Part shown: positions 1 to 52,799 of the stretch, one piece after another
Layout of the letters: every line of letters starts with the position of its first letter
How positions within the stretch are numbered: position 1 is the first letter of the stretch
Assembly (NCBI RefSeq): GCF_000384655.1
Contig: NZ_ARQI01000111.1
Location: 1-52,799, forward strand
Direction of reading: 5' to 3'
Source of the DNA: Brachyspira innocens ATCC 29796
GTDB lineage: Bacteria; Spirochaetota; Brachyspiria; Brachyspirales; Brachyspiraceae
Length of the DNA stretch: 52,799 bases
The notes under the pieces: generated by a model
Database searches by the model: none
Told to the model about the DNA's origin: nothing
The model's input: only the letters and a program-made list of their open reading frames with translations
Translations under genes and position numbers: made by a program

Positions 1-148
1 TAGAATTCATAATATAATCTCTAAAAAAACATTAATATAGTAAATAAAAACGTGAAGTAATATATAACTAATTATATATTTGTCAATATACTTTAATAAT
101 TTTTTATATAAAAGTAAAGTAAATAAAATATTAAAATAATTTATTTTA

Positions 149-176
149 TTGACAAATTCTAAAATTAATGTATATT
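149..176 (+). promoter_or_regulatory. sigma70-type promoter upstream of the GCATC repeat
   Basis: TTGACA at 149-154 and TATATT at 171-176 are separated by 16 nt, with TG directly before the -10. A transcript starting near 183 would contain an AGGAT ribosome-binding site (206-210), the ATG at 217, the pentanucleotide tract and then the glycosyltransferase gene at 421. Prediction from sequence only. Confidence 0.55.
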
Positions 177-216
177 TTAATTAATTTTTATAAACAACTA
201 TAGATAGGATTTTTAT

Positions 217-303
217 ATGTTCATCGCATCGCATCGCATCGCATCGCATCGCATCGCATCGCATCGCATCGCATCGCATCGCATCGCATCACATTTAAAT
301 TAA
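217..303 (+). CDS. leader ORF containing the pentanucleotide repeat
   Basis: ATG at 217 has an AGGAT Shine-Dalgarno 6 nt upstream. With 13 repeat copies it encodes 28 residues made of IASHR units and stops at TAA 301-303. The copy number sets the exit frame. Gaining one unit (14 copies) gives a stop at 296-298. Losing one unit (12 copies) leaves the frame open through to TAA at 435-437, 14 nt past the start of the glycosyltransferase, so the two reading frames would overlap. This is a candidate regulatory leader peptide rather than a functional protein. It could also be an accidental ORF. Confidence 0.35.
   Translation: MFIASHRIASHRIASHRIASHRIASHLN
226..290 (+). repeat. pentanucleotide microsatellite (GCATC)x13
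   Basis: Thirteen perfect GCATC units fill 226-290, with a further partial unit (CATC) at 222-225. No frame of the repeat contains a stop codon. Five is not a multiple of three, so each unit gained or lost by slipped-strand mispairing changes the reading frame of the leader ORF that starts at 217. It also changes the distance between the promoter at 149-176 and the gene at 421. Such tracts are typical of phase-variable surface-polysaccharide genes. Confidence 0.97.
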
Positions 304-420
304 TTTTTTATATTATTGACTGTCATATCATACAATACCTAATTGTAAAATATTTCACTAATCTGGAAAATTATATCAAATATTTTTTTAGCAGTTTTAT
401 TAATTTAATAAGGAACAATA

Positions 421-1503
421 ATGCCTATATTCAATAAATTATTGCATTCTAGTATAAGAAATAAGTTATCAAAAAAAATATCTGATGCTTTGAAAAAAAA
501 ATCAATTAATGCTAAAGATTCAGAATATACAAATTATATACCTATACAATATAAATCTTCTAATAAAATTGATTATATATGTTCTATCAAAAATGCAGTA
601 GTTTATTCAGATTGCGGATTTATCTTTACTAAAGATGGCAAATTAATAAAAGATAATTTACATGATGATATAATAGAACCTAGTGCACAGTTATCTGGAC
701 GATTTTTATTTTTTAGTTTACGCAGAAAAATTAGAATTAAAGGTAATATTTTTGCTTTAAAATCTGCAGCTCAGGAATATTACGGACATTGGATTCACGA
801 TATATTATCAAGATTATTTATATTAAAAGATTCTGGATTATTTGATAAAATAGATACTTTTATAATAAGTGAAGGATGTAAAGCCAAATTTTATAAAGAA
901 AGTCTTGAACTATTTGGAGTTAAAAATGTTATTAATGTTCCAGATGAAAAAAAGATAGAATGTGAAAATTTATTTTTTAGCTCTTTCCCATGTTTAGTTC
1001 CTTCAAAACCTTTTAAATGGGAATGTGATAAGTTTTTAGAGTTTACTAAAGGATTATTAAATAAATGTAATATCGAATTTCATGATAAAATATATATAAG
1101 CCGTAAAAAAGTAAAAACTAGAAATATTATAAATGAAAAAGAATTACTTGATATACTTTTACCATTAGGATATAAAGTTATATATCCTGAAGACTATTCT
1201 ATAGCAGAGCAATTTTGTTTATTTAATAAAGCTAAAAAAATAATATCTGTTTTGGGAAGCGGATTAACCAATATAATATGCTGTGATAAGAATACTTCAC
1301 TGTTTGGTATAGTAGCAAATGTTCGTTATGAGGATTATCATAAATATATATGTTCTATAAAGGGTATGAAGTATTTTGAATATATAGAAGATGATCCTAA
1401 AAACATACATTATTTTTACAATATAAAGGATAGGGACAAATATAATTTTTCCATAGATTTAGAAAGGTTCAAAAAAGTTCTTGAAGACTTTGAGAAATGC
1501 TGA
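421..1503 (+). CDS. GT61 (DUF563) family glycosyltransferase
   Basis: The 360-residue protein resembles glycosyltransferase family 61 enzymes, which act on capsule, LPS or O-linked glycans. The diagnostic segments are GHWIHDILSRLF near residue 121 and GSGLTNIICC near residue 280, matching the family's HW...RL and HGAGLTN motifs; His is replaced by Ser in the second. ISRKKVKTRNI, before the C-terminal half, is also typical. There is no signal peptide, so it is probably cytosolic. The ATG follows AAGGA by 6 nt. It is preceded by a GCATC microsatellite within a leader ORF, pointing to phase variation of surface glycan. The sugar donor and acceptor cannot be told from the sequence. Confidence 0.82.
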   Translation: MPIFNKLLHSSIRNKLSKKISDALKKKSINAKDSEYTNYIPIQYKSSNKIDYICSIKNAVVYSDCGFIFTKDGKLIKDNLHDDIIEPSAQLSGRFLFFSLRRKIRIKGNIFALKSAAQEYYGHWIHDILSRLFILKDSGLFDKIDTFIISEGCKAKFYKESLELFGVKNVINVPDEKKIECENLFFSSFPCLVPSKPFKWECDKFLEFTKGLLNKCNIEFHDKIYISRKKVKTRNIINEKELLDILLPLGYKVIYPEDYSIAEQFCLFNKAKKIISVLGSGLTNIICCDKNTSLFGIVANVRYEDYHKYICSIKGMKYFEYIEDDPKNIHYFYNIKDRDKYNFSIDLERFKKVLEDFEKC

Positions 1504-1785
1504 TTATAAAATTATTTTCTAATTAAAATATTTACTGATGAAATATTTCTCAAATCATTTAAAAAATTAAATATTATTAAAATTACTACTTCATAATAAT
1601 TTATAAGCATTGCATTATTATAGCATAAACAATTAAATTTTTTAAAAAACATATTTTTTTATTATTTATTTATATTACCAAAAATTAATAATACTATAAT
1701 CTTATATTAATGTATAAATAATATTGACTTATTAATTTTTTTCATGTAACCTATTACAGTAATATAATAGTTTGGGAGCAAATTT

Positions 1786-2997
1786 ATGAATATTTTAAAA
1801 AATTATAAGTTTTCATTCATATTAATTTTTGCAATGATATTAGGTGCTGTTATAGGGGCGGTATTTGGAGAAAAGGCAGCTATTCTTCAGCCTATAGCCG
1901 ATGTGTTTTTAAATCTGCTTTACTGCTGTGTTGTACCTATGATATTTGTTTCATTAGTGTATTCTATATCAAATATGGAAAATACAAATAAATTAGGAAA
2001 AGTGCTGTCTGTTATGATTATAATTTTTATATTAGCAGAGATAATAGCTTCAATTTATATGCTTGTAATAACTATAATATTTAATCCAGCAGAAGGTTCT
2101 AATATAGTAATGAATGAAACTATAAGTAATATTAAAAGCAATTCAAATATATTAGCTATGTTTACTGTAAGTGATTTTAATCTTTTATGGTCAAGACAAA
2201 ACTTAATGGCATTAATAGTATTTGCTATGTTTGTAGGGATTGCAACGGTTAAATCAGGAGAGGCTGGTAAACAGGCAATAAAATTATTTGGTTCTTTAAC
2301 GGCCATTATATCAAAAGTAGTTTCATATGTTATGTATTTAGCTCCTATAGGACTAGGTGCTTTTTTTGCTGTCTTGGTTGGGCAAAATGGGGCTGCACTA
2401 TCAGGACCTCTATCTAGGGCTTTAATCATATATTTTATAGCTGCTATTGTATTTTATTTTTTATCAAATACAATATTCGCATACCTTGGTGCTGGAATAA
2501 AAGGAGTAAAACTATTTTGGAAATATATTATACCTCCTTCTTTGGTATCGCTTGGAACATGCTCATCAGCTGCTACAATACCTACAAATTTAATAGCTGG
2601 AAGAAATATAGGAATACCAGATGATATTAATGACTTAACTATACCTATGGGATGCAATCTTCATAAATCTGGAGCTGCATTAATAACTGTATTAAAAATT
2701 ACTTTTATGTGCAGTATGTTTAATGTTAATATATTAGAGCCTCAAAATATTATTACTGCCATATTAGTATCGGTGCTTGCTGCTTCTGTTATGGGAGCAA
2801 TACCTGCAGGAGGATATGTAGGAGAGATTTTTATAATATCTGCATTCCATTTTCCACAGGAGGCTATACCTATAATGGTATTAATAGGAACAATAACAGA
2901 TGCCCCAGCTACAACAATAAATGCTACTAATGATGTAGGAGTTGGTATGCTTATGGCTAGAATATTTAAAGGAAAAAATTGGTTAAAACAAAATTAG
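1786..2997 (+). CDS. dicarboxylate/amino acid:cation symporter (DAACS/SLC1 family)
   Basis: This 403-residue polytopic membrane protein has the glutamate-transporter fold. The re-entrant hairpin serine-rich motif is present as GTCSSAATIPTN (about residue 258), followed by MGCNLHKSGAAL and, near the C terminus, the substrate-binding ATTINATNDVGVG. The length matches the family (about 400-430). Substrates in the family include glutamate, aspartate, C4-dicarboxylates and serine/threonine, and the sequence does not decide among them. GGGAG lies 7 nt before the ATG and a TATAAT is at 1763-1768. The next gene follows after only 25 nt, so they may be co-transcribed. The 282 bp upstream (1504-1785) is AT-rich and otherwise featureless. 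Confidence 0.88.
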   Translation: MNILKNYKFSFILIFAMILGAVIGAVFGEKAAILQPIADVFLNLLYCCVVPMIFVSLVYSISNMENTNKLGKVLSVMIIIFILAEIIASIYMLVITIIFNPAEGSNIVMNETISNIKSNSNILAMFTVSDFNLLWSRQNLMALIVFAMFVGIATVKSGEAGKQAIKLFGSLTAIISKVVSYVMYLAPIGLGAFFAVLVGQNGAALSGPLSRALIIYFIAAIVFYFLSNTIFAYLGAGIKGVKLFWKYIIPPSLVSLGTCSSAATIPTNLIAGRNIGIPDDINDLTIPMGCNLHKSGAALITVLKITFMCSMFNVNILEPQNIITAILVSVLAASVMGAIPAGGYVGEIFIISAFHFPQEAIPIMVLIGTITDAPATTINATNDVGVGMLMARIFKGKNWLKQN

Positions 2998-3022
2998 ATA
3001 AATTTAAAAAAGGGAAATAAAA

Positions 3023-3505
3023 ATGAAAATAGTAAAATACGAAAAAAAATATCTTAAAGAAGCATTAAATATATGGAATGATATAATAAAAGAAGGAATA
3101 TATTTTCCTCAAATAGAAACTCTGCAAAATGAAGAAGAGGCTCATAAATACTTTAGCTCTCAGGATTATACAGGTATTGCCTATGAAGATGATAAAATAT
3201 ACGGAGTTTATATACTTCACCCAAACAATATAGGAAGATGCGGACATATATCTAATGCCTCATATGCTGTAAGTAAAGATGCAAGGGGCAAAGGTATAGG
3301 AGAGGCTTTAGTAAGAGATTCTATTAAAAAAGGTGCTGAGCTTGGATATAAAATACTTCAGTTTAATGCTGTTGTAATATCCAATAATGCTGCTCATAAA
3401 CTATATGAAAAAATTGGGTTTAATAAAATAGGAATAGTAAAAAAAGGATATCTTAATAAAAATAATGAATACGAAGATATTGTGCTTTATTATATAGATT
3501 TATGA
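3023..3505 (+). CDS. GNAT family N-acetyltransferase
   Basis: The 160-residue protein has the acetyl-CoA pyrophosphate-binding loop ARGKGIGEAL (about residue 88, matching R/QxxGxG/A) and the C-terminal NNAAHKLYEKIGF block of the GNAT fold. It resembles the small phosphinothricin-acetyltransferase-like or YhhY-like enzymes, but the substrate is unknown. AAAGGGA precedes the ATG. It sits 25 nt after the transporter and 17 nt before the next gene, consistent with a three-gene transcript ending at the hairpin at 3894. Confidence 0.85.
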   Translation: MKIVKYEKKYLKEALNIWNDIIKEGIYFPQIETLQNEEEAHKYFSSQDYTGIAYEDDKIYGVYILHPNNIGRCGHISNASYAVSKDARGKGIGEALVRDSIKKGAELGYKILQFNAVVISNNAAHKLYEKIGFNKIGIVKKGYLNKNNEYEDIVLYYIDL

Positions 3506-3522
3506 TTTAAGGATAAAGTTTT

Positions 3523-3870
3523 ATGTATTTTAAAAAAGTAAAAATCGAAATATATATACCAGAAGAATATACTGATAAATTAAGAGAGGCTTTAAATAGT
3601 ATAGGAGCTTTAGGTATTGGCAACTATGATAATGTCATGTCTGTAACAAAAATTACTGGGTATTGGCGTCCTTTAGAAGGAGCTAATCCTTTTGATGGAG
3701 AAGTTGATAAAATATCAAAAGCTCCTGAAGATAAGGTAGAGTTTTCAACCGATATAAAAAATGTAGAAAATATTATTAAGGTTATGAAAGAAGTTCACCC
3801 CTATGAAGAGCCCGTAATGAACATAATACCATTAATCAATGACAGATTTAATATTGATTTAAATTATTAA
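3523..3870 (+). CDS. small Nif3/PII-like domain protein (COG3323 type)
   Basis: A 115-residue soluble protein that looks like the stand-alone version of the extra domain inserted in YqfO/Nif3 proteins (NGG1p-interacting factor 3-like). Recognisable pieces are KVKIEIYIPEEYTDKLREAL at the N terminus, GxIGNYD, the aromatic GYWRPLEGANPF and the C-terminal VHPYEEPVMNIIPL. The fold is related to CutA/PII trimers, and no enzymatic role is established. It is the last gene before a strong terminator and only 17 nt from the GNAT gene. Confidence 0.75.
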   Translation: MYFKKVKIEIYIPEEYTDKLREALNSIGALGIGNYDNVMSVTKITGYWRPLEGANPFDGEVDKISKAPEDKVEFSTDIKNVENIIKVMKEVHPYEEPVMNIIPLINDRFNIDLNY

Positions 3871-3893
3871 TATTAACAAAATACAATAAAAAA

Positions 3894-3919
3894 CAAGAGT
3901 CTATAATTATAGACTCTTG
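3894..3919. terminator. bidirectional intrinsic terminator
   Basis: A perfect 13+13 inverted repeat (CAAGAGTCTATAA and its complement) is flanked by an A-rich stretch on the left and TTTTT on the right. It lies between the convergent gene ending at 3870 (+) and rnfB ending at 3947 (-), so it can serve both strands. Confidence 0.88.
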
Positions 3920-3946
3920 CTTTTTATATTTACAAATTAATTAATT

Positions 3947-4786
3947 TTATGCCTGTTTAACTTCTGAAAGATCTTTTACAGAATTTACTCTTTCATTAGT
4001 AATAGCTTTAGTAGGACATTTAGCTATACTTTCATTTGTAATAGAATAATCATCATAATTAACTATAGCAAGATAATTATCTATTTTCATACCGCCCTCT
4101 TTAGTAGCTTTAACACAAATACTGCATCCTATACAAGCTCTGTCGCAAGCCTTTTTAGCAATAGGACCTTTATCTTTAGATTTACAGTATACATGGAACT
4201 CTTGAGAAACAGGGTGTATTTCTATAAGTTTTTGAGGACAAGCCTTAACACAAGCATTACATGATACACATTTATCTTCAACAATAACAGGCATTCCAGT
4301 TTTTTCATCTTTAATAATAGCACCAAACTCGCATGCCTTCATACAATCATAAAAACCAACACAGCCATAAGAACAGTTTTTATTTCCTCCAGCCATAACA
4401 GCAGAAACACAAGTATCAGCACCATTATATACTTTATCAGATTTTGCTATACCATTATGTCCATGGCAGAAAATATAAGCTCTTGTTCTCTCTTTTTGAG
4501 CAGGTGCTACTTTACCCAAAAAGTCCGCAACCTTAGCAGCAGTATTAGCTCCTCCAACAGAACAGCCGTCTACAGGAGCTTTGTCATCAACTAAAGCTTT
4601 AGCAAACTGAGCACAGCCAGGAAAACCGCATCCTCCGCAGTTAGCACCAGGGAGCATTTCGGTTAATTGAGTAACTCTCTCATCAACTTCAACTTTAAAA
4701 ATTTTGGAAGAAAATATTAATAAAACAGCCAATATCAAAGCAATTAAGCCTGAAGATATTGAAGCTACCAAAACAGATGTCATCAT
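3947..4786 (-). CDS. rnfB: Rnf complex iron-sulfur subunit RnfB
   Basis: 279 residues: an N-terminal membrane helix (about 5-27), then the Fe4S4 domain with CGGCGFPGC (about 50), then ferredoxin-type clusters NCSYGCVGFYDCMKAC, CVSCNACVKACP and CIGCSIC with a late CP. This is the layout of RnfB, the electron-entry subunit of the ion-translocating ferredoxin:NAD+ oxidoreductase. It is the last gene of rnfE-rnfA-rnfB, 39 nt after rnfA, and ends at the bidirectional terminator. rnfC, rnfD and rnfG are not next to it, so they must lie elsewhere or be absent. Confidence 0.93.
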   Translation of the reverse strand: MMTSVLVASISSGLIALILAVLLIFSSKIFKVEVDERVTQLTEMLPGANCGGCGFPGCAQFAKALVDDKAPVDGCSVGGANTAAKVADFLGKVAPAQKERTRAYIFCHGHNGIAKSDKVYNGADTCVSAVMAGGNKNCSYGCVGFYDCMKACEFGAIIKDEKTGMPVIVEDKCVSCNACVKACPQKLIEIHPVSQEFHVYCKSKDKGPIAKKACDRACIGCSICVKATKEGGMKIDNYLAIVNYDDYSITNESIAKCPTKAITNERVNSVKDLSEVKQA

Positions 4787-4825
4787 TTTTATTATCCTTT
4801 TAAATAACTTCTAACACACAAATAA

Positions 4826-5407
4826 TCATATTTTGATTATACCAGAGAAACCATAAAATATAAGAGCAAGTATTCCTGCAGTTATAAAAGGCATAGCAGG
4901 TCCTCTGAACGCCTGAGGTATATCAGCAGTAGATAAACGCTCTCTTATGCTGGCCATTATAACCAATGCTAATGTAAAGCCTACTCCTGCTCCTAAAGCA
5001 AATACTATATTCTGTATAAAATTATATTTGTATAATACTCCAAATAAAGCCAAACCTAATACACAGCAGTTAGTAGTAATAAGAGGAAGATAAATACCTA
5101 AAGACAAATACAAACTTTCACTAGTTTTTCTAACAACCATCTCTACAAACTGAACCAAAGCAGCTATAACTATAATAAACAGTATAGTTTGAAGGAATTC
5201 AATTTTAAAAGGAACTAATATATAGTATTGAATCATCCAGCTTACAGCGGCAGTAAGTACAAGTACAAAAGTAACAGCAATACCCATACTTATTGCAGAA
5301 TCTAATTTATTTGATACGCCCAAGAAAGGACATATACCCAAAAATTTAGTTAGTACAAAATTATTAACCAATACAGTAGCAACAAAAAGTAAAATTAAAT
5401 TAACCAT
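4826..5407 (-). CDS. rnfA: Rnf complex membrane subunit RnfA
   Basis: Six-helix membrane protein of 193 residues, the exact length of E. coli RsxA/RnfA. KFLGICPFLG and TTNCCVLG are the two conserved Cys-bearing half-helices that place an iron-sulfur cluster in the membrane between RnfA and RnfE. A longer open frame begins at 5428. I chose the ATG at 5407 because GAGGAGG lies 8 nt upstream and the protein then begins MVNLILLFVATVLVNN as in the family. This start overlaps the stop of rnfE by 8 nt, so translation is coupled. Confidence 0.93.
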   Translation of the reverse strand: MVNLILLFVATVLVNNFVLTKFLGICPFLGVSNKLDSAISMGIAVTFVLVLTAAVSWMIQYYILVPFKIEFLQTILFIIVIAALVQFVEMVVRKTSESLYLSLGIYLPLITTNCCVLGLALFGVLYKYNFIQNIVFALGAGVGFTLALVIMASIRERLSTADIPQAFRGPAMPFITAGILALIFYGFSGIIKI

Positions 5408-6059
5408 TAGCTTTTCCTCCTCTAGCATCTATGGCTCTTTTTATAGCGATTAAAGTACCCAAAGTAAAGAAAGCACCCGGAGCCATGATCATAACAACCC
5501 AAGGAGTCGTAATTTCATTATAGGCATTCAAAGCAAAAGGCATAGCAGATTCTACAAAACCTCTTATACTTCCTACTATATCAAAACCAAGCCAAGTACC
5601 GTTTCCTAATATCTCTCTGACAGATGCAAGAAGTGTCAAAGCAAAGAAGAAACCTACACCGTTGCCCAAAGCATCAAATATACTAGGTATAATACCGTTT
5701 TTATTTGCAAAAGCCTCAGCTCTTCCCAATATAATACAGTTTACAACTATAAGAGGAATATAAGGACCTAAAGCTAAAGACAAAGTATAAAACTTAGCTT
5801 TCATAACTATATCAGTTAAAGTAACAAAAGCTGCTATAACTACAATGTATCCCATAATCCTAACTTCATTAGCATAAATCTTTTTTATAAGTGAAATTAA
5901 AGCAGATGAGCATACTAATACAAAGATAGTAGCTGCTGACATACCTATAGCATTCATAACACTGCTGGTTACTGCTAAGCTGGGACACATACCAAGAACC
6001 TGAACGAAGGTTGGGTTATTTTTCCATACACCTTCCATAAATACTTGAGAATTTTTCAT
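5400..6059 (-). CDS. rnfE: Rnf complex membrane subunit RnfE
   Basis: 219-residue membrane protein that begins with the characteristic GVWKNNPTFVQVLGMCPSLAVT and carries the second conserved Cys segment VNCIILGRAEAFA. It is homologous to NqrD. The presence of RnfB next door makes this Rnf rather than Na+-NQR. It is the first gene of the three-gene set. Upstream (6060-6179) there is only a short AT-rich spacer and then a chemoreceptor gene, so the usual rnfCDG part is not contiguous. Confidence 0.92.
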   Translation of the reverse strand: MKNSQVFMEGVWKNNPTFVQVLGMCPSLAVTSSVMNAIGMSAATIFVLVCSSALISLIKKIYANEVRIMGYIVVIAAFVTLTDIVMKAKFYTLSLALGPYIPLIVVNCIILGRAEAFANKNGIIPSIFDALGNGVGFFFALTLLASVREILGNGTWLGFDIVGSIRGFVESAMPFALNAYNEITTPWVVMIMAPGAFFTLGTLIAIKRAIDARGGKANG

Positions 6060-6179
6060 AATAATTTAACCTTGATTTAATTAAGATTATACATTTATAT
6101 ATTATATCATAAATTGCAAGATTTTTCAAGTAATATCAAAAATATATACACATTGTAGGTATTTTTTATTAATCATTCG

Positions 6180-8090
6180 CTATTTTAACTTAAAAAATGA
6201 TACAGCTTCCTCTAAATTTATGGATAATTCTTCTAGTTCCTTAGAAATTTCGCTTACATCTTCTGCCAATTTAGTATTATTCTTTGAGCTTTTTTCTATA
6301 TCGCTTATATGCATACTTATAGAATCTATACCTTCTTTTTGAAGTTTCAAAGCCTCAGTAAAATTAGATAAAAGAGAATATGTTTTTTCTATTTTTTCTT
6401 TCATATCATAAAATAATTCTTTTGATTTATTAGTAGACTCTGCCGCAAGCTCTATGCGTTTCTGGCTTTCCTCTATAAGAGAAGATATATCTTTAACTGA
6501 ACCTGATGTATTTTGTGCCAAGTTTCTAACCTCATTGGCAACTACAGAAAATCCTCTTCCGTTTTCTCCTGCACGGGCTGCTTCTACTGAAGCATTCAAA
6601 GCTAATATATTAGTTTGAAAAGCTATATGTTCTATAACTTTAGTAATATCTTTTATTTTATTACTTACCTCACTTACTGAATTGGAATTCTCTGCTGCCT
6701 CGCTTATACTATTGTCAGCCATATCTATATAAGCATTAGCTTCTTTCATTATATCTATAAGTTCATTAGCATAATTTGCAGTTTCTGATACAGAATTACC
6801 TATATTGTTAGTAATATCAAAAGCAGTATGCATCTTATCAAAATTATTTTCTGTTTCACTATGAAGTTTATCATTTTTAGAAGATATCTCTCCAGCCCTA
6901 TTTTTTGCCTCTGCAGAAATAACATTTACTACATTAACAGCATCTGTAAGTGCCTCTTTCATATTATAAAAACTGCACATTAAATTACCTATCTCATCTC
7001 TTCTAGTACTGCATGTAACATCACTATTTATTATATAACCATTAGATATATTGTCAGCCTCTTTTACAACCATATTCAAGGGCTTTATTATTGATTTTGC
7101 TATTAATCTTCCTATTATACAAATTATAACAGACATAATCAAAGCTATAACTATAACTATTTTTGTAAGCCTATTTTTATCGCCATAAATTTCATCTTGG
7201 CTGTAGCTTACTATTAAATACCAAGGTGTATTATTTATAGGATTAAATAAAGATATTTCTGAAACATTATTATCATCTACATATTCCAAAATACCTTCTT
7301 TATTATCTAAAACATACTGAAAAAATTTATCTTCTCTTTCTCTTATAGTTTCTGGTTTTCTCTCATAAGCTGATGTCCCTATTATATTACTTTCATATAT
7401 GTAGAGTTTATTTGTATCATTATGTGCTATTATATTTTTATTTTTGTCTATAATAGCTATAGAACCTGTGCGTCCTAATTGGCTTGGTGTAATATAATCT
7501 GCTATAAACTTCATCCAGTTAATAGAGCTGTTTAATACACCTACTACATTACCGTTCTCATCTTTGACACCTTTCCATATAACACATATAGCATTAAGAG
7601 GATTGGCTGAAGAAGGCTGTATCAAATCTCTTCCTGCAAAATCATAGCCTGTTTCTTTAAATCTAGTCCAGTCTGATGAGTCGGCTCCGTAATTAATATG
7701 AAGAAGTTTGCCTCCTATAGAATCAAGTATTATATTGGCATTAAAGTTTACTAATGAATAATTATAAAAAACCTCTGTATCAGCTACTTCTCTTGTAAAC
7801 TCTTTTAAAGAAGCCTCAGCAGCAAGTCTATTCTCTTCGGTAGGATTAACTAAATATCTTGCTAAATTAGGATCTTTAGAGTATAAATCCATAACAAGTC
7901 TCTTCTCTGAAAAATATAAATCTATCATATCCGAATACGACTTGGCAGCAACTCTAAGTCCCTTTATAGCAGTATCTTCTATAGATTTTGAACTTACTAC
8001 AGTAATTATAAGCACTATAACAAACATACATAATATAAAAGTAATTGAAATTATAAAAGGTATTCTAAAGGAAAGATTATTTATTTTCAT
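6180..8090 (-). CDS. methyl-accepting chemotaxis protein with periplasmic Cache domain
   Basis: About 636 residues. A TM helix near residues 9-30 is followed by a roughly 280-residue periplasmic region of dCache type (WTRF...[50 protein letters not shown]). Then come TM2, a HAMP segment and the cytoplasmic hairpin with the highly conserved tip [21 protein letters not shown]...[12 protein letters not shown]. It would sense a small molecule and signal to CheA/CheW. The open frame extends to a TTG at 8099; the ATG at 8090 is preferred. The ligand cannot be predicted. Confidence 0.93.
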
Positions 8091-8404
8091 AATATACAAA
8101 CCACATAAAAATAAACTAAAAAAAATTTAGATATTTTTTAAAAAACTAACTTTTTTTCATACACTATAATATAATATAAAAAATACAAAAAATCAAATAA
8201 TTAAACTAATATTTTAATTATAGTATATAAAAAATGCATTACATAAAATTTAATAATATTGATAAAAAAATTTTATATGAAAAATAATCACAAATAATTT
8301 AATAATTATCAAAGCTAATGCAATATTATATATGTATATAGTGATATTATTATATAATAATTTAAAATAATATTTATAATTCTAATAATTAGTTTTTTGC
8401 AATT

Positions 8405-8649
8405 ACTAAATACTGATAACTAACCGCTCTGAGTACTCCATAATACCACCAATAATTTTATAACCTCTGAAGTACAGTTAGGTATGATATAAAATAATCA
8501 AGGCCTTACCGCATGAAAAAAACGCATTTTTGAAGCTTGAATATATAATTTATACGAAATGTAAAATATTTATTTTATTATTAATATTATATATTTCGTA
8601 TGGAATAACAAACTTGTAAAATTGTTTATAAGGTAATTTTGAAACAAGT
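8405..8649. repeat. degenerate GC-rich intergenic repeat, copy C
   Basis: The gap 8100-8677 holds no plausible gene. Its left half (8100-8400) is plain AT-rich DNA. From about 8405 the block ACCGCTCTG.GTACT..TAA.ACC.CCA matches the repeat at 15840-15870. GAAGTAC.GTTAGGTATG matches those at 44966 and 47837. The right edge TTTTGAAACAAGT (8637-8649) is the exact complement of the terminal motif that opens the repeats at 12361 and 15795. The left edge is degraded. Confidence 0.6.
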
Positions 8650-8677
8650 ATGATATGTTTTAATAATGAAATACAAA

Positions 8678-9763
8678 TTATTTGAATATATTTTCAATCT
8701 TTTTTAATTCTTTTTTGTATTCTTTTGATATCTTATTCTTTAATTTTTCATCTTTTACAATATCACAGCATAATAAAACTTTTTCGTATAATTTTAGATA
8801 AAAAGAAGAATGTTTATTTGTGAAAGGCTCGCTAATAAAATCCCATATCTCTTTTTCTGTTTCTTTATCATTAATATTAAGCATTATATCCGCTGATCTT
8901 TCTATTATATATCTGCCTAAATTAATATCATAAAAATTATCATCTTGAATATTTTTTATATTGTTCATATATTTTGATATTAATTGCCAAGCATAATCAT
9001 ATTTATTATTATCAATTAAAGATTTAAGATAACTATTTAAAGCAGAAACTATATCCCAATTACTTTCATTTTCTTGAAGAATTATTTCAAAAAGTTTTTT
9101 AGTAGTTTCAAGTAAAGATTCTTTATCTTCTATAAATGATACATAATATTTTAATTTATCTAAATTCTTTTTGTCCCATTCTTTTACATTGCTTTTCCAT
9201 ATACAAACAAGTTTTGAAAACAATGTTAACTCATTAATATCTATAGTATATGATATTATAGAATCTAAATTTAATTCATCTAATCTTTCATTATAATAAT
9301 TATAGTCATCAATACCATAACCGCAATTACAATCAAAGTTTGCATTTTTTGCTTTATCAAATAAATCTTTATATTTAGAGAGTAATTTATTTATATCACC
9401 ATTATAAAGTTTGACAAATAAAAAACTTATAATTTCCAAAGAAGTACCTATACCTTGATAAGAATTAGTTTGTCTGTCTTTTATTTCTTCTTCAAACAAA
9501 AAAACAAGCAAATCTTCAAATGATTTTTTATTCATTAAATCATTTCTATTTTTATGATAAAGCATAGATAAAACTAATTTTAATCTTTCAATATAATTTT
9601 TATCTTTTGTATATTCCGCCTCATTATCTTCTTTATATACAAATGGAGCAATATTTATTTCAAATTGTTCTTTATCATTATTTTCTAAATAATTTAATAA
9701 TTCTTCAAAAACATTATAATATTCTTTCAAACAATCATTAAACATCTCCTGATACAATAACAT
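8678..9763 (-). CDS. protein of unknown function, helical, 361 residues
   Basis: I do not recognise the family. The protein is soluble, highly charged and lysine/glutamate/asparagine-rich, with no signal peptide or membrane segment. It appears to be almost entirely helical, with a central Cys/Gly/Tyr-rich spot NANFDCNCGYGIDDYNYYN near residue 150 that could be a loop or metal site. GAGGGA precedes the ATG well. It stands alone between a GC-rich repeat and the ClC gene (49 nt upstream), in an accessory-looking setting. It could be a lineage-specific or contact-dependent immunity-type protein, but nothing visible proves this. Confidence 0.7.
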   Translation of the reverse strand: MLLYQEMFNDCLKEYYNVFEELLNYLENNDKEQFEINIAPFVYKEDNEAEYTKDKNYIERLKLVLSMLYHKNRNDLMNKKSFEDLLVFLFEEEIKDRQTNSYQGIGTSLEIISFLFVKLYNGDINKLLSKYKDLFDKAKNANFDCNCGYGIDDYNYYNERLDELNLDSIISYTIDINELTLFSKLVCIWKSNVKEWDKKNLDKLKYYVSFIEDKESLLETTKKLFEIILQENESNWDIVSALNSYLKSLIDNNKYDYAWQLISKYMNNIKNIQDDNFYDINLGRYIIERSADIMLNINDKETEKEIWDFISEPFTNKHSSFYLKLYEKVLLCCDIVKDEKLKNKISKEYKKELKKIENIFK

Positions 9764-9812
9764 ATAAATCCCTCAAAACATATAATTAGTTTTATATTCA
9801 TTATTTATTTTG

Positions 9813-11063
9813 TTATTTATCTTGGTCATATATAGAAGTTACACCAAGCACTTTAGCAACCATGTATGATATAATTGCCGTCATTACCAGAGCAGAAAAG
9901 TTTGAAATAGAATTTGATATCTCTAGTATTAATATACATACCATTATAGGAGTTCTTGTAATGCCAGACATAAGAGAAGTTATGCCAAGAAGTATAAATA
10001 AATCTCCGTATACAGCATAATCTGGAAAATATTTAATAAGAAAGGTATCATATACAGATCCTATAGAAGCTCCAAGTATAAATGTAGGGAAAAATACTCC
10101 TCCTACAGCACCAGATGTGGCACATACAGAGGTATAAAAAAGTTTAACAAATATAAGTATAAAAAGCATAGAAACAGAAAATTTGTCTTTAACAATACTT
10201 CCTATAAGCAAATCGCCACTACCTAAAACATAAGGAAAAAACATTATCATAAAACCAGCAAGTAAAAAAGCAGGCACTGGGCGAATTATATCATTTTTAA
10301 TTTTCTGATACATCTTAGAAAAGAAATTCATAAGAAAGTTTAAAATTGAAGCAAGTATTCCGCATATTATACCAAAAGGAAGAATAGATATATAATGTCT
10401 TACTTCAAGTATTTTAGGCAAATCAAAATTAAGTATAAATCCCTGCCCTACTATATGCTCCACAACCAATATTGAAGCTATTGAAGAAAAAACTATGCAT
10501 ACAAATACTATATGGTTTTTCTGTTCGCCAAGCTCCTCAAAAGAAAAAGCAATCCCAGTAAAAGGAGCACTGAAAGTAGCTGTCATTCCAGCACAAGCAC
10601 CTGAAACAAGCAGATATCTTCTATATTTAGATAATTTAGAAAAATATTTATGAAAGAAAAGCCCTACAAGCATACCAACATGCATAGAAGGACCAGCTCT
10701 TCCTAATGAAATACCGCTTGCAAAAGATATCATACTGCCTAAAAGTTTAAATAAAATTTCAAAAAATATGTTTTTTGGTTCATGAAGCGATATATAATAT
10801 TTTATCTGCGGAACTCCAGCACCTCTTATCTGGGGGTACTGCGTTAATATATAACCTATAAGACAGCCCATACCTATAAGAAATATAAAAAGAAGTATAG
10901 GATAATACCACCTGTCAAATATAAAATTTGAAACATAAAAGACATTAACACTTAATCTATACAATATTAATCTATAAATAGAAACTATAAATCCTACAAC
11001 AGCACCTATACATGCTGACAATACAAAAAGTTTTATATATTTTATTTCAAAGTTTATATTCAT
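9813..11063 (-). CDS. ClC family chloride channel/transporter lacking the external gating glutamate
   Basis: 416-residue polytopic membrane protein with the ClC signature segments: GAGVPQIKYY (GSGIP region), GRAGPSMHVG (GREGP region), SAPFTGIAFSFEE and GGVFFPTFILGA (GxFxP region). In the second motif the codon is GCT (Ala) where proton-coupled exchangers have Glu (E148 in E. coli ClC-ec1). In that family replacement of this Glu abolishes H+ coupling, so passive chloride or other anion conduction is plausible. The internal glutamate in SFEE is kept. No CBS domains follow the membrane part. Neighbouring genes give no functional hint. Confidence 0.9.
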   Translation of the reverse strand: MNINFEIKYIKLFVLSACIGAVVGFIVSIYRLILYRLSVNVFYVSNFIFDRWYYPILLFIFLIGMGCLIGYILTQYPQIRGAGVPQIKYYISLHEPKNIFFEILFKLLGSMISFASGISLGRAGPSMHVGMLVGLFFHKYFSKLSKYRRYLLVSGACAGMTATFSAPFTGIAFSFEELGEQKNHIVFVCIVFSSIASILVVEHIVGQGFILNFDLPKILEVRHYISILPFGIICGILASILNFLMNFFSKMYQKIKNDIIRPVPAFLLAGFMIMFFPYVLGSGDLLIGSIVKDKFSVSMLFILIFVKLFYTSVCATSGAVGGVFFPTFILGASIGSVYDTFLIKYFPDYAVYGDLFILLGITSLMSGITRTPIMVCILILEISNSISNFSALVMTAIISYMVAKVLGVTSIYDQDK

Positions 11064-11117
11064 TATTCTAATCGTTGTTTTTATTTTTATATGTTTTTTA
11101 TTTATTAATTATAACAA

Positions 11118-12218
11118 TCAAACATTAAATCTAAAAGTTACAACATCGCCTTCCTGCATAAGATACTGTTTTCCTTCAAGTCTTATAGCTCCAGCCTCTT
11201 TGGCTTTAACAAAACTTCCAAGCTCTAAAAGTTTATCGCAGTTTATAACTTCAGCACTGATAAATCCTCTTTCAAAATCGCTGTGTATAACACCAGCAGC
11301 CTCTGGGGCATAAGCTCCTTCTCTAACTGTCCAAGCTCTTGTTTCATCTTCTCCAGAAGTTAGGAATGTTAAAAGTTTTAATAATCTGTGTCCAGCCTTT
11401 GTAAGTCTTGCAACTCCTGATTCTTTAACTCCTAAATCTTCTAAATAGCTTAATCTCTCCTCTTCGTCCAAATCCTGTAAATCTGCCTCTATCTTAGCAC
11501 TGAAAGGTATTAACTCAATATTTCTTTCATCTGCATACTTTTGTAATGTTACATAATTAGGATTTTTCTCTGGATTAGCAAGTTCATTTTCTGATAAATT
11601 AGCACCTATCATCATGCTTTTTGCTGTAAGTAAAAATAATGGCTTTAATATTTCTTTCTCTGTATCTGTTAGATCGAGACTAAATACTGGCTTAAAATTA
11701 TTTAACTCTGGAAGTATTTTTTCAAGCAATGCAACTTCCTCTTCTGCCGATTTTACTTTAGCCCCTTTTGCTATCTTTTTTTGTTTCTCCATTCTAGCAT
11801 TAACAGTTTCAATATCGGCAAGCATAAGCTCTGTTAATATAATATCCAAATCTCTTAAAGGATCAACATCTCCTATATGAGTAATATTTCCATCTTCAAA
11901 TACACGTACAACATGAAGCACCGCATTAACTTCTCTAATATGAGAAAGAAATTTGTTGCCTAATCCCTCACCTTTTGAAGCTCCTTTTACAAGTCCTGCA
12001 ATATCTACAAATGTTGTTGTGTTATAAACTTTCTTTTTTGATTTGAAAAGTGCTGCTAATTTATCAACTCTTTCATCTTTTATTATAGCTGTAGCTTCAT
12101 TTTTATCTATAGTACAAAACGGATAATTAGCCGCTTCAGCATGAGCATTAGTTAAAGCATTAAAAAGTGTTGATTTTCCTACATTTGGAAGTCCTACTAT
12201 TCCTATAGATAAAGCCAT
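11118..12218 (-). CDS. ychF: YchF/OLA1-type P-loop ATPase
   Basis: 366 residues, the standard length. P-loop GLPNVGKSTLF at residue 8, switch region DIAGLVKGASKGEGLGNKFL, and the diverged G4 motif ANLSENE (N..E rather than NKxD), which underlies the ATP preference of this family. A coiled-coil insert lies near residues 140-165, and a C-terminal TGS domain ends in GDVVTFRFNV. It binds ribosomes and is linked to oxidative stress and translation in other bacteria. AAGGA is correctly spaced before the ATG. Single-gene unit. Confidence 0.96.
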   Translation of the reverse strand: MALSIGIVGLPNVGKSTLFNALTNAHAEAANYPFCTIDKNEATAIIKDERVDKLAALFKSKKKVYNTTTFVDIAGLVKGASKGEGLGNKFLSHIREVNAVLHVVRVFEDGNITHIGDVDPLRDLDIILTELMLADIETVNARMEKQKKIAKGAKVKSAEEEVALLEKILPELNNFKPVFSLDLTDTEKEILKPLFLLTAKSMMIGANLSENELANPEKNPNYVTLQKYADERNIELIPFSAKIEADLQDLDEEERLSYLEDLGVKESGVARLTKAGHRLLKLLTFLTSGEDETRAWTVREGAYAPEAAGVIHSDFERGFISAEVINCDKLLELGSFVKAKEAGAIRLEGKQYLMQEGDVVTFRFNV

Positions 12219-12360
12219 AATTTTATTTCCTTAAAAGATATTTAATTTTATATTACAAATAAAAATTATTTTTTACGGTAACATTATATATTAAAAAATA
12301 TTAATAACAAGTATATTAAAAAGCATAATAAAATTTTTTTATTAATTTATAATTTATTAG

Positions 12361-12658
12361 ACTTGTTTCAAAACTACTTAACAACATTAAATATAAAATT
12401 ATTTGATTTTTAAAATTAGAAATATGATGTTTTACATGTGGTATAAAACATCATTTTAGTATATAAACATGCAGTCTTTAGCTTGCCTACGTCAGCTGTG
12501 CCGCTTACCTAGTAAGTGTCTAGGTGGCAAAAGAAGTTGGGTTGCCAAAGGCACGCAGAGCAGGCACAACTGTGTGCTTCGCAGCAAAGCCCAAACTATA
12601 ATTAAAAAAATATTAAATTAAAAAACTATAAATATTAATAAATTGAGTTTTGAAACAA
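12361..12658. repeat. GC-rich intergenic repeat with terminal inverted repeats, copy A
   Basis: This fills most of the 12219-12728 gap. It opens with ACTTGTTTCAAAACT (12361-12375) and closes with AGTTTTGAAACAA (12646-12658), a 13-bp perfect terminal inverted repeat. The inside has blocks shared with other copies: a GTTTTACATGT...TATAAA...AGTATATAAA.ATGCAGTCTTT stretch (12430-12480), found inverted in copy B, and CTGTGTGCTTCGCAGCAAA (12569-12587), found again near 50110. No ORF of note is present, so a non-autonomous mobile element (MITE-like) is one reading. Confidence 0.75.
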
Positions 12659-12728
12659 ATATAGTGTATTGTAATGTTTTATTAAATTTGTTATTATTAT
12701 GTTAATAAAATATATGGAAATAAATATT

Positions 12729-13634
12729 ATGAATAAATCTATAAAAGGCGTTTTAATAAGAAAAAATGTATCGCTTAAAAAATTCAATACTTTCAGAGTT
12801 AATGCTAAAGCTGCAGAATTCTATATTCCAGAGACCATTAACGGATTTATAGATTTAATAAAACTTCTTAATGAAAAAGATAAAAGATATTTAATATTAG
12901 GAGGCGGAAGCAATATATTATTTTTGGATAAGGTAATAGAGTTTCCAATAATATATACAGGTTTTTTCAGCCGTATAGAACATACATCGCATAATATATT
13001 AGCATATTCTGGTGCAAGAGTTATTGACACTGTAAAATACGCTTATAAAAATGCATTTACTGGTTTGGAATTTTTATATGGTCTGCCCGGAAGCATAGGC
13101 GGGGCAGCTTACATGAATGCAAGATGTTATGAGCATTCGGTATCTGAGTTTATAGACAGTGTTGGAATAATAGATGATAATATTGAATATATGCATATAG
13201 GAAATAATGAATGCCAATATGATTATAAAAGAAGTATTTTTCAGGATAAAAAATATATTATCTTGGATGTAAGATTTAAATTAAATAAATCATCAAAAAA
13301 ATTAATAAAACCAGAAATGAATAAATATCTTAAAGACAGAAAAACAAAACATCAATTTACATATCCTTCTGCAGGAAGTACATTTCTAAATGATTATAAT
13401 ACAAATATGATAGCTGGAAAAGTTATAGACTCTATCAATATGCGGGGTGTAAGATTAGGAGGAGCTATGGTTTCTCCTTATCATGCCAATTTTATAGTTA
13501 ATTATAATAATGCCTCTGGTTATGATATACTTAATCTTATGAGAAAGGTAAAAGAAGAAGTATATAATCAAAAAGGAATTACTCTTAATGCTGAAGTGAG
13601 AATAATATCCAATGATGAAGAGGCAAAATTATAG
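12729..13634 (+). CDS. murB: UDP-N-acetylenolpyruvoylglucosamine reductase MurB
   Basis: FAD-dependent enzyme that makes UDP-MurNAc for peptidoglycan. It shows KKFNTFRVNAKA (FAD domain start), LGGGSNILF, EFLYGLPGSIGGAAYMNA, the YKRSIF tyrosine motif, and PSAGSTFLN with the catalytic serine, ending in NAEVRII. The Tyr loop and length fit the short type II-like forms. The open frame extends to ATGs at 12699 and 12714. I prefer 12729 because GGAA lies at a suitable distance and the others have no Shine-Dalgarno. It converges with the thioesterase gene, 2 nt apart. Confidence 0.92.
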   Translation: MNKSIKGVLIRKNVSLKKFNTFRVNAKAAEFYIPETINGFIDLIKLLNEKDKRYLILGGGSNILFLDKVIEFPIIYTGFFSRIEHTSHNILAYSGARVIDTVKYAYKNAFTGLEFLYGLPGSIGGAAYMNARCYEHSVSEFIDSVGIIDDNIEYMHIGNNECQYDYKRSIFQDKKYIILDVRFKLNKSSKKLIKPEMNKYLKDRKTKHQFTYPSAGSTFLNDYNTNMIAGKVIDSINMRGVRLGGAMVSPYHANFIVNYNNASGYDILNLMRKVKEEVYNQKGITLNAEVRIISNDEEAKL

Positions 13635-13636
13635 TA

Positions 13637-14344
13637 TCATAAACTATAAGAAAACTCTATAATTGCATATGTTTTATTATCTTCATTATCAAACTTTAGT
13701 AAAACTTTATCATCAATTAGAGCCTTTTTTACCACTATAGTATCACCTAAAGCGGCAGGAACTCTGTACTCTATTCTTATTCTTTTAAAATCATCATCGG
13801 CATAATCTATAGCCATATCAATATACCTTGCATTATTAACATGATTATTGTCATCTATGCAGTATTTTTTTACTTTAAATCTGTCAATTTCTTTTAACAA
13901 ATTATTATCAGTTTTTATTTTTCTAGGCAGATAATTCATATCCTGTTTTTTATCAAATTTATAATTTTCTATAAACGAAGAAGGAACCCTAATCAAAGCA
14001 CCGCTTGATAAATCTACAAATCCTCCTATAGCATAGCAAATAGCAAGTTCATTATCATTTTCATCATATATTACAGTATTTCTATATCCATACGCCTCAT
14101 TACATTCATATACATAAGTACGTACTGTTATTTTATCGCTGTATTTTGGTAGTTTATATATATCAACCTGCCTTGATACCAAAAACATACTTATATTGTT
14201 TTCATTAAAATATTTTGTAAGCTCTATATCAGAATCCAATTGAAAAAAAGAACAATCCTGCATAAGGTCAAATATAGATGAAGCTTTTAAAAGTCCGTCT
14301 TTATCTATTTGGCTTGTTCCTACTACAGTTTTCATTTCGTACAT
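13637..14344 (-). CDS. acyl-ACP thioesterase (FatA-type)
   Basis: About 235 residues in a double hot-dog arrangement. The second half holds the catalytic block CIDDNNHVNNARYIDMA (D.N.HVNN), typical of acyl-ACP thioesterases. The N-terminal half has YGYRNTVIYDENDNELAICYAIGGFVDL. It hydrolyses acyl-ACP to free fatty acid, either ending fatty-acid synthesis or supplying fatty acids. The frame runs to a TTG at 14350; the ATG at 14344 with AAGG upstream is preferred. Monocistronic; it abuts murB tail to tail. Confidence 0.85.
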   Translation of the reverse strand: MYEMKTVVGTSQIDKDGLLKASSIFDLMQDCSFFQLDSDIELTKYFNENNISMFLVSRQVDIYKLPKYSDKITVRTYVYECNEAYGYRNTVIYDENDNELAICYAIGGFVDLSSGALIRVPSSFIENYKFDKKQDMNYLPRKIKTDNNLLKEIDRFKVKKYCIDDNNHVNNARYIDMAIDYADDDFKRIRIEYRVPAALGDTIVVKKALIDDKVLLKFDNEDNKTYAIIEFSYSL

Positions 14345-14416
14345 ACACAATAACCTTTTATTACAATTTATTTTTAAAAAATATTATAATACTAAAAATA
14401 TAATTGTCAAAGATAA

Positions 14417-15697
14417 TTAATTTTTTAGTTTTGTAAGTGCCTCTTCTTTATTTTGTTTAGCCCTTTCATAATCAGGATTTATTTCTATGGCTTTATCATA
14501 ATCTTTTATAGCCTCTTCATAAAGCCCCATACAATATTTTGTAAAGCCTCTGTTGTTATAAGCGTCAGCAGATTGAGGATTTAATTCTATAACCCTATCA
14601 TAATTTTTTAAAGCCTCTTTATAATCTGACAAATTATAATATGAAAGTGCTTTATTATAATATGCTTCTATATTATTATCATCAAACTCTGTTACAATAT
14701 CATAATCTTTTATAGCATCTTCATGAAGACCAAGATTATTTTTTGCAAGTGCTCTATTATAATATGCATCAATATATGAATGCTCTATATTTAATGCTGT
14801 ATCAAAATCGCTTATAGCTTCTTCATAAAGCCCTAATGCACTTTTAGAGTTGCCTCTGTTATTGTATGCATAGTAATACTGGGGATTTAATTCTATAGCT
14901 TTATCAAAATCCTTTATAGAATCCTCATAAAGTCCGAGATTATACTTTGCTATTCCTCTGTTGTTGTATGCATCAGTATATTCATCATATATCTCTAAAG
15001 ATTTATTTATATCGAGTATAGCCTCATTATATAATTTTAATCCTATTTTGCAAACTCCTCTATTATTATATGCATAGGCACTGCTCGCAGGAGAAATCTC
15101 TATTGCCTTATTATAATAAAAAATAGCCTCTTCATAAAGTCCAATGCTTCTTTTAGCATCTCCTATACCATTATATGCATATATATCATTATTGTCCAAC
15201 TCCAAAACTTTTTTATAATCTTCTATAGCTTCTGTATATTGTTTTGAAATCAATTTTATAAATGCTCTGTCGCTGTATGCATCTATATTAGTGCTGTCCA
15301 AAATAATAGCTTTATCAATATCTTTTAAAGCCTCTTCATAATGTCCTAAATTACCTTTAGCAAATCCTCTGTCATCATATGCTTTTGAATGTGTAGGTAC
15401 TAATTCTATCACTTTATCATAGTCTTTTACAGATTCTTCATAAAGACCTAAATTGCATTTTGTATTAGCTCTGTTATAGTAAAGTTCAGCATAATTTTCA
15501 TCTGTTTCTATTGCCTTATCATAGTAATTAATAGCCTCTTCAAGATTGCCTAAAGCATTTTCTGAAAGCCCAAGATAGTTATATATTTCTGATTTAGTAT
15601 TTTCTTCTTCTTTATTTAAGGCTTTATTAAATAATTCTACAGCTTTTTTATATTCGCCTTCTTTAAATAGTTTTAAACCTTCTTCAAAGTATGACAT
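14417..15697 (-). CDS. tetratricopeptide-repeat protein
   Basis: 426 residues that are almost wholly TPRs: about twelve 34-residue units with the recurrent AYNNRGxxKxxLGLYEEAIKDYDKAIELNP pattern. There is no signal peptide and no other domain. It is a protein-interaction scaffold, and the partner is unknown. AAGGA precedes the ATG. The high internal DNA similarity between repeats makes this gene prone to unit gain or loss. Confidence 0.9.
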   Translation of the reverse strand: MSYFEEGLKLFKEGEYKKAVELFNKALNKEEENTKSEIYNYLGLSENALGNLEEAINYYDKAIETDENYAELYYNRANTKCNLGLYEESVKDYDKVIELVPTHSKAYDDRGFAKGNLGHYEEALKDIDKAIILDSTNIDAYSDRAFIKLISKQYTEAIEDYKKVLELDNNDIYAYNGIGDAKRSIGLYEEAIFYYNKAIEISPASSAYAYNNRGVCKIGLKLYNEAILDINKSLEIYDEYTDAYNNRGIAKYNLGLYEDSIKDFDKAIELNPQYYYAYNNRGNSKSALGLYEEAISDFDTALNIEHSYIDAYYNRALAKNNLGLHEDAIKDYDIVTEFDDNNIEAYYNKALSYYNLSDYKEALKNYDRVIELNPQSADAYNNRGFTKYCMGLYEEAIKDYDKAIEINPDYERAKQNKEEALTKLKN

Positions 15698-15796
15698 CTT
15701 ATTTCCTTATGTTCTTTATAATAATATAGTAATGAAAAATATAAAATAAAGCGTTGTTTTGTCAAGTAAAATGTTTATAAAAAGAATACAATAGAC

Positions 15797-16033
15797 TTGT
15801 TTCAAAACTAAATTTATTTATTTAATTGTGGGGACTAGCCCCACCGCTCTGCGTACTTCGTAACACCCCCACTTCTTTTGGACGCTGTCCGCCCGTGGCG
15901 TGGCACAAAGAAGCAAAAAGACTGCATATTTATATACTACAATTATAGTTTATATAACATGTAAAACATTATTTTTATAATTAATAAATTGTAAAAATTT
16001 CATATATAATCTTGTCAAGTACTTTTGAAACAA
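15797..16033. repeat. GC-rich intergenic repeat with terminal inverted repeats, copy B
   Basis: The gap 15698-16128 is mostly this element. It opens with TTGTTTCAAAACT (15797-15809) and closes with ACTTTTGAAACAA (16021-16033). Relative to copy A it is in the reverse orientation: the AGTATATAAA.ATGCAGTCTTT and GTTTTACATG blocks occur here as their complements at about 15919-15970. The block GGGACTAGCC and CCCCCACTTCTTTTG (15832-15880) is shared with the element at 47758. No coding potential seen. Confidence 0.75.
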
Positions 16034-16128
16034 TTCTAATATATTTATGCTTGATTTTTATGTTTATTATATTATAATGGTTATCAATTTTTTAATTTAC
16101 TATTATGGGGTTTATGAGGTAACAATTT

Positions 16129-17391
16129 ATGGAAGAAAATAGTATTCAAAATAACAATACAAATGAAAAAACAAATACAATTAATGATATAAACAGTAAA
16201 ATAGGAAAAATATTAGAAAATAATTTAATATCAAATTTAATAATTATTTTTATAGGTCTTATTGCTTCATCTCTTATTACATTTACTATTTTTATTTTGA
16301 TGAATAATAGAATTTCTAGATTCCTTATGGATTCAGAATATAGTTTTACTTTATTTACTCCATTTTTTCATCTATTTTATTTTTTCTCTTTAAGTTTGAT
16401 ATTTTATATAAATAAAAATTTTAATTTAAAAAATATATTAATAACATTTCTATCAGCTATTTTTATATTTATTGTAGATTTAAGCACTGGTTTTTTTATA
16501 AGAAGTGTTGCTATAGATAATATGGATTTTTTTGAACAAATCTCTATTATAAAATATATATTTAATAATATAATATTTTTTATAATAATAGCTTTATCAT
16601 ATAATGGTTTTCAAGTATTAAACTCCAAAAGTATTTCAGAGTTCTTTACTTTTTCTGCTGACATATCAATATTTGCAGGCTTGATAGCAGGTGTAGTATC
16701 AGCAGTATTTGGAATATTTGCAGCGATAGTTTTATTTTTAATAAAAGATATTATTGGCAGTTTAGATGATGATATTATAATAAAATTAATAGTATTATCA
16801 GGATCATTTTTTACTTCATTATTTCCTTTTTTGGTATATACAGTTTATAGGAATATGAAAACTAATATTTCTATATATTTATCAAGAATATTAATGCCTT
16901 TCAGTTTATTATTTATATTTATACTTTTGATTCTCTTATTAATGCCCGACATAAGCCCTTATGATAACAGAGTCAGTTTTATACTTTATAATATAATGCT
17001 TGCTATAATTGTATTGAACATGTTCTTTATAAGGATTGATTATAAATCAAGTATATTTACTAAGGCTTTATATATTGTTCTTCCTTTAATAGCAATTATT
17101 TTTGATATATTAGTGTTAACATCTTCTTTGTACAGATTAGTAGAATATGGTATAAGCCCAAATAAAATAACATTGATAGGTACAAATTTAGTTATGTTAG
17201 GCAATTTGATTTTTATAACATTTTTTAATATCAAGTCTATACTGATAATATTCAAAAAAACTGATAGTATTCCAAATATAAAAGAAATCACTATAGGTAA
17301 TACCAAATCAGTATTTTATATATATATTTACGGAGTTTGGGCTTTTATAGTATGTTTTATAATACCTGTATTATATAGTATATTTGGATAA
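16129..17391 (+). CDS. polytopic membrane protein of unknown function
   Basis: 420 residues. A polar, Asn/Thr-rich N-terminal tail of about 35 residues is followed by roughly nine or ten hydrophobic helices separated by short loops. No transporter, enzyme or sensor motif is recognised. The protein has almost no large soluble part. GAGGT lies 8 nt before the ATG. It is isolated between a GC-rich repeat and the ankyrin/Rpn block, with a terminator hairpin at 17456 belonging to the opposite strand. Confidence 0.75.
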   Translation: MEENSIQNNNTNEKTNTINDINSKIGKILENNLISNLIIIFIGLIASSLITFTIFILMNNRISRFLMDSEYSFTLFTPFFHLFYFFSLSLIFYINKNFNLKNILITFLSAIFIFIVDLSTGFFIRSVAIDNMDFFEQISIIKYIFNNIIFFIIIALSYNGFQVLNSKSISEFFTFSADISIFAGLIAGVVSAVFGIFAAIVLFLIKDIIGSLDDDIIIKLIVLSGSFFTSLFPFLVYTVYRNMKTNISIYLSRILMPFSLLFIFILLILLLMPDISPYDNRVSFILYNIMLAIIVLNMFFIRIDYKSSIFTKALYIVLPLIAIIFDILVLTSSLYRLVEYGISPNKITLIGTNLVMLGNLIFITFFNIKSILIIFKKTDSIPNIKEITIGNTKSVFYIYIYGVWAFIVCFIIPVLYSIFG

Positions 17392-17455
17392 TAAAAAATA
17401 ATTTTCAAATTATTATATAACCAAATATAATTTGTCAAAATTAAAAAATGTAAAT

Positions 17456-17489
17456 AAAAAAGTTCATACATATAATGCATGCACTTTTT
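17456..17489 (-). terminator. hairpin terminator, family member T1
   Basis: AAAAAGTGCATGCA...TGTATGAACTTTTTT read on the minus strand forms a stem followed by T residues, directly after the ankyrin lipoprotein gene. It belongs to a set of near-identical hairpins (also at 19252, 22493, 23492, 25301) that close most genes of this block. Confidence 0.75.
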
Positions 17490-17502
17490 ATTATTTTTAT
17501 AT

Positions 17503-19170
17503 TTATATAGTAAGATAGTATTCTAAAGTGTCTGGATTATTTAAATGATGAAGTGCTACTTTGTCATCTTCTTCTATAACAATATCCATAGCTGTTTTTC
17601 CTTCTTTGTTTTTAATGTTATAATCAGCACCCATATTTATAATAACTCCTAACATACCATAACTTCCAATAACATTTTCTACGGCAACTATTAATGGAGT
17701 ATCTCCATTATCATTTTTTTTATTTACATCAGCACCATTTTTTATCATATAGTAACAAGCATCTGTACCAAACCAAACTTCACGTACTAAATATGTTAAA
17801 GGTGTATCTCCTGTTGCTGAACATATAGCATTTAAATCAGGCTTTAAATCAATAATATCTTTAGCTAAACCAATATTACGATACTTCATTGCTATTATTA
17901 AAGGAGTATATCCGTATCCGTCTTCTAAATTTATATCAGCACCTTTCTCTACTAAAAATTTAACCATTTCTTTATCATTTCTAGCAGCAGCTAAGCCAAG
18001 AGGTGTAATCTTATCATATTGTTTATTCAAATCAGTATCATCTTTTATAAGTTTTTCTAATGCTTTCATATCGCCTTTAGATATAGCATTCATCAATTCA
18101 TCATATCCGTCTATATTGTTTGAATCTTCACTTAATAATAATTTTTCTATTTCATAATATTTGCCGTCTTGTACTAATTTTATAGCTTCTTCTTTAGTAG
18201 TATTAGTATTAAGATTAAAAACATCATTATCTACTAATAATTTAGTTATATCATAATTATTATATGCATAAAGCATATAATCATCAGCTGAGTTTAAATT
18301 TGCTCCTTCATCAATTAAAAATTTAGCCATTTCTACATATCCGTTTTCTGCAGCTACTTTCAAAGGAGAATTAACCCAAAATCCGTCATAAAATATTTGA
18401 GCATCTATATCTTGTCCTATAGATAATAAATATTTAACCATTTCTATATTATTTTCTCTTACTGCATCAGGAATTAAAGTTTCTTTTGAATCTCCTCTTT
18501 TTACAAGAAGTTTAAGTACATCAAGATTGTTGTTGTCAATAGCAATATCTGTTAAATAATAAGAATATTCATAACCATAATCTCTATTTTTATCAAGTCC
18601 TTTATCAATTAAGATTTTAGTCATTTCAGGATTATTATTTCTAACAGCATAGTAAAGCATATCAAGACCGTCTTCTGTTTCCATATCATCTACTCTGGCA
18701 TTAACATCAGCACCTTCTTTTATAAACTCTTTTGCTAAATCATTGTATCCAAATTGTACTGCCAAAAATAAAGGAGTAGAATCTTTATATATATATTTAT
18801 CACCAAAATTTGTCATTTCAGTAATTTTTCCTTCTAGTCCTTCCTCTGCTAATAATTTTGATATTTCGTATATTGGTGCTTTATATTTATGTTCATTAAG
18901 TATTTCATCTATTTTTTTATATCCTGTAGGCATAGGGTCTAACTCTGTACCTTGAATATATTCATTAGTATATTTAGTTGTATCAATGTTAATATCAATA
19001 TCTGTATTATGATTTTCATTTGTACTTGTTGGATTGATATATACTTTATTAGTTTCTGTTTGATTAGTTTGAGTATTTTCTGTTTGTTCAGCTTCTTTGT
19101 TTCCGCCTCCGCATGAAATTATAGAAATCATTAAAATAAATATTATGATCATGGAAATAATATTTTTCAT
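17503..19170 (-). CDS. ankyrin-repeat lipoprotein 1
   Basis: 555 residues. A lipoprotein signal peptide has lipobox IISC (Cys about residue 20), and a Gly/Asn/Thr-rich linker runs to about residue 65. Then come about a dozen ankyrin units in two groups, for example STPLFLAVQFGYNDLAKEFI, ADVNARVDDMETEDGLD and GDTPLIVAVENVI. A non-ankyrin hinge around residues 325-365 contains Asn-rich DNNDIT-like stretches. It would be anchored in a membrane, facing the periplasm or the outside. It is a close paralogue of the gene at 23534-25219, same architecture throughout. It has its own promoter (19203-19231) and terminator (17456). Function unknown; ankyrin domains bind proteins. Confidence 0.88.
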   Translation of the reverse strand: MKNIISMIIIFILMISIISCGGGNKEAEQTENTQTNQTETNKVYINPTSTNENHNTDIDINIDTTKYTNEYIQGTELDPMPTGYKKIDEILNEHKYKAPIYEISKLLAEEGLEGKITEMTNFGDKYIYKDSTPLFLAVQFGYNDLAKEFIKEGADVNARVDDMETEDGLDMLYYAVRNNNPEMTKILIDKGLDKNRDYGYEYSYYLTDIAIDNNNLDVLKLLVKRGDSKETLIPDAVRENNIEMVKYLLSIGQDIDAQIFYDGFWVNSPLKVAAENGYVEMAKFLIDEGANLNSADDYMLYAYNNYDITKLLVDNDVFNLNTNTTKEEAIKLVQDGKYYEIEKLLLSEDSNNIDGYDELMNAISKGDMKALEKLIKDDTDLNKQYDKITPLGLAAARNDKEMVKFLVEKGADINLEDGYGYTPLIIAMKYRNIGLAKDIIDLKPDLNAICSATGDTPLTYLVREVWFGTDACYYMIKNGADVNKKNDNGDTPLIVAVENVIGSYGMLGVIINMGADYNIKNKEGKTAMDIVIEEDDKVALHHLNNPDTLEYYLTI

Positions 19171-19202
19171 AGTAAACCGTCCGTATGTATTTTTATTTTC
19201 GC

Positions 19203-19231
19203 ATTATAAATTATAATAACTAAAATTTCAA
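19203..19231 (-). promoter_or_regulatory. promoter of ankyrin lipoprotein 1
   Basis: On the minus strand TTGAAA (19226-19231) and TATAAT (19203-19208) are 17 nt apart. The 5' leader ends GGACGGTTTACT before the ATG, and an almost identical leader precedes the lipoprotein gene starting at 22417. Confidence 0.65.
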
Positions 19232-19251
19232 TTACAAAATATTTTTACAAT

Positions 19252-19288
19252 AAAAAAGTGCATACATATATAATGCCTGCACTTTTTT
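19252..19288 (-). terminator. hairpin terminator, family member T2
   Basis: AAAAAAGTGCA.GCATTATATATGTATGCACTTTTTT type hairpin (minus strand) just after the end of the broken Rpn gene 1. Homologous to the hairpins at 17456, 23492 and 25301. Confidence 0.75.
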
Positions 19289-19413
19289 ACTGTAACTTTT
19301 ATATTTATTATATATTTTCTATTTCTTGTATACTTAATCCTGTTACTTTACTTATAATATTGACATCTATATTTTCTTTTTTCATATTTTTAGCTGTTAA
19401 TATTTGATTTTCT

Positions 19414-19635
19414 TTAATGCCTTGTTCTATAACCTTGTTCTATACCTTGTTCTATACCTTCTTTAATACCCTCTTCTTTAGCCTTCTTTATATCTAACTC
19501 CATACTCTTATTAAAAAAATATGTATCTACTTCTCGTTTTTTATATTTATCCATTACTGGACTGTCATTAATAAATGTACGGCATTTTTTTTCTACTTCT
19601 TCAAATATTGTATTTTCTTTCATTAAGATAGACAT
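19414..19635 (-). CDS. C-terminal short form of Rpn 1 (RpnS-like), frameshifted
   Basis: ATG 19635 lies 5 nt after GAGG (19641-19644) and begins the C-terminal domain MSILMKENTIFEEVEKKC. The frame ends prematurely at ...IEQGYRTRH because of the extra A at 19431-19432; the intact paralogue tail continues about 40 residues further. In E. coli the equivalent short product is an antitoxin made from inside the rpn gene. This copy may be non-functional, or switchable if the repeat tract slips. Confidence 0.5.
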   Translation of the reverse strand: MSILMKENTIFEEVEKKCRTFINDSPVMDKYKKREVDTYFFNKSMELDIKKAKEEGIKEGIEQGIEQGYRTRH

Positions 19636-19652
19636 ATCTTCCTCATTTATAA

Positions 19653-19715
19653 ATAAAAAATTATTCGCTTTTAGGCTCTTTTAAGTAAACTTAAAAGACG
19701 CTCATAATTTTTTAT
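19653..19715. repeat. 63-bp hairpin repeat inserted in Rpn 1
   Basis: The outer arms ATAAAAAATTAT and ATAATTTTTTAT enclose an inner perfect 9-bp stem, TCTTTTAAG-TAAA-CTTAAAAGA (19677-19698). The same element, differing in both halves of the inner stem but still paired, occurs twice at 48022-48159. Comparison with the uninterrupted paralogous site at about 25714 shows a clean insertion next to a T/A homopolymer. Confidence 0.8.
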
Positions 19716-20319
19716 ATAAAAAAATTTTATCCAAGAAATAAACTCTTTATGAAATTCTTCTATTTTGTTAATATCTTTTAAATTAAATTTAGGAAGTTCA
19801 AGGAAGTGAAGCTGACAATGATCTGTTAGAATTTTATTATTGTTTAATTCTTTTAATACATAACAGCTATGCACTTTATCTTCATCTGTAAGTATAAAAT
19901 TTGTAATATTAATACTTACAGTAGGTTTTAATTCATCATAAATAGAACCTCTATTTAAACTAGAACTGTAATTATAAGCCCAATAATACAAAGCTCTTTT
20001 TATAAAATCTTCATTTCCTCTTGACTGTATCTCTATTAAAACAGTTATTCCTGTTTCTGTTGTTGCTTTTATATCAACTATAGACTCTTTCTCATCATAA
20101 TTTTCAGCAATATTAAATGGATTAAGTATTTCTATTTTCTTAAAAGTTTCAAAGTTTAAATCTTTAAATACTGAATTAATAAAATTTAAAGCTATACTTT
20201 CATTACCAGCATGAGAAAATAAATAGCGTATAAAATAATCATTAATTCTATTTAAATTATTAACAGTAATAGGTTCATTTAATATCTGTTTTAATCTATC
20301 TAAATCTCTCATGATATTT

Positions 20320-20325
20320 ATTATA
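20320..20325 (-). promoter_or_regulatory. -10 box of Rpn 1, leaderless start
   Basis: TATAAT on the minus strand lies 7 nt before the ATG at 20312, so the predicted transcription start coincides with the start codon. A TTTACT-like -35 is 16 nt further upstream. There is no room for a Shine-Dalgarno. The same 7-nt spacing is seen at the two other Rpn genes. Confidence 0.6.
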
Positions 20326-20400
20326 CAAAAATAATTATAAAAGTAAAGTTTAATAAGTTTGTATTATATATAGTGGATAAATCTAAAATGTACTATACAT

Positions 20401-20431
20401 AAAAATCCTCCTACAAAATATTATAGGAGGA
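20401..20431 (-). terminator. intrinsic terminator after lipoprotein gene
   Basis: Perfect inverted repeat TCCTCCTA...TAGGAGGA with 10-nt loop, followed by TTTTT on the minus strand, just downstream of the lipoprotein gene ending at 20492. It differs from the GTGCAT hairpins used by its neighbours. Confidence 0.75.
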
Positions 20432-20491
20432 AAACTTATGACGAAATGATATCTACTATTCTAATAGAAATAATAAATAAATCAATATGTT

Positions 20492-22417
20492 TTATTGTAA
20501 ATTTAAAATCTTAAGCATTTCAGCTTCTATCGCCTTAATGTCGCCTTTTGCTTCCTGAATAGTTTTGATTTCTGCCCTTCTTTGTTCTAGTAATTCTTCC
20601 TGACCTTGTTTATCCAAAGTAGCTTTTTTAGAAAAATATGCATCGCTTATAAGTTTGTCAGCCATTCTCAAAGTTCTGTCGGACACTATTGCTTTGTCTG
20701 AAGCATTTTCTGCTTTAGACATATCAAAGCTCGCATCAGTTTTTAAAGCTCCTTCAGGTACTCCGTCAAGTATACTGCCTTTCCATTCCAATTTTGGCTG
20801 ATAACTATATGTAATATAATTAAAATAATCTGCATTCTTTATTTCATTGTTATCAATGAATATATCCAAAGCCTCAGTAGAAGCTTCATTTAACAAAAAC
20901 ATTTTATTTTTACCGTCTTCAGTATATATTTTTTGACTTTTATTTAAATCCTGAAAATCTTGATTATTAATAAGCTGTCCTATTTCTGAATCAAAATCTA
21001 TTTCCAAATTCTCTTTCAAAAGTAAAGTAAAATTCACTGTACCGCCTCTTCCTCCGCCATAATCATAATCCCCTGAAAGCATTAATTCTTCTTTGCCGTC
21101 ATTATTGATGTCGCATAAGAAGAAGGATGGATATACACGCCAACCCATTGTTTCATCTATATACTCCAAATATTTTTCTTCATTAAATTTACCGAAACTT
21201 ATAAATTTAGAGCCTTTAGTATAATCTTTCAAATCATTTGTAGAAATTGAATTAATTTCAGCAGATTCTACTTTATCTATATCTCCAAGTCTGAAATTAT
21301 AAGTTTTTATCTCCTCAAATGAAGCATATATATGATCATTCATAAACTCAGGATTATAATAATGCATATTTGCTTGTGATTCAATTAAAAATGTATTCTT
21401 CTTAAACTCAAGAAAGCTAAGTCCATTCCATCCATCATAATACTCCATGAAATCAATTGCGTAATAATTTCTAAAATACTCCGCATCATCAAAATATAAT
21501 TTATCATCGCTGAGTCTGTTTGTAACATATGTTTTTAAATATTTATTTATTATATTCGTATTAACTATTTCTGGTACTACCATTACTGAAGATACATGAG
21601 CTGTACCTTCCAATTCAATTGAACTTAAAGAATAATTATTTTCATTAAATAAATCTATATATCCAGTATTTTTTGTAATATATCTAGCGAAACCATTGTT
21701 ATAAGCATCAGCAACTAATTTTTCTGCCCTTAAAGAATCAGGAGCTTCTATTATATAATCAACTAATTTCATTTTACCACTGTAAGCGTCATCATCATAC
21801 TTTGATATCATCATAGCAATATTACTTCCGCCTGCTTTTTTCCATTCTGTTAAATACTTTTTTTCTTCTTCAAAATAATAAAGCGAATCTGTAGCAAAAT
21901 GAGATAAAAACAAAGCTAAATAAATATCAGCATCCTTTTTATTTAATTTTAATAATTCTTCTCTTGCTTTTTTTAATGCTAAATTCTGTTCTACATACAA
22001 ATATTCATCAGCATAATAATCTGTCAAATCTTCATTATACCTATCCCAACTGCTGAAAGTTTCACTAAATGGATCATAATTAACATTTGATATAAACTCT
22101 ATAGAATATTTTTTTCTTTCATCATCATTTGCAAATTTTCTATTAAGAAAATCAAAATTTCTTTTTGCATATTCATTATTTTCTCTTGTATTTTTAAGCT
22201 CTTCATCAAATTTAGCTTTATCTACTCTAACACCTTTATAAACATATTTCATATCAAAGAATTCTTTTTTAGTTTCTGTTTTTTGATTATCCGATGAAGT
22301 TTGAGAGTTAGTGTTTTGTGATTGTTCTGTTTGATTTGCTTCTTTATTACCGCCGCCGCAGGAAATTATAGCAATCATAAAAATAAATGCTGCAATTATA
22401 GAAATAAGTTTTTTCAT
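20492..22417 (-). CDS. large lipoprotein of unknown function in the ankyrin/Rpn block
   Basis: 641 residues with lipoprotein signal (AIISC, Cys about 20) and Asn/Gln/Ser-rich linker. The leader SCGGGNKEANQTEQ is nearly identical to that of the ankyrin lipoproteins, but the mature part has no ankyrin repeats. Visible features are a Tyr/Asp-rich, helical N-terminal half (ERKKYSIEFISNVNYDP...), a segment CDINNDGKEELMLSGDYDYGG that looks like an FG-GAP/EF-hand-type calcium loop near residue 430, and a charged helical C terminus. It is anchored at the cell envelope; function unknown. It shares promoter and leader sequence with its ankyrin neighbours. Confidence 0.8.
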   Translation of the reverse strand: MKKLISIIAAFIFMIAIISCGGGNKEANQTEQSQNTNSQTSSDNQKTETKKEFFDMKYVYKGVRVDKAKFDEELKNTRENNEYAKRNFDFLNRKFANDDERKKYSIEFISNVNYDPFSETFSSWDRYNEDLTDYYADEYLYVEQNLALKKAREELLKLNKKDADIYLALFLSHFATDSLYYFEEEKKYLTEWKKAGGSNIAMMISKYDDDAYSGKMKLVDYIIEAPDSLRAEKLVADAYNNGFARYITKNTGYIDLFNENNYSLSSIELEGTAHVSSVMVVPEIVNTNIINKYLKTYVTNRLSDDKLYFDDAEYFRNYYAIDFMEYYDGWNGLSFLEFKKNTFLIESQANMHYYNPEFMNDHIYASFEEIKTYNFRLGDIDKVESAEINSISTNDLKDYTKGSKFISFGKFNEEKYLEYIDETMGWRVYPSFFLCDINNDGKEELMLSGDYDYGGGRGGTVNFTLLLKENLEIDFDSEIGQLINNQDFQDLNKSQKIYTEDGKNKMFLLNEASTEALDIFIDNNEIKNADYFNYITYSYQPKLEWKGSILDGVPEGALKTDASFDMSKAENASDKAIVSDRTLRMADKLISDAYFSKKATLDKQGQEELLEQRRAEIKTIQEAKGDIKAIEAEMLKILNLQ

Positions 22418-22492
22418 GCTAAACCGTCCATAAGTATTTTTATGTATAATAAATTAAAATGATTGAAATTGCAATTAAAAAATATTTTTAAC

Positions 22493-22529
22493 AAAAAAAG
22501 TGCATACATATAAAAATATGCAAGCACTT
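22493..22529 (-). terminator. hairpin terminator, family member T3
   Basis: AAGTGC...GCACTT stem with A/T-rich loop followed by T residues on the minus strand, immediately after Rpn 2. It is a diverged member of the GTGCAT hairpin set. Confidence 0.7.
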
Positions 22530-22548
22530 CAATATTTTTTATTTATTA

Positions 22549-22851
22549 TTATAGTTTTTCTATTTCTTGTATACTTAATCCTGTTATTTTACTTATAATA
22601 TTAATATCTATATTTTCTTTTTTCATATTTTTAGCTGTTAATATTTGATTTTCTTTAATACCTTCTTCTTTTCCTTTTTTAATTCCTTCTTCAATTCCTA
22701 ATCTTCTTTCTTCATCAAGCATTATTTGATTACCATATAAATAAGCCTCTTTTTTTTCATATTCCATCATCATTAATTTACTTTTGACAAAATTATTATA
22801 TTTTTTCTGTACTTCTTCCATTATAGGTTTTTCTTTTACTATTTCAGACAT
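22549..22851 (-). CDS. internal short form of Rpn 2 (RpnS-like antitoxin)
   Basis: ATG 22851 is 5 nt after a perfect GGAGG (22857-22861) inside the Rpn 2 gene, in the same frame. It would give a 100-residue protein (MSEIVKEKPIMEEVQKKY...SIQEIEKL) containing the whole four-residue-repeat C-terminal domain. In E. coli such in-frame short products neutralise the full-length nuclease. The Shine-Dalgarno here is much stronger than anything before the full-length start. Confidence 0.6.
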   Translation of the reverse strand: MSEIVKEKPIMEEVQKKYNNFVKSKLMMMEYEKKEAYLYGNQIMLDEERRLGIEEGIKKGKEEGIKENQILTAKNMKKENIDINIISKITGLSIQEIEKL

Positions 22852-23433
22852 AGATGCCTCCAAATTTTTACTTGTAAACATTTTTAACCAACAGTTTAAA
22901 TCTTTAGCCAATATATTTTTCTTAAACTTTTTTAATTCTATTATATGTATTTGTAAATGATCAGTTAGCAACTTTTTATTATTCATCTCATAAAGCATAT
23001 AGCAGGAATGTATATTTTTATTTTTATCCAAATTGAAATTAAGTAAATTAATACTTATTACTGGTGTAAGCTCATCATATCTTTCACCATGTTTTAATAA
23101 CTTACTATAATTAGCTGCCCAATAATATAAGATACGTTCTGGAAATCTTGAATTACCTTGTAACTGTATTTCTATTATGACTACTGAACCGTTTTGGGTA
23201 ATACATTTTACATCTACTATTGTCTCCTTTAAATTTTTATTTTTCTTCAAATTAAATGGAGTTAAAATTTCTACTGAACGGAAAATCTTCATATTAGCAT
23301 TAAGCATTATAGAATTGATAAAGTCCAAAAGTATAGACTCACTGCTTCCCTTATCAGTAAAAAGGTAGCGTATAAAATAATCATTCAAAGGATTGAAATA
23401 TTTGATTTTTTTAATATTTGATTTTTTTTCCAT
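22549..23433 (-). CDS. Rpn-family PD-(D/E)XK nuclease 2, intact (RpnL-like)
   Basis: 294 residues, the only undamaged Rpn gene in the window. The start of the domain is FNPLNDYFIRYLF. The nuclease core KETIVDVKCITQNGSVVIIEIQ has Asp and ExQ, followed by RILYYWAANYSKLL and YDELTPVISINLLNFNL. The C-terminal domain from residue 195 carries GIEEGIKKGKEEGIKE repeats and the tail ISKITGLSIQEIEKL. A longer frame exists to 23469, but ATG 23433 sits 7 nt after a consensus promoter. In E. coli the full-length Rpn is a toxic, anti-phage DNase. Its N-terminal part differs clearly from copies 1 and 3, but its tail is nearly identical. Confidence 0.88.
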   Translation of the reverse strand: MEKKSNIKKIKYFNPLNDYFIRYLFTDKGSSESILLDFINSIMLNANMKIFRSVEILTPFNLKKNKNLKETIVDVKCITQNGSVVIIEIQLQGNSRFPERILYYWAANYSKLLKHGERYDELTPVISINLLNFNLDKNKNIHSCYMLYEMNNKKLLTDHLQIHIIELKKFKKNILAKDLNCWLKMFTSKNLEASMSEIVKEKPIMEEVQKKYNNFVKSKLMMMEYEKKEAYLYGNQIMLDEERRLGIEEGIKKGKEEGIKENQILTAKNMKKENIDINIISKITGLSIQEIEKL

Positions 23434-23440
23434 AAAATAT

Positions 23441-23469
23441 ATTATACTAAAATAAACATAAATTGTCAA
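23441..23469 (-). promoter_or_regulatory. consensus promoter of Rpn 2, leaderless start
   Basis: TTGACA (23464-23469) and TATAAT (23441-23446) on the minus strand are separated by 17 nt, a full consensus match. The -10 ends 7 nt before ATG 23433, so transcription should begin at or within one base of the start codon. Confidence 0.75.
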
Positions 23470-23491
23470 AATTTGAAAAACTGCAAATAAT

Positions 23492-23525
23492 AAAGTGCAT
23501 ACATATATAATGCATGCACTTTTTT
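23492..23525 (-). terminator. hairpin terminator, family member T4
   Basis: AAGTGCATGCA..TGTATGCACTTT hairpin (minus strand) right after ankyrin lipoprotein 2. The same family occurs at 17456, 19252 and 25301. It lies just upstream of the Rpn 2 promoter and isolates the two genes. Confidence 0.78.
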
Positions 23526-23533
23526 ATTATTTA

Positions 23534-25219
23534 TTAGTAACTAAGATAATGTTCTAAATCGCTTGGATTAGTCATGTGATGAAGCGCTGAGCTATCATCT
23601 CTAGCTGAAGCAATATCAATGGCTGTTTTTCCTTCTTTGTTTTTAATATTATAATCGGCACCCATATTTACAAGAACTCCCACAATACCATAACTATAAC
23701 TTGCAGCTGCAATCATTAATGGAGTATTTCCTTCCTTATTCTTTTTATTTATATCAGCACCATTTTTTATCATATAATAACAAAGATCTGCTCCGCCGCC
23801 GTACTTGTTGGCATTTACTAAATATGTTAAAGGAGTATCTCCTGTTGCTGAACATATAGCATTTAAATCAGGCTTCAAATCAATAATATTTTTAGCTAAA
23901 CCCACATTATAATAATCTATTGCTTTCATTAAAGGAGTATATCCGTATCCATCTTCTAAATTTATATCAGCACCTTTCTCTACTAAAAATTTCACCATTT
24001 CTTTATCATTTCTAGCAGAAGCTAAATTAAGAGGTGTAATCTTATCATATTGTTTATTTAAATCAGTATCATCTTTTATAAGTTTTTCTAATGCTTTCAT
24101 ATCGCCTTTAGATACAGCATTCATTAATTCATCATATCCAGCTATATTGTTTGAATCTTCGCTTGATAATAATTTTTCTATTTCATAATATTTTTGCTTC
24201 TTTGCTAATTCTATAGCTTCTTCTCTAGTTGTATTAGTATTAAGATTAAAAACATCATTATCTATTAATAATTTAGCTATATCATAATTACCATAATCTA
24301 TTGCATTATATATATAATCATCGCTTGAGTTTAAATTGGCACCTTCATCAATTAAAAGTTTAGCTATTTCTATATTGCCATTTTGAGCTGCTACTTTCAT
24401 AGGAGAGTTAATCCAACCTCCATCTGCAAATATTTGAGCATTTACATCTTGTCCTATAGATATTAAATATTTAACCATTTCTATATTATTTTCTTCTATG
24501 GCATCAGGAATTAAGCTTGATTCCAAATCTATATCTCCGCTTTGTAGAAGTATTTTAAGCATATCAAGATTATTATTGTTTATTGCAGCATCTGTTAAAT
24601 AATAAGGATATTCATAACCATAATTTCTGCCTGCATCAAGTCCTTTATCAATTAAGATTTTACTCATTTCAACATTATTATTTTCAACAGCATAATAAAG
24701 CATATCAATACCATCTTCTGTTTCCATATCGCTTGCTCTAGCATTAACATCTGCACCTTCTTTTATAAGCTCTTTTGCTAAATCATTGTATCCGAATTGT
24801 ACTGCCAAAAACAAAGGAGTGGAATCTTTATATATGTAGTTATTGTAGTTATCACCAAAATTTGTCATTTCAGTGATTTTTCCTTCTAGTCCTTCCTCTG
24901 CCAATAATTTTGATATTTCGTATATTGGTGCTTTATATTTATATTGATTAAGTATTTCATCTATTTTACTATATCCTGTAGGTATAGGATCTAACTCTGT
25001 ACCTTGAATATATTCATTAGTATGTTTAGTTTTATTAATATCAATATCTGTATTATGATTTTCATTTGTAGTTGTAGGATTAACATATACTTTATTAGTT
25101 TCTGTTTGATTAGTTTGAGTATTTTCTGATTGTTCAGTATTACCGCTGTTACTGCCTCCACATGAAATTATAGCAGTAATTAAAATAAATGATGCAATTA
25201 TAGAAATCAAATTTTTCAT
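23534..25219 (-). CDS. ankyrin-repeat lipoprotein 2
   Basis: 561 residues, close paralogue of the protein encoded at 17503-19170. It has lipobox AIISC, an Asn/Thr-rich linker, the same KAPIYEISKLLAEEGLEG segment, and the same series of ankyrin units (DSTPLFLAVQFGYNDLAKEL, GYTPLMKAIDYYNVGLAKN, GNTPLMIAAASYSYGIVG). The frame begins at 25231, but the ATG at 25219 has GGAG 6 nt upstream and starts the signal peptide correctly. Differences from paralogue 1 are scattered substitutions and small indels. Probably surface or periplasmic binding; partner unknown. Confidence 0.88.
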   Translation of the reverse strand: MKNLISIIASFILITAIISCGGSNSGNTEQSENTQTNQTETNKVYVNPTTTNENHNTDIDINKTKHTNEYIQGTELDPIPTGYSKIDEILNQYKYKAPIYEISKLLAEEGLEGKITEMTNFGDNYNNYIYKDSTPLFLAVQFGYNDLAKELIKEGADVNARASDMETEDGIDMLYYAVENNNVEMSKILIDKGLDAGRNYGYEYPYYLTDAAINNNNLDMLKILLQSGDIDLESSLIPDAIEENNIEMVKYLISIGQDVNAQIFADGGWINSPMKVAAQNGNIEIAKLLIDEGANLNSSDDYIYNAIDYGNYDIAKLLIDNDVFNLNTNTTREEAIELAKKQKYYEIEKLLSSEDSNNIAGYDELMNAVSKGDMKALEKLIKDDTDLNKQYDKITPLNLASARNDKEMVKFLVEKGADINLEDGYGYTPLMKAIDYYNVGLAKNIIDLKPDLNAICSATGDTPLTYLVNANKYGGGADLCYYMIKNGADINKKNKEGNTPLMIAAASYSYGIVGVLVNMGADYNIKNKEGKTAIDIASARDDSSALHHMTNPSDLEHYLSY

Positions 25220-25251
25220 ATTGTACTCCATGTGTGTATTGTTGTTTTCGC

Positions 25252-25280
25252 ATTATAAATTAGAATTATCAAAATTTCAA
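25252..25280 (-). promoter_or_regulatory. promoter of ankyrin lipoprotein 2
   Basis: TTGAAA (25275-25280) and TATAAT (25252-25257) on the minus strand, 17 nt apart, in the same surroundings as the promoter of paralogue 1 at 19203-19231. Confidence 0.65.
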
Positions 25281-25300
25281 TTATGGAATATTGCTATAAT

Positions 25301-25334
25301 AAAAAAGTGCATACATATAATGCATTCACTTTTT
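25301..25334 (-). terminator. hairpin terminator, family member T5
   Basis: AAAAAGTGAATGCA..TGTATGCACTTTTTT hairpin on the minus strand after Rpn 3, homologous to the other GTGCAT hairpins of this block. Confidence 0.75.
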
Positions 25335-25379
25335 ATTATAGCTTTTATATTTATTAGTATAATTTTTTATTTATTTTTA

Positions 25380-25694
25380 TTATAATTTTTCTATTTCTTG
25401 TATACTCAAGCCTGTTATTTTACTTATAATATTAACATCTATATTTTCTTTTTTCATATTTTTAGCTGTTAATATTTGATTTTCTTTAATACCTTCTTTA
25501 ATACCTTCTTTAATACCTTCTTTAATACCTTCTTCTTTAGCCTTCTTTATATCTAACTCCATACTCTTATTAAAGAAATATGTATCTACTTCTCGTTTTT
25601 TATACTTATCCATTACTGGACTATCATTAACAAATGTACGGCATTTCTTTTCTACTTCTTCAAATATAGTATTTTCTTTCATTAAAATAGCCAT
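25380..25694 (-). CDS. internal short form of Rpn 3 (RpnS-like), intact
   Basis: ATG 25694 is 5 nt after GAGG (25700-25703). The product is 104 residues: MAILMKENTIFEEVEKK, a KYKKREVDTYFFNKSMELD region, four GIKE repeats (48 bp), then ENQILTAKNM and the tail ISKITGLSIQEIEKL. It is complete although the full-length nuclease is out of frame, so this locus may supply only the antitoxin-like product. Four-residue repeats of varying number in this helix are known from Rpn short forms in other bacteria. Confidence 0.6.
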   Translation of the reverse strand: MAILMKENTIFEEVEKKCRTFVNDSPVMDKYKKREVDTYFFNKSMELDIKKAKEEGIKEGIKEGIKEGIKENQILTAKNMKKENIDVNIISKITGLSIQEIEKL

Positions 25695-26317
25695 GTCTTC
25701 CTCATTTATAAATAAAAAAATTTTATCCAAGAAATGAATTCTTTATGTATATTATCTAAACTTTCTATTGCAGAAATATTTTTTAAATTGAATTTAGGAA
25801 GTTCAAGGAAATGCAATTGACAATGATCCGTTAAAATTTTATTATTATTTAATTCTTTTAAAATATAACAACTATGTACTTTATCTTCATCTGTAAGTAT
25901 AAAATTTGTAATATTAATACTTACAGTAGCTTTTAATTCATCATAAAAAGAACCTCTATTTAAACTAGAACTATAATTATAAGCCCAATAATACAAAGCT
26001 CTTTTTATAAAATCTTCATTTCCTCTCGATTGTATTTCTATTAAAACGGTTATACCTGTTTCTGTAGTAGCTTTTATATCTACAATGCTTTCCTTTTCAC
26101 CATAATTTTCTGCTATGTTAAATGGATTAAGTATTTCTATTTTCTTAAAAGTTTCAAAGTCCAAATCTTTAAATACAGCATTAATGAAATTTAAAGCTAT
26201 ATGTTCATTACCTGAATGAGAAAATAAATAGCGTATAAAATAATCATTGATTCTATTTAAATTATCAATTGTAACAGGTTCATTTAATATTTGTTTTAAT
26301 CTATCCAAATCTTTCAT
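25380..26317 (-). pseudogene. Rpn-family PD-(D/E)XK nuclease 3, frameshifted
   Basis: From ATG 26317 the protein parallels Rpn 1 closely (NRINDYFIRYLFSHSGNEHIA, ESIVDIKATTETGITVLIEIQ). The frame ends at SWIKFFYL with a stop at 25706-25708. The C-terminal part continues open in another frame from 25730. A homopolymer of seven A (25714-25720; T7 in the gene) sits at the junction, and one more base would restore WIKFFLFINEEDMAILMKEN and join both halves. This is therefore either a pseudogene, a homopolymer-switched gene, or a sequencing error. The short form starting at 25694 is intact. Confidence 0.82.
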
Positions 26318-26324
26318 GAATATT

Positions 26325-26330
26325 ATTATA
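26325..26330 (-). promoter_or_regulatory. -10 box of Rpn 3, leaderless start
   Basis: TATAAT (minus strand) ends 7 nt before ATG 26317, as at the other two Rpn genes. GTTTAC is 17 nt upstream as a weak -35. There is no Shine-Dalgarno upstream of the start codon. Confidence 0.6.
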
Positions 26331-26370
26331 CAAAAATTATTAAAAAAGTAAACTTATTTAAAGACTATAA

Positions 26371-27468
26371 CTATTTTGTAAGGAGTTTTATTATCTCTTC
26401 ATTTTCTCCGTATTCTCTGGCATGATATAATGCATCTCTATCACCTTTTTTTATACTTTTATCAGCACCTGCATCTAAAAGCATTTTTGTCATTTCTAAA
26501 TCTCCGTTATGACAAGCCCACATTAATGCTGTCATACCGCCCATATTTAGAACATTAACATCTGCATTATTTTTTATAAGTAATTTGACAAAATTAATTT
26601 TACCATTACATGCTGCATCTATCAAAGCAGTACCGCCATTGTAATTTAGACAATTTACATCTGCACCATTATCAATCAGCTTCTGTAAAAAAACTTCATT
26701 GGTAGAATAATTTACTGCAGTTATCAATGGAGCATTATCACTAAGCAAAGTTGCTTCATTAAGATTAGCCGCATTCAAACTTTTATCCAAAGAATCAGAA
26801 CCATTTTGAATTAAAATATCTGCTATATCATCATGTCCAAACATATAAGCATAAATCAAAGCATTAACATTATTTCTATTTCTTTTATTTACAAGAGCTT
26901 TATTTTCAATTAATATTTTTACCGTTTCTTTATAACCTTCCATAGCAGCATACATTAAAGGTGTTTCTTCATTTCCTCTATCTCCATTATAAGCTATATT
27001 AACATCAGCTTTGTTTTTTATTAAGAGTTTTACCATTTCAATATTTTCTTTTCTATCATATTCTAAAGCAGAAAATAATGCAGTTATTCCTCTAAAGCCT
27101 TGATAATCAATATCCGCACCATAACTTAAAAGTAGTTTAACCATTTCCATATTATTATTATCAACTGCAATCATTAATACACTACTCTTAATATCTACCA
27201 CAGCATTAATATCTGCTTTGTATTTCAAAAGAAGTTCAGCCATTTCTATATTATTATTTATAACGGCATCTGATAACAATGTAAAATGCCCATCATAATA
27301 ATTATTTATATCAACATCATATTTTTTAAGAATATTTTCAACTTCTTTAATATTGCCTTCATATACATAATCTCTTAATTGTTCAAAAACTTTACTTTTA
27401 TTAACAATTTGAGCGTTTAAGCACATACTAAATAAAAATATATTAAATAATACAATTAACTTTTTCAT
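26371..27468 (-). CDS. secreted ankyrin-repeat protein
   Basis: 365 residues with an N-terminal signal peptide (cleavage likely after LNA, before QIVNKS), followed directly by about ten ankyrin units such as HFTLLSDAVINNNIEMAELLL, ETPLMYAAMEGYKETVKIL and MTALMWACHNGDLEMTKMLL. Unlike its neighbours it has no convincing lipobox and no low-complexity linker. Its promoter region (TTGCAA, 17 nt, TATCAT upstream of 27468) resembles that of the lipoprotein gene at 22417. Located 54 nt downstream of nothing but its own promoter; it reads toward Rpn 3. The function is unknown; ankyrin surfaces bind proteins. Confidence 0.86.
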   Translation of the reverse strand: MKKLIVLFNIFLFSMCLNAQIVNKSKVFEQLRDYVYEGNIKEVENILKKYDVDINNYYDGHFTLLSDAVINNNIEMAELLLKYKADINAVVDIKSSVLMIAVDNNNMEMVKLLLSYGADIDYQGFRGITALFSALEYDRKENIEMVKLLIKNKADVNIAYNGDRGNEETPLMYAAMEGYKETVKILIENKALVNKRNRNNVNALIYAYMFGHDDIADILIQNGSDSLDKSLNAANLNEATLLSDNAPLITAVNYSTNEVFLQKLIDNGADVNCLNYNGGTALIDAACNGKINFVKLLIKNNADVNVLNMGGMTALMWACHNGDLEMTKMLLDAGADKSIKKGDRDALYHAREYGENEEIIKLLTK

Positions 27469-27695
27469 ATATCCCCCATACGTATTATAGTTTTGTATGA
27501 TAAATTAAAAAGATTAAAATTGCAATATATTAATAAAAAGTATATACTATATTTTTACTCTATATAATTGTTATTACTATTTTTTATGATATATTTAATT
27601 AAAAAAATCAAATATAAATTTTTATTTAATAAAAAGAAGAAAATTATAAGGATGATAATTTAATACTATTGAAAAACTAATAAGACAGATATTTA

Positions 27696-28079
27696 TTACT
27701 TTTTATTATTATTTGCTTTCTGATTTTTACCCTGCTCTTCCATTATATTATTTAAATGATCAAGCATACTTCCTATAAAATCCAATTTATTTTCTTCAAA
27801 TTTTTTAAGTTTTTCTGATATTGCAAATATTTTTTCTTCTGAATCTTTCAAATTATGAGATCTTATATTAAGCAATCTGTCTGGATATATATCTAATGCA
27901 TTAGATATTTTATTCAAATTTTTTATAGATATATTTCGGTTGCCCACTTCTACACCCTGCAAATATTTTCCAGAAAGTGAAGATTTTTCAGCAAGTTCAT
28001 CTATAGTCATCTTTTTATTTCTTCTTAATTCTCTTATATTTTGACCTAAATTTTTCAATACAGTTTCTGTATCTATCAT
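27696..28079 (-). CDS. XRE/Cro-type helix-turn-helix regulator
   Basis: 127 residues. The N-terminal HTH (about 10-65) reads LGQNIRELRRNKKMTIDELAEKSSLSGKYLQGVEVGNRNISIKNLNKISNALD, a classic HTH_3 domain. The C-terminal 50 residues are a charged helix (EEKIFAISEKLKKFEENKLDF) probably used for dimerisation. AGGAG precedes the ATG. It lies upstream of the ankyrin/Rpn block on the same strand, separated by about 230 nt, and could regulate it, but there is no direct evidence. Confidence 0.88.
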   Translation of the reverse strand: MIDTETVLKNLGQNIRELRRNKKMTIDELAEKSSLSGKYLQGVEVGNRNISIKNLNKISNALDIYPDRLLNIRSHNLKDSEEKIFAISEKLKKFEENKLDFIGSMLDHLNNIMEEQGKNQKANNNKK

Positions 28080-28227
28080 AAAAAACTCCTATTTTCATAG
28101 TAATTATTAGAGTTAATTATGATATATAATAATTTTAATTAAAAAAACAATTTATAAAATGACTATTTGAGAAAAAAGTAATTTTTATCTTCTTATAGTG
28201 GGATATAATATATTTATTTAAATACAA

Positions 28228-28262
28228 AAAGGGACTGCCTTTTCATAAAAGCAGCCCCTTAA
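28228..28262 (-). terminator. terminator of the first YjfB-like gene
   Basis: AAGGGGCTGCTTTT-ATG-AAAAGGCAGTCCCTTTTT on the minus strand forms a long stem followed by five T, just after the gene ending at 28275. Confidence 0.85.
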
Positions 28263-28274
28263 TAAAATCATTTA

Positions 28275-28463
28275 TTATGCATAAACATTTAAATTCTGAC
28301 CAATACCAGGTCTTACAGGAGCAGAAACAGCTTGAGGCTGAACACTGCTCATTATTTTATCAACTGCCTGAGCTTGCATATCAGAAGTTTTTCTTATCAT
28401 GCTTAAAGATATATCTTGTTTAAGCATAGCTGTTGAATAAGAATTATAAGCTGAAATATCCAT
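28275..28463 (-). CDS. YjfB-family putative motility protein 1
   Basis: 62 residues, MDISAYNSYSTAMLKQDISLSMIRKTSD..AQAVDKIMSSV, ending in GIGQNLNVYA. The N-terminal MDIS and the helical amphipathic pattern match the small YjfB-type proteins found with flagellar regulons in firmicutes and spirochaetes. An upstream ATG at 28475 exists, but GGAGG is 6 nt before the ATG at 28463. The biochemical role of the family is not established. Confidence 0.7.
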   Translation of the reverse strand: MDISAYNSYSTAMLKQDISLSMIRKTSDMQAQAVDKIMSSVQPQAVSAPVRPGIGQNLNVYA

Positions 28464-28661
28464 ATTATCCTCCATTTTTAATATAGTGTATAAAACTTAT
28501 TTATATGATAATTGTAAACCAATAAAAAATTTAATCAAGGAAATTTTATAAAAAATAGAGAAAATAAAAAAATAACGGAATGTATTATGATAATAAATAC
28601 TTATGTAATAATTGTATGACCAACTGCATTTTTTTATAATACAATTGGTCATGAACAATAA

Positions 28662-28859
28662 TTAAGCATACACATCCAAACTCTTTCCAATGTTGTTATT
28701 AATAGCTACAGATGCTCCTTGAGGAATTACCATACTTGCAACTTTTTCAGCAGATTGAGCAGAACCATAAGCTGAAGAGTTGTAGACATTTAATCCTGCA
28801 GAAGTCATATGTCTAGTCAATGGAAACATTTCAGATGAATAAATAGAATAAACTCCCAT
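28662..28859 (-). CDS. YjfB-like small protein 2
   Basis: 65 residues, paralogue of the gene at 28275. The N terminus has diverged, but AQSAEKVASMV and the end NNIGKSLDVYA align with AQAVDKIMSSV and PGIGQNLNVYA of the first copy. GGAGG lies before the ATG (TCTGGAGGTTATAAATG). The two genes are 198 nt apart, each with its own spacing, so this is an old tandem duplication. Probably the same function or partner as the first. Confidence 0.6.
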   Translation of the reverse strand: MGVYSIYSSEMFPLTRHMTSAGLNVYNSSAYGSAQSAEKVASMVIPQGASVAINNNIGKSLDVYA

Positions 28860-29083
28860 TTATAACCTCCAGAGACTTATTATTTATACATAATTAAGTA
28901 TCGGAATATATGGATTATTTATTAAAATTAATACAATTTTTACAATAAAAAAACATAAAAAATATCAAAAAATTATTTTGTGATATAAAGTATTTTATTT
29001 AAGCTTAATCTTTCTATTAATAATATTATTACATAGTATAAGAAGAATTTTATTTATTTTTTGTGTTTTTTTGTATAAAAATA

Positions 29084-29120
29084 TTGACTTCTTTTTGTAT
29101 TATACATATACTAGGTATAT
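29084..29120 (+). promoter_or_regulatory. promoter of CoA-disulfide reductase with overlapping operator-like dyad
   Basis: TTGACT (29084-29089) and TATACT (29107-29112) are 17 nt apart. ATATAC-TAG-GTATAT (29106-29120), a perfect 6-bp dyad with a 3-bp centre, covers the -10. A repressor bound here would block transcription. The rhodanese-CsoR protein encoded at 30990 is the obvious candidate, since CsoR-type proteins bind dyads over promoters. Confidence 0.55.
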
Positions 29121-29141
29121 AAATAATAACGGAGTTTTAAG

Positions 29142-30830
29142 ATGAAAAAAATATTAATAGTAGGTGGTGTTGCAGGAGGAGCTTCTGCTGCTGCAAGACT
29201 TAGAAGACTAAATGAAGAGGATAAAATCATAATGTTTGAAAAAGGTCCTCATGTATCTTTTTCTAACTGCTCACTTCCATATCATATAGGCGGATTAATT
29301 CCAAATGAAGAAACTTTACTTTTAATGAATCCAGAGAAATTTTTAAAACAATTCAATGTAGATGCTAGAATAAACAGCGAAGTTGTAGCAATAGACAGAG
29401 AAAAAAAAGAAGTTACAGTTGTATCTGAAGGAAGAGAATATAAAGAAAGTTATGATAAACTTATACTTTCTATGGGGGCAAAACCAATAGTACCTCCTTT
29501 TAAAGGAATGGATAAAGTTAATGTATTTACTGTAAGAAATGTTGTTGATATAAGCAAAATACATAATTTTCTTAACGGAAAACCTAATGCTAAAGTTACT
29601 GTTATAGGCGGAGGATTTATCGGTATAGAGATGGCTGAAAACTTAAAAAAAGTAGGATATAATGTAACAATAGTAGAAGCATTACCTCAAATAATGAAGC
29701 CTTTCGACTATGATATGGTTCAAATTCTTCATAGAGAATTAATTGATAACGGTGTTGATTTGATCGTTAATGATAAAGTAGATAGTTTTGATACCAATAC
29801 AGTTATTTTAGGTTCTGGTAAAAAAATAGAGGCTGATGCTGTTATTCTTGCTATAGGAGTTACTCCAGAAACTGATATAGCTGTTAAAGCTGGAATAGAA
29901 TTAGGAAAAACAAAAGCAATTAAAGTTGATGCTAATTACCGTACTAATGACAAAGATATTTATGCCGTAGGAGATGCTATAGAAGTTTACAGTCCTTTAT
30001 TTAATGATTATTTCAAATTGGCTTTAGCAGGACCTGCTCAGAAACAGGCAAGATTAGTTGCTGACCATATTAATGGAAGAACTGTTGATAACAGAGGATT
30101 TATAGGCTCATCTGTTATAAAAGTGTTCGGATATAACGGAGCTTCTACTGGACTTTCTGAAGGTTTGATAAAAGCTATGAACTTAAATATAGATTATGAT
30201 ACTGTTGAAATTATACCATTTGACGGCGTATCAATAATGCCTTCTGCAAGACTTCTTCATTTCAAACTCATATACGAAGTTCCTACTGGAAAAGTTTTAG
30301 GTGCTCAGGCTATAGGTAAAGGAAATGTTGATAAGAGAATAGATGTTATAGCTACTTTAATAAAATTCGGCGGTACTATAGATGATTTAAAAGATTTAGA
30401 ATTATGCTATGCTCCTTCATTCGGTACTGCTAAAGATGCTGTAAACTTTGCAGGATATGTAGCTTCAAATTTAAGAAACGGAGATTTCAAACAAGTTCAT
30501 TTCAGCCAAGTAAGAGAATTAGTAGAAAAAGATGCTTATTTCCTAGATGTAAGACCTCCTGAAGATTTTGCTGTAGGACATTTAGAAAAAGCGGTTAACA
30601 TACCTCTTGGAGCTTTAAGAAGCAGATACAATGAAGTTCCTAAAGACAGACCTGTATACATTACATGCAAAACTGGATTAACCAGCTATACTGCATGTAA
30701 AATATTAAAAAACATAGGTTTTGATAATGTTATTAATGTTTCTGGCGGATTTGTAGGTTTATCTCAATATGAATATTATAATGACAAAGTTACTGGAAGA
30801 AAACCTATTTTAACAGGTTATTTTAAATAA
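29142..30830 (+). CDS. cdr: CoA-disulfide reductase with C-terminal rhodanese domain
   Basis: 562 residues. FAD-binding VGGVAGGASAAARLRR at the N terminus, then active-site Cys43 in SFSNCSLPYHIGG (the single-cysteine motif of CoA-disulfide or CoA-persulfide reductases), an NAD(P)H site IGGGFIGIEMAENL near 150, and the dimer domain. From about 450 a rhodanese domain follows with the persulfide-carrying Cys509 in ITCKTGLTSYTA. The fusion (CoADR-RHD) is known for handling CoA or polysulfide sulfur in other bacteria. The gene may protect this anaerobe against sulfide-derived polysulfides or disulfide stress. Regulation probably involves the dyad at 29106 and the downstream repressor. Confidence 0.92.
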   Translation: MKKILIVGGVAGGASAAARLRRLNEEDKIIMFEKGPHVSFSNCSLPYHIGGLIPNEETLLLMNPEKFLKQFNVDARINSEVVAIDREKKEVTVVSEGREYKESYDKLILSMGAKPIVPPFKGMDKVNVFTVRNVVDISKIHNFLNGKPNAKVTVIGGGFIGIEMAENLKKVGYNVTIVEALPQIMKPFDYDMVQILHRELIDNGVDLIVNDKVDSFDTNTVILGSGKKIEADAVILAIGVTPETDIAVKAGIELGKTKAIKVDANYRTNDKDIYAVGDAIEVYSPLFNDYFKLALAGPAQKQARLVADHINGRTVDNRGFIGSSVIKVFGYNGASTGLSEGLIKAMNLNIDYDTVEIIPFDGVSIMPSARLLHFKLIYEVPTGKVLGAQAIGKGNVDKRIDVIATLIKFGGTIDDLKDLELCYAPSFGTAKDAVNFAGYVASNLRNGDFKQVHFSQVRELVEKDAYFLDVRPPEDFAVGHLEKAVNIPLGALRSRYNEVPKDRPVYITCKTGLTSYTACKILKNIGFDNVINVSGGFVGLSQYEYYNDKVTGRKPILTGYFK

Positions 30831-30906
30831 TTATCAAATATGTGATAAAAATAGCTATTTTTATTCATAATAAATAACATTTTACATTTTTATTTCAAAA
30901 AATATT

Positions 30907-30934
30907 TTGTAAAAATCTATTTTTTTTATATAAT
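30907..30934 (+). promoter_or_regulatory. promoter of the rhodanese-CsoR gene
   Basis: TTGTAA (30907-30912) and TATAAT (30929-30934) with a 16-nt spacer, about 55 nt before the ATG at 30990. I see no copy of the ATATACTAGGTATAT dyad here. Confidence 0.45.
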
Positions 30935-30989
30935 ATAAACTATAATAGAAAAATATAATAATAAGAAGATTTTTATAAGGATGTAAATT

Positions 30990-31595
30990 ATGGTAATAGA
31001 AAATGGATTAAATATAGTATCGCCTTCGGAGGCTGGTGAAATTATTAAAAATACTGAAAACGTAGTTATACTTGATGTAAGAACAGAGATGGAGCATAAC
31101 TATGAGGGTATGATTGAAGATTCCGTTTCTATGGATTTCCTTAAGCCTAGAGTATTTAAAAGAGAAATATCAAAACTAGATAAAAATACCCCATACTTGC
31201 TTTATTGTTCTGTAGGGAAATTAAGCATTAAAGCAGCTGAGTATATGAAAGAAGAAGGTTTTAATAATCTTTATGTTTTGGAAGGCGGATTAAAGGCTTG
31301 GAATAAACATTTTGGAGACAGTAATAAGGTTTCTAAATTTGACAGAGAAGAAGCTGTAGAAAGAAGAAAAAGACTTATTATTAGATTAAATAGAATTGAA
31401 GGTCAGATTAAGGGAATGAAAAAAATGCTTGCTAAAGGCGAATACTGCGGAGATATACTTAATCAGTCTCTAGCTGTTAAAGCTGCTATGGGAAGTGTTA
31501 ATCAGGAAATTATGGAAGTATTTTTAAACACCTGTATGATTTCACCTAAAGAGAAGGAAGATTTCTTCAGATATATGAGAAAACTTATAAAGTAA
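30990..31595 (+). CDS. rhodanese-CsoR fusion, probable persulfide-responsive repressor
   Basis: 201 residues in two domains. Residues 10-110 form a rhodanese with Cys73 in YLLYCSVGKLS. Residues 122-201 form a CsoR/DUF156 repressor: RRKRLIIRLNRIEGQIKGM, Cys153 in GEYCGDIL, and Cys182 in FLNTCM. Copper-sensing CsoR proteins have a His four residues before the second Cys; here that position is Phe179-Leu (no His). This leaves a two-Cys pair as in CstR, the persulfide sensor of S. aureus. In CstR systems the rhodanese is a separate protein; here sulfurtransferase and sensor are one chain. AAGGATG precedes the ATG. It follows the CoA-disulfide reductase by 159 nt. Confidence 0.85.
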   Translation: MVIENGLNIVSPSEAGEIIKNTENVVILDVRTEMEHNYEGMIEDSVSMDFLKPRVFKREISKLDKNTPYLLYCSVGKLSIKAAEYMKEEGFNNLYVLEGGLKAWNKHFGDSNKVSKFDREEAVERRKRLIIRLNRIEGQIKGMKKMLAKGEYCGDILNQSLAVKAAMGSVNQEIMEVFLNTCMISPKEKEDFFRYMRKLIK

Positions 31596-31618
31596 TTATT
31601 ATTATTGTTGTATTTTAT

Positions 31619-31652
31619 AATGGCTTTTAATATTTATCTACTAAAAGCCATT
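31619..31652. terminator. bidirectional intrinsic terminator
   Basis: AATGGCTTTTA...TAAAAGCCATT, an 11-bp stem between the convergent ends of the rhodanese-CsoR gene (31595, +) and pyrFE (31667, -), with T-rich flank on the plus side. Confidence 0.82.
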
Positions 31653-31666
31653 TCATTATTAAAAAT

Positions 31667-33022
31667 CTATTTTCCCCATTCATCGGGATTTTTATTCCAT
31701 TCTAATGCTTTATCTAATTCATCTTCTGTTATATAATTTTCATCTTTAGCTATTTCCATAAGAGATGTAAAGTTAGAAAGTGATGAGAATTTTATTCCAG
31801 CCTCTTCAAAATTTTTGTACGCCTTTTCAAACTCATAAGAAAATATAGCTATAATCTCAAGACCGATAGCACCTTCATTTTTAGCAGCTTCAAATGCTTT
31901 TATAGAACTTCCGCCTGTAGATATCAAATCTTCTATTAAGATTAATTTTTTTCCATCACACTCAGCACCCTCTATCTGCTTGCCTCTTCCATGTTCTTTT
32001 TTCTCTGCTCTTATATAGCATAATGGTTTATTAAGTTCATAAGCTATAAAAGAAGCCCAAGGTATTCCAGCTGTAGCAGTACCAGCTATAACATCAAAAT
32101 CTTTATCTTTTAATATACTCACAAAAGCATCAACTATAACCTGTCTGTACTTTGGAAAACCTATAACATATCTATTATCGCAGTATATAGGACTTTTTAT
32201 TCCAGATACAAAAGTAAATGGTTCTTTAACATTAAGTTTAACAGCTTTAGTTTCAAGTAAAGCTCCCGCTATTAATCTTGCTTTTAATTTTTTATTATGC
32301 TCTATACCTTCTGCAATTTCTTCTACAACCATTTTGCATGCTTTTACTCTGTCCTCACTTCTTGTAATAGGTCTTCCTACAACCAAATAATCACATCCGT
32401 TTTCTATAGCTTCTTTCGGAGTCATTATTCTTTCCTGATCATCAACACTAGCCCATTTAGGTCTAACACCAGGGCATACTGTTCTAAAGTTTTCTCCGCA
32501 TTCTTTTTTTATTATACTGGCCTCTTTAGGAGAGCATACCACTCCGTCAAGTCCAGCCTCTTTTCCTAATTTTGCCCAATTAACTGCTAAATCTGTTAAT
32601 GCTAAATTGGAACTGAACATATTTTTTACATCATTTTCAGAAAGACTTGTTAGTATTGTAACGCCTATTATAAGATTATCTTTATTTAATTTTTTTATCT
32701 CCTCAACAGTTCTTTCCATCATCTTTTTTCCGCCGCTTGTATGAACATTAAACATAAATATATTTTGTTTAGCTGCAAAAAGAGAAGCCATAGCTGTAGT
32801 ATTAGGTATATCATGGAATTTTAAATCAAGAAATACCTTTTTATTTTTACTTGCCAAATACTCTATTATTTCCCCTTTAGTGTATAAGAAAAGCTCAAGC
32901 CCTACTTTATAAAATACCGCCTCATCTCCAAGCTCATCTATAAGTTTAGTTGCCTCTCCCATAGAGTTAAAGTCTAATGCTATAATTAATCTCTCTTTTG
33001 GATCATCAGTTAATTTTATCAT
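31667..33022 (-). CDS. pyrFE: bifunctional orotidine-5'-phosphate decarboxylase / orotate phosphoribosyltransferase (PyrF-PyrE)
   Basis: 451 residues. The N-terminal half is OMP decarboxylase, group I: LIIALDFNSM, catalytic LDLKFHDIPNT with Asp-Lys-Asp, and VVGRPITRSEDR. The C-terminal half (from about 245) is orotate phosphoribosyltransferase: AVKLNVKEPFTFVSGIKSPIYCDNR and the PRPP loop LILIEDLISTGGSS. It therefore performs the last two steps of UMP synthesis, PyrE then PyrF. The domain order is ODC-OPRT, opposite to the human UMPS protein. Last gene of pyrK-pyrD-pyrFE; 58 nt after pyrD. Terminator at 31619. Confidence 0.93.
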   Translation of the reverse strand: MIKLTDDPKERLIIALDFNSMGEATKLIDELGDEAVFYKVGLELFLYTKGEIIEYLASKNKKVFLDLKFHDIPNTTAMASLFAAKQNIFMFNVHTSGGKKMMERTVEEIKKLNKDNLIIGVTILTSLSENDVKNMFSSNLALTDLAVNWAKLGKEAGLDGVVCSPKEASIIKKECGENFRTVCPGVRPKWASVDDQERIMTPKEAIENGCDYLVVGRPITRSEDRVKACKMVVEEIAEGIEHNKKLKARLIAGALLETKAVKLNVKEPFTFVSGIKSPIYCDNRYVIGFPKYRQVIVDAFVSILKDKDFDVIAGTATAGIPWASFIAYELNKPLCYIRAEKKEHGRGKQIEGAECDGKKLILIEDLISTGGSSIKAFEAAKNEGAIGLEIIAIFSYEFEKAYKNFEEAGIKFSSLSNFTSLMEIAKDENYITEDELDKALEWNKNPDEWGK

Positions 33023-33080
33023 AAATTTGTCCTTTATAATTTATCTATCTTTATATATCAAAATATTATTATATTTAATT

Positions 33081-33992
33081 TTATAAATGTGCTGCCCCTA
33101 TTAGGTCTTTTATATTATTTATATTATTTTCTTTAAGATAATTATCTATTCCATTAATAACCTCTATAGGAAGAGTAGGATTTGAAAATATTCCAGCCCC
33201 TATAGAAACCAAAGAAGCACCCGCCATTATAAACTCCAAAGCATCGTTATAATTGCTAATCCCTCCCATACCTACAATAGGTACTTTTACAGCTTTATAT
33301 ACCTGATAAACCATTCTTACAGCTATAGGGCGTATACATGAACCTGATAAACCTCCGAATATATTTCCTAAAAGAGGTTTTCTTGTTTTTGTATCTATCT
33401 TCATAGCCAAAAATGTATTAACTAAAGATACACTATCAGCACCTGCATATTCAGCACTTTTTGCTATACTTGCTATATCAGTTACATTCGGAGAAAGTTT
33501 TACTATTAAAGGTTTTTTATTAAGCACTTTTTTTACATATTTTGTAATGGCTTCAGCACTCTCGCAGCTTGCCCCAAAAGCCATGCCTCCGTTTTTTACA
33601 TTTGGGCATGATATATTAAGCTCTACAAAATCAACTCTTTCTATTTCATTAGCTATTTCAGCTACTTTTACATACTCATCAGTATCAGCACCATTTATAT
33701 TTAATATTATAGGAGAAGTATATTTTATATTTTTTACTATATTATTTTTAAAATATTCTATACCCGGATTTTCAAGCCCTATGCAGTTTATCATTCCAGA
33801 TGGAGTTTCTGCTATGCGTGTGCCTTTATTGCCTTCTTTTTTATTTAAAGTTATTCCTTTTAAGTTAACAGCACCAAGCTCATTAATATCAAAATAATTA
33901 CTATACTCCTCTCCGAAACCAAAACAGCCTGAAGATGTTATAACATTATTTTTTAATTCTTTACCCAAAAAATTTATATTCAATCTGCTCAT
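33081..33992 (-). CDS. pyrD: dihydroorotate dehydrogenase B, catalytic subunit
   Basis: 303 residues, typical class 1B length. VITSSGCFGFGEEY near the N terminus, catalytic cysteine in NISCPNVKNGGMAFG (about 130), PLIVKLSPNVTDI, and the FMN phosphate site GMGGISNYNDALEFIMAGAS followed by VSIGAGIF. It oxidises dihydroorotate and passes electrons through PyrK to NAD+. 15 nt downstream of pyrK. Confidence 0.95.
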   Translation of the reverse strand: MSRLNINFLGKELKNNVITSSGCFGFGEEYSNYFDINELGAVNLKGITLNKKEGNKGTRIAETPSGMINCIGLENPGIEYFKNNIVKNIKYTSPIILNINGADTDEYVKVAEIANEIERVDFVELNISCPNVKNGGMAFGASCESAEAITKYVKKVLNKKPLIVKLSPNVTDIASIAKSAEYAGADSVSLVNTFLAMKIDTKTRKPLLGNIFGGLSGSCIRPIAVRMVYQVYKAVKVPIVGMGGISNYNDALEFIMAGASLVSIGAGIFSNPTLPIEVINGIDNYLKENNINNIKDLIGAAHL

Positions 33993-34007
33993 AATAATAT
34001 CCGTTAT

Positions 34008-34781
34008 TTAAATATTTAATAATTTAGAATCAAATACTGGTCCGTCATGACAAACTTTTTTTAATGTATATCCGTTTTCTGAATTATTATCTTTTATCTC
34101 TATATTGCATCCCAAACATGCATTAACACCGCATGCCATTCTCTCTTCAAGTGAAGCATAACAAAGTATATTATTCTCATTAGCTATATTTACTATCCCT
34201 TTCATCATAACAGTAGGTCCGCAGGTATATATAATATCAAAATTTTTTTGTTTTAATAATTCTTTTGTTTTATCTACTGTATTCCCTTTATCTCCAACAG
34301 AGCCGTCATCTGTTGTGATGTATAAGTCAATACTACTTGTATCAAATCTTGTTATTATTTTTATAGCCGTTTCATTAGCTCCGCCCATTATTAGAGTTAT
34401 AGAATTATTGTTATAAAGCAATTTTTCTATCAAAAGTTTAAAAGGTGCTATTCCCATTCCTCCAGCTACAAGAAGTATATTTTTATCTTTAAAAGATATA
34501 TCAAATCCATTGCCTAGAGGACCTTGAATATTAAGAATATCATCTTTTTCTAATTGTGATAAATATTTTGTGCCTTCACCCTTTACCTGATAATAAAACT
34601 CTAATATGTCATTATCGATATAATGGAGACTTATAGGACGTCTTAAAAAAGTATTACTTTTAAGCATAAAAAACTGACCCGCTTTTGAATATTTGTAACT
34701 TTCTTTTGATTTTACTTTAATAATATATTTATCATCTGATATTTGTATATTGTCTATTACAACTGAGTCTTCTAAAAACAT
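34008..34781 (-). CDS. pyrK: dihydroorotate dehydrogenase B, electron-transfer subunit PyrK
   Basis: 257 residues of the ferredoxin-NADP reductase type. FAD site FLRRPISLHYI (RxPxS), an LVAGGMGIAPFKLL nucleotide loop, and the C-terminal [2Fe-2S] cysteines CGVNACLGCNIEI...KVCHDGPVF. Pairs with PyrD (next gene) as the PyrD2PyrK2 complex. First gene of the pyr operon, with a leader of about 130 nt that contains an intrinsic terminator (34817-34860). Confidence 0.95.
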   Translation of the reverse strand: MFLEDSVVIDNIQISDDKYIIKVKSKESYKYSKAGQFFMLKSNTFLRRPISLHYIDNDILEFYYQVKGEGTKYLSQLEKDDILNIQGPLGNGFDISFKDKNILLVAGGMGIAPFKLLIEKLLYNNNSITLIMGGANETAIKIITRFDTSSIDLYITTDDGSVGDKGNTVDKTKELLKQKNFDIIYTCGPTVMMKGIVNIANENNILCYASLEERMACGVNACLGCNIEIKDNNSENGYTLKKVCHDGPVFDSKLLNI

Positions 34782-34816
34782 TTTATATAAGCCTTTGATT
34801 ATTAATATTAAATTAT

Positions 34817-34860
34817 AAAAAAAGAATACTTCTTCTCAATAAAGAGAATTTAGTATTCTT
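34817..34860 (-). terminator. leader terminator (putative attenuator) of the pyr operon
   Basis: On the minus strand AAGAATACT...AGTATTCTT (9 bp, with an inner TTCTC/GAGAA stem) is followed by seven T (34817-34823 on the plus strand as A). It lies about 36 nt before the pyrK start codon. With a promoter just upstream, it would stop transcription before pyrK unless antiterminated. It could instead be a leftover terminator, but there is no gene in between to need one. Confidence 0.7.
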
Positions 34861-34916
34861 AAAAAATATATATGCAAAATTTGATATAAAAAGTATAATA
34901 CGTTCCATAAAGATTT

Positions 34917-34944
34917 AATATATCATATATCATTAAAAATTCAA
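34917..34944 (-). promoter_or_regulatory. candidate pyr operon promoter
   Basis: TTGAAT (34939-34944) and TATATT (34917-34922) on the minus strand, 16-nt spacer, giving a leader of about 130 nt including the attenuator hairpin. Confidence 0.45.
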
Positions 34945-35024
34945 GCACGGCATTAAAATAATTTTTTATCAAAAGTGTAATAAGATTGTTATATTTTTAA
35001 TAAAAGTAAAACAAAGGATAAAAA

Positions 35025-35510
35025 ATGAAAAAATATGTTTTTATTATGCTTATAACAGCATTTTTATTTAATTCCTGCCAAAATAATACTACAAAACCTG
35101 ACAGCACTACTTCTGAAAATAATAATGCTGTAAGTTCAGATGCCCAAACTGTATTTGATTTGGTAAACCAAGAAAGAGCAAAGGCTGGACTTGAAGCATA
35201 TAAATTAGATACAAAATTATGCGAAGCTGCCAACAAAAGAGCTCAAGAAATAGTGGAAAAATATGACCATATAAGACCTGATGGAAAAGAATGGGATACT
35301 GTACTTGATGAATACGGATTCAATTCAAAAGCATATACTAGGGGAGAAAATATAGTTGCTAAGCGTGAAAGTGCATCTTCAGCTATGAAAGCTTGGATGG
35401 ACTCTCAAGGACATAAAGAGAATATTTTGGCTGATTATTATACTACAATAGGCATTGGTGTTTATGAATATAATGGAAGCAAATATTGGGTGCAGCTTTT
35501 TTTAAGTTAA
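35025..35510 (+). CDS. CAP/SCP domain lipoprotein
   Basis: 161 residues. Lipoprotein signal with lipobox FNSC (Cys about 19), a Ser/Thr/Asn-rich linker to residue 40, then a CAP domain: VFDLVNQERAKAGLEAYKLD, His and Glu of the CAP pocket in YDHIRPDGKEW and RGENIVAK, then GHKENILADYYTTIGIGVYE. AAAGGA precedes the ATG. CAP lipoproteins occur in many spirochaetes, and the function at the surface is unclear. Its stop overlaps the stop of the convergent gene. Confidence 0.88.
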   Translation: MKKYVFIMLITAFLFNSCQNNTTKPDSTTSENNNAVSSDAQTVFDLVNQERAKAGLEAYKLDTKLCEAANKRAQEIVEKYDHIRPDGKEWDTVLDEYGFNSKAYTRGENIVAKRESASSAMKAWMDSQGHKENILADYYTTIGIGVYEYNGSKYWVQLFLS

Positions 35511-36361
35511 ATTATCCTATATGTGATCATGGCATTCATGTCGAAGTATAATGTAGCTGGAAACTGAGGATGTGCTATATACTGCCCTATTTTCAAATTA
35601 ACTTCTGTATATATTCTGTTTAAGAATTCATACTGAAAATGTGCATAAGCTCCTATTGAATGCCATAACTGTTTAGTATTATTCATATAAGCAAGCATAT
35701 AATTAATACCTACAGTAAGAGGCATTAAATCAAAAAGAAGCATAGCATCAAGTTTATACGATATATCATTTTGATCTCTGATTAATAATAAATCATAATC
35801 CAAATAATATTTACCATATCTATTATAAGCATATTTAAAAGTAAGTCCTGCCTGAAGAGTTAATCCCCTGCCTTCAAATAATGATCTTAAAAAACTCACC
35901 TTAAATGTAGGAGTGGCCTCAGCTTCAAATGATATATTAGAAGTTTTCGGAGCATTAGCTATTTCTTCAGTACCAAATTTATCGCTTGGACTATTAAAAT
36001 TTACAAAACCTCTTTTGGCATATGAAAGATAATAATTAAGCATTGACACTTTCACATCTATATTAAAATATTCGGATATTGAACTATTTACAAAAAATGT
36101 AAGCCTATTCATTTCAGCACTAATATGATCGCTTATACCTACATCAGTTTTTATACCCTCCCAAATATAACCGGGGAATACATCGGATATAAATCTATAA
36201 AAAAGCATAATCTTTCCGCCGCCGTCTAAATACGGACTAAACCTTGCATTTAAATCGGCACCTATATAAAGACCTGCCTGCATATTAGTTTGGGCATTGA
36301 GAGGCTTTAATATTACTAATGCATATAATATAAAAATAATTAAAAATTTTAATAACTTCAT
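35507..36361 (-). CDS. outer-membrane beta-barrel protein
   Basis: 284 residues. Signal peptide ending LNAQ, then alternating hydrophobic/polar strands with aromatic girdles (ISEYFNIDVKVSMLNYYLSYAKRGF, LTLQAGLTFKYAYNRY, MNAMITYRII at the extreme C terminus). The terminal strand and Tyr/Asn enrichment suit a barrel of 10-14 strands. No specific family is recognised. Convergent, 4-bp overlap with the CAP gene. Confidence 0.7.
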   Translation of the reverse strand: MKLLKFLIIFILYALVILKPLNAQTNMQAGLYIGADLNARFSPYLDGGGKIMLFYRFISDVFPGYIWEGIKTDVGISDHISAEMNRLTFFVNSSISEYFNIDVKVSMLNYYLSYAKRGFVNFNSPSDKFGTEEIANAPKTSNISFEAEATPTFKVSFLRSLFEGRGLTLQAGLTFKYAYNRYGKYYLDYDLLLIRDQNDISYKLDAMLLFDLMPLTVGINYMLAYMNNTKQLWHSIGAYAHFQYEFLNRIYTEVNLKIGQYIAHPQFPATLYFDMNAMITYRII

Positions 36362-36472
36362 CTAAATAAAAAATAATCAATATTATAATAATTCACTATA
36401 TTATAACATTTTATAAAAATATGTATATGGTTTTAATATCTTACATAATTATAACCAATAATTATTAAAGCA

Positions 36473-36505
36473 TAAAAAAGGAGACATTATTTAAAAGTCC
36501 CCTTA
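36473..36505 (-). terminator. recA terminator
   Basis: AAGGGGAC...GTCTCCTT hairpin (one G-U pair) followed by TTTTTT on the minus strand, downstream of recA. Confidence 0.7.
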
Positions 36506-36527
36506 ATAAATTTATATCATCAAAAAA

Positions 36528-37814
36528 TTATTGATTTTTTAAAGGCGTTACAATAGTATCTTCAAAATCATTGTCATTGTAAGTTTCATCATCAGAATAA
36601 GCCTCTTCAGCACTCATTAAAAGATTAGCTTCTTCTTCCTCTTCTGCTTTTTTACCTTTCTTTTTTGAAGAAGAACTTTCATTGCTTTCTTCATCATCGC
36701 TGTTTTCTTTTGATACTTCTTTAGCACCTCCGTTTTTCTGCTCTTCTAAATACTCAGCAAGTTTTTCTTTTACCTTATCAGCTCCGCCCATATTCAAAGT
36801 TTCTCTAATTTGTATCTCAAGTTCCATACGCATTTTAGGGTCTGATGCTAAAAGTTCTCTCACCTTCTCCTTACCCTGAGCAATCTGTTCACCATTATAG
36901 TAAAACCAAGCACCGCTTCTAGTGATAATTTTTGCTTCCATAGCTAAATCTATTAAAAGACCTTCAGATGATATTCCTTTACCGAATATTATCTCCAAAT
37001 TAACAACTTTAAATGGAGATGATAATTTATTTTTAACAACTTTTATTTTTACTTTATGACCTATAGTATCATCGCCTTTTTTAATCCATTCTGTTCTTCT
37101 TATATCAAGTCTCACAGATGAATAGAATTTCAAAGCCTTACCGCCTGTAGTAGTTTCGGTAGGTCCTGCTCCATAACCAGTAGTGGCAATATTTTGTCTT
37201 AATTGGTTAATAAATATTACCGCAGTATTTGTATTGCTTATTATAGCTGTTAATTTTCTTAAAGCATGGCTCATAAGTCTAGCCTGTAAAGCAATATGAG
37301 CGTCCCCTATATCACCAGCAAGCTCTGCCTTAGAAACAAGTGCAGCAACAGAGTCTACAACAACTATATCAAATGCAGTAGAAGAAACAACTTTTTCTAA
37401 TATTTCAAGTGCCTCTTCTCCGCTGTTTGGCTGAGATATATATAAATTATCAATATCTACTCCTAAAGCACTTGCATATACTGGGTCTAAAGCATGTTCA
37501 GCATCTATAAAAGCAGCATATCCTCCAGCCTTCTGAGCTTCTGCTATAATGTGAAGAGTAAGTGTAGTTTTACCAGAAGCCTCATGACCGTAAATCTCTA
37601 TAATTCTTCCGCGAGGAACCCCTCCTACACCTAAAGCATGGTCAAGAGTTAATGCCCCAGTAGATATAACATCAACATTAACAGTTTTATTGCTTCCAAG
37701 TCTCATAAAAGAGCCCGGACCATATTTTTTATTTATTTGATCGGTAATAGCTTCTATAGCCTCACTTTTACCGTCTTTTTTTACTTCAGCAGTTTCTTTC
37801 TTTTTAGTAGCCAT
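36528..37814 (-). CDS. recA: recombinase RecA with long acidic/lysine-rich tail
   Basis: 428 residues from ATG 37814, which follows AGGAG (the frame otherwise extends to 37877). Walker [10 protein letters not shown] (about 70), catalytic and loop motifs [29 protein letters not shown] (L2) and the core end. The core ends near residue 350. The remaining roughly 75 residues are a low-complexity Ser/Glu/Lys tail with [14 protein letters not shown] and two acidic blocks, longer than the 20-25-residue acidic tail of E. coli RecA. It drives strand exchange and SOS coprotease activity. Confidence 0.96.
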
Positions 37815-37848
37815 TATGTTTTCTCCTAAAAAAACAATATAATAATAC

Positions 37849-37877
37849 ATTGTATAAAAATACATTGTTTTTGTCAA
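37849..37877 (-). promoter_or_regulatory. recA promoter
   Basis: TTGACA (37872-37877) and TACAAT (37849-37854) on the minus strand, spacer 17. The -10 region carries two direct ACAATGTA copies (about 37847-37869) and an ACAAT...ATTGT dyad, which could be an SOS-type operator. No classical LexA box seen. Confidence 0.65.
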
Positions 37878-37930
37878 GTTATTTTAAGGTAAAAAATGAA
37901 AAAATTAAAAATATTTTGGTATATAAAAAA

Positions 37931-38040
37931 AGCCCCTTATAACAGGAGAACTAGCACCCAGTTGGGTTGACTTACCGTTGCTTCCTTCCGAACCTGGCGG
38001 ATTCATCATCAACTGCCGTAGAACCCCGTTATAAGAGATG
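37931..38040 (-). ncRNA. ffs: bacterial SRP RNA (4.5S-type)
   Basis: The apex GTTCGGAAGGAAGCAACGG (about 37977-37997 on the minus strand) carries the invariant GGAAGGAAGCA and CCAGG of SRP RNA. The two ends pair: CTTATAAC near 37936 with GTTATAAG at 38028-38035, giving a hairpin of about 100 nt. T residues follow the 3' end (37921-37930). Cytosolic RNA scaffold for Ffh in co-translational membrane targeting. An overlapping 75-codon frame is spurious. Confidence 0.92.
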
Positions 38041-38065
38041 TATAAAATAAATAAAAACATATATA

Positions 38066-38151
38066 CGGAGAGAGTGGGATTCGAACCCACGGTACTGTTA
38101 CGTACACACGACTTCCAATCGTGCTCCTTCAACCAGCTCGGACATCTCTCC
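38066..38151 (-). tRNA. tRNA-Ser (GGA)
   Basis: 86 nt with acceptor stem GGAGAGA/TCTCTCC, discriminator G, a large variable arm (GTGTACGTAACAGTAC) typical of serine, T loop TTCGAAT, and anticodon loop TTGGAAG giving GGA for UCC/UCU. No CCA is encoded. Sits between tRNA-Arg and the SRP RNA on the same strand. Confidence 0.95.
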
Positions 38152-38164
38152 TGATTAATTTAAG

Positions 38165-38238
38165 CGTGCCTGAGAAGATTTGAACTTCCAACCTTCAGAA
38201 CCGCAATCTGATGCTCTATCCAATTGAGCTACAGGCAC
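38165..38238 (-). tRNA. tRNA-Arg (GCG)
   Basis: 74 nt, acceptor GTGCCTG/CAGGCAC, D arm TAGCTCAATTGGATAGAGC, anticodon stem TCAGA/TCTGA around TTGCGGT with anticodon GCG (CGC/CGU codons), T arm GGAAG-TTCAAAT-CTTCT with one wobble pair. 13 nt from tRNA-Ser, probably one transcript with it and the SRP RNA. Confidence 0.93.
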
Positions 38239-38334
38239 TTAAATATTTTAGTTTAAGAATTATAACATATTTAATATTTTTTTGCAAATATTAATTTACT
38301 TTATTATTATATATTTATTATATATTATTAACTA

Positions 38335-39078
38335 TTAATCAAATAATCCGTCTCCGAATTTTAATCCCAACTGAACTCCAAAATCAAATGAAGCTAAATT
38401 TCTGCTGTCTACCATAACAAGCTCAGCACCGCGTAAATCTATACCGAAATCTGTACCAACATAAGCCCCAAGTAAGATGGCAATGTCTTCATGAACATAA
38501 AAAGAATAGTCAAAAGTAAGTTTAACATAAGTCATAACAGCATTTTTCATAACTGTATTCATTTTTGAAGCATTATAATATCCGTAAGTTCTTGTAGCTG
38601 TATTATCTTTTGATATCTCTGTAGAGTGCGTAAGATATAATGGAAGTTTTACACCTACACCTAAACCAAATGCAAACTTCTCATAATGAAATTTAGGAAG
38701 TATTCCTATAGATAGATTTTCAAAAGTATAATATTCTTTTACCTGAACTTTTACATTATTTTCATCATAAGAACTTGATAATCCAAAAGAATCATGAGCG
38801 TATCCTAAATCAAGAAGCAAACTTATACCCTTATCTCCGTCTGTTATCAAATATCCAGCCTGCAAATTTACACCTGCATCAAATCCTATTATTCCGCTGC
38901 TTTTTCTATAATTTTTAATATAATCTTCAGTAGCCTGAGAAGTATTAAAACTAACATTATAAAAACTAAAACTTGCCCCTATTGGCACCATAATATTAAA
39001 CTGCCATCCGCTGTCAGCAAATGATAATTTAGCAAATACCAACATAATAGATAAAATAATGAGTGTAATTTTTTTCAT
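38335..39078 (-). CDS. outer-membrane beta-barrel protein, porin-like
   Basis: 247 residues. Signal peptide cleaved around SFADSG, then amphipathic strands (GWQFNIMVPIGASFSFYNVSF, GVNLQAGYLI, ISLLLDLGYAHDSFGL, FDFGVQLGLKF). It ends GDGLFD rather than with a terminal aromatic. AAGGAG lies well before the ATG. It starts 22 nt after rsfS and may be co-transcribed with it. Resembles small spirochaete OmpW/OprF-type barrels only in pattern. Confidence 0.72.
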   Translation of the reverse strand: MKKITLIILSIMLVFAKLSFADSGWQFNIMVPIGASFSFYNVSFNTSQATEDYIKNYRKSSGIIGFDAGVNLQAGYLITDGDKGISLLLDLGYAHDSFGLSSSYDENNVKVQVKEYYTFENLSIGILPKFHYEKFAFGLGVGVKLPLYLTHSTEISKDNTATRTYGYYNASKMNTVMKNAVMTYVKLTFDYSFYVHEDIAILLGAYVGTDFGIDLRGAELVMVDSRNLASFDFGVQLGLKFGDGLFD

Positions 39079-39100
39079 AGAGATACTCCTTAATAAATAA

Positions 39101-39538
39101 TTATACTAAATCTATTTTTTTAGCTTCATGCCACAATTTATCCAAGTTATAGTACTCTCTTCCCTCTTCAGTAAAAATATGCACTACCAAAAAACCATAA
39201 TCGCTTAAATACCAAACAGCCTCAGGATCATTATCATTTTCAGCATAAGGCAAAACACCATCTTCTTTTAATTCTTTATAAACAGCATCAGAACCAGCTT
39301 TCATCTGCGGAGATGAAGAAGCCGTTGCCAATATAAAATAGTCTGAAAGAGTTGTTACTCCGTCTAAATCAAGAATTGTAATGTTTTCAAGTTTTTTATC
39401 ATCTAAAGCCTTAGCTGCTTTTAAAGTTAATTCTTTAGCTTTTTCTCTGTCTATAAATTTCTTTTTTTTAGGCTTGGATTTGTTAGAATTTAATTCATTA
39501 TTGTTTTCATTATTAATATTATTATTGTGTAATTTCAT
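39101..39538 (-). CDS. rsfS: ribosomal silencing factor RsfS
   Basis: About 145 residues. The C-terminal two thirds are the RsfS/Iojap domain: AKELTLKAAKALDDKKLENITILDL, TTLSDYFILATASSSPQMKA and YGFLVVHIFTEEGREYYNLDKLW. It binds L14 on the 50S subunit and blocks subunit joining in starvation. The N-terminal 30 residues are Asn/Lys-rich low complexity. The ATG at 39538 has GGGGA at a good distance, unlike the ATG at 39547. Overlaps the end of the LCP gene by 17 nt. Confidence 0.93.
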   Translation of the reverse strand: MKLHNNNINNENNNELNSNKSKPKKKKFIDREKAKELTLKAAKALDDKKLENITILDLDGVTTLSDYFILATASSSPQMKAGSDAVYKELKEDGVLPYAENDNDPEAVWYLSDYGFLVVHIFTEEGREYYNLDKLWHEAKKIDLV

Positions 39539-40751
39539 AGTAATCATTCCCCAAAATTAATACTGCATTATTTAATACTCTTCTGTCAGTTTTAGCATAT
39601 ACTCGGCTTACCCTGCCCTCATTTGCCACCATAAATGCCTTCTCTATCTGACCATCTCTTATAAGTACAACACTTTCATTCAAGTTGGTAGTAAAATTGC
39701 CGTACTCTCCTGCTGCAAATCCCCTATAACGCATTCTTATATTTATTCTGTCGGCAAGACCTGCAACCGTAGTGGCATTAAGTACTGTTAAACTCACATC
39801 TTCATTAGTTAACTCGCTTTTCTGAGTTTTAAGCTCAACATATAATGTTAAATCGTCCATCTGTTTAATAAAAGCACTTCCTTCAAATATAGGAGTTAAT
39901 ACCCCATTATCATCCAGCCTTGCATCTATATTTTCTATAACTAATGTTCTTTCATTGCTGTTTGAGAGTATATCTAAAAATGCCTTCATATCTGGAGGTC
40001 TTAAATTGCTTTTTACCTTTGAAGCTATAGCTTTACGCATATCCTTAGAATGAAAAATATTTCTAAGCTGAGGACTCTGTATAAACCCTATCATAGAATT
40101 AATTATTACATCTTCTAATCTGTAAAGCGTTTCTATATCGCTGTATCCGTTCATTTGAAGATAATGCAGATATGATATTACTTTACTGCTTGTAAAAAGC
40201 CACTCGCCTATACCAAATGAAAGCTCGTATCCTTTCTCCTCGTCTTTAAACTCAATAGGCTCTTCAACATACATTTTCACACCGCCTATCAAGTCTATAA
40301 TATCAGAAATTTGATTATTATCAATAGCAATTCTGTAACTTATTTTTTTATCAACGGATGTTTCTATAGCCCTAAAAACAGCATTTTCTCCGCCGTTTTT
40401 ATATAAAGTTTCTAATGGTACAGGAGGCGAATCCTTACTATTTTCCCATAAAGCTATATTACGCGGAAGCCCTATCATACCTATCCTATTATGAAGACTC
40501 GATATAATACCTACATAAGCTCCGTAAATTTCTCTGTCATCATCTATAAATAATACCGCAAAATATAAAGGCTCATCATTCTTTTTTGCAGTATTTAATT
40601 TACTAAAGAAAAAGTAATAAAATATAAAACCAAATACAAATACGATAATAATAGCTGAAAAAAATACGAGTATAGTGGCTTTTTTATTTGCCTGACTTAT
40701 AGTTCTAAGAGCTTTATCATCATTAGTATTATTTTTTTTATGTTTAGTCAT
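39522..40751 (-). CDS. LytR-CpsA-Psr (LCP) family protein with LytR_C domain
   Basis: 409 residues: cytosolic N-terminus of about 25 residues, TM helix IVFVFGFIFYYFFFSKL, then LCP domain (GMIGLPRNIALW, IDNNQISDIIDLIGGVKMYVEEPI, SYLHYLQMNGYSDIETLYRLEDVI with the conserved RQ/RLED-like segment). The C-terminal LytR_C domain reads VSLTVLNATTVAGLADRINIRMRYRGF. LCP enzymes attach polymers to peptidoglycan or lipids. The invariant arginines are only partly recognisable, so activity is uncertain. ATG 40751 preferred to TTG 40754. Confidence 0.85.
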   Translation of the reverse strand: MTKHKKNNTNDDKALRTISQANKKATILVFFSAIIIVFVFGFIFYYFFFSKLNTAKKNDEPLYFAVLFIDDDREIYGAYVGIISSLHNRIGMIGLPRNIALWENSKDSPPVPLETLYKNGGENAVFRAIETSVDKKISYRIAIDNNQISDIIDLIGGVKMYVEEPIEFKDEEKGYELSFGIGEWLFTSSKVISYLHYLQMNGYSDIETLYRLEDVIINSMIGFIQSPQLRNIFHSKDMRKAIASKVKSNLRPPDMKAFLDILSNSNERTLVIENIDARLDDNGVLTPIFEGSAFIKQMDDLTLYVELKTQKSELTNEDVSLTVLNATTVAGLADRINIRMRYRGFAAGEYGNFTTNLNESVVLIRDGQIEKAFMVANEGRVSRVYAKTDRRVLNNAVLILGNDYYEITQ

Positions 40752-40757
40752 CAATAT

Positions 40758-40786
40758 ATAATATATTATGTTAATTAAGTTGTCAA
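40758..40786 (-). promoter_or_regulatory. promoter of LCP-rsfS operon, possibly leaderless
   Basis: TTGACA (40781-40786) and TATTAT (40758-40763) on the minus strand, 17-nt spacer, with only 6 nt between the -10 and ATG 40751. No Shine-Dalgarno. This suggests that leaderless starts also occur outside the Rpn genes in this genome. Confidence 0.5.
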
Positions 40787-40924
40787 ATATATTTTAATGC
40801 TAATTTAAATACTATACTCATTTTTAAACTAAACTAATAAATAATTATACTGTTTTAATTTTTAGTATTTTTTAAAGCATTGTTATAATAATAAACTGCA
40901 TTAATATTTTTTATGTTAACTCTA

Positions 40925-40952
40925 TTGAAATTGTTATACTTTATACTATAAT
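40925..40952 (+). promoter_or_regulatory. promoter of the 40988 gene set
   Basis: TTGAAA (40925-40930) and TATAAT (40947-40952), 16-nt spacer, about 35 nt before the first ATG; GAGG at 40971-40974 supplies the ribosome-binding site. Confidence 0.55.
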
Positions 40953-40987
40953 AATAATAAAATACTTAAAGAGGAAATCTAAGTATT

Positions 40988-41107
40988 ATGAAAATTTTTA
41001 GGAAAATATTTTTTATTTTTGGAATACTTTTGTCATTAATATCTATAAACGCATTAATGTCATACCGTGAACCAAAAAAAGAGAAAGAAATAACAAAAGA
41101 CTATTAA
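40988..41107 (+). CDS. 39-residue exported or membrane peptide
   Basis: ATG AAA ATT at 40988 opens a 39-codon frame ending TAA 41105-41107, two bases before the next gene's ATG at 41110. It has a Lys/Arg start, a hydrophobic helix of about 17 residues (IFFIFGILLSLISINAL) and a short charged tail MSYREPKKEKEITKDY. It looks like a signal-anchored peptide or a leader that couples translation of the next gene, whose ATG lacks its own Shine-Dalgarno. Not obviously homologous to anything known to me. Reality depends on conservation. Confidence 0.5.
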   Translation: MKIFRKIFFIFGILLSLISINALMSYREPKKEKEITKDY

Positions 41108-41109
41108 AT

Positions 41110-42090
41110 ATGTTTTTTTTAAGAAGTAAAATTGTATTATCAATAATACTAATCTATAGTATTAATATTTACTCTATTACACTAACAATACTTCCATTTA
41201 CATCAGAAAATGAAGAGTGGATAAATGAGTATAAAGTAGATGACGGAATACCTAGAGTTTTGCAGGATTCCCTTATAAACACAAAAATGTTTGAAGTTAC
41301 CGACTATGACCTGTTAGTATCCTATTTTAGCTCATATGATATAGTACTTTCATACAAATCACTAGTAACTAATCTTCAAATAGCTTCAGATTTTGTTAAA
41401 GAAACTTTTAATTCAGATTATATCATAACTGGCGAAGTATTAGACTTTAATTTGAAAAAAGGCGGAAAAGATGTAGCAAATGTGAAGTTTAGAGTAAATT
41501 TACTAGATATAAACTCATTAAGAACTATAAAATCATTCACTGATACAGGAACTTATACACTTCCAAACAATAGTATGGTATATTCTGCCGAGGACGCATT
41601 ATTTAATGAAACTGCTTTGGGGAGAGCTTCAGATATTGCTCTTAATAAAACAGCATTAAGTATATCCGATTTTTTAGGAAATCCTCCATTAACAGGTATT
41701 ATAACAAGAATAGAAAATAATCAGATATATATAAACTTAGGTAAAAAAAATAATATAAAAAAAGGTGATGAATTTAATATATACAAGATAGAAAAAATAC
41801 TAGAAATGCCAAGTTCAAGTCAAATAAATATCATAACTAACATAAGCAACAGCCCTAAAATTTCAACACAAACAAATCAAATAAACAGAAGCTATATGTC
41901 AGTAAGAACAAATGAAAAAGGTGATGTTTGGTATACTAGTGAAATGCTCTATAAATATAGATATTATAAAAATGCTGAAAACTTTATAGCATCTGCAAAA
42001 GTTATAGAAACTTATGAGAATTTTGCTATATTAGAAAGTGAATATTATGATAAAATAGAACCTATGATGATAGTGAAAGTTAAAGATTAG
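41110..42090 (+). CDS. CsgG/FlgT-like envelope protein
   Basis: 326 residues with a signal peptide (IYSINIYSITLTILPF). The middle (40-190) has the CsgG-type pattern LTILPFTSENEEWINEYKVDDGIPRVLQDSLINTKMFEV...YIITGEVLDFNL. A C-terminal SH3-like block GIITRIENNQIYINLGKKNNIKKGDEFNIYK follows, as in FlgT C-terminal domains. The likely place is the periplasm or outer membrane, perhaps flagellum-associated, but this is inference. It starts 2 nt after the small ORF and is followed after 13 nt by the next gene. Confidence 0.55.
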   Translation: MFFLRSKIVLSIILIYSINIYSITLTILPFTSENEEWINEYKVDDGIPRVLQDSLINTKMFEVTDYDLLVSYFSSYDIVLSYKSLVTNLQIASDFVKETFNSDYIITGEVLDFNLKKGGKDVANVKFRVNLLDINSLRTIKSFTDTGTYTLPNNSMVYSAEDALFNETALGRASDIALNKTALSISDFLGNPPLTGIITRIENNQIYINLGKKNNIKKGDEFNIYKIEKILEMPSSSQINIITNISNSPKISTQTNQINRSYMSVRTNEKGDVWYTSEMLYKYRYYKNAENFIASAKVIETYENFAILESEYYDKIEPMMIVKVKD

Positions 42091-42103
42091 GAGCATAGAT
42101 ATT

Positions 42104-43087
42104 ATGATAACTAAACAAAATGTAGTTTATAATGAGATTGATAAAGAAGATTATTATATTTATATAGATCAAAAAACTAATAAAGGTATATTTACTCCGT
42201 ACTATAAAGGAAGCTGGAATAGTTTTTTATACGATTTTAAACTAGATATTTGCAGAATATTTCATAAAAATGCTAGGTCATACTCTATTATAGATCTGTC
42301 ATTAGATGGTACAAAAATAATGACTATATCTGTTACAAGCGGTGATTCTAAAAATAATATATTTAAAATAATAGAAATAGGTACAAATAAAGTATTATTA
42401 GAAATAACTGAATGGTATGTATATGAAGCATATTTCACTGCAAATGAAAGATATATTTTCATGAGAATTAAAGATGGAAATATTATGAAAGTATTTGTAT
42501 ATGATATTCAAAATAAGAAAATTATGTATTTATTAAAGGAACATATTTTTATTAAAAACGGCTGTTTTGATGAAAAAAGAATTATATTTTCATATCCTTC
42601 AATATCAGAAAATAGAGTGATATATCATTTAAACTTTAATTCTCTAACTGAAACAAAAGAATCTATTGGATATGCGGAAATAAAAGTATCTAAAATTTTT
42701 AATGCAGAAGGAAAAGATCTGCTTTTAATGGATCATGATGAATCTATTTCACTTTACAGCAATAAAAAAATTATATGGAAAATACAATTTTTATCATTCC
42801 TTAATCATTACAGCGGAGGATTTTTTTACCTCAAAGAAGACAATAAAGTATATTTAGACACTCCTGCAATAATACAGGAAAAATTATCAAACACTCAAAT
42901 TGAAAGTATGGTGCTTTACAGAATAGATTCATATTCTGGTAATATAGAAACTATTCAGCTTCCTGCTAAAATTAAATATAAAAAATTTACTCATATGTTT
43001 GATTATAAATTAATAGATACTTCTGGAAATATTTTTGATATAAAAGACAGAACGGCTTATAGTTTTCCTATAAAAACACATAGATAA
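42104..43087 (+). CDS. beta-propeller-like protein of unknown function
   Basis: 327 residues with no signal peptide. Repeated beta-strand segments follow the WD40/propeller rhythm (YSIIDLSLDGTKIMTISV, IFKIIEIGTNKVLLEITEWYVYEAYFTANERYIFMRI, MKVFVYDIQNKKIMYLL, KRIIFSYPSISENRVIYHL). No catalytic motif is recognised. AGGAG before the ATG. It may interact with the product of the preceding gene, which is 13 nt away. Confidence 0.6.
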   Translation: MITKQNVVYNEIDKEDYYIYIDQKTNKGIFTPYYKGSWNSFLYDFKLDICRIFHKNARSYSIIDLSLDGTKIMTISVTSGDSKNNIFKIIEIGTNKVLLEITEWYVYEAYFTANERYIFMRIKDGNIMKVFVYDIQNKKIMYLLKEHIFIKNGCFDEKRIIFSYPSISENRVIYHLNFNSLTETKESIGYAEIKVSKIFNAEGKDLLLMDHDESISLYSNKKIIWKIQFLSFLNHYSGGFFYLKEDNKVYLDTPAIIQEKLSNTQIESMVLYRIDSYSGNIETIQLPAKIKYKKFTHMFDYKLIDTSGNIFDIKDRTAYSFPIKTHR

Positions 43088-43147
43088 GCACATATAAAAT
43101 AAATATAAAATTAATTTTAAAAAGGATAATTAATATCAATAACTGCT

Positions 43148-43633
43148 ATGAAAAAATATATTTTTTTAATTATTTTAATATTTATAAGCATCATTTCATG
43201 TGATGAAGAGAATAATATTAATAATATTGATGATAAAAAATACAGTACGGCTGACTGCTCCAAAACTCTGTCTGCTCAAGAATATCATGTACTAATAAAT
43301 AAAGGTACAGAGCTTCCATTTACAGGAGAGTTATTAAATAATAAAGAAGACGGAATATATACATGCAAAATATGCGATACTCCTTTATTTCATTCTGAAG
43401 CAAAATTCAATTCTGGTACTGGCTGGCCTAGTTTTGATGATGCTATAATAGAAAATATAAAATTACAAAAAGACGGAAACAGAGTTGAAGTGGTATGTGC
43501 AAATTGCGGCGGACATTTAGGACATGTATTTTATAATGAAGGATTTACTGAAAAAGAAACAAGGTATTGCATAAATTCTGTTTCTCTTAATTTTATAAAC
43601 AAATTCACAAATGAAATCTCTACAAATAAATAA
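43148..43633 (+). CDS. msrB: peptide-methionine (R)-S-oxide reductase MsrB, lipoprotein form
   Basis: 161 residues. Lipobox IISC (Cys about 19) then the MsrB domain: CKICDTPLF and CANCGGHLGHVF supply the four zinc cysteines, GTGWPSFDDAI the substrate pocket, and RYCINSVSLNF the catalytic cysteine. Repairs Met-R-sulfoxide in envelope proteins. Next gene is msrA, 29 nt on. Being lipid-anchored, it needs a periplasmic source of reducing power that is not visible here. Confidence 0.93.
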   Translation: MKKYIFLIILIFISIISCDEENNINNIDDKKYSTADCSKTLSAQEYHVLINKGTELPFTGELLNNKEDGIYTCKICDTPLFHSEAKFNSGTGWPSFDDAIIENIKLQKDGNRVEVVCANCGGHLGHVFYNEGFTEKETRYCINSVSLNFINKFTNEISTNK

Positions 43634-43662
43634 AATAAATATAAAGATTATAGGAGAATACG

Positions 43663-44268
43663 ATGATAAAAAAAATTATAATAACAATCTTATCTTTATT
43701 ATCAGTAATATCCTGTTCTCAAAAATTAAACAGCCAAAATATTAATAATAAGGACGATGATATGACTAAAACAGAAATACCAAATAATGTTAAATATGCA
43801 TATTTTTCTTCAGGCTGCTTTTGGGGAACAGAATATTGGTTTGAAAAATCTAAAGGTGTCATTTCGGTTGTAAGCGGATATGCTGGGGGACATAAGGCTA
43901 ATCCTACTTACAAAGAAGTATGCACAGGCCTTACAGGTCATTTAGAAACTGTTAGAGTATGCTACGACCCAGAAAAAACAACATACGAAGAGCTTGTAAA
44001 ACTTTTCTTTGAAACTCATGACTTTACTCAAAAAAATGGTCAGGGTCCTGATATAGGCTCACAGTATCTATCTGCTATATTCTATCAAAATGAAGAAGAA
44101 AAAGAAATCGCAGAGAAATATATAAAAATGCTTAGAGATAGAAATTATGATGTGGCTACTACATTAAGAGAGTATAAAAATTTTTATGAAGCAGAAGACT
44201 ATCATCAGGATTATTATGCTAAAAAAGGTTCTATGCCTTATTGTCATTTCTATACAAAATTATTTTAA
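43663..44268 (+). CDS. msrA: peptide-methionine (S)-S-oxide reductase MsrA, lipoprotein form
   Basis: 201 residues. Lipobox VISC, a 25-residue linker, then FSSGCFWGTEYWFEKSKGV with the catalytic Cys, SGYAGGHKANPTYKEVCTG, GHLETVRVCYDP, GQGPDIGSQYLSAIFY. Together with the preceding MsrB it covers both sulfoxide diastereomers at the envelope. GGAG 6 nt before the ATG. The two are separate genes, not fused as in many bacteria. Confidence 0.94.
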   Translation: MIKKIIITILSLLSVISCSQKLNSQNINNKDDDMTKTEIPNNVKYAYFSSGCFWGTEYWFEKSKGVISVVSGYAGGHKANPTYKEVCTGLTGHLETVRVCYDPEKTTYEELVKLFFETHDFTQKNGQGPDIGSQYLSAIFYQNEEEKEIAEKYIKMLRDRNYDVATTLREYKNFYEAEDYHQDYYAKKGSMPYCHFYTKLF

Positions 44269-44300
44269 TTAAATACCATAAATTAAAAGGGAATAAAATT

Positions 44301-44750
44301 ATGAAAATAGCTATAGGCGGAGATCATTCTTCTATAGAATTGAAAAAAGAGATAATAAAATATTTAGAAGAATTAGGACATGAAGTAAAAGACTTTGGAA
44401 CTTATACTTCTGAAAGTGTAGATTATCCCATATATGGGAAAAAAGTTGCTGATGAGGTAGCAAGCGGAAGATATGAAGGCGGTGTTTTAATATGCGGAAC
44501 TGGTATTGGTATATCATTAGCAGCAAATAAAGTCAAAGGTATAAGGGCAGCAGTATGCAGTGAGCCTTATTCTGCTAAACTTTCCAAACAGCATAATAAC
44601 TCTAATATAATAGCATTTGGTGCTAGAGTTGTAGGCGTTGATTTGGCTAAAATGATAGTAAAAGAATGGCTTGATGCTGAATATGAAGGCGGACGTCATG
44701 CTAGAAGAGTTGGGCTTATCACAAAAATAGAGAATGGAGAGGAAATTTAA
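44301..44750 (+). CDS. rpiB: ribose-5-phosphate isomerase B
   Basis: 149 residues. IAIGGDHSSIELKKEI, DYPIYGKKVADEV, GVLICGTGIGISLAANKVKGIRAAVC with the catalytic Cys, and NIIAFGARVVGVDLAK. Interconverts ribulose and ribose 5-phosphate. The frame extends back to 44241 within msrA, but ATG 44301 has AAGGGA upstream and the standard N terminus. Confidence 0.95.
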   Translation: MKIAIGGDHSSIELKKEIIKYLEELGHEVKDFGTYTSESVDYPIYGKKVADEVASGRYEGGVLICGTGIGISLAANKVKGIRAAVCSEPYSAKLSKQHNNSNIIAFGARVVGVDLAKMIVKEWLDAEYEGGRHARRVGLITKIENGEEI

Positions 44751-44867
44751 TTTTTTATAAAATATATGTGTTAAGTTTAATTTGATTATGTTTTTGTGTA
44801 ACAAATTTTTTGATTAGTAAATATAATAAAGTGTATGCGTAACAAGTATACATTATTTAATTTAAAA

Positions 44868-45222
44868 TATTTTCAGGGCTTTGCCCTTACGAAGTACACA
44901 GAGTGACCATGATGTGTGACGTAGCCCCAATTCTTTTATGACGTCTGTCCACCAATGCCGAAGGAAGTACCGTTAGGTATGGTTAAAGCAAATCCCGCTT
45001 TCGGCGAGAACCATACGCTGTACAGCTCTGTGTGTCATAGAGGCTAAATAACTACATTTGACGAAGTCCACTAAAATATAAAATTCTAGTGATTGCGTTT
45101 TTCACGAAGCGTATCCGAAGGATAAAAACTTTGGTGAAGCCCACAGAGTGTGTGCGGTAAAAAAGTTGATAATTTCTATATAAAGTGCATCCGTTGACAA
45201 ACTTAAAAATTTTCAGTATATA
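44868..45222 (+). repeat. GC-rich intergenic repeat, copy D, with outward promoter
   Basis: Fills the gap 44751-45273. It has a TTTTCAGGG start, GAAGTACACAGAG, GGAAGTACCGTTAGGTATGGT (44963-44984), then CACAGAGTGTGTGCGG. It ends in TTGACA (45194-45199), 17 nt, TATATA (45217-45222), a textbook promoter facing the plus strand. The last 29 nt are shared base for base with copy E. A frame at 45052-45249 on the minus strand is spurious. The transcript would run into the pyrG terminator from the far side. Confidence 0.65.
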
Positions 45223-45228
45223 TAAGAA

Positions 45229-45254
45229 TGGCATGCTAATTTTAAGCATGCCAA
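45229..45254 (-). terminator. pyrG terminator
   Basis: TGGCATGCTTAAAATTAGCATGCCA: a GGCATGCT/AGCATGCC stem just after the pyrG stop. The T-tract on the minus strand is weak. Confidence 0.6.
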
Positions 45255-45273
45255 TTTATAAAAATGTTAATTT

Positions 45274-46890
45274 TTAATTTCTAAATTTTTTAGCTGCATC
45301 TATAAATCCAACAAACAAAGGATGAGGATTAGTAATTCTCGATTTTAATTCTGGGTGGAACTGAACACCTATCATATATGGGTGATCTTTTACTTCTGCT
45401 ATCTCAGCTAAATTTCCATTTTTTAATTTTCCTGTAATAATAAATCCAGCTTTCTCCATTTTTTCTACATAGGCATTATTAAATTCATATCTATGTCTGT
45501 GTCTTTCACTTATTGAAGTTTTTCCATATAATTTATGTGCCAAACTTCCTTCTTTTATATCGCAGTCAAAAGCTCCAAGACGCATTGTACCGCCTTTTAA
45601 GATGTTTTTTTTCTGCTCTTCCATAAGCGTAATAATAGGATTTTTAACATTTTCATTAACTTCTATAGTATTAGCATCTTCAAGTTTTAATACATTTCTT
45701 GCAAACTCTACACTCATAAGCTGCATACCCAAACATATTCCAAAATAAGGTATTTTGTTTTCTCTAGCATATTTAATAGCTTCTATTTTGCCTTCAATTC
45801 CTCTCTCTCCAAACCCGCCCGGTATAATTAGTCCATGAACACCTTTAAAATATTTTGATATATCGTTAATATCTTCCAAATCCTCAGCAGATATCCAATC
45901 TATATCAACATTAATATCATTATATATTCCGCCATGATTTAATGCCTCTGTTAAAGAAATATAAGCATCTTTCATAGAAACATATTTTCCCACTATAGCA
46001 ATCTTTACTTTGTCATTCTGTATAGCTATGTTTTTCTGCTTACATACTAAATCAGTCCAATTAGTTAAATCTATTTTAGCAGTCTCTAATTTAAAATGCC
46101 TGCATACAACATCAGAAAGCCCCTGAGCTTCAAGCATTAAAGGCACTCCGTATATATTAGGCTCATCAAAATTTTCAAACACATTCTCTTTAGGAACATT
46201 ACAGAATAATGCTATCTTTTTTTTATGCGATTCCTGCAAATGCTGACTGGTTCTGCAAACTATAATATCTGGTATAATACCGCTTTGCATAAGTTCTTTA
46301 ACACTATGCTGAGTAGGTTTTGTTTTGATTTCCTCTGAAGATTTTATAAAAGGTATTAAAGTTACATGTATATAAAGTACATTATCCTGACCTAACTCAG
46401 TTTTTACCTGTCTTATAGCCTCTATATAAGGAAGAGATTCTATATCTCCAATAGTACCTCCTATCTCTGTAATCACTATATCTGTTTTTTTAGTATCATT
46501 TTCTCTGTATATTCTTCTTTTTATTTCATTAGTAATATGAGGTATAACCTGAACAGTCTCTCCTAGGTATTTACCCTCTCTTTCCATATTTATAACATGC
46601 TGATATATTTTACCAGTTGTAACATTGCTGTATTTATTTAAGTTCTCATCTATAAATCTCTCATAATGCCCAATATCCAAATCCGTTTCCGCTCCGTCAT
46701 CAGTAACAAAAACTTCACCATGCTGAAAAGGACTCATAGTACCTGGGTCTACATTTATATACGGGTCAAATTTTTGTATAGTTACACTTAATCCCCTAGC
46801 CTTTAAAAGTCTTCCTAGTGAAGCTGCTGTTATACCCTTACCTAAACCAGATACAACACCGCCTGTTACAAATATGTATTTAGTGTTCAT
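45274..46890 (-). CDS. pyrG: CTP synthase PyrG
   Basis: 538 residues, typical length. Synthase half: [63 protein letters not shown]. Glutaminase half: [16 protein letters not shown], nucleophile [20 protein letters not shown]. Converts UTP to CTP with glutamine. GAGGA precedes the ATG. Not linked to the pyrKDFE operon. Confidence 0.97.
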
Positions 46891-47137
46891 ATAATCCTCT
46901 AATTTTTATTTTTTATTAAATATAATAAAATCGCTATAACATTATCATAAATTATTATTAAATCAAGTAAATTTTGTATTATAATTAAAAGAATAAAAGT
47001 AAGTAAATACGATTAGAAGTAATGATAATTAAAAAAATTATTTAATTATTAAAAATATTGAGTAAAAATCAATTAATTATAATTTTTTATTTAACGATAG
47101 TTTATTTAAAAACTAAAATATATTAATATATATTATT

Positions 47138-47596
47138 ATGAAAAGTAAATACAAAGTAATAAAGTATAAAATCACTCTTTTTTTTATAGGATTTATGTTT
47201 CTATTTTCAGCACTGATGATTATTTTTCTTAATATAAGATTTAATCATAATAACAGCAGTATAATAAAAATTTATGCCAATATAGAAAGCATAAATCACT
47301 ATGAATATGGCACTATTAAAAAAAGAAAATTTGCAAATATAGTTTACAGTTTCGTATACGAAGGAAAAAATATCATACTTACAAATTCATATTTAGAAGA
47401 TAATAATAATAATTTATTGGTTAATTCAAAAACAGAAATATTTTATGACACTAAATCTGGAACCATTATAAATGAACCTAATAAATACACATTAATTTTG
47501 GCTTTTATATTTATATTTTTAGCAATAGTCATAATTACATTTGCTTTTAAATTGAAACAAAATAATATATATGTATCGCCGAAACTATATAAATAA
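47138..47596 (+). CDS. small membrane protein, DUF3592-like
   Basis: 152 residues: TM helix at about 12-34, an extracytoplasmic beta-rich part (YANIESINHYEYGTIKKRKFANIVYSFVYEGKNIILTNSYLED) and a second TM helix at about 118-140. This TM-beta-TM plan is that of DUF3592 proteins, whose function is unknown. No Shine-Dalgarno seen and upstream DNA is AT-rich (46891-47137), so the start is uncertain. Confidence 0.6.
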   Translation: MKSKYKVIKYKITLFFIGFMFLFSALMIIFLNIRFNHNNSSIIKIYANIESINHYEYGTIKKRKFANIVYSFVYEGKNIILTNSYLEDNNNNLLVNSKTEIFYDTKSGTIINEPNKYTLILAFIFIFLAIVIITFAFKLKQNNIYVSPKLYK

Positions 47597-47757
47597 ATTT
47601 TATTATGCTTTTATTATTGCCAGTGATAAACTAGCTTATGACTAAAGTTATCAATTACTATTTTATAACTTTAAAATATAGTTATAGCATTTTTCTCTTT
47701 ATTTATATACCTAAACAATTATAATTTGTCAAAATTAGTTTTTATATTTTTATTATT

Positions 47758-47951
47758 TTCAGGGACTAGCCATGCGAAGCACACAGTCCCCCCACTTCTT
47801 TTGCGACTGTAGGAAGTCTGTGAGCAAAGGAAGTACCGTTAGGTATGGTATTGCCACATACGAAGTACGCCTCACTCTGTGTGCCGTAGGCAAGCGAAGG
47901 CGGGAAAAAGAACAGTTAAAAATTGACAAACTTAAAAATTTTCAGTATATA
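47758..47951 (+). repeat. GC-rich intergenic repeat, copy E, with outward promoter
   Basis: TTTTCAGGGACTAGCC, CCCCCACTTCTTTTG, GGAAGTACCGTTAGGTATGGT (47837-47858), CGAAGTACGCC, CTCTGTGTGC. It ends with TTGACA (47923-47928), 17 nt, TATATA (47946-47951), identical to the end of copy D. The plus-strand frame at 47772-47963 lies within the repeat and is not a gene. The gap 47597-47757 upstream is AT-rich and empty. Confidence 0.65.
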
Positions 47952-47979
47952 CTAAAAATATGAAAAATAAAAATATTGA

Positions 47980-48036
47980 CTTAAACTTATAAGAGAATTA
48001 AGAGGATTGAGTATAAAAGAAATAAAAAAATTATGA
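47980..48036 (+). pseudogene. possible 3' remnant of an Rpn gene
   Basis: The plus-strand reading LIRELRGLSIKEIKKL-stop (stop TGA 48034-48036) resembles the C-terminal signature of the Rpn genes (ISKITGLSIQEIEKL-stop). No start or upstream domain remains. The stop lies in the arm of the hairpin repeat that follows. Short match, so this may be coincidence. Confidence 0.3.
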
Positions 48037-48169
48037 GCATCTGATAAGTTTACTTGTCAGATATTTTCAGCGAATAATTTTTTATGTATATATGTATAAA
48101 AAAATTATGAGCATCTGATAAGTTTACTTGTCAGATATTTTCAGCGAATAATTTTTTATGTATATATGT
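48022..48169. repeat. tandem pair of 74-bp units containing the hairpin repeat
   Basis: Two identical 74-bp units (48022-48095, 48096-48169) and the first 13 bp of a third (48170-48182). Each unit holds the hairpin element ATAAAAAAATTAT...ATAATTTTTTAT with inner stem TCTGATAAG-TTTA-CTTGTCAGA, then TGTATATATGT. The same element, with inner stem TCTTTTAAG/CTTAAAAGA, is inserted in Rpn 1 at 19653. Confidence 0.9.
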
Positions 48170-48190
48170 ATAAAAAAATTATAATCAATA

Positions 48191-48236
48191 AAAAACAAAG
48201 GGCTTTAAGTTAACTAAAAAACTAAAGACCTTTATT
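48191..48236 (-). terminator. terminator of the ankyrin-type lipoprotein gene
   Basis: AAAGGTCTTTAGT...ACTTAAAGCCCTTT hairpin followed by GTTTTTTAT on the minus strand, just past the stop at 48242. Confidence 0.78.
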
Positions 48237-48241
48237 ATTTT

Positions 48242-49831
48242 TTATTTATTGTATTCTTCTATTAACTTACTAAAGAAACTTCTTTCTAAATCAATAGCTT
48301 TTATTCTGCTGGTATGATTAAATTTACTAGCATCTCTCTTATAATTATAATAATGCTCTTCTTCTTTTTTGTTATTGTCTGATCTATTATACTTTTCCAT
48401 AGAAAATTTATCTAAATAAAAATCATTATTATCTATTATAAATGTATAATAATATGTACCGTCATCTATTGCTTCTATTGTGACATAATTTCCTGATGAG
48501 GCAATATCATAAGTTTGTGAGTAGTCATCATTTTGCATTGGATAAAAGCCTGTTATAAACTCTGCTTTATTTTCATTGTTTTTATCTCTTTTCCATATAG
48601 TTACATAATTAAAATATTTATCGCTTACTTCAAAATCATATACATATTTTTCCATTGATATAAGATTTTCTACATATTCTTCATTTAATATATGACTTTG
48701 TATTAAAATATATTTTTCATTATTATTTGTAAATTCAATTTGTGAGGCAGGTGAATAAATATAGCTAGTATCTGCAAATTTAAAAGTTTGAGATATTTTA
48801 TTTAATATTCTTATCATCAAATCTTCATTGTTGTTTCCAGTGATAACAGTATTAATTAAATTTGTAGGACTTAAAACAGGAAAATTTTCCATCAATACAA
48901 AAGATATATGGCTATCATTATGGATACTTTCTAATTCTTCTGTATCTTGAAAGCAGTGAATAGTAATATCCGCATTTTTCTCTTTTAAATAATCCATAAT
49001 ATCATACTTTTCATAATAGGCACTATACATTAAAGGAGTTCCCACATAACCATCGCGAATTCTGTTTATGGAATTTATATCAGCACCAAGTTTTAAAAAT
49101 AATATTACTAAATCCAAATTATCAGCTAAAATAGACTGAAATAATAAATCGCTTTGTAATTGATAATCTATATCAGAAAAATAATAACCTGCAGATTCTA
49201 ACTTTTTAATCAATTTTGATATTAAATTATAATTATTATTTTTTAAGTCAATTTTATTATATACTGTATTATAATCAAAATTAACTCCGCTATCTAATAA
49301 ATAATCTATAATCTTATCAGTATAATTATAATCTAATATTCTAGTATCATCTAAACTAATGCCAAGTTCAACAAGCCATTTTACTAAATCATTATAAGCA
49401 TAATTTCTATAGTCAAGTTTCTGCATTAGAGTTAATATGCTGTTTCCATCTTCATCTTCGCTGTTTATACCTTTCAAAAGTAAATCTTTAATATTCTGCA
49501 TTCTTTGTTTTTCTTCTTCTCTTCTTTCTTTTTTGGAATTATCAGATATTCCATAATTTGATAATTCTGTGTCAATGGTTTTGTATAATATTTCGTCAAT
49601 TTCTTCTTCTGTATATGGTTTGATAGGATATATATTTTTAAATTCTATTTTTTTATTTCTTGCTGGAGTTGTTTGCTGATTTATAATTTGATTTGTATTT
49701 TGAGTGGTATTGTTAGTGATTGTTATGTTTGTATTGTTATTAACTTTCGTATTGTTTTGTGTGTTATTAGATTTATTATTATTGCAGCCTACTATAATAC
49801 TTAAAGCTATCATTAATATAATTTTTTTCAT
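48242..49831 (-). CDS. ankyrin-related lipoprotein 3
   Basis: 529 residues. Lipobox IVGC (Cys about 16), then an Asn/Thr/Gln low-complexity linker to residue 65, a helical region rich in Glu/Lys, degenerate ankyrin units (DSGVNFDYNTVYNKID, LDLVILFLKLGADINSINRIRDGYVGTPLMYSAYYEKYDIMDYLKEKNAD) and a beta-rich C-terminal half (about 320-500) without repeats. Surface or periplasmic; function unknown. It stands apart from the 17-27 kb block. Confidence 0.8.
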   Translation of the reverse strand: MKKIILMIALSIIVGCNNNKSNNTQNNTKVNNNTNITITNNTTQNTNQIINQQTTPARNKKIEFKNIYPIKPYTEEEIDEILYKTIDTELSNYGISDNSKKERREEEKQRMQNIKDLLLKGINSEDEDGNSILTLMQKLDYRNYAYNDLVKWLVELGISLDDTRILDYNYTDKIIDYLLDSGVNFDYNTVYNKIDLKNNNYNLISKLIKKLESAGYYFSDIDYQLQSDLLFQSILADNLDLVILFLKLGADINSINRIRDGYVGTPLMYSAYYEKYDIMDYLKEKNADITIHCFQDTEELESIHNDSHISFVLMENFPVLSPTNLINTVITGNNNEDLMIRILNKISQTFKFADTSYIYSPASQIEFTNNNEKYILIQSHILNEEYVENLISMEKYVYDFEVSDKYFNYVTIWKRDKNNENKAEFITGFYPMQNDDYSQTYDIASSGNYVTIEAIDDGTYYYTFIIDNNDFYLDKFSMEKYNRSDNNKKEEEHYYNYKRDASKFNHTSRIKAIDLERSFFSKLIEEYNK

Positions 49832-49924
49832 AAAACTTACTTAAACTTCCTCATTAATTTTTAAAAATTAAAAAATATTCTTGGAATTATATTAAAAATT
49901 CCTAAGTTTGTCAATTTTTTTTAT

Positions 49925-50155
49925 TCAACTTTTTCCCGCCGCAAAAGTTGCAAAAAGTGCAAGCCTAAAAATAATACTAAATAGTACTAAATAGTACCAT
50001 TTATGTTTTATATGTAAACAAATTATTGAATTTAGAATAAAATAACTGCTGGATGTGCCTGCTTCTTTGTAGAAATACCACAGGCACTTCCTAAAGTGGG
50101 GTGCGAAATGACTGTGTGCTTCGCAGCAAAACCCTGCAATATTTTAAATTAAAAT
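49925..50155. repeat. GC-rich intergenic repeat, copy F1
   Basis: Part of the gap 49832-50619. CCCGCCGCAAAAGTTGC, GTGCCTGCTTCTTTG, GGCACTTCC, then CTGTGTGCTTCGCAGCAAA (50112-50130), the latter shared with copy A. A small AATAGTACTA tandem sits at 49978-49999. No plausible gene. Confidence 0.5.
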
Positions 50156-50267
50156 ATTTATTTTTTGACAAATTATAGTCGTTTATGTGTATAATAATTT
50201 ATTTTTTAATTGTCAATTTTATATCATTATATAATGATCCAAAATAATATTTATAATTTTAATATTG

Positions 50268-50542
50268 CGGCTTTGCCCCACATGTACATACTAAGTTATT
50301 TACGCCTGTAATAAATACCGTTAGGTACGAATTATCACAAATAACCATACGCAGTAAAACTCATTATGAGTGCTGTATGCAGAGAAAAAATTCATTTTAA
50401 GAAGTACGCCTTTATGTGAAGCTTGAATTTTAGAAATTACCATACATTTAATAATCACCAACGTATAAATCTAATAGTAGTGTTTTTCGTGAAGTAAAAA
50501 ACAAATAACTGTAATAATTTTATAAAAAGTTTTGAAATAAGT
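50268..50542. repeat. GC-rich intergenic repeat, copy F2
   Basis: Opens with GCGGCTTTGCCCCA, carries ATACCGTTAGGTACGA (50328-50343), ACCATACGCAG, GAAGTACGCC, and ends in AGTTTTGAAATAAGT (50528-50542), one base away from the terminal motif AGTTTTGAAACAAGT of copies A and C. Between F1 and F2 the DNA (50156-50267) is AT-rich with TTGACA and TATAAT 19 nt apart at 50165-50195. Confidence 0.55.
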
Positions 50543-50619
50543 TTAAAGTATATAATTAAATTAAAAGCAGGACTTTATTACACTAAGCCCTGCTTTTAAA
50601 TTTATGCAAACTTTTATTA

Positions 50620-52799
50620 TTATCTTATATAATACATATCTTTAGGTATATAATCATCTATAACAGTAGTTTCTTTTAAATTTCTTTTAGCCTGCATAGA
50701 CATAATATTGTATGTAGCAGCTCCAATATTTTGGTCATCAACTAATACAGTTCTTTTTTCTGCTCTTTCCAAGTCTATATTAGAGGTTCTAATCTGGTCA
50801 AAATATTCGCTTGCCAAAACAAAATGTTTAAATGCCTGCTGCTCATTAACTACAGTATTTGTAACAGCTGCATTATAAGCATAAGAAACACCTATATTGT
50901 TATAAAGGCTAGCCAAATAACTTATAAGTATAAAATCCCTCTCTGTACGCATTTCCAATCTTCCCAAACTGCTGCGTTTAGATAGTACCTGACTTAAAGC
51001 ATTTCTATAAAAACCATTAGCTAAATTAGCTCTATCCAAATGTAAAAGCGAATTACCTAAAGCATAAGATACTACGCTGTTGCTAGGGTTTTTCTGAAAT
51101 AATGCATTGAATCCTTCAAAAGCACTGTCATATTCTCCGTCTGAATAATATATCCAAGATAAATTATAAAGCAGCTGATCACTTCTAAGGTTCGGAGCTA
51201 AATTATCATAAGCCATCTGATAATACTGTTTGGCTTTAGCATAATCTTTATCTTTATAGAAGTAAACATTACCCAAATTATAATTAGCGTCTGGATATAC
51301 TTCATTAATAGCAAGTGCCTCATTAAAGTTTCTTACAGCATTTCCGTATTCTCCCAAATTATAATATATCTGACCTAACATATTATAAACATACTCTTTA
51401 CCCTTATTAAAAGGATTAGACTCATATAAAGGCAATGCTGCTGTATTAAGAAGTTCCATAGCTCTGTCATAATGTTTTAATCTAGTTTCATAATCTGCAT
51501 ATCCCACTATAGATTCCAAATTATTAGGATAGGCTGTTAAAAGTTTTTCAAACAATACTCTTGAGCCGTAGAAATCATCTTTATCAAGCAAGTACTGAGC
51601 CAATTTAGGATAAACTTCATCATCTATATATCCAGGTTTTAATAGCTCTATATGATTTTGCAAAGCTTTTACATGATCATAATTATCCTGATATATCTTT
51701 ATAAGCATACCTCTCTTTCTAGGTACAACACCGTCTCCAAAGAAAGTAATCATATCAATATAATTAGTATAAGCTATATCATAATACTGAGGTTCTAACA
51801 TATTTCTTGCTCTGCTTATCATAAGAAGACCGCGTTCATCATATATAGTTTCTTTTTCTTTCTTCTTACTTGTATAAGCAAGCATATCTTCATATAGTTG
51901 TTCACCCAATACATAATCTTCTTCTGATAATTCTTTCTCTCCTTTCTTTCTGTAATAGTATCCGAATGTTATTCTAGTTTCAAAATCTCTAGGCTTAATA
52001 TTTAAAGCACCTTGTATTTTACTGAAAGCATTATTAAAAGTTTCTCTGTCAATATAGGCTCTGGCATATTTATTATACCATTTTATTTGTTTTGGTTTAA
52101 GTCTTTCTCCTTCTGCAAAATTACGTTCTGCCTCATCATAAGCTCCGTTTGATATACTTACAAGTCCTTGTTTATAATATTTATTTGCCATTACTGGTTT
52201 ATAAATAAATTGGAAAGAGAGTATTACCAAAGCAACAAAAAGTACCAAAAATACTGCTGCAACTCTTATTATTCGTCCGTAATCTTTTAATGAATTTGGT
52301 ATAGGTATAAGATCTATTACATTTTTTCTGCCATCTTCTTTTATTCCCAAACCTAATTCTTTATTTAAAAGCTCTGTAATATTTTCACTGGATTCGCCTC
52401 TCTCTAAAGCATTGAGCAGGGTTTCCATTGAGTCTTTATCTATTTTCTCATTAAGGATAGTATCCAAAACATGATATTGTGTAAGAGGAGAAAGGTTTTT
52501 AATGGCACTTATAACTTTATCCTTATCTATATCCTTATCAACATCATCATATTTTGAAGCAGGCAAATTATCAGCAGTTTCAGGGGCTGGAAGAGATGTA
52601 CCTCCTTCAACTATATTAGAAACAGCATTATTTGAAACCTCTTCTTTATCCAAATTATCTATATCCAAATCTAATCCATCATCAGCATGTTCTTCTTCTT
52701 TTTTAAATTCATCTTTTTTATTATCTTCTTCTGATTTACTCTCGATAGGTTTTTCTTCTTCTGCATCGTCTAATGATAAATTATCCAAATCCAAATCAT
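50620..52799 (-). CDS. TPR-repeat membrane protein, 5' end beyond the window
   Basis: At least 726 residues. The frame is open to the window edge, and the apparent start at 52794 is only a TTG inside an acidic DLDLDNL repeat, so the true start lies outside. N-terminal part is acidic (about 100 residues of DLD and EE runs); a conserved LSPLTQYHVLDTILNEKID helix region and a TM helix (VAAVFLVLFVALVILSFQFIY) follow. Then about ten TPR units include YEAERNFAEGE, YNMLGQIYYNLGEYGNAVRNFNEAL and YNLGNVYFYKDKDYAKAKQYYQMA. Likely an envelope scaffold; role unknown. Confidence 0.85.
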   Translation of the reverse strand, partial: DLDLDNLSLDDAEEEKPIESKSEEDNKKDEFKKEEEHADDGLDLDIDNLDKEEVSNNAVSNIVEGGTSLPAPETADNLPASKYDDVDKDIDKDKVISAIKNLSPLTQYHVLDTILNEKIDKDSMETLLNALERGESSENITELLNKELGLGIKEDGRKNVIDLIPIPNSLKDYGRIIRVAAVFLVLFVALVILSFQFIYKPVMANKYYKQGLVSISNGAYDEAERNFAEGERLKPKQIKWYNKYARAYIDRETFNNAFSKIQGALNIKPRDFETRITFGYYYRKKGEKELSEEDYVLGEQLYEDMLAYTSKKKEKETIYDERGLLMISRARNMLEPQYYDIAYTNYIDMITFFGDGVVPRKRGMLIKIYQDNYDHVKALQNHIELLKPGYIDDEVYPKLAQYLLDKDDFYGSRVLFEKLLTAYPNNLESIVGYADYETRLKHYDRAMELLNTAALPLYESNPFNKGKEYVYNMLGQIYYNLGEYGNAVRNFNEALAINEVYPDANYNLGNVYFYKDKDYAKAKQYYQMAYDNLAPNLRSDQLLYNLSWIYYSDGEYDSAFEGFNALFQKNPSNSVVSYALGNSLLHLDRANLANGFYRNALSQVLSKRSSLGRLEMRTERDFILISYLASLYNNIGVSYAYNAAVTNTVVNEQQAFKHFVLASEYFDQIRTSNIDLERAEKRTVLVDDQNIGAATYNIMSMQAKRNLKETTVIDDYIPKDMYYIR

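Follow-up and report, generated by a model that had tools for sequence, protein, structure and literature searches.

The window analysed here, a 52,799-nucleotide stretch of the genome of Brachyspira innocens ATCC 29796, contains two adjacent genes on the plus strand. The first (29142–30830) is a coaP-like gene, whose product combines a CoA-disulfide/persulfide reductase with a C-terminal rhodanese, as the initial annotation had proposed; the same architecture is found in CoAPR, the coaP product of E. faecalis (PMC9405070). The coaP promoter (29084–29112, plus strand), read from the sequence and conserved in the genus, consists of a -35 element, TTGACT (29084–29089), and a -10 element, TATACT (29107–29112), separated by 17 nt. 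The second gene (30990–31595) is a single open reading frame of 201 codons, in which a rhodanese is joined to a CsoR/CstR-like repressor. It is preceded on the same strand by a promoter-like element (TTGTAA, 16 nt, TATAAT; 30907–30934) without the operator described below. Downstream of the fusion gene, one open reading frame (31667–33022) holds, as judged by eye, orotidine-5'-phosphate decarboxylase and orotate phosphoribosyltransferase (pyrF-pyrE). On the other side of the gene pair lie two short minus-strand open reading frames of similar make-up (28275–28475 and 28662–28859; 66 and 65 residues), and the latter accompanies coaP in the majority of Brachyspira loci. Further upstream (23534–27468), ankyrin-repeat proteins occur, again by eye, on both sides of a nuclease-looking, Rpn/transposase-like open reading frame (25706–26317).

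Residues 12–106 of the fusion protein (31023–31307) form the rhodanese domain (Pfam PF00581, E = 1.2e-15, 58 bits against a cut-off of 22.2), which was also recognized by fold search. Residues 126–190 (31365–31559) form the CsoR/DUF156 repressor domain (PF02583, Trns_repr_metal, E = 5.4e-20, 72 bits against a curated cut-off of 22.8), which also matches CsoR/CstR structures by sequence, and no other gene of the B. innocens genome carries PF02583. The chain possesses only three cysteines. Cys73 (codon 31206–31208) is the active-site residue of the rhodanese in the loop CSVGKLS, whereas Cys153 (31446–31448) and Cys182 (31533–31535), 29 residues apart, occupy positions X and Z of the WXYZ fingerprint of the repressor family. 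All three are unchanged in the alignment of 24 fusions computed here, which covers two phyla at 47–98% identity to the window copy. The Y position is Phe178 in all 24 copies and the repressor half (residues 119–201) contains no histidine; the Cys-His-Cys arrangement (X-Y-Z) of metal sensors is thus replaced by an invariant Cys153-Phe178-Cys182. These features agree with the initial description of a 201-residue rhodanese–DUF156 chain with a CstR-like pair of cysteines and no histidine. The basic RLxR motif named for CsoRs (PMC3902906), typical of the DNA-binding members, is present as R132-L133-N134-R135, and most Fusobacteriota copies have RLNK.

The same single chain occurs intact and at full length in 22 of 26 genomes of Brachyspira, a genus of gut spirochaetes, including that of the window, and in 12 of 98 Fusobacteriota genomes, of which 11 hold an intact copy and one (L103) a copy truncated where the contig stops. 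Its presence in two phyla excludes chance or an assembly artefact as the origin of the fusion. No full-length match was found in 74 sampled genomes outside Brachyspira, and the wider contig scan relied on narrow peptide patterns, so that the counts cover Brachyspira and Fusobacteriota; among plasmid-borne sequences, no match spans both domains. In one B. pilosicoli draft (G001, L052 7779–8365), a frameshift close to codon 129 interrupts the gene; it may be a sequencing error or a real loss. The fusion gene directly follows coaP in most Brachyspira. In the pilosicoli-like clade (G001, G007, G015, G018, and G025), the fusion gene has a different location, and coaP is not linked to it; no full-length coaP was found in G025 (L049 4777–5379, L284), which retains the fusion and the predicted operator at the membrane-type rhodanese gene. 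Neither the fusion nor coaP was found in G006, G010, and G021. Ten Fusobacteriota loci link the fusion to coaP and, in most cases, to YeeE/YedE-type transporters. In G156, the fusion (L134 7542–8162) sits in a multi-rhodanese cluster and not with coaP. The same cluster exists in G144, where a solo rhodanese (L135 6830–7195) without the repressor half takes the place of the fusion; the two clusters may illustrate the origin or the loss of the fusion.

The two halves of the fusion differ in their rate of change. Within the main clade, the repressor half is 98–100% identical, and the rhodanese half diverges faster, with 84–96% identity; the free 108-residue rhodanese is mostly 62–74% identical over the same clade. 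The rhodanese loop follows C-x-x-G-x-[LIV]-[SG] in 23 of the 24 fusions, including the window copy, in which the usual Arg is absent, and the loop Gly76 is invariant across all 24 copies and both phyla. A C-x-x-G-x-R-S loop exists in the L134 fusion, in the related solo rhodanese of G144, and in two free Brachyspira rhodaneses, which suggests that the main group of fusions has lost the loop Arg. The AlphaFold2 model of the chain contains two good domains connected by a disordered linker (pLDDT below 50 at residues 111–116) with a pTM of 0.54, so that it predicts no fixed contact between the domains, and the linker looks flexible in this model. A fold search with the model returned rhodaneses, including CoADR-RHD and persulfide reductase structures, and a sequence search of solved structures gave none spanning both domains.

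Operators of the CsoR family share the inverted repeat 5'-TACX9GTA-3', as noted from aligned operators, S. aureus sites among them (PMC3902906). At the coaP promoter, the predicted operator TATACATATACTAGGTATA (29101–29119) has the form TATAC-N9-GTATA, and hence TAC-N9-GTA, and overlaps the -10 element; its assignment rests on conservation and on the published pattern. The initial annotation had pointed to a dyad at 29084–29120. The region is real and the location is supported, and the part shared with other promoters is the TATAC-N9-GTATA segment. The short palindrome ATATACTAGGTATAT was rejected as an operator unit: with up to two mismatches it occurs 60 times in the genome, no more often than the control (68), and its single one-mismatch site in the window (5678) falls inside an rnfE-like gene. 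The form common to other promoters is the N9 form. Exact TATAC-N9-GTATA matches are themselves not enriched in the window genome (34 places against 39 for the backward control), so that the motif has little weight by itself and conservation carries the argument. Sites in the window genome were inspected around pattern matches only, and targets were picked there from exact matches near sulfur or redox genes and then checked in other species; since the genes were chosen on the window genome, the test is conservation in the other genomes. Spacings of 3 to 15 between the TAC and GTA arms were tested over sets of orthologous 150-bp upstream regions. Shuffled sequences are expected to give 0.3–0.8 N9 matches per set, and no other spacing is enriched across the sets; the N3 match found throughout Brachyspira coaP arises because the site contains an inner TAC.

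In the upstream regions compared here, the N9 site is present at coaP in 21/21 Brachyspira loci and in all 10 fusion-bearing Fusobacteriota loci, for example as TATACTGGGTCAGGGTATA and TATACTAGTACCGGGTATA, and is absent from all seven control coaP homologues (five from fusion-less Fusobacteriota genomes and two second, unlinked copies), which strengthens the earlier suggestion that coaP is a target. Were the loci independent, the contrast of 10/10 with 0/7 would arise by chance once in 19,448 cases; they are not independent, and kinship among the genomes inflates the counts. The comparison adds further predicted targets to the one proposed initially. The site also occurs at a membrane-type rhodanese gene (contig C83; 22/22, pilosicoli clade included) and at the gene of the small 108-residue rhodanese (contig C90; 14/18). 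At cdr2, a second CoA-disulfide-reductase-like gene (contig C93), it was counted in 16 of 17 main-clade loci, as the match in G011 (TACCAAAGGAGCGTA) lies over the ribosome-binding site and was discounted; none of seven control cdr2 regions (from the pilosicoli clade, from G021, which has no fusion, and from a divergent additional copy in G002) has it. Between trxA and a divergently oriented MarR-like gene (contig C67), the site is present in all 18 main-clade genomes, compared with 1/8 at trxA of the pilosicoli clade and fusion-less genomes. In the window genome, this site (L179 1327–1345) lies upstream of the trxA -35 element, and the target may therefore be trxA or the MarR-like gene. In the pilosicoli clade, which has the fusion, the site is missing from cdr2 and trxA, and the regulon there seems reduced to coaP and the membrane-type rhodanese. 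Between species, the nine bases inside the site are most variable at trxA, at the small rhodanese gene, and at coaP of Fusobacteriota; the arms and their spacing do not change, as would be expected of an operator. Autoregulation of the fusion gene was rejected, as only 1/21 of its upstream regions has the site.

Characterised CstR proteins, such as that of S. pneumoniae, typically have Asn at the Y position. This Asn is absent from the fusion, which has Phe178, and structure 7mq3 has Ala there; in this respect the fusion may depart from a standard CstR. In other respects, it resembles the CstRs of S. aureus and E. faecalis, with the DUF156 fold, a dithiol, no metal-ligand His, and a TACX9GTA operator, here predicted. 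The S. aureus dithiol is C31/C60 (PMC9774590) and that of E. faecalis is C31/C62 (PMC9405070). The spacing of Cys153 and Cys182 equals that of C31 and C60 in the former and lies in the range of about 29–31 residues that, with the lack of His at Y, marks CstR. In E. faecalis, coaP and two rhodaneses are under the control of CstR (PMC9405070); as judged from the predicted operators, the fusion would share this CstR trait of controlling sulfurtransferases and a persulfide reductase. CstR itself has one small domain, and the new element is the fused rhodanese. With this additional half and Phe178, the protein is treated here as a CstR-like variant that falls outside CstR proper. Two other CstR-like repressors of sulfur genes with two cysteines, YrkD of Bacillus licheniformis and TTHA1953 of Thermus thermophilus (PMC9918477, PMC10318464), contain no rhodanese domain, and TTHA1953 binds TACNNTACNNNNGTANNGTA and controls Sox genes. 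The CsoR copper repressors of Streptomyces lividans and Bacillus subtilis share the fold and the TAC-N9-GTA operator spacing (PMC3902906), but utilize a Cys-His-Cys copper site in place of Cys-Phe-Cys. In CoAPR/CoADR-RHD and in persulfide dioxygenase–rhodanese fusions, a rhodanese is also tethered to a partner acting on its sulfur; there the partner is an enzyme, whereas in the Brachyspira fusion it is a transcriptional repressor. An incomplete literature search found no paper naming a rhodanese–CstR/CsoR fusion, and an earlier mention is possible.

Taken from sequence comparison, the fusion is likely to be a sulfur-responsive, CstR-like repressor of a reactive-sulfur regulon. The reduced CsoR-type tetramer would sit on TATAC-N9-GTATA sites on or beside the regulon promoters and repress coaP, the second CoA-disulfide-reductase-like gene, the two rhodanese genes, and, probably, either trxA or the MarR-like gene divergent from it. 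At higher levels of low-molecular-weight persulfide or polysulfide, the rhodanese would capture sulfane sulfur on Cys73 and hand it to Cys153, a step of the kind that the initial annotation proposed. Cys153 and Cys182' of two protomers would then be joined by a di- or polysulfide, and the DNA would be released, as in CstR (PMC9774590). The derepressed regulon would reduce CoA persulfide, move sulfane sulfur, and dispose of persulfide. We infer DNA binding by the fusion, persulfide as its effector, and the transfer from Cys73 to Cys153, which is the least certain step and is proposed only tentatively. Through this transfer, the tethered rhodanese could pick donors such as CoASSH or a cysteine desulfurase and load the sensor thiol, the signal being delivered enzymatically within the protein; we regard this as possible, with some doubt. 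If it were true, the enzyme domain, and not bulk thiol chemistry, would set the sulfur species, and the amount of it, needed to induce the genes. In E. faecalis, it is not known from which molecules the CstR-controlled rhodaneses receive sulfur inside the cell, or to which they pass it (PMC9405070).

The repressor half may instead sense persulfide alone, with the rhodanese soaking up sulfur and so setting the threshold, removing sulfur from Cys153/Cys182 to reset the repressor, or serving a structural role. This explanation is a credible one that we likewise hold short of even, and we give roughly equal weight to the transfer from Cys73 and to a role as sink, threshold, or reset. Persulfide sensing by standalone CstR requires no rhodanese (PMC5480029, PMC9774590), and the flexible linker without a fixed domain contact, the loop Arg missing from 23/24 fused rhodaneses, and the faster divergence of the rhodanese half are all consistent with it; for the transfer, these same three points count as neutral or unfavourable. 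The invariance of Cys73 and Gly76 and the retention of the fusion where coaP is unlinked or missing argue in the other direction, and the invariant Cys73, together with the higher identity of the fused rhodanese compared with the free 108-residue one, was counted in favour of the transfer.

A general thiol-redox or electrophile repressor, responding to disulfide stress, nitroxyl, or oxidants and not to sulfane sulfur specifically, is rather unlikely. Nitroxyl likewise crosslinks C31 and C60' of CstR (PMC5480029), TTHA1953 responds to disulfide formation and not to NaHS (PMC10318464), and trxA is among the predicted targets; however, the fused rhodanese and the predicted targets coaP, the CoA-disulfide-reductase-like gene, and the rhodaneses point to sulfane sulfur. 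A CsoR/RcnR-type sensor of copper or nickel, to which family membership and the mostly metal-sensing NCBIfam and PDB relatives of the repressor domain would point, is very improbable, since Phe178 replaces in every copy the Y-position His of CsoR, InrS, and FrmR, whose H60L substitution costs FrmR its Zn (PMC5016687), the repressor half is devoid of histidine, and no copper or nickel exporter is present among the predicted targets.

How thiol-based repressors distinguish persulfides from other oxidants is not settled. For the sulfur-responsive, CstR-like repressor preferred here, whose operator is defined and whose regulon is predicted, the union of donor domain and sensor in one natural chain makes such questions addressable by single Cys changes, and Brachyspira thereby gains a predicted sulfur regulon.

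As a separate observation, two further TATAC-N9-GTATA sites (L198 1537–1555 and 1623–1641, contig C122 of the window genome) lie 86 bp apart upstream of a rubrerythrin-like gene.

Follow-up and report, generated by a model that had tools for sequence, protein, structure and literature searches.

The closest described systems are the pyrimidine attenuators of E. coli and Bacillus. In the pyrE attenuator of E. coli (rph-pyrE) translation ends only a few nucleotides short of the hairpin, and the translated upstream open reading frame (ORF) is the full rph gene. The E. coli pyrBI leader, which served as comparison sequence, shows TATAAT, 7 nt, AATTTG and then the 44-codon ORF pyrL, which runs through the attenuator. 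According to a passage of PMC6245113, UTP-dependent reiterative transcription operates at pyrBI, and a passage of PMC5021804 presents coupling across pyrL as a means of avoiding termination in E. coli. As stated in one section of PMC4824070, an E. coli terminator which follows a stop codon at short distance is almost completely repressed by the terminating ribosome and acts with full efficiency beyond about 27-30 bp. Among the best matches in the open-access literature, outside of which most subscription papers lie, we found no report of such attenuation in Brachyspira or other spirochaetes.

Studying a stretch of 52,799 nucleotides from Brachyspira innocens ATCC 29796 (contig NZ_ARQI01000111.1, in the following called the window) reveals a leader upstream of the pyrK-pyrD-pyrFE operon that can be compared with these systems. 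The leader hairpin is probably an attenuator in front of pyrKDFE, ribosome-coupled and UTP-sensing like those of pyrBI and pyrE. The features of the locus are the following:

31667..33022, minus strand: pyrFE fusion, orotidine-5'-phosphate decarboxylase plus orotate phosphoribosyltransferase (NF001273, 279 bits, and TIGR00336, 132 bits, both above cut-off)
33081..33992, minus strand: pyrD, dihydroorotate dehydrogenase catalytic subunit (NF005574, 395 bits, above cut-off)
34008..34781, minus strand: pyrK, dihydroorotate dehydrogenase electron-transfer subunit (NCBIfam PRK00054 models, best 211 bits, just below the cut-off of 219)
34792..34796, minus strand: AAAGG, presumed ribosome-binding site of pyrK, from the sequence
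34813..34908, minus strand: leader ORF of 31 codons plus stop (MERIILFISNFAYIFFKNTKFSLLRRSILFL) across hairpin and T tract, presumably translated, start position identical in 18 of 18 aligned loci
34817..34823, minus strand: seven-T tract of the intrinsic terminator, the seven T invariant in 18 of 18 loci
34822..34860, minus strand: terminator hairpin with outer stem AAGAATACT / AGTATTCTT and inner stem TTCTC / GAGAA, eight outer-stem pairs formed in all 18 aligned loci, a ninth in 13 of them
34917..34944, minus strand: predicted promoter of pyrK-pyrD-pyrFE with -35 box TTGAAT, a 16-nt spacer (of this length in all 18 aligned loci) and extended -10 element TGATATATT

On the minus strand the -35 box TTGAAT occupies 34944-34939 and the -10 box TATATT, within TGATATATT, 34922-34917; pyrK starts with the ATG at 34781. 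Divergent from pyrK lies a YkwD-like gene, probably encoding a lipoprotein (35025-35510, plus strand), whose promoter is probably located within the same 243-bp intergenic region as the pyrK promoter. At 30990-31595 (plus strand) a single protein is encoded in which a rhodanese domain (residues 12-106) is followed, at 126-190, by a metal-sensitive repressor domain of the CsoR/RcnR type, each scoring above the Pfam cut-off; it is a sulfurtransferase joined to what may be a persulfide or metal sensor. At 37937-38238 (minus strand) lie two tRNA genes and, after them on that strand, a small bacterial SRP RNA.

That a hairpin with seven T lies between the promoter and pyrK had already been noticed in the first-pass annotation, and it is confirmed by folding, by shuffling and by the comparison of loci. 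The hairpin region folds with -14.6 kcal/mol, which is equalled by one of 200 dinucleotide shuffles (z -3.5); the fold of the full 135-nt leader is unexceptional (22 of 200 shuffles as good, z -1.3). A simple terminator scan of the region did not report this hairpin, because its stem is AT-rich and contains an interior loop, while the scan requires three or more G-C pairs in the stem and a loop size of 3-8. In the consensus of the aligned loci two-sided changes are found at four of the 13 pairs, and the conservation of hairpin and T tract exceeds chance.

The pyrK search matched in all 26 Brachyspira genomes, but in one of them (G012) only distant paralogues were hit, which left 25 upstream regions to be read. 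At 18 of these 25 loci promoter, hairpin and T tract occur together. A 19th locus (L024) carries a diverged version, with a similar hairpin, upstream of which the sequence differs, and a 41-codon ORF which passes through the hairpin and reaches the pyrK start. The attenuator architecture of the pyrK leader is therefore well supported, and with it, as far as architecture goes, the earlier suggestion of attenuation. The remaining six loci (L018-L023) have no convincing terminator, L018 showing only a hairpin of -6.1 kcal/mol beside the start codon. They belong to the genomes G001, G013, G016, G010, G011 and G003, and in L019-L022 another gene directly precedes pyrK. Five of these six genomes retain the pyrB leader described below (G003 has no pyrB match), and it seems that in this group the switch is missing from pyrK alone. 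Judged by eye, different lineages have different genes upstream of the cassette, which itself remains next to pyrK.

The best promoter consensus match in the region, with 11 of 12 positions, overlaps the hairpin (TTGAGA 34839-34834, TATAAT 34817-34812). If this were the true promoter, the hairpin would never be part of the leader RNA. However, in the aligned loci its TATAAT is found in three of 18, its TTGAGA in two of 18 and the complete promoter in just two of 18. We rejected this inner promoter because the locus comparison favours the upstream one (18/18 vs 2/18), and consider it very improbable that transcription starts there.

According to the earlier annotation no gene lies between promoter and pyrK. 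This is probably wrong, as the 31-codon ORF at 34908-34813 occupies just this place; in the window its stop codon lies past the T tract. In all 18 loci the leader ATG is located exactly 8 nt 3' of the -10 box. From this conserved distance we infer a transcription start near the AUG, so that the pyrK transcript may be leaderless, beginning at or just 5' of the leader AUG. The pattern TGNTATAWT-N8-ATG matches at two further places in the window, both inside genes and thus uninformative about a leaderless habit. Across the 18 loci the ORF varies between 9 and 31 codons. It reaches into the hairpin in four loci, and ends 7-14 nt short of it in 13 and 25 nt short in one (L005), so that by position it overlaps the hairpin or ends at most 14 nt from it in 17 of 18. 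In seven of the 18 loci the gap between ORF and hairpin is 13-14 nt, and 13-14 nt is the edge of the stretch which a ribosome covers. The length of the pyrK ORF does not exceed chance: in eight representatives of the 18 loci, 157-1003 of 2000 shuffles were equally open. A codon test covering five codons is weak (p 0.20 for amino-acid differences, p 0.02 for BLOSUM), with 18 loci of which nine are distinct, and with permutations that count related sequences as independent. The C-terminal part and the length of the ORF are altered by frame-shifting indels.

In the own genome, pyrB and carA show the same layout of promoter, ORF and terminator as pyrK. The gene pyrB could be found in 24 of the 26 Brachyspira genomes, and a hairpin with T tract lies upstream of it in 24 of 24 loci (-13.2 to -22.5 kcal/mol). 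In all 23 tabulated loci an ATG ORF of 31-64 codons, preceded by AGG or GGA, extends into or past the terminator; followed to where the 3' arm ends, frame 0 stays open in 18 of the 23 loci, frame 1 in none and frame 2 in one. The 24th locus (L099) has a 33-codon ORF which ends in the hairpin and, by eye, no AATTT. In the other 23 of 24 loci AATTT is placed six nt 3' of the -10 box, invariant while most neighbouring columns are variable, and is the predicted transcription start; this start was located by the AATTT pattern, which was thus selected, but the fixed 6-nt distance to the -10 box was not. Over the first 14 codons, variable columns number 5, 4 and 10 of 13 each at the three codon positions. 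Amino-acid differences as few as those observed occur in 0.05% of 2000 column permutations (2.5% for BLOSUM), based on 18 of the 23 loci (17 distinct), with clade B (four of 23) treated separately, L098 omitted and relatives counted as independent. For the four loci of clade B the result is weaker (p 0.08 for amino-acid differences; p 0.02). The pyrB leader is accordingly, by its pattern of substitutions, under what looks like coding constraint, strong in clade A.

The carA gene was found in 22 of 26 genomes, again with a hairpin and T tract upstream in 22 of 22 loci (-14.3 to -21.8 kcal/mol). In each of the 22 the longest ATG ORF of the stretch has its end within or past the hairpin, and the other two frames are closed within 13 codons. 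The coding signal is weak (p 0.03-0.05, from 10 and 5 of the 22 loci, with related sequences counted as independent) and there is no bias towards the third position (4, 8, 8 and 7, 9, 10 variable columns). By eye, a small stem is seen upstream of the terminator in the carA leaders L100-L119, read as CTGC...GCAG in most, as GTGC...GCAC in L103 and as CTGTTAACAG in L116-L118, which looks like compensatory change. Looked at by eye for the codon runs of an amino-acid-type leader-peptide attenuator, the leader peptides of pyrK, pyrB and carA have no run in common, though that of carA is rich in Lys and those of pyrK and pyrB in Ile and Phe. No such leader was seen in the 350 nt upstream of the uracil permease gene, also read by eye.

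The T fraction of the pyrK leaders is 0.44, compared to 0.40 upstream of the promoter, and that of the pyrB and carA leaders is 0.47 and 0.335, respectively. This modest T content weakens the case for a common UTP-pausing signal, and the signal at carA may differ. T tracts are present: in four of five pyrB representatives a T6 stands at +31 of the leader, and T4-T6 tracts are found in five of five pyrK representatives. UTP-sensitive transcript slippage, which had been offered as a mechanism, fares differently at the two genes. At pyrK no slippage start (one or two purines followed by a run of three or more T) is conserved, the T run before the ATG being broken in L009 (TTCC), whereas the AATTT at the predicted start of pyrB is of the slippage type and conserved in 23 of 24 loci.

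Alternative pairing of the leader RNA was looked for in two ways. The RNAalifold consensus of the pyrK leaders contains the terminator only, with no second stem-loop or antiterminator. For pyrB it likewise gives only the terminator in clade A, and upstream stems are predicted in the four leaders of clade B; the carA leaders keep a small extra stem of three pairs. In 14 representatives we also asked, against 100 shuffles, how well the 5' arm pairs with the sequence upstream of it. Among the pyrK leaders, L004, L008 and L025 stand at 4-6 of 100 shuffles and L001 and L014 at 58; among those of carA, L104 and L116 stand at 1-2 and L100 and L106 at 25-37; the five pyrB representatives range from 18 to 58. 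An alternative antiterminator was dropped as inconsistent across representatives for pyrK and pyrB; in carA one may exist. The search for antiterminator pairing in the pyrK leader, proposed along with the first-pass annotation, therefore gave nothing in the consensus and inconsistent upstream pairing of the 5' arm.

A PyrR-bound leader was the other mechanism considered at the outset, together with a search of the genome for pyrR. Such a gene is indeed present elsewhere in the genome, encoding a protein of 175 residues (NF003549, 190 bits, cut-off 138), and strong PyrR matches were obtained in 22 of the 26 Brachyspira genomes. The pyrR gene (L040) is located on the strand opposite to flagellar-type genes (fliL/fliM-like by eye), and no other pyr gene was seen near it within the 3.1 kb read. 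A PyrR-dependent attenuator, in which PyrR with UMP would bind the leader RNA and promote the terminator as in Bacillus, could be expected from the presence of the protein. However, the PyrR RNA element RF00515 scores above cut-off in none of the 26 Brachyspira genomes (two of 14 control genomes have it), an Rfam search of the window gave nothing above cut-off, a permissive RNA scan of the region (to E 10) did not find it either, the pyrK consensus offers no second stem-loop or antiterminator, and PyrR matches are strong also in all six genomes without the pyrK terminator. The PyrR-bound leader is left without support by these scans and we regard it as unlikely, even though there may be a PyrR target unrelated to RF00515 and outside of it. 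In the RNA scan a PyrC_leader match at 34994-35020 was dropped, as it reaches 19.7 bits against a gathering threshold of 50 and lies upstream of the promoter. PyrR may have been kept as a salvage uracil phosphoribosyltransferase, because no upp (PF14681) match exceeds the cut-off in this genome; PyrR itself gives the best match below the threshold.

The leader ORF and the corresponding pyrB and carA leaders point to ribosome-coupled attenuation, and two further explanations have to be weighed against it. The hairpin might be an unregulated or insulating terminator which merely dampens pyrK transcription or blocks read-through into the operon, and its AT-rich stem and moderate strength (-14.6 kcal/mol) would suit this. 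Yet the conserved promoter of the operon itself lies upstream of it, the upstream neighbours vary by lineage, as far as can be judged by eye, and the same layout is repeated before pyrB and carA, so that we find this explanation improbable. An attenuator which works without the ribosome, through an untranslated UTP-sensitive leader or an RNA-binding factor, would agree with the weak coding signal of the pyrK ORF, the T tracts, the extra carA stem and the upstream stems predicted in the four clade B leaders of pyrB. The exact position of the ORF start and the coding signal of the sister leaders speak against it, and we judge it to be, if anything, a little less probable still. Ribosome-coupled attenuation itself has to accommodate several observations: at pyrK an ORF length within chance and a weak five-codon signal, the 25-nt gap of L005, gaps of 13-14 nt in seven of 18 loci and six of 25 loci without convincing terminator; at pyrB the weak amino-acid test of clade B; at carA changes without third-position bias; and further a 5' arm which in some species pairs upstream more than in shuffles, and the presence of the PyrR protein.

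What sequence comparison supports is the promoter, the fixed position at which the ORF starts, the hairpin and its T tract, the sister leaders and the coding constraint on pyrB. Beyond this we infer that the pyrK ORF is translated, that its translation is leaderless, that the ribosome suppresses the terminator and that UTP is the signal. RNA polymerase would initiate at about 34910-34908 and produce a leader RNA rich in A and U, on which a ribosome would start the leader ORF at the extreme 5' end of the transcript. With scarce UTP the polymerase would be slow on the U tracts and the ribosome would stay close behind it, cover the hairpin's 5' arm and thereby let the polymerase read into pyrK. 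With plentiful UTP the polymerase would outrun the ribosome, the hairpin would form at the seven T and transcription would end. The same device before pyrBC and carAB would make up a regulon of three operons.

A wider reading, which we put forward only tentatively, holds that carAB, pyrBC and pyrKDFE are all under ribosome-coupled, UTP-sensing attenuation which evolved independently of E. coli, including the AAUUU start of pyrB, and that at pyrK the leader peptide is leaderless, with 70S initiation on the bare 5' AUG setting the switch. If this is true, UTP-sensing coupled attenuation is not a speciality of enterobacteria: a spirochaete genus, too, controls its pyrimidine genes in this way, in cells which have PyrR yet in which no known PyrR RNA element is seen. 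It would further predict tight coupling of ribosome and polymerase in Brachyspira, for the measurement of which these leaders would be natural reporters, and would offer a system in which leaderless leader peptides can be tested.

Compared with the known systems, the Brachyspira leaders share with the Bacillus PyrR attenuators (RF00515) a terminator in the pyr leader and a PyrR protein encoded in the genome, but the PyrR RNA element scores above cut-off in none of the 26 genomes and the pyrK consensus has no antiterminator. The E. coli pyrE attenuator is similar in that the stop codon comes shortly before the hairpin in 13 of the 18 Brachyspira pyrK leaders, although an ORF of 9-31 codons takes the place of the full rph gene. 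With E. coli pyrBI and PyrL they have in common the promoter, the leader ORF and the intrinsic terminator before pyrB, with the ORF running through the terminator, and the AATTTG just after the -10 box of pyrBI resembles the AATTT of Brachyspira pyrB. The Brachyspira pyrK leader differs from pyrBI by its shorter ORF, the 8-nt gap between -10 box and ATG and the lack of AATTT. The likeness to pyrBI is one of layout, known here from sequence, and in Brachyspira this layout is found on three operons.
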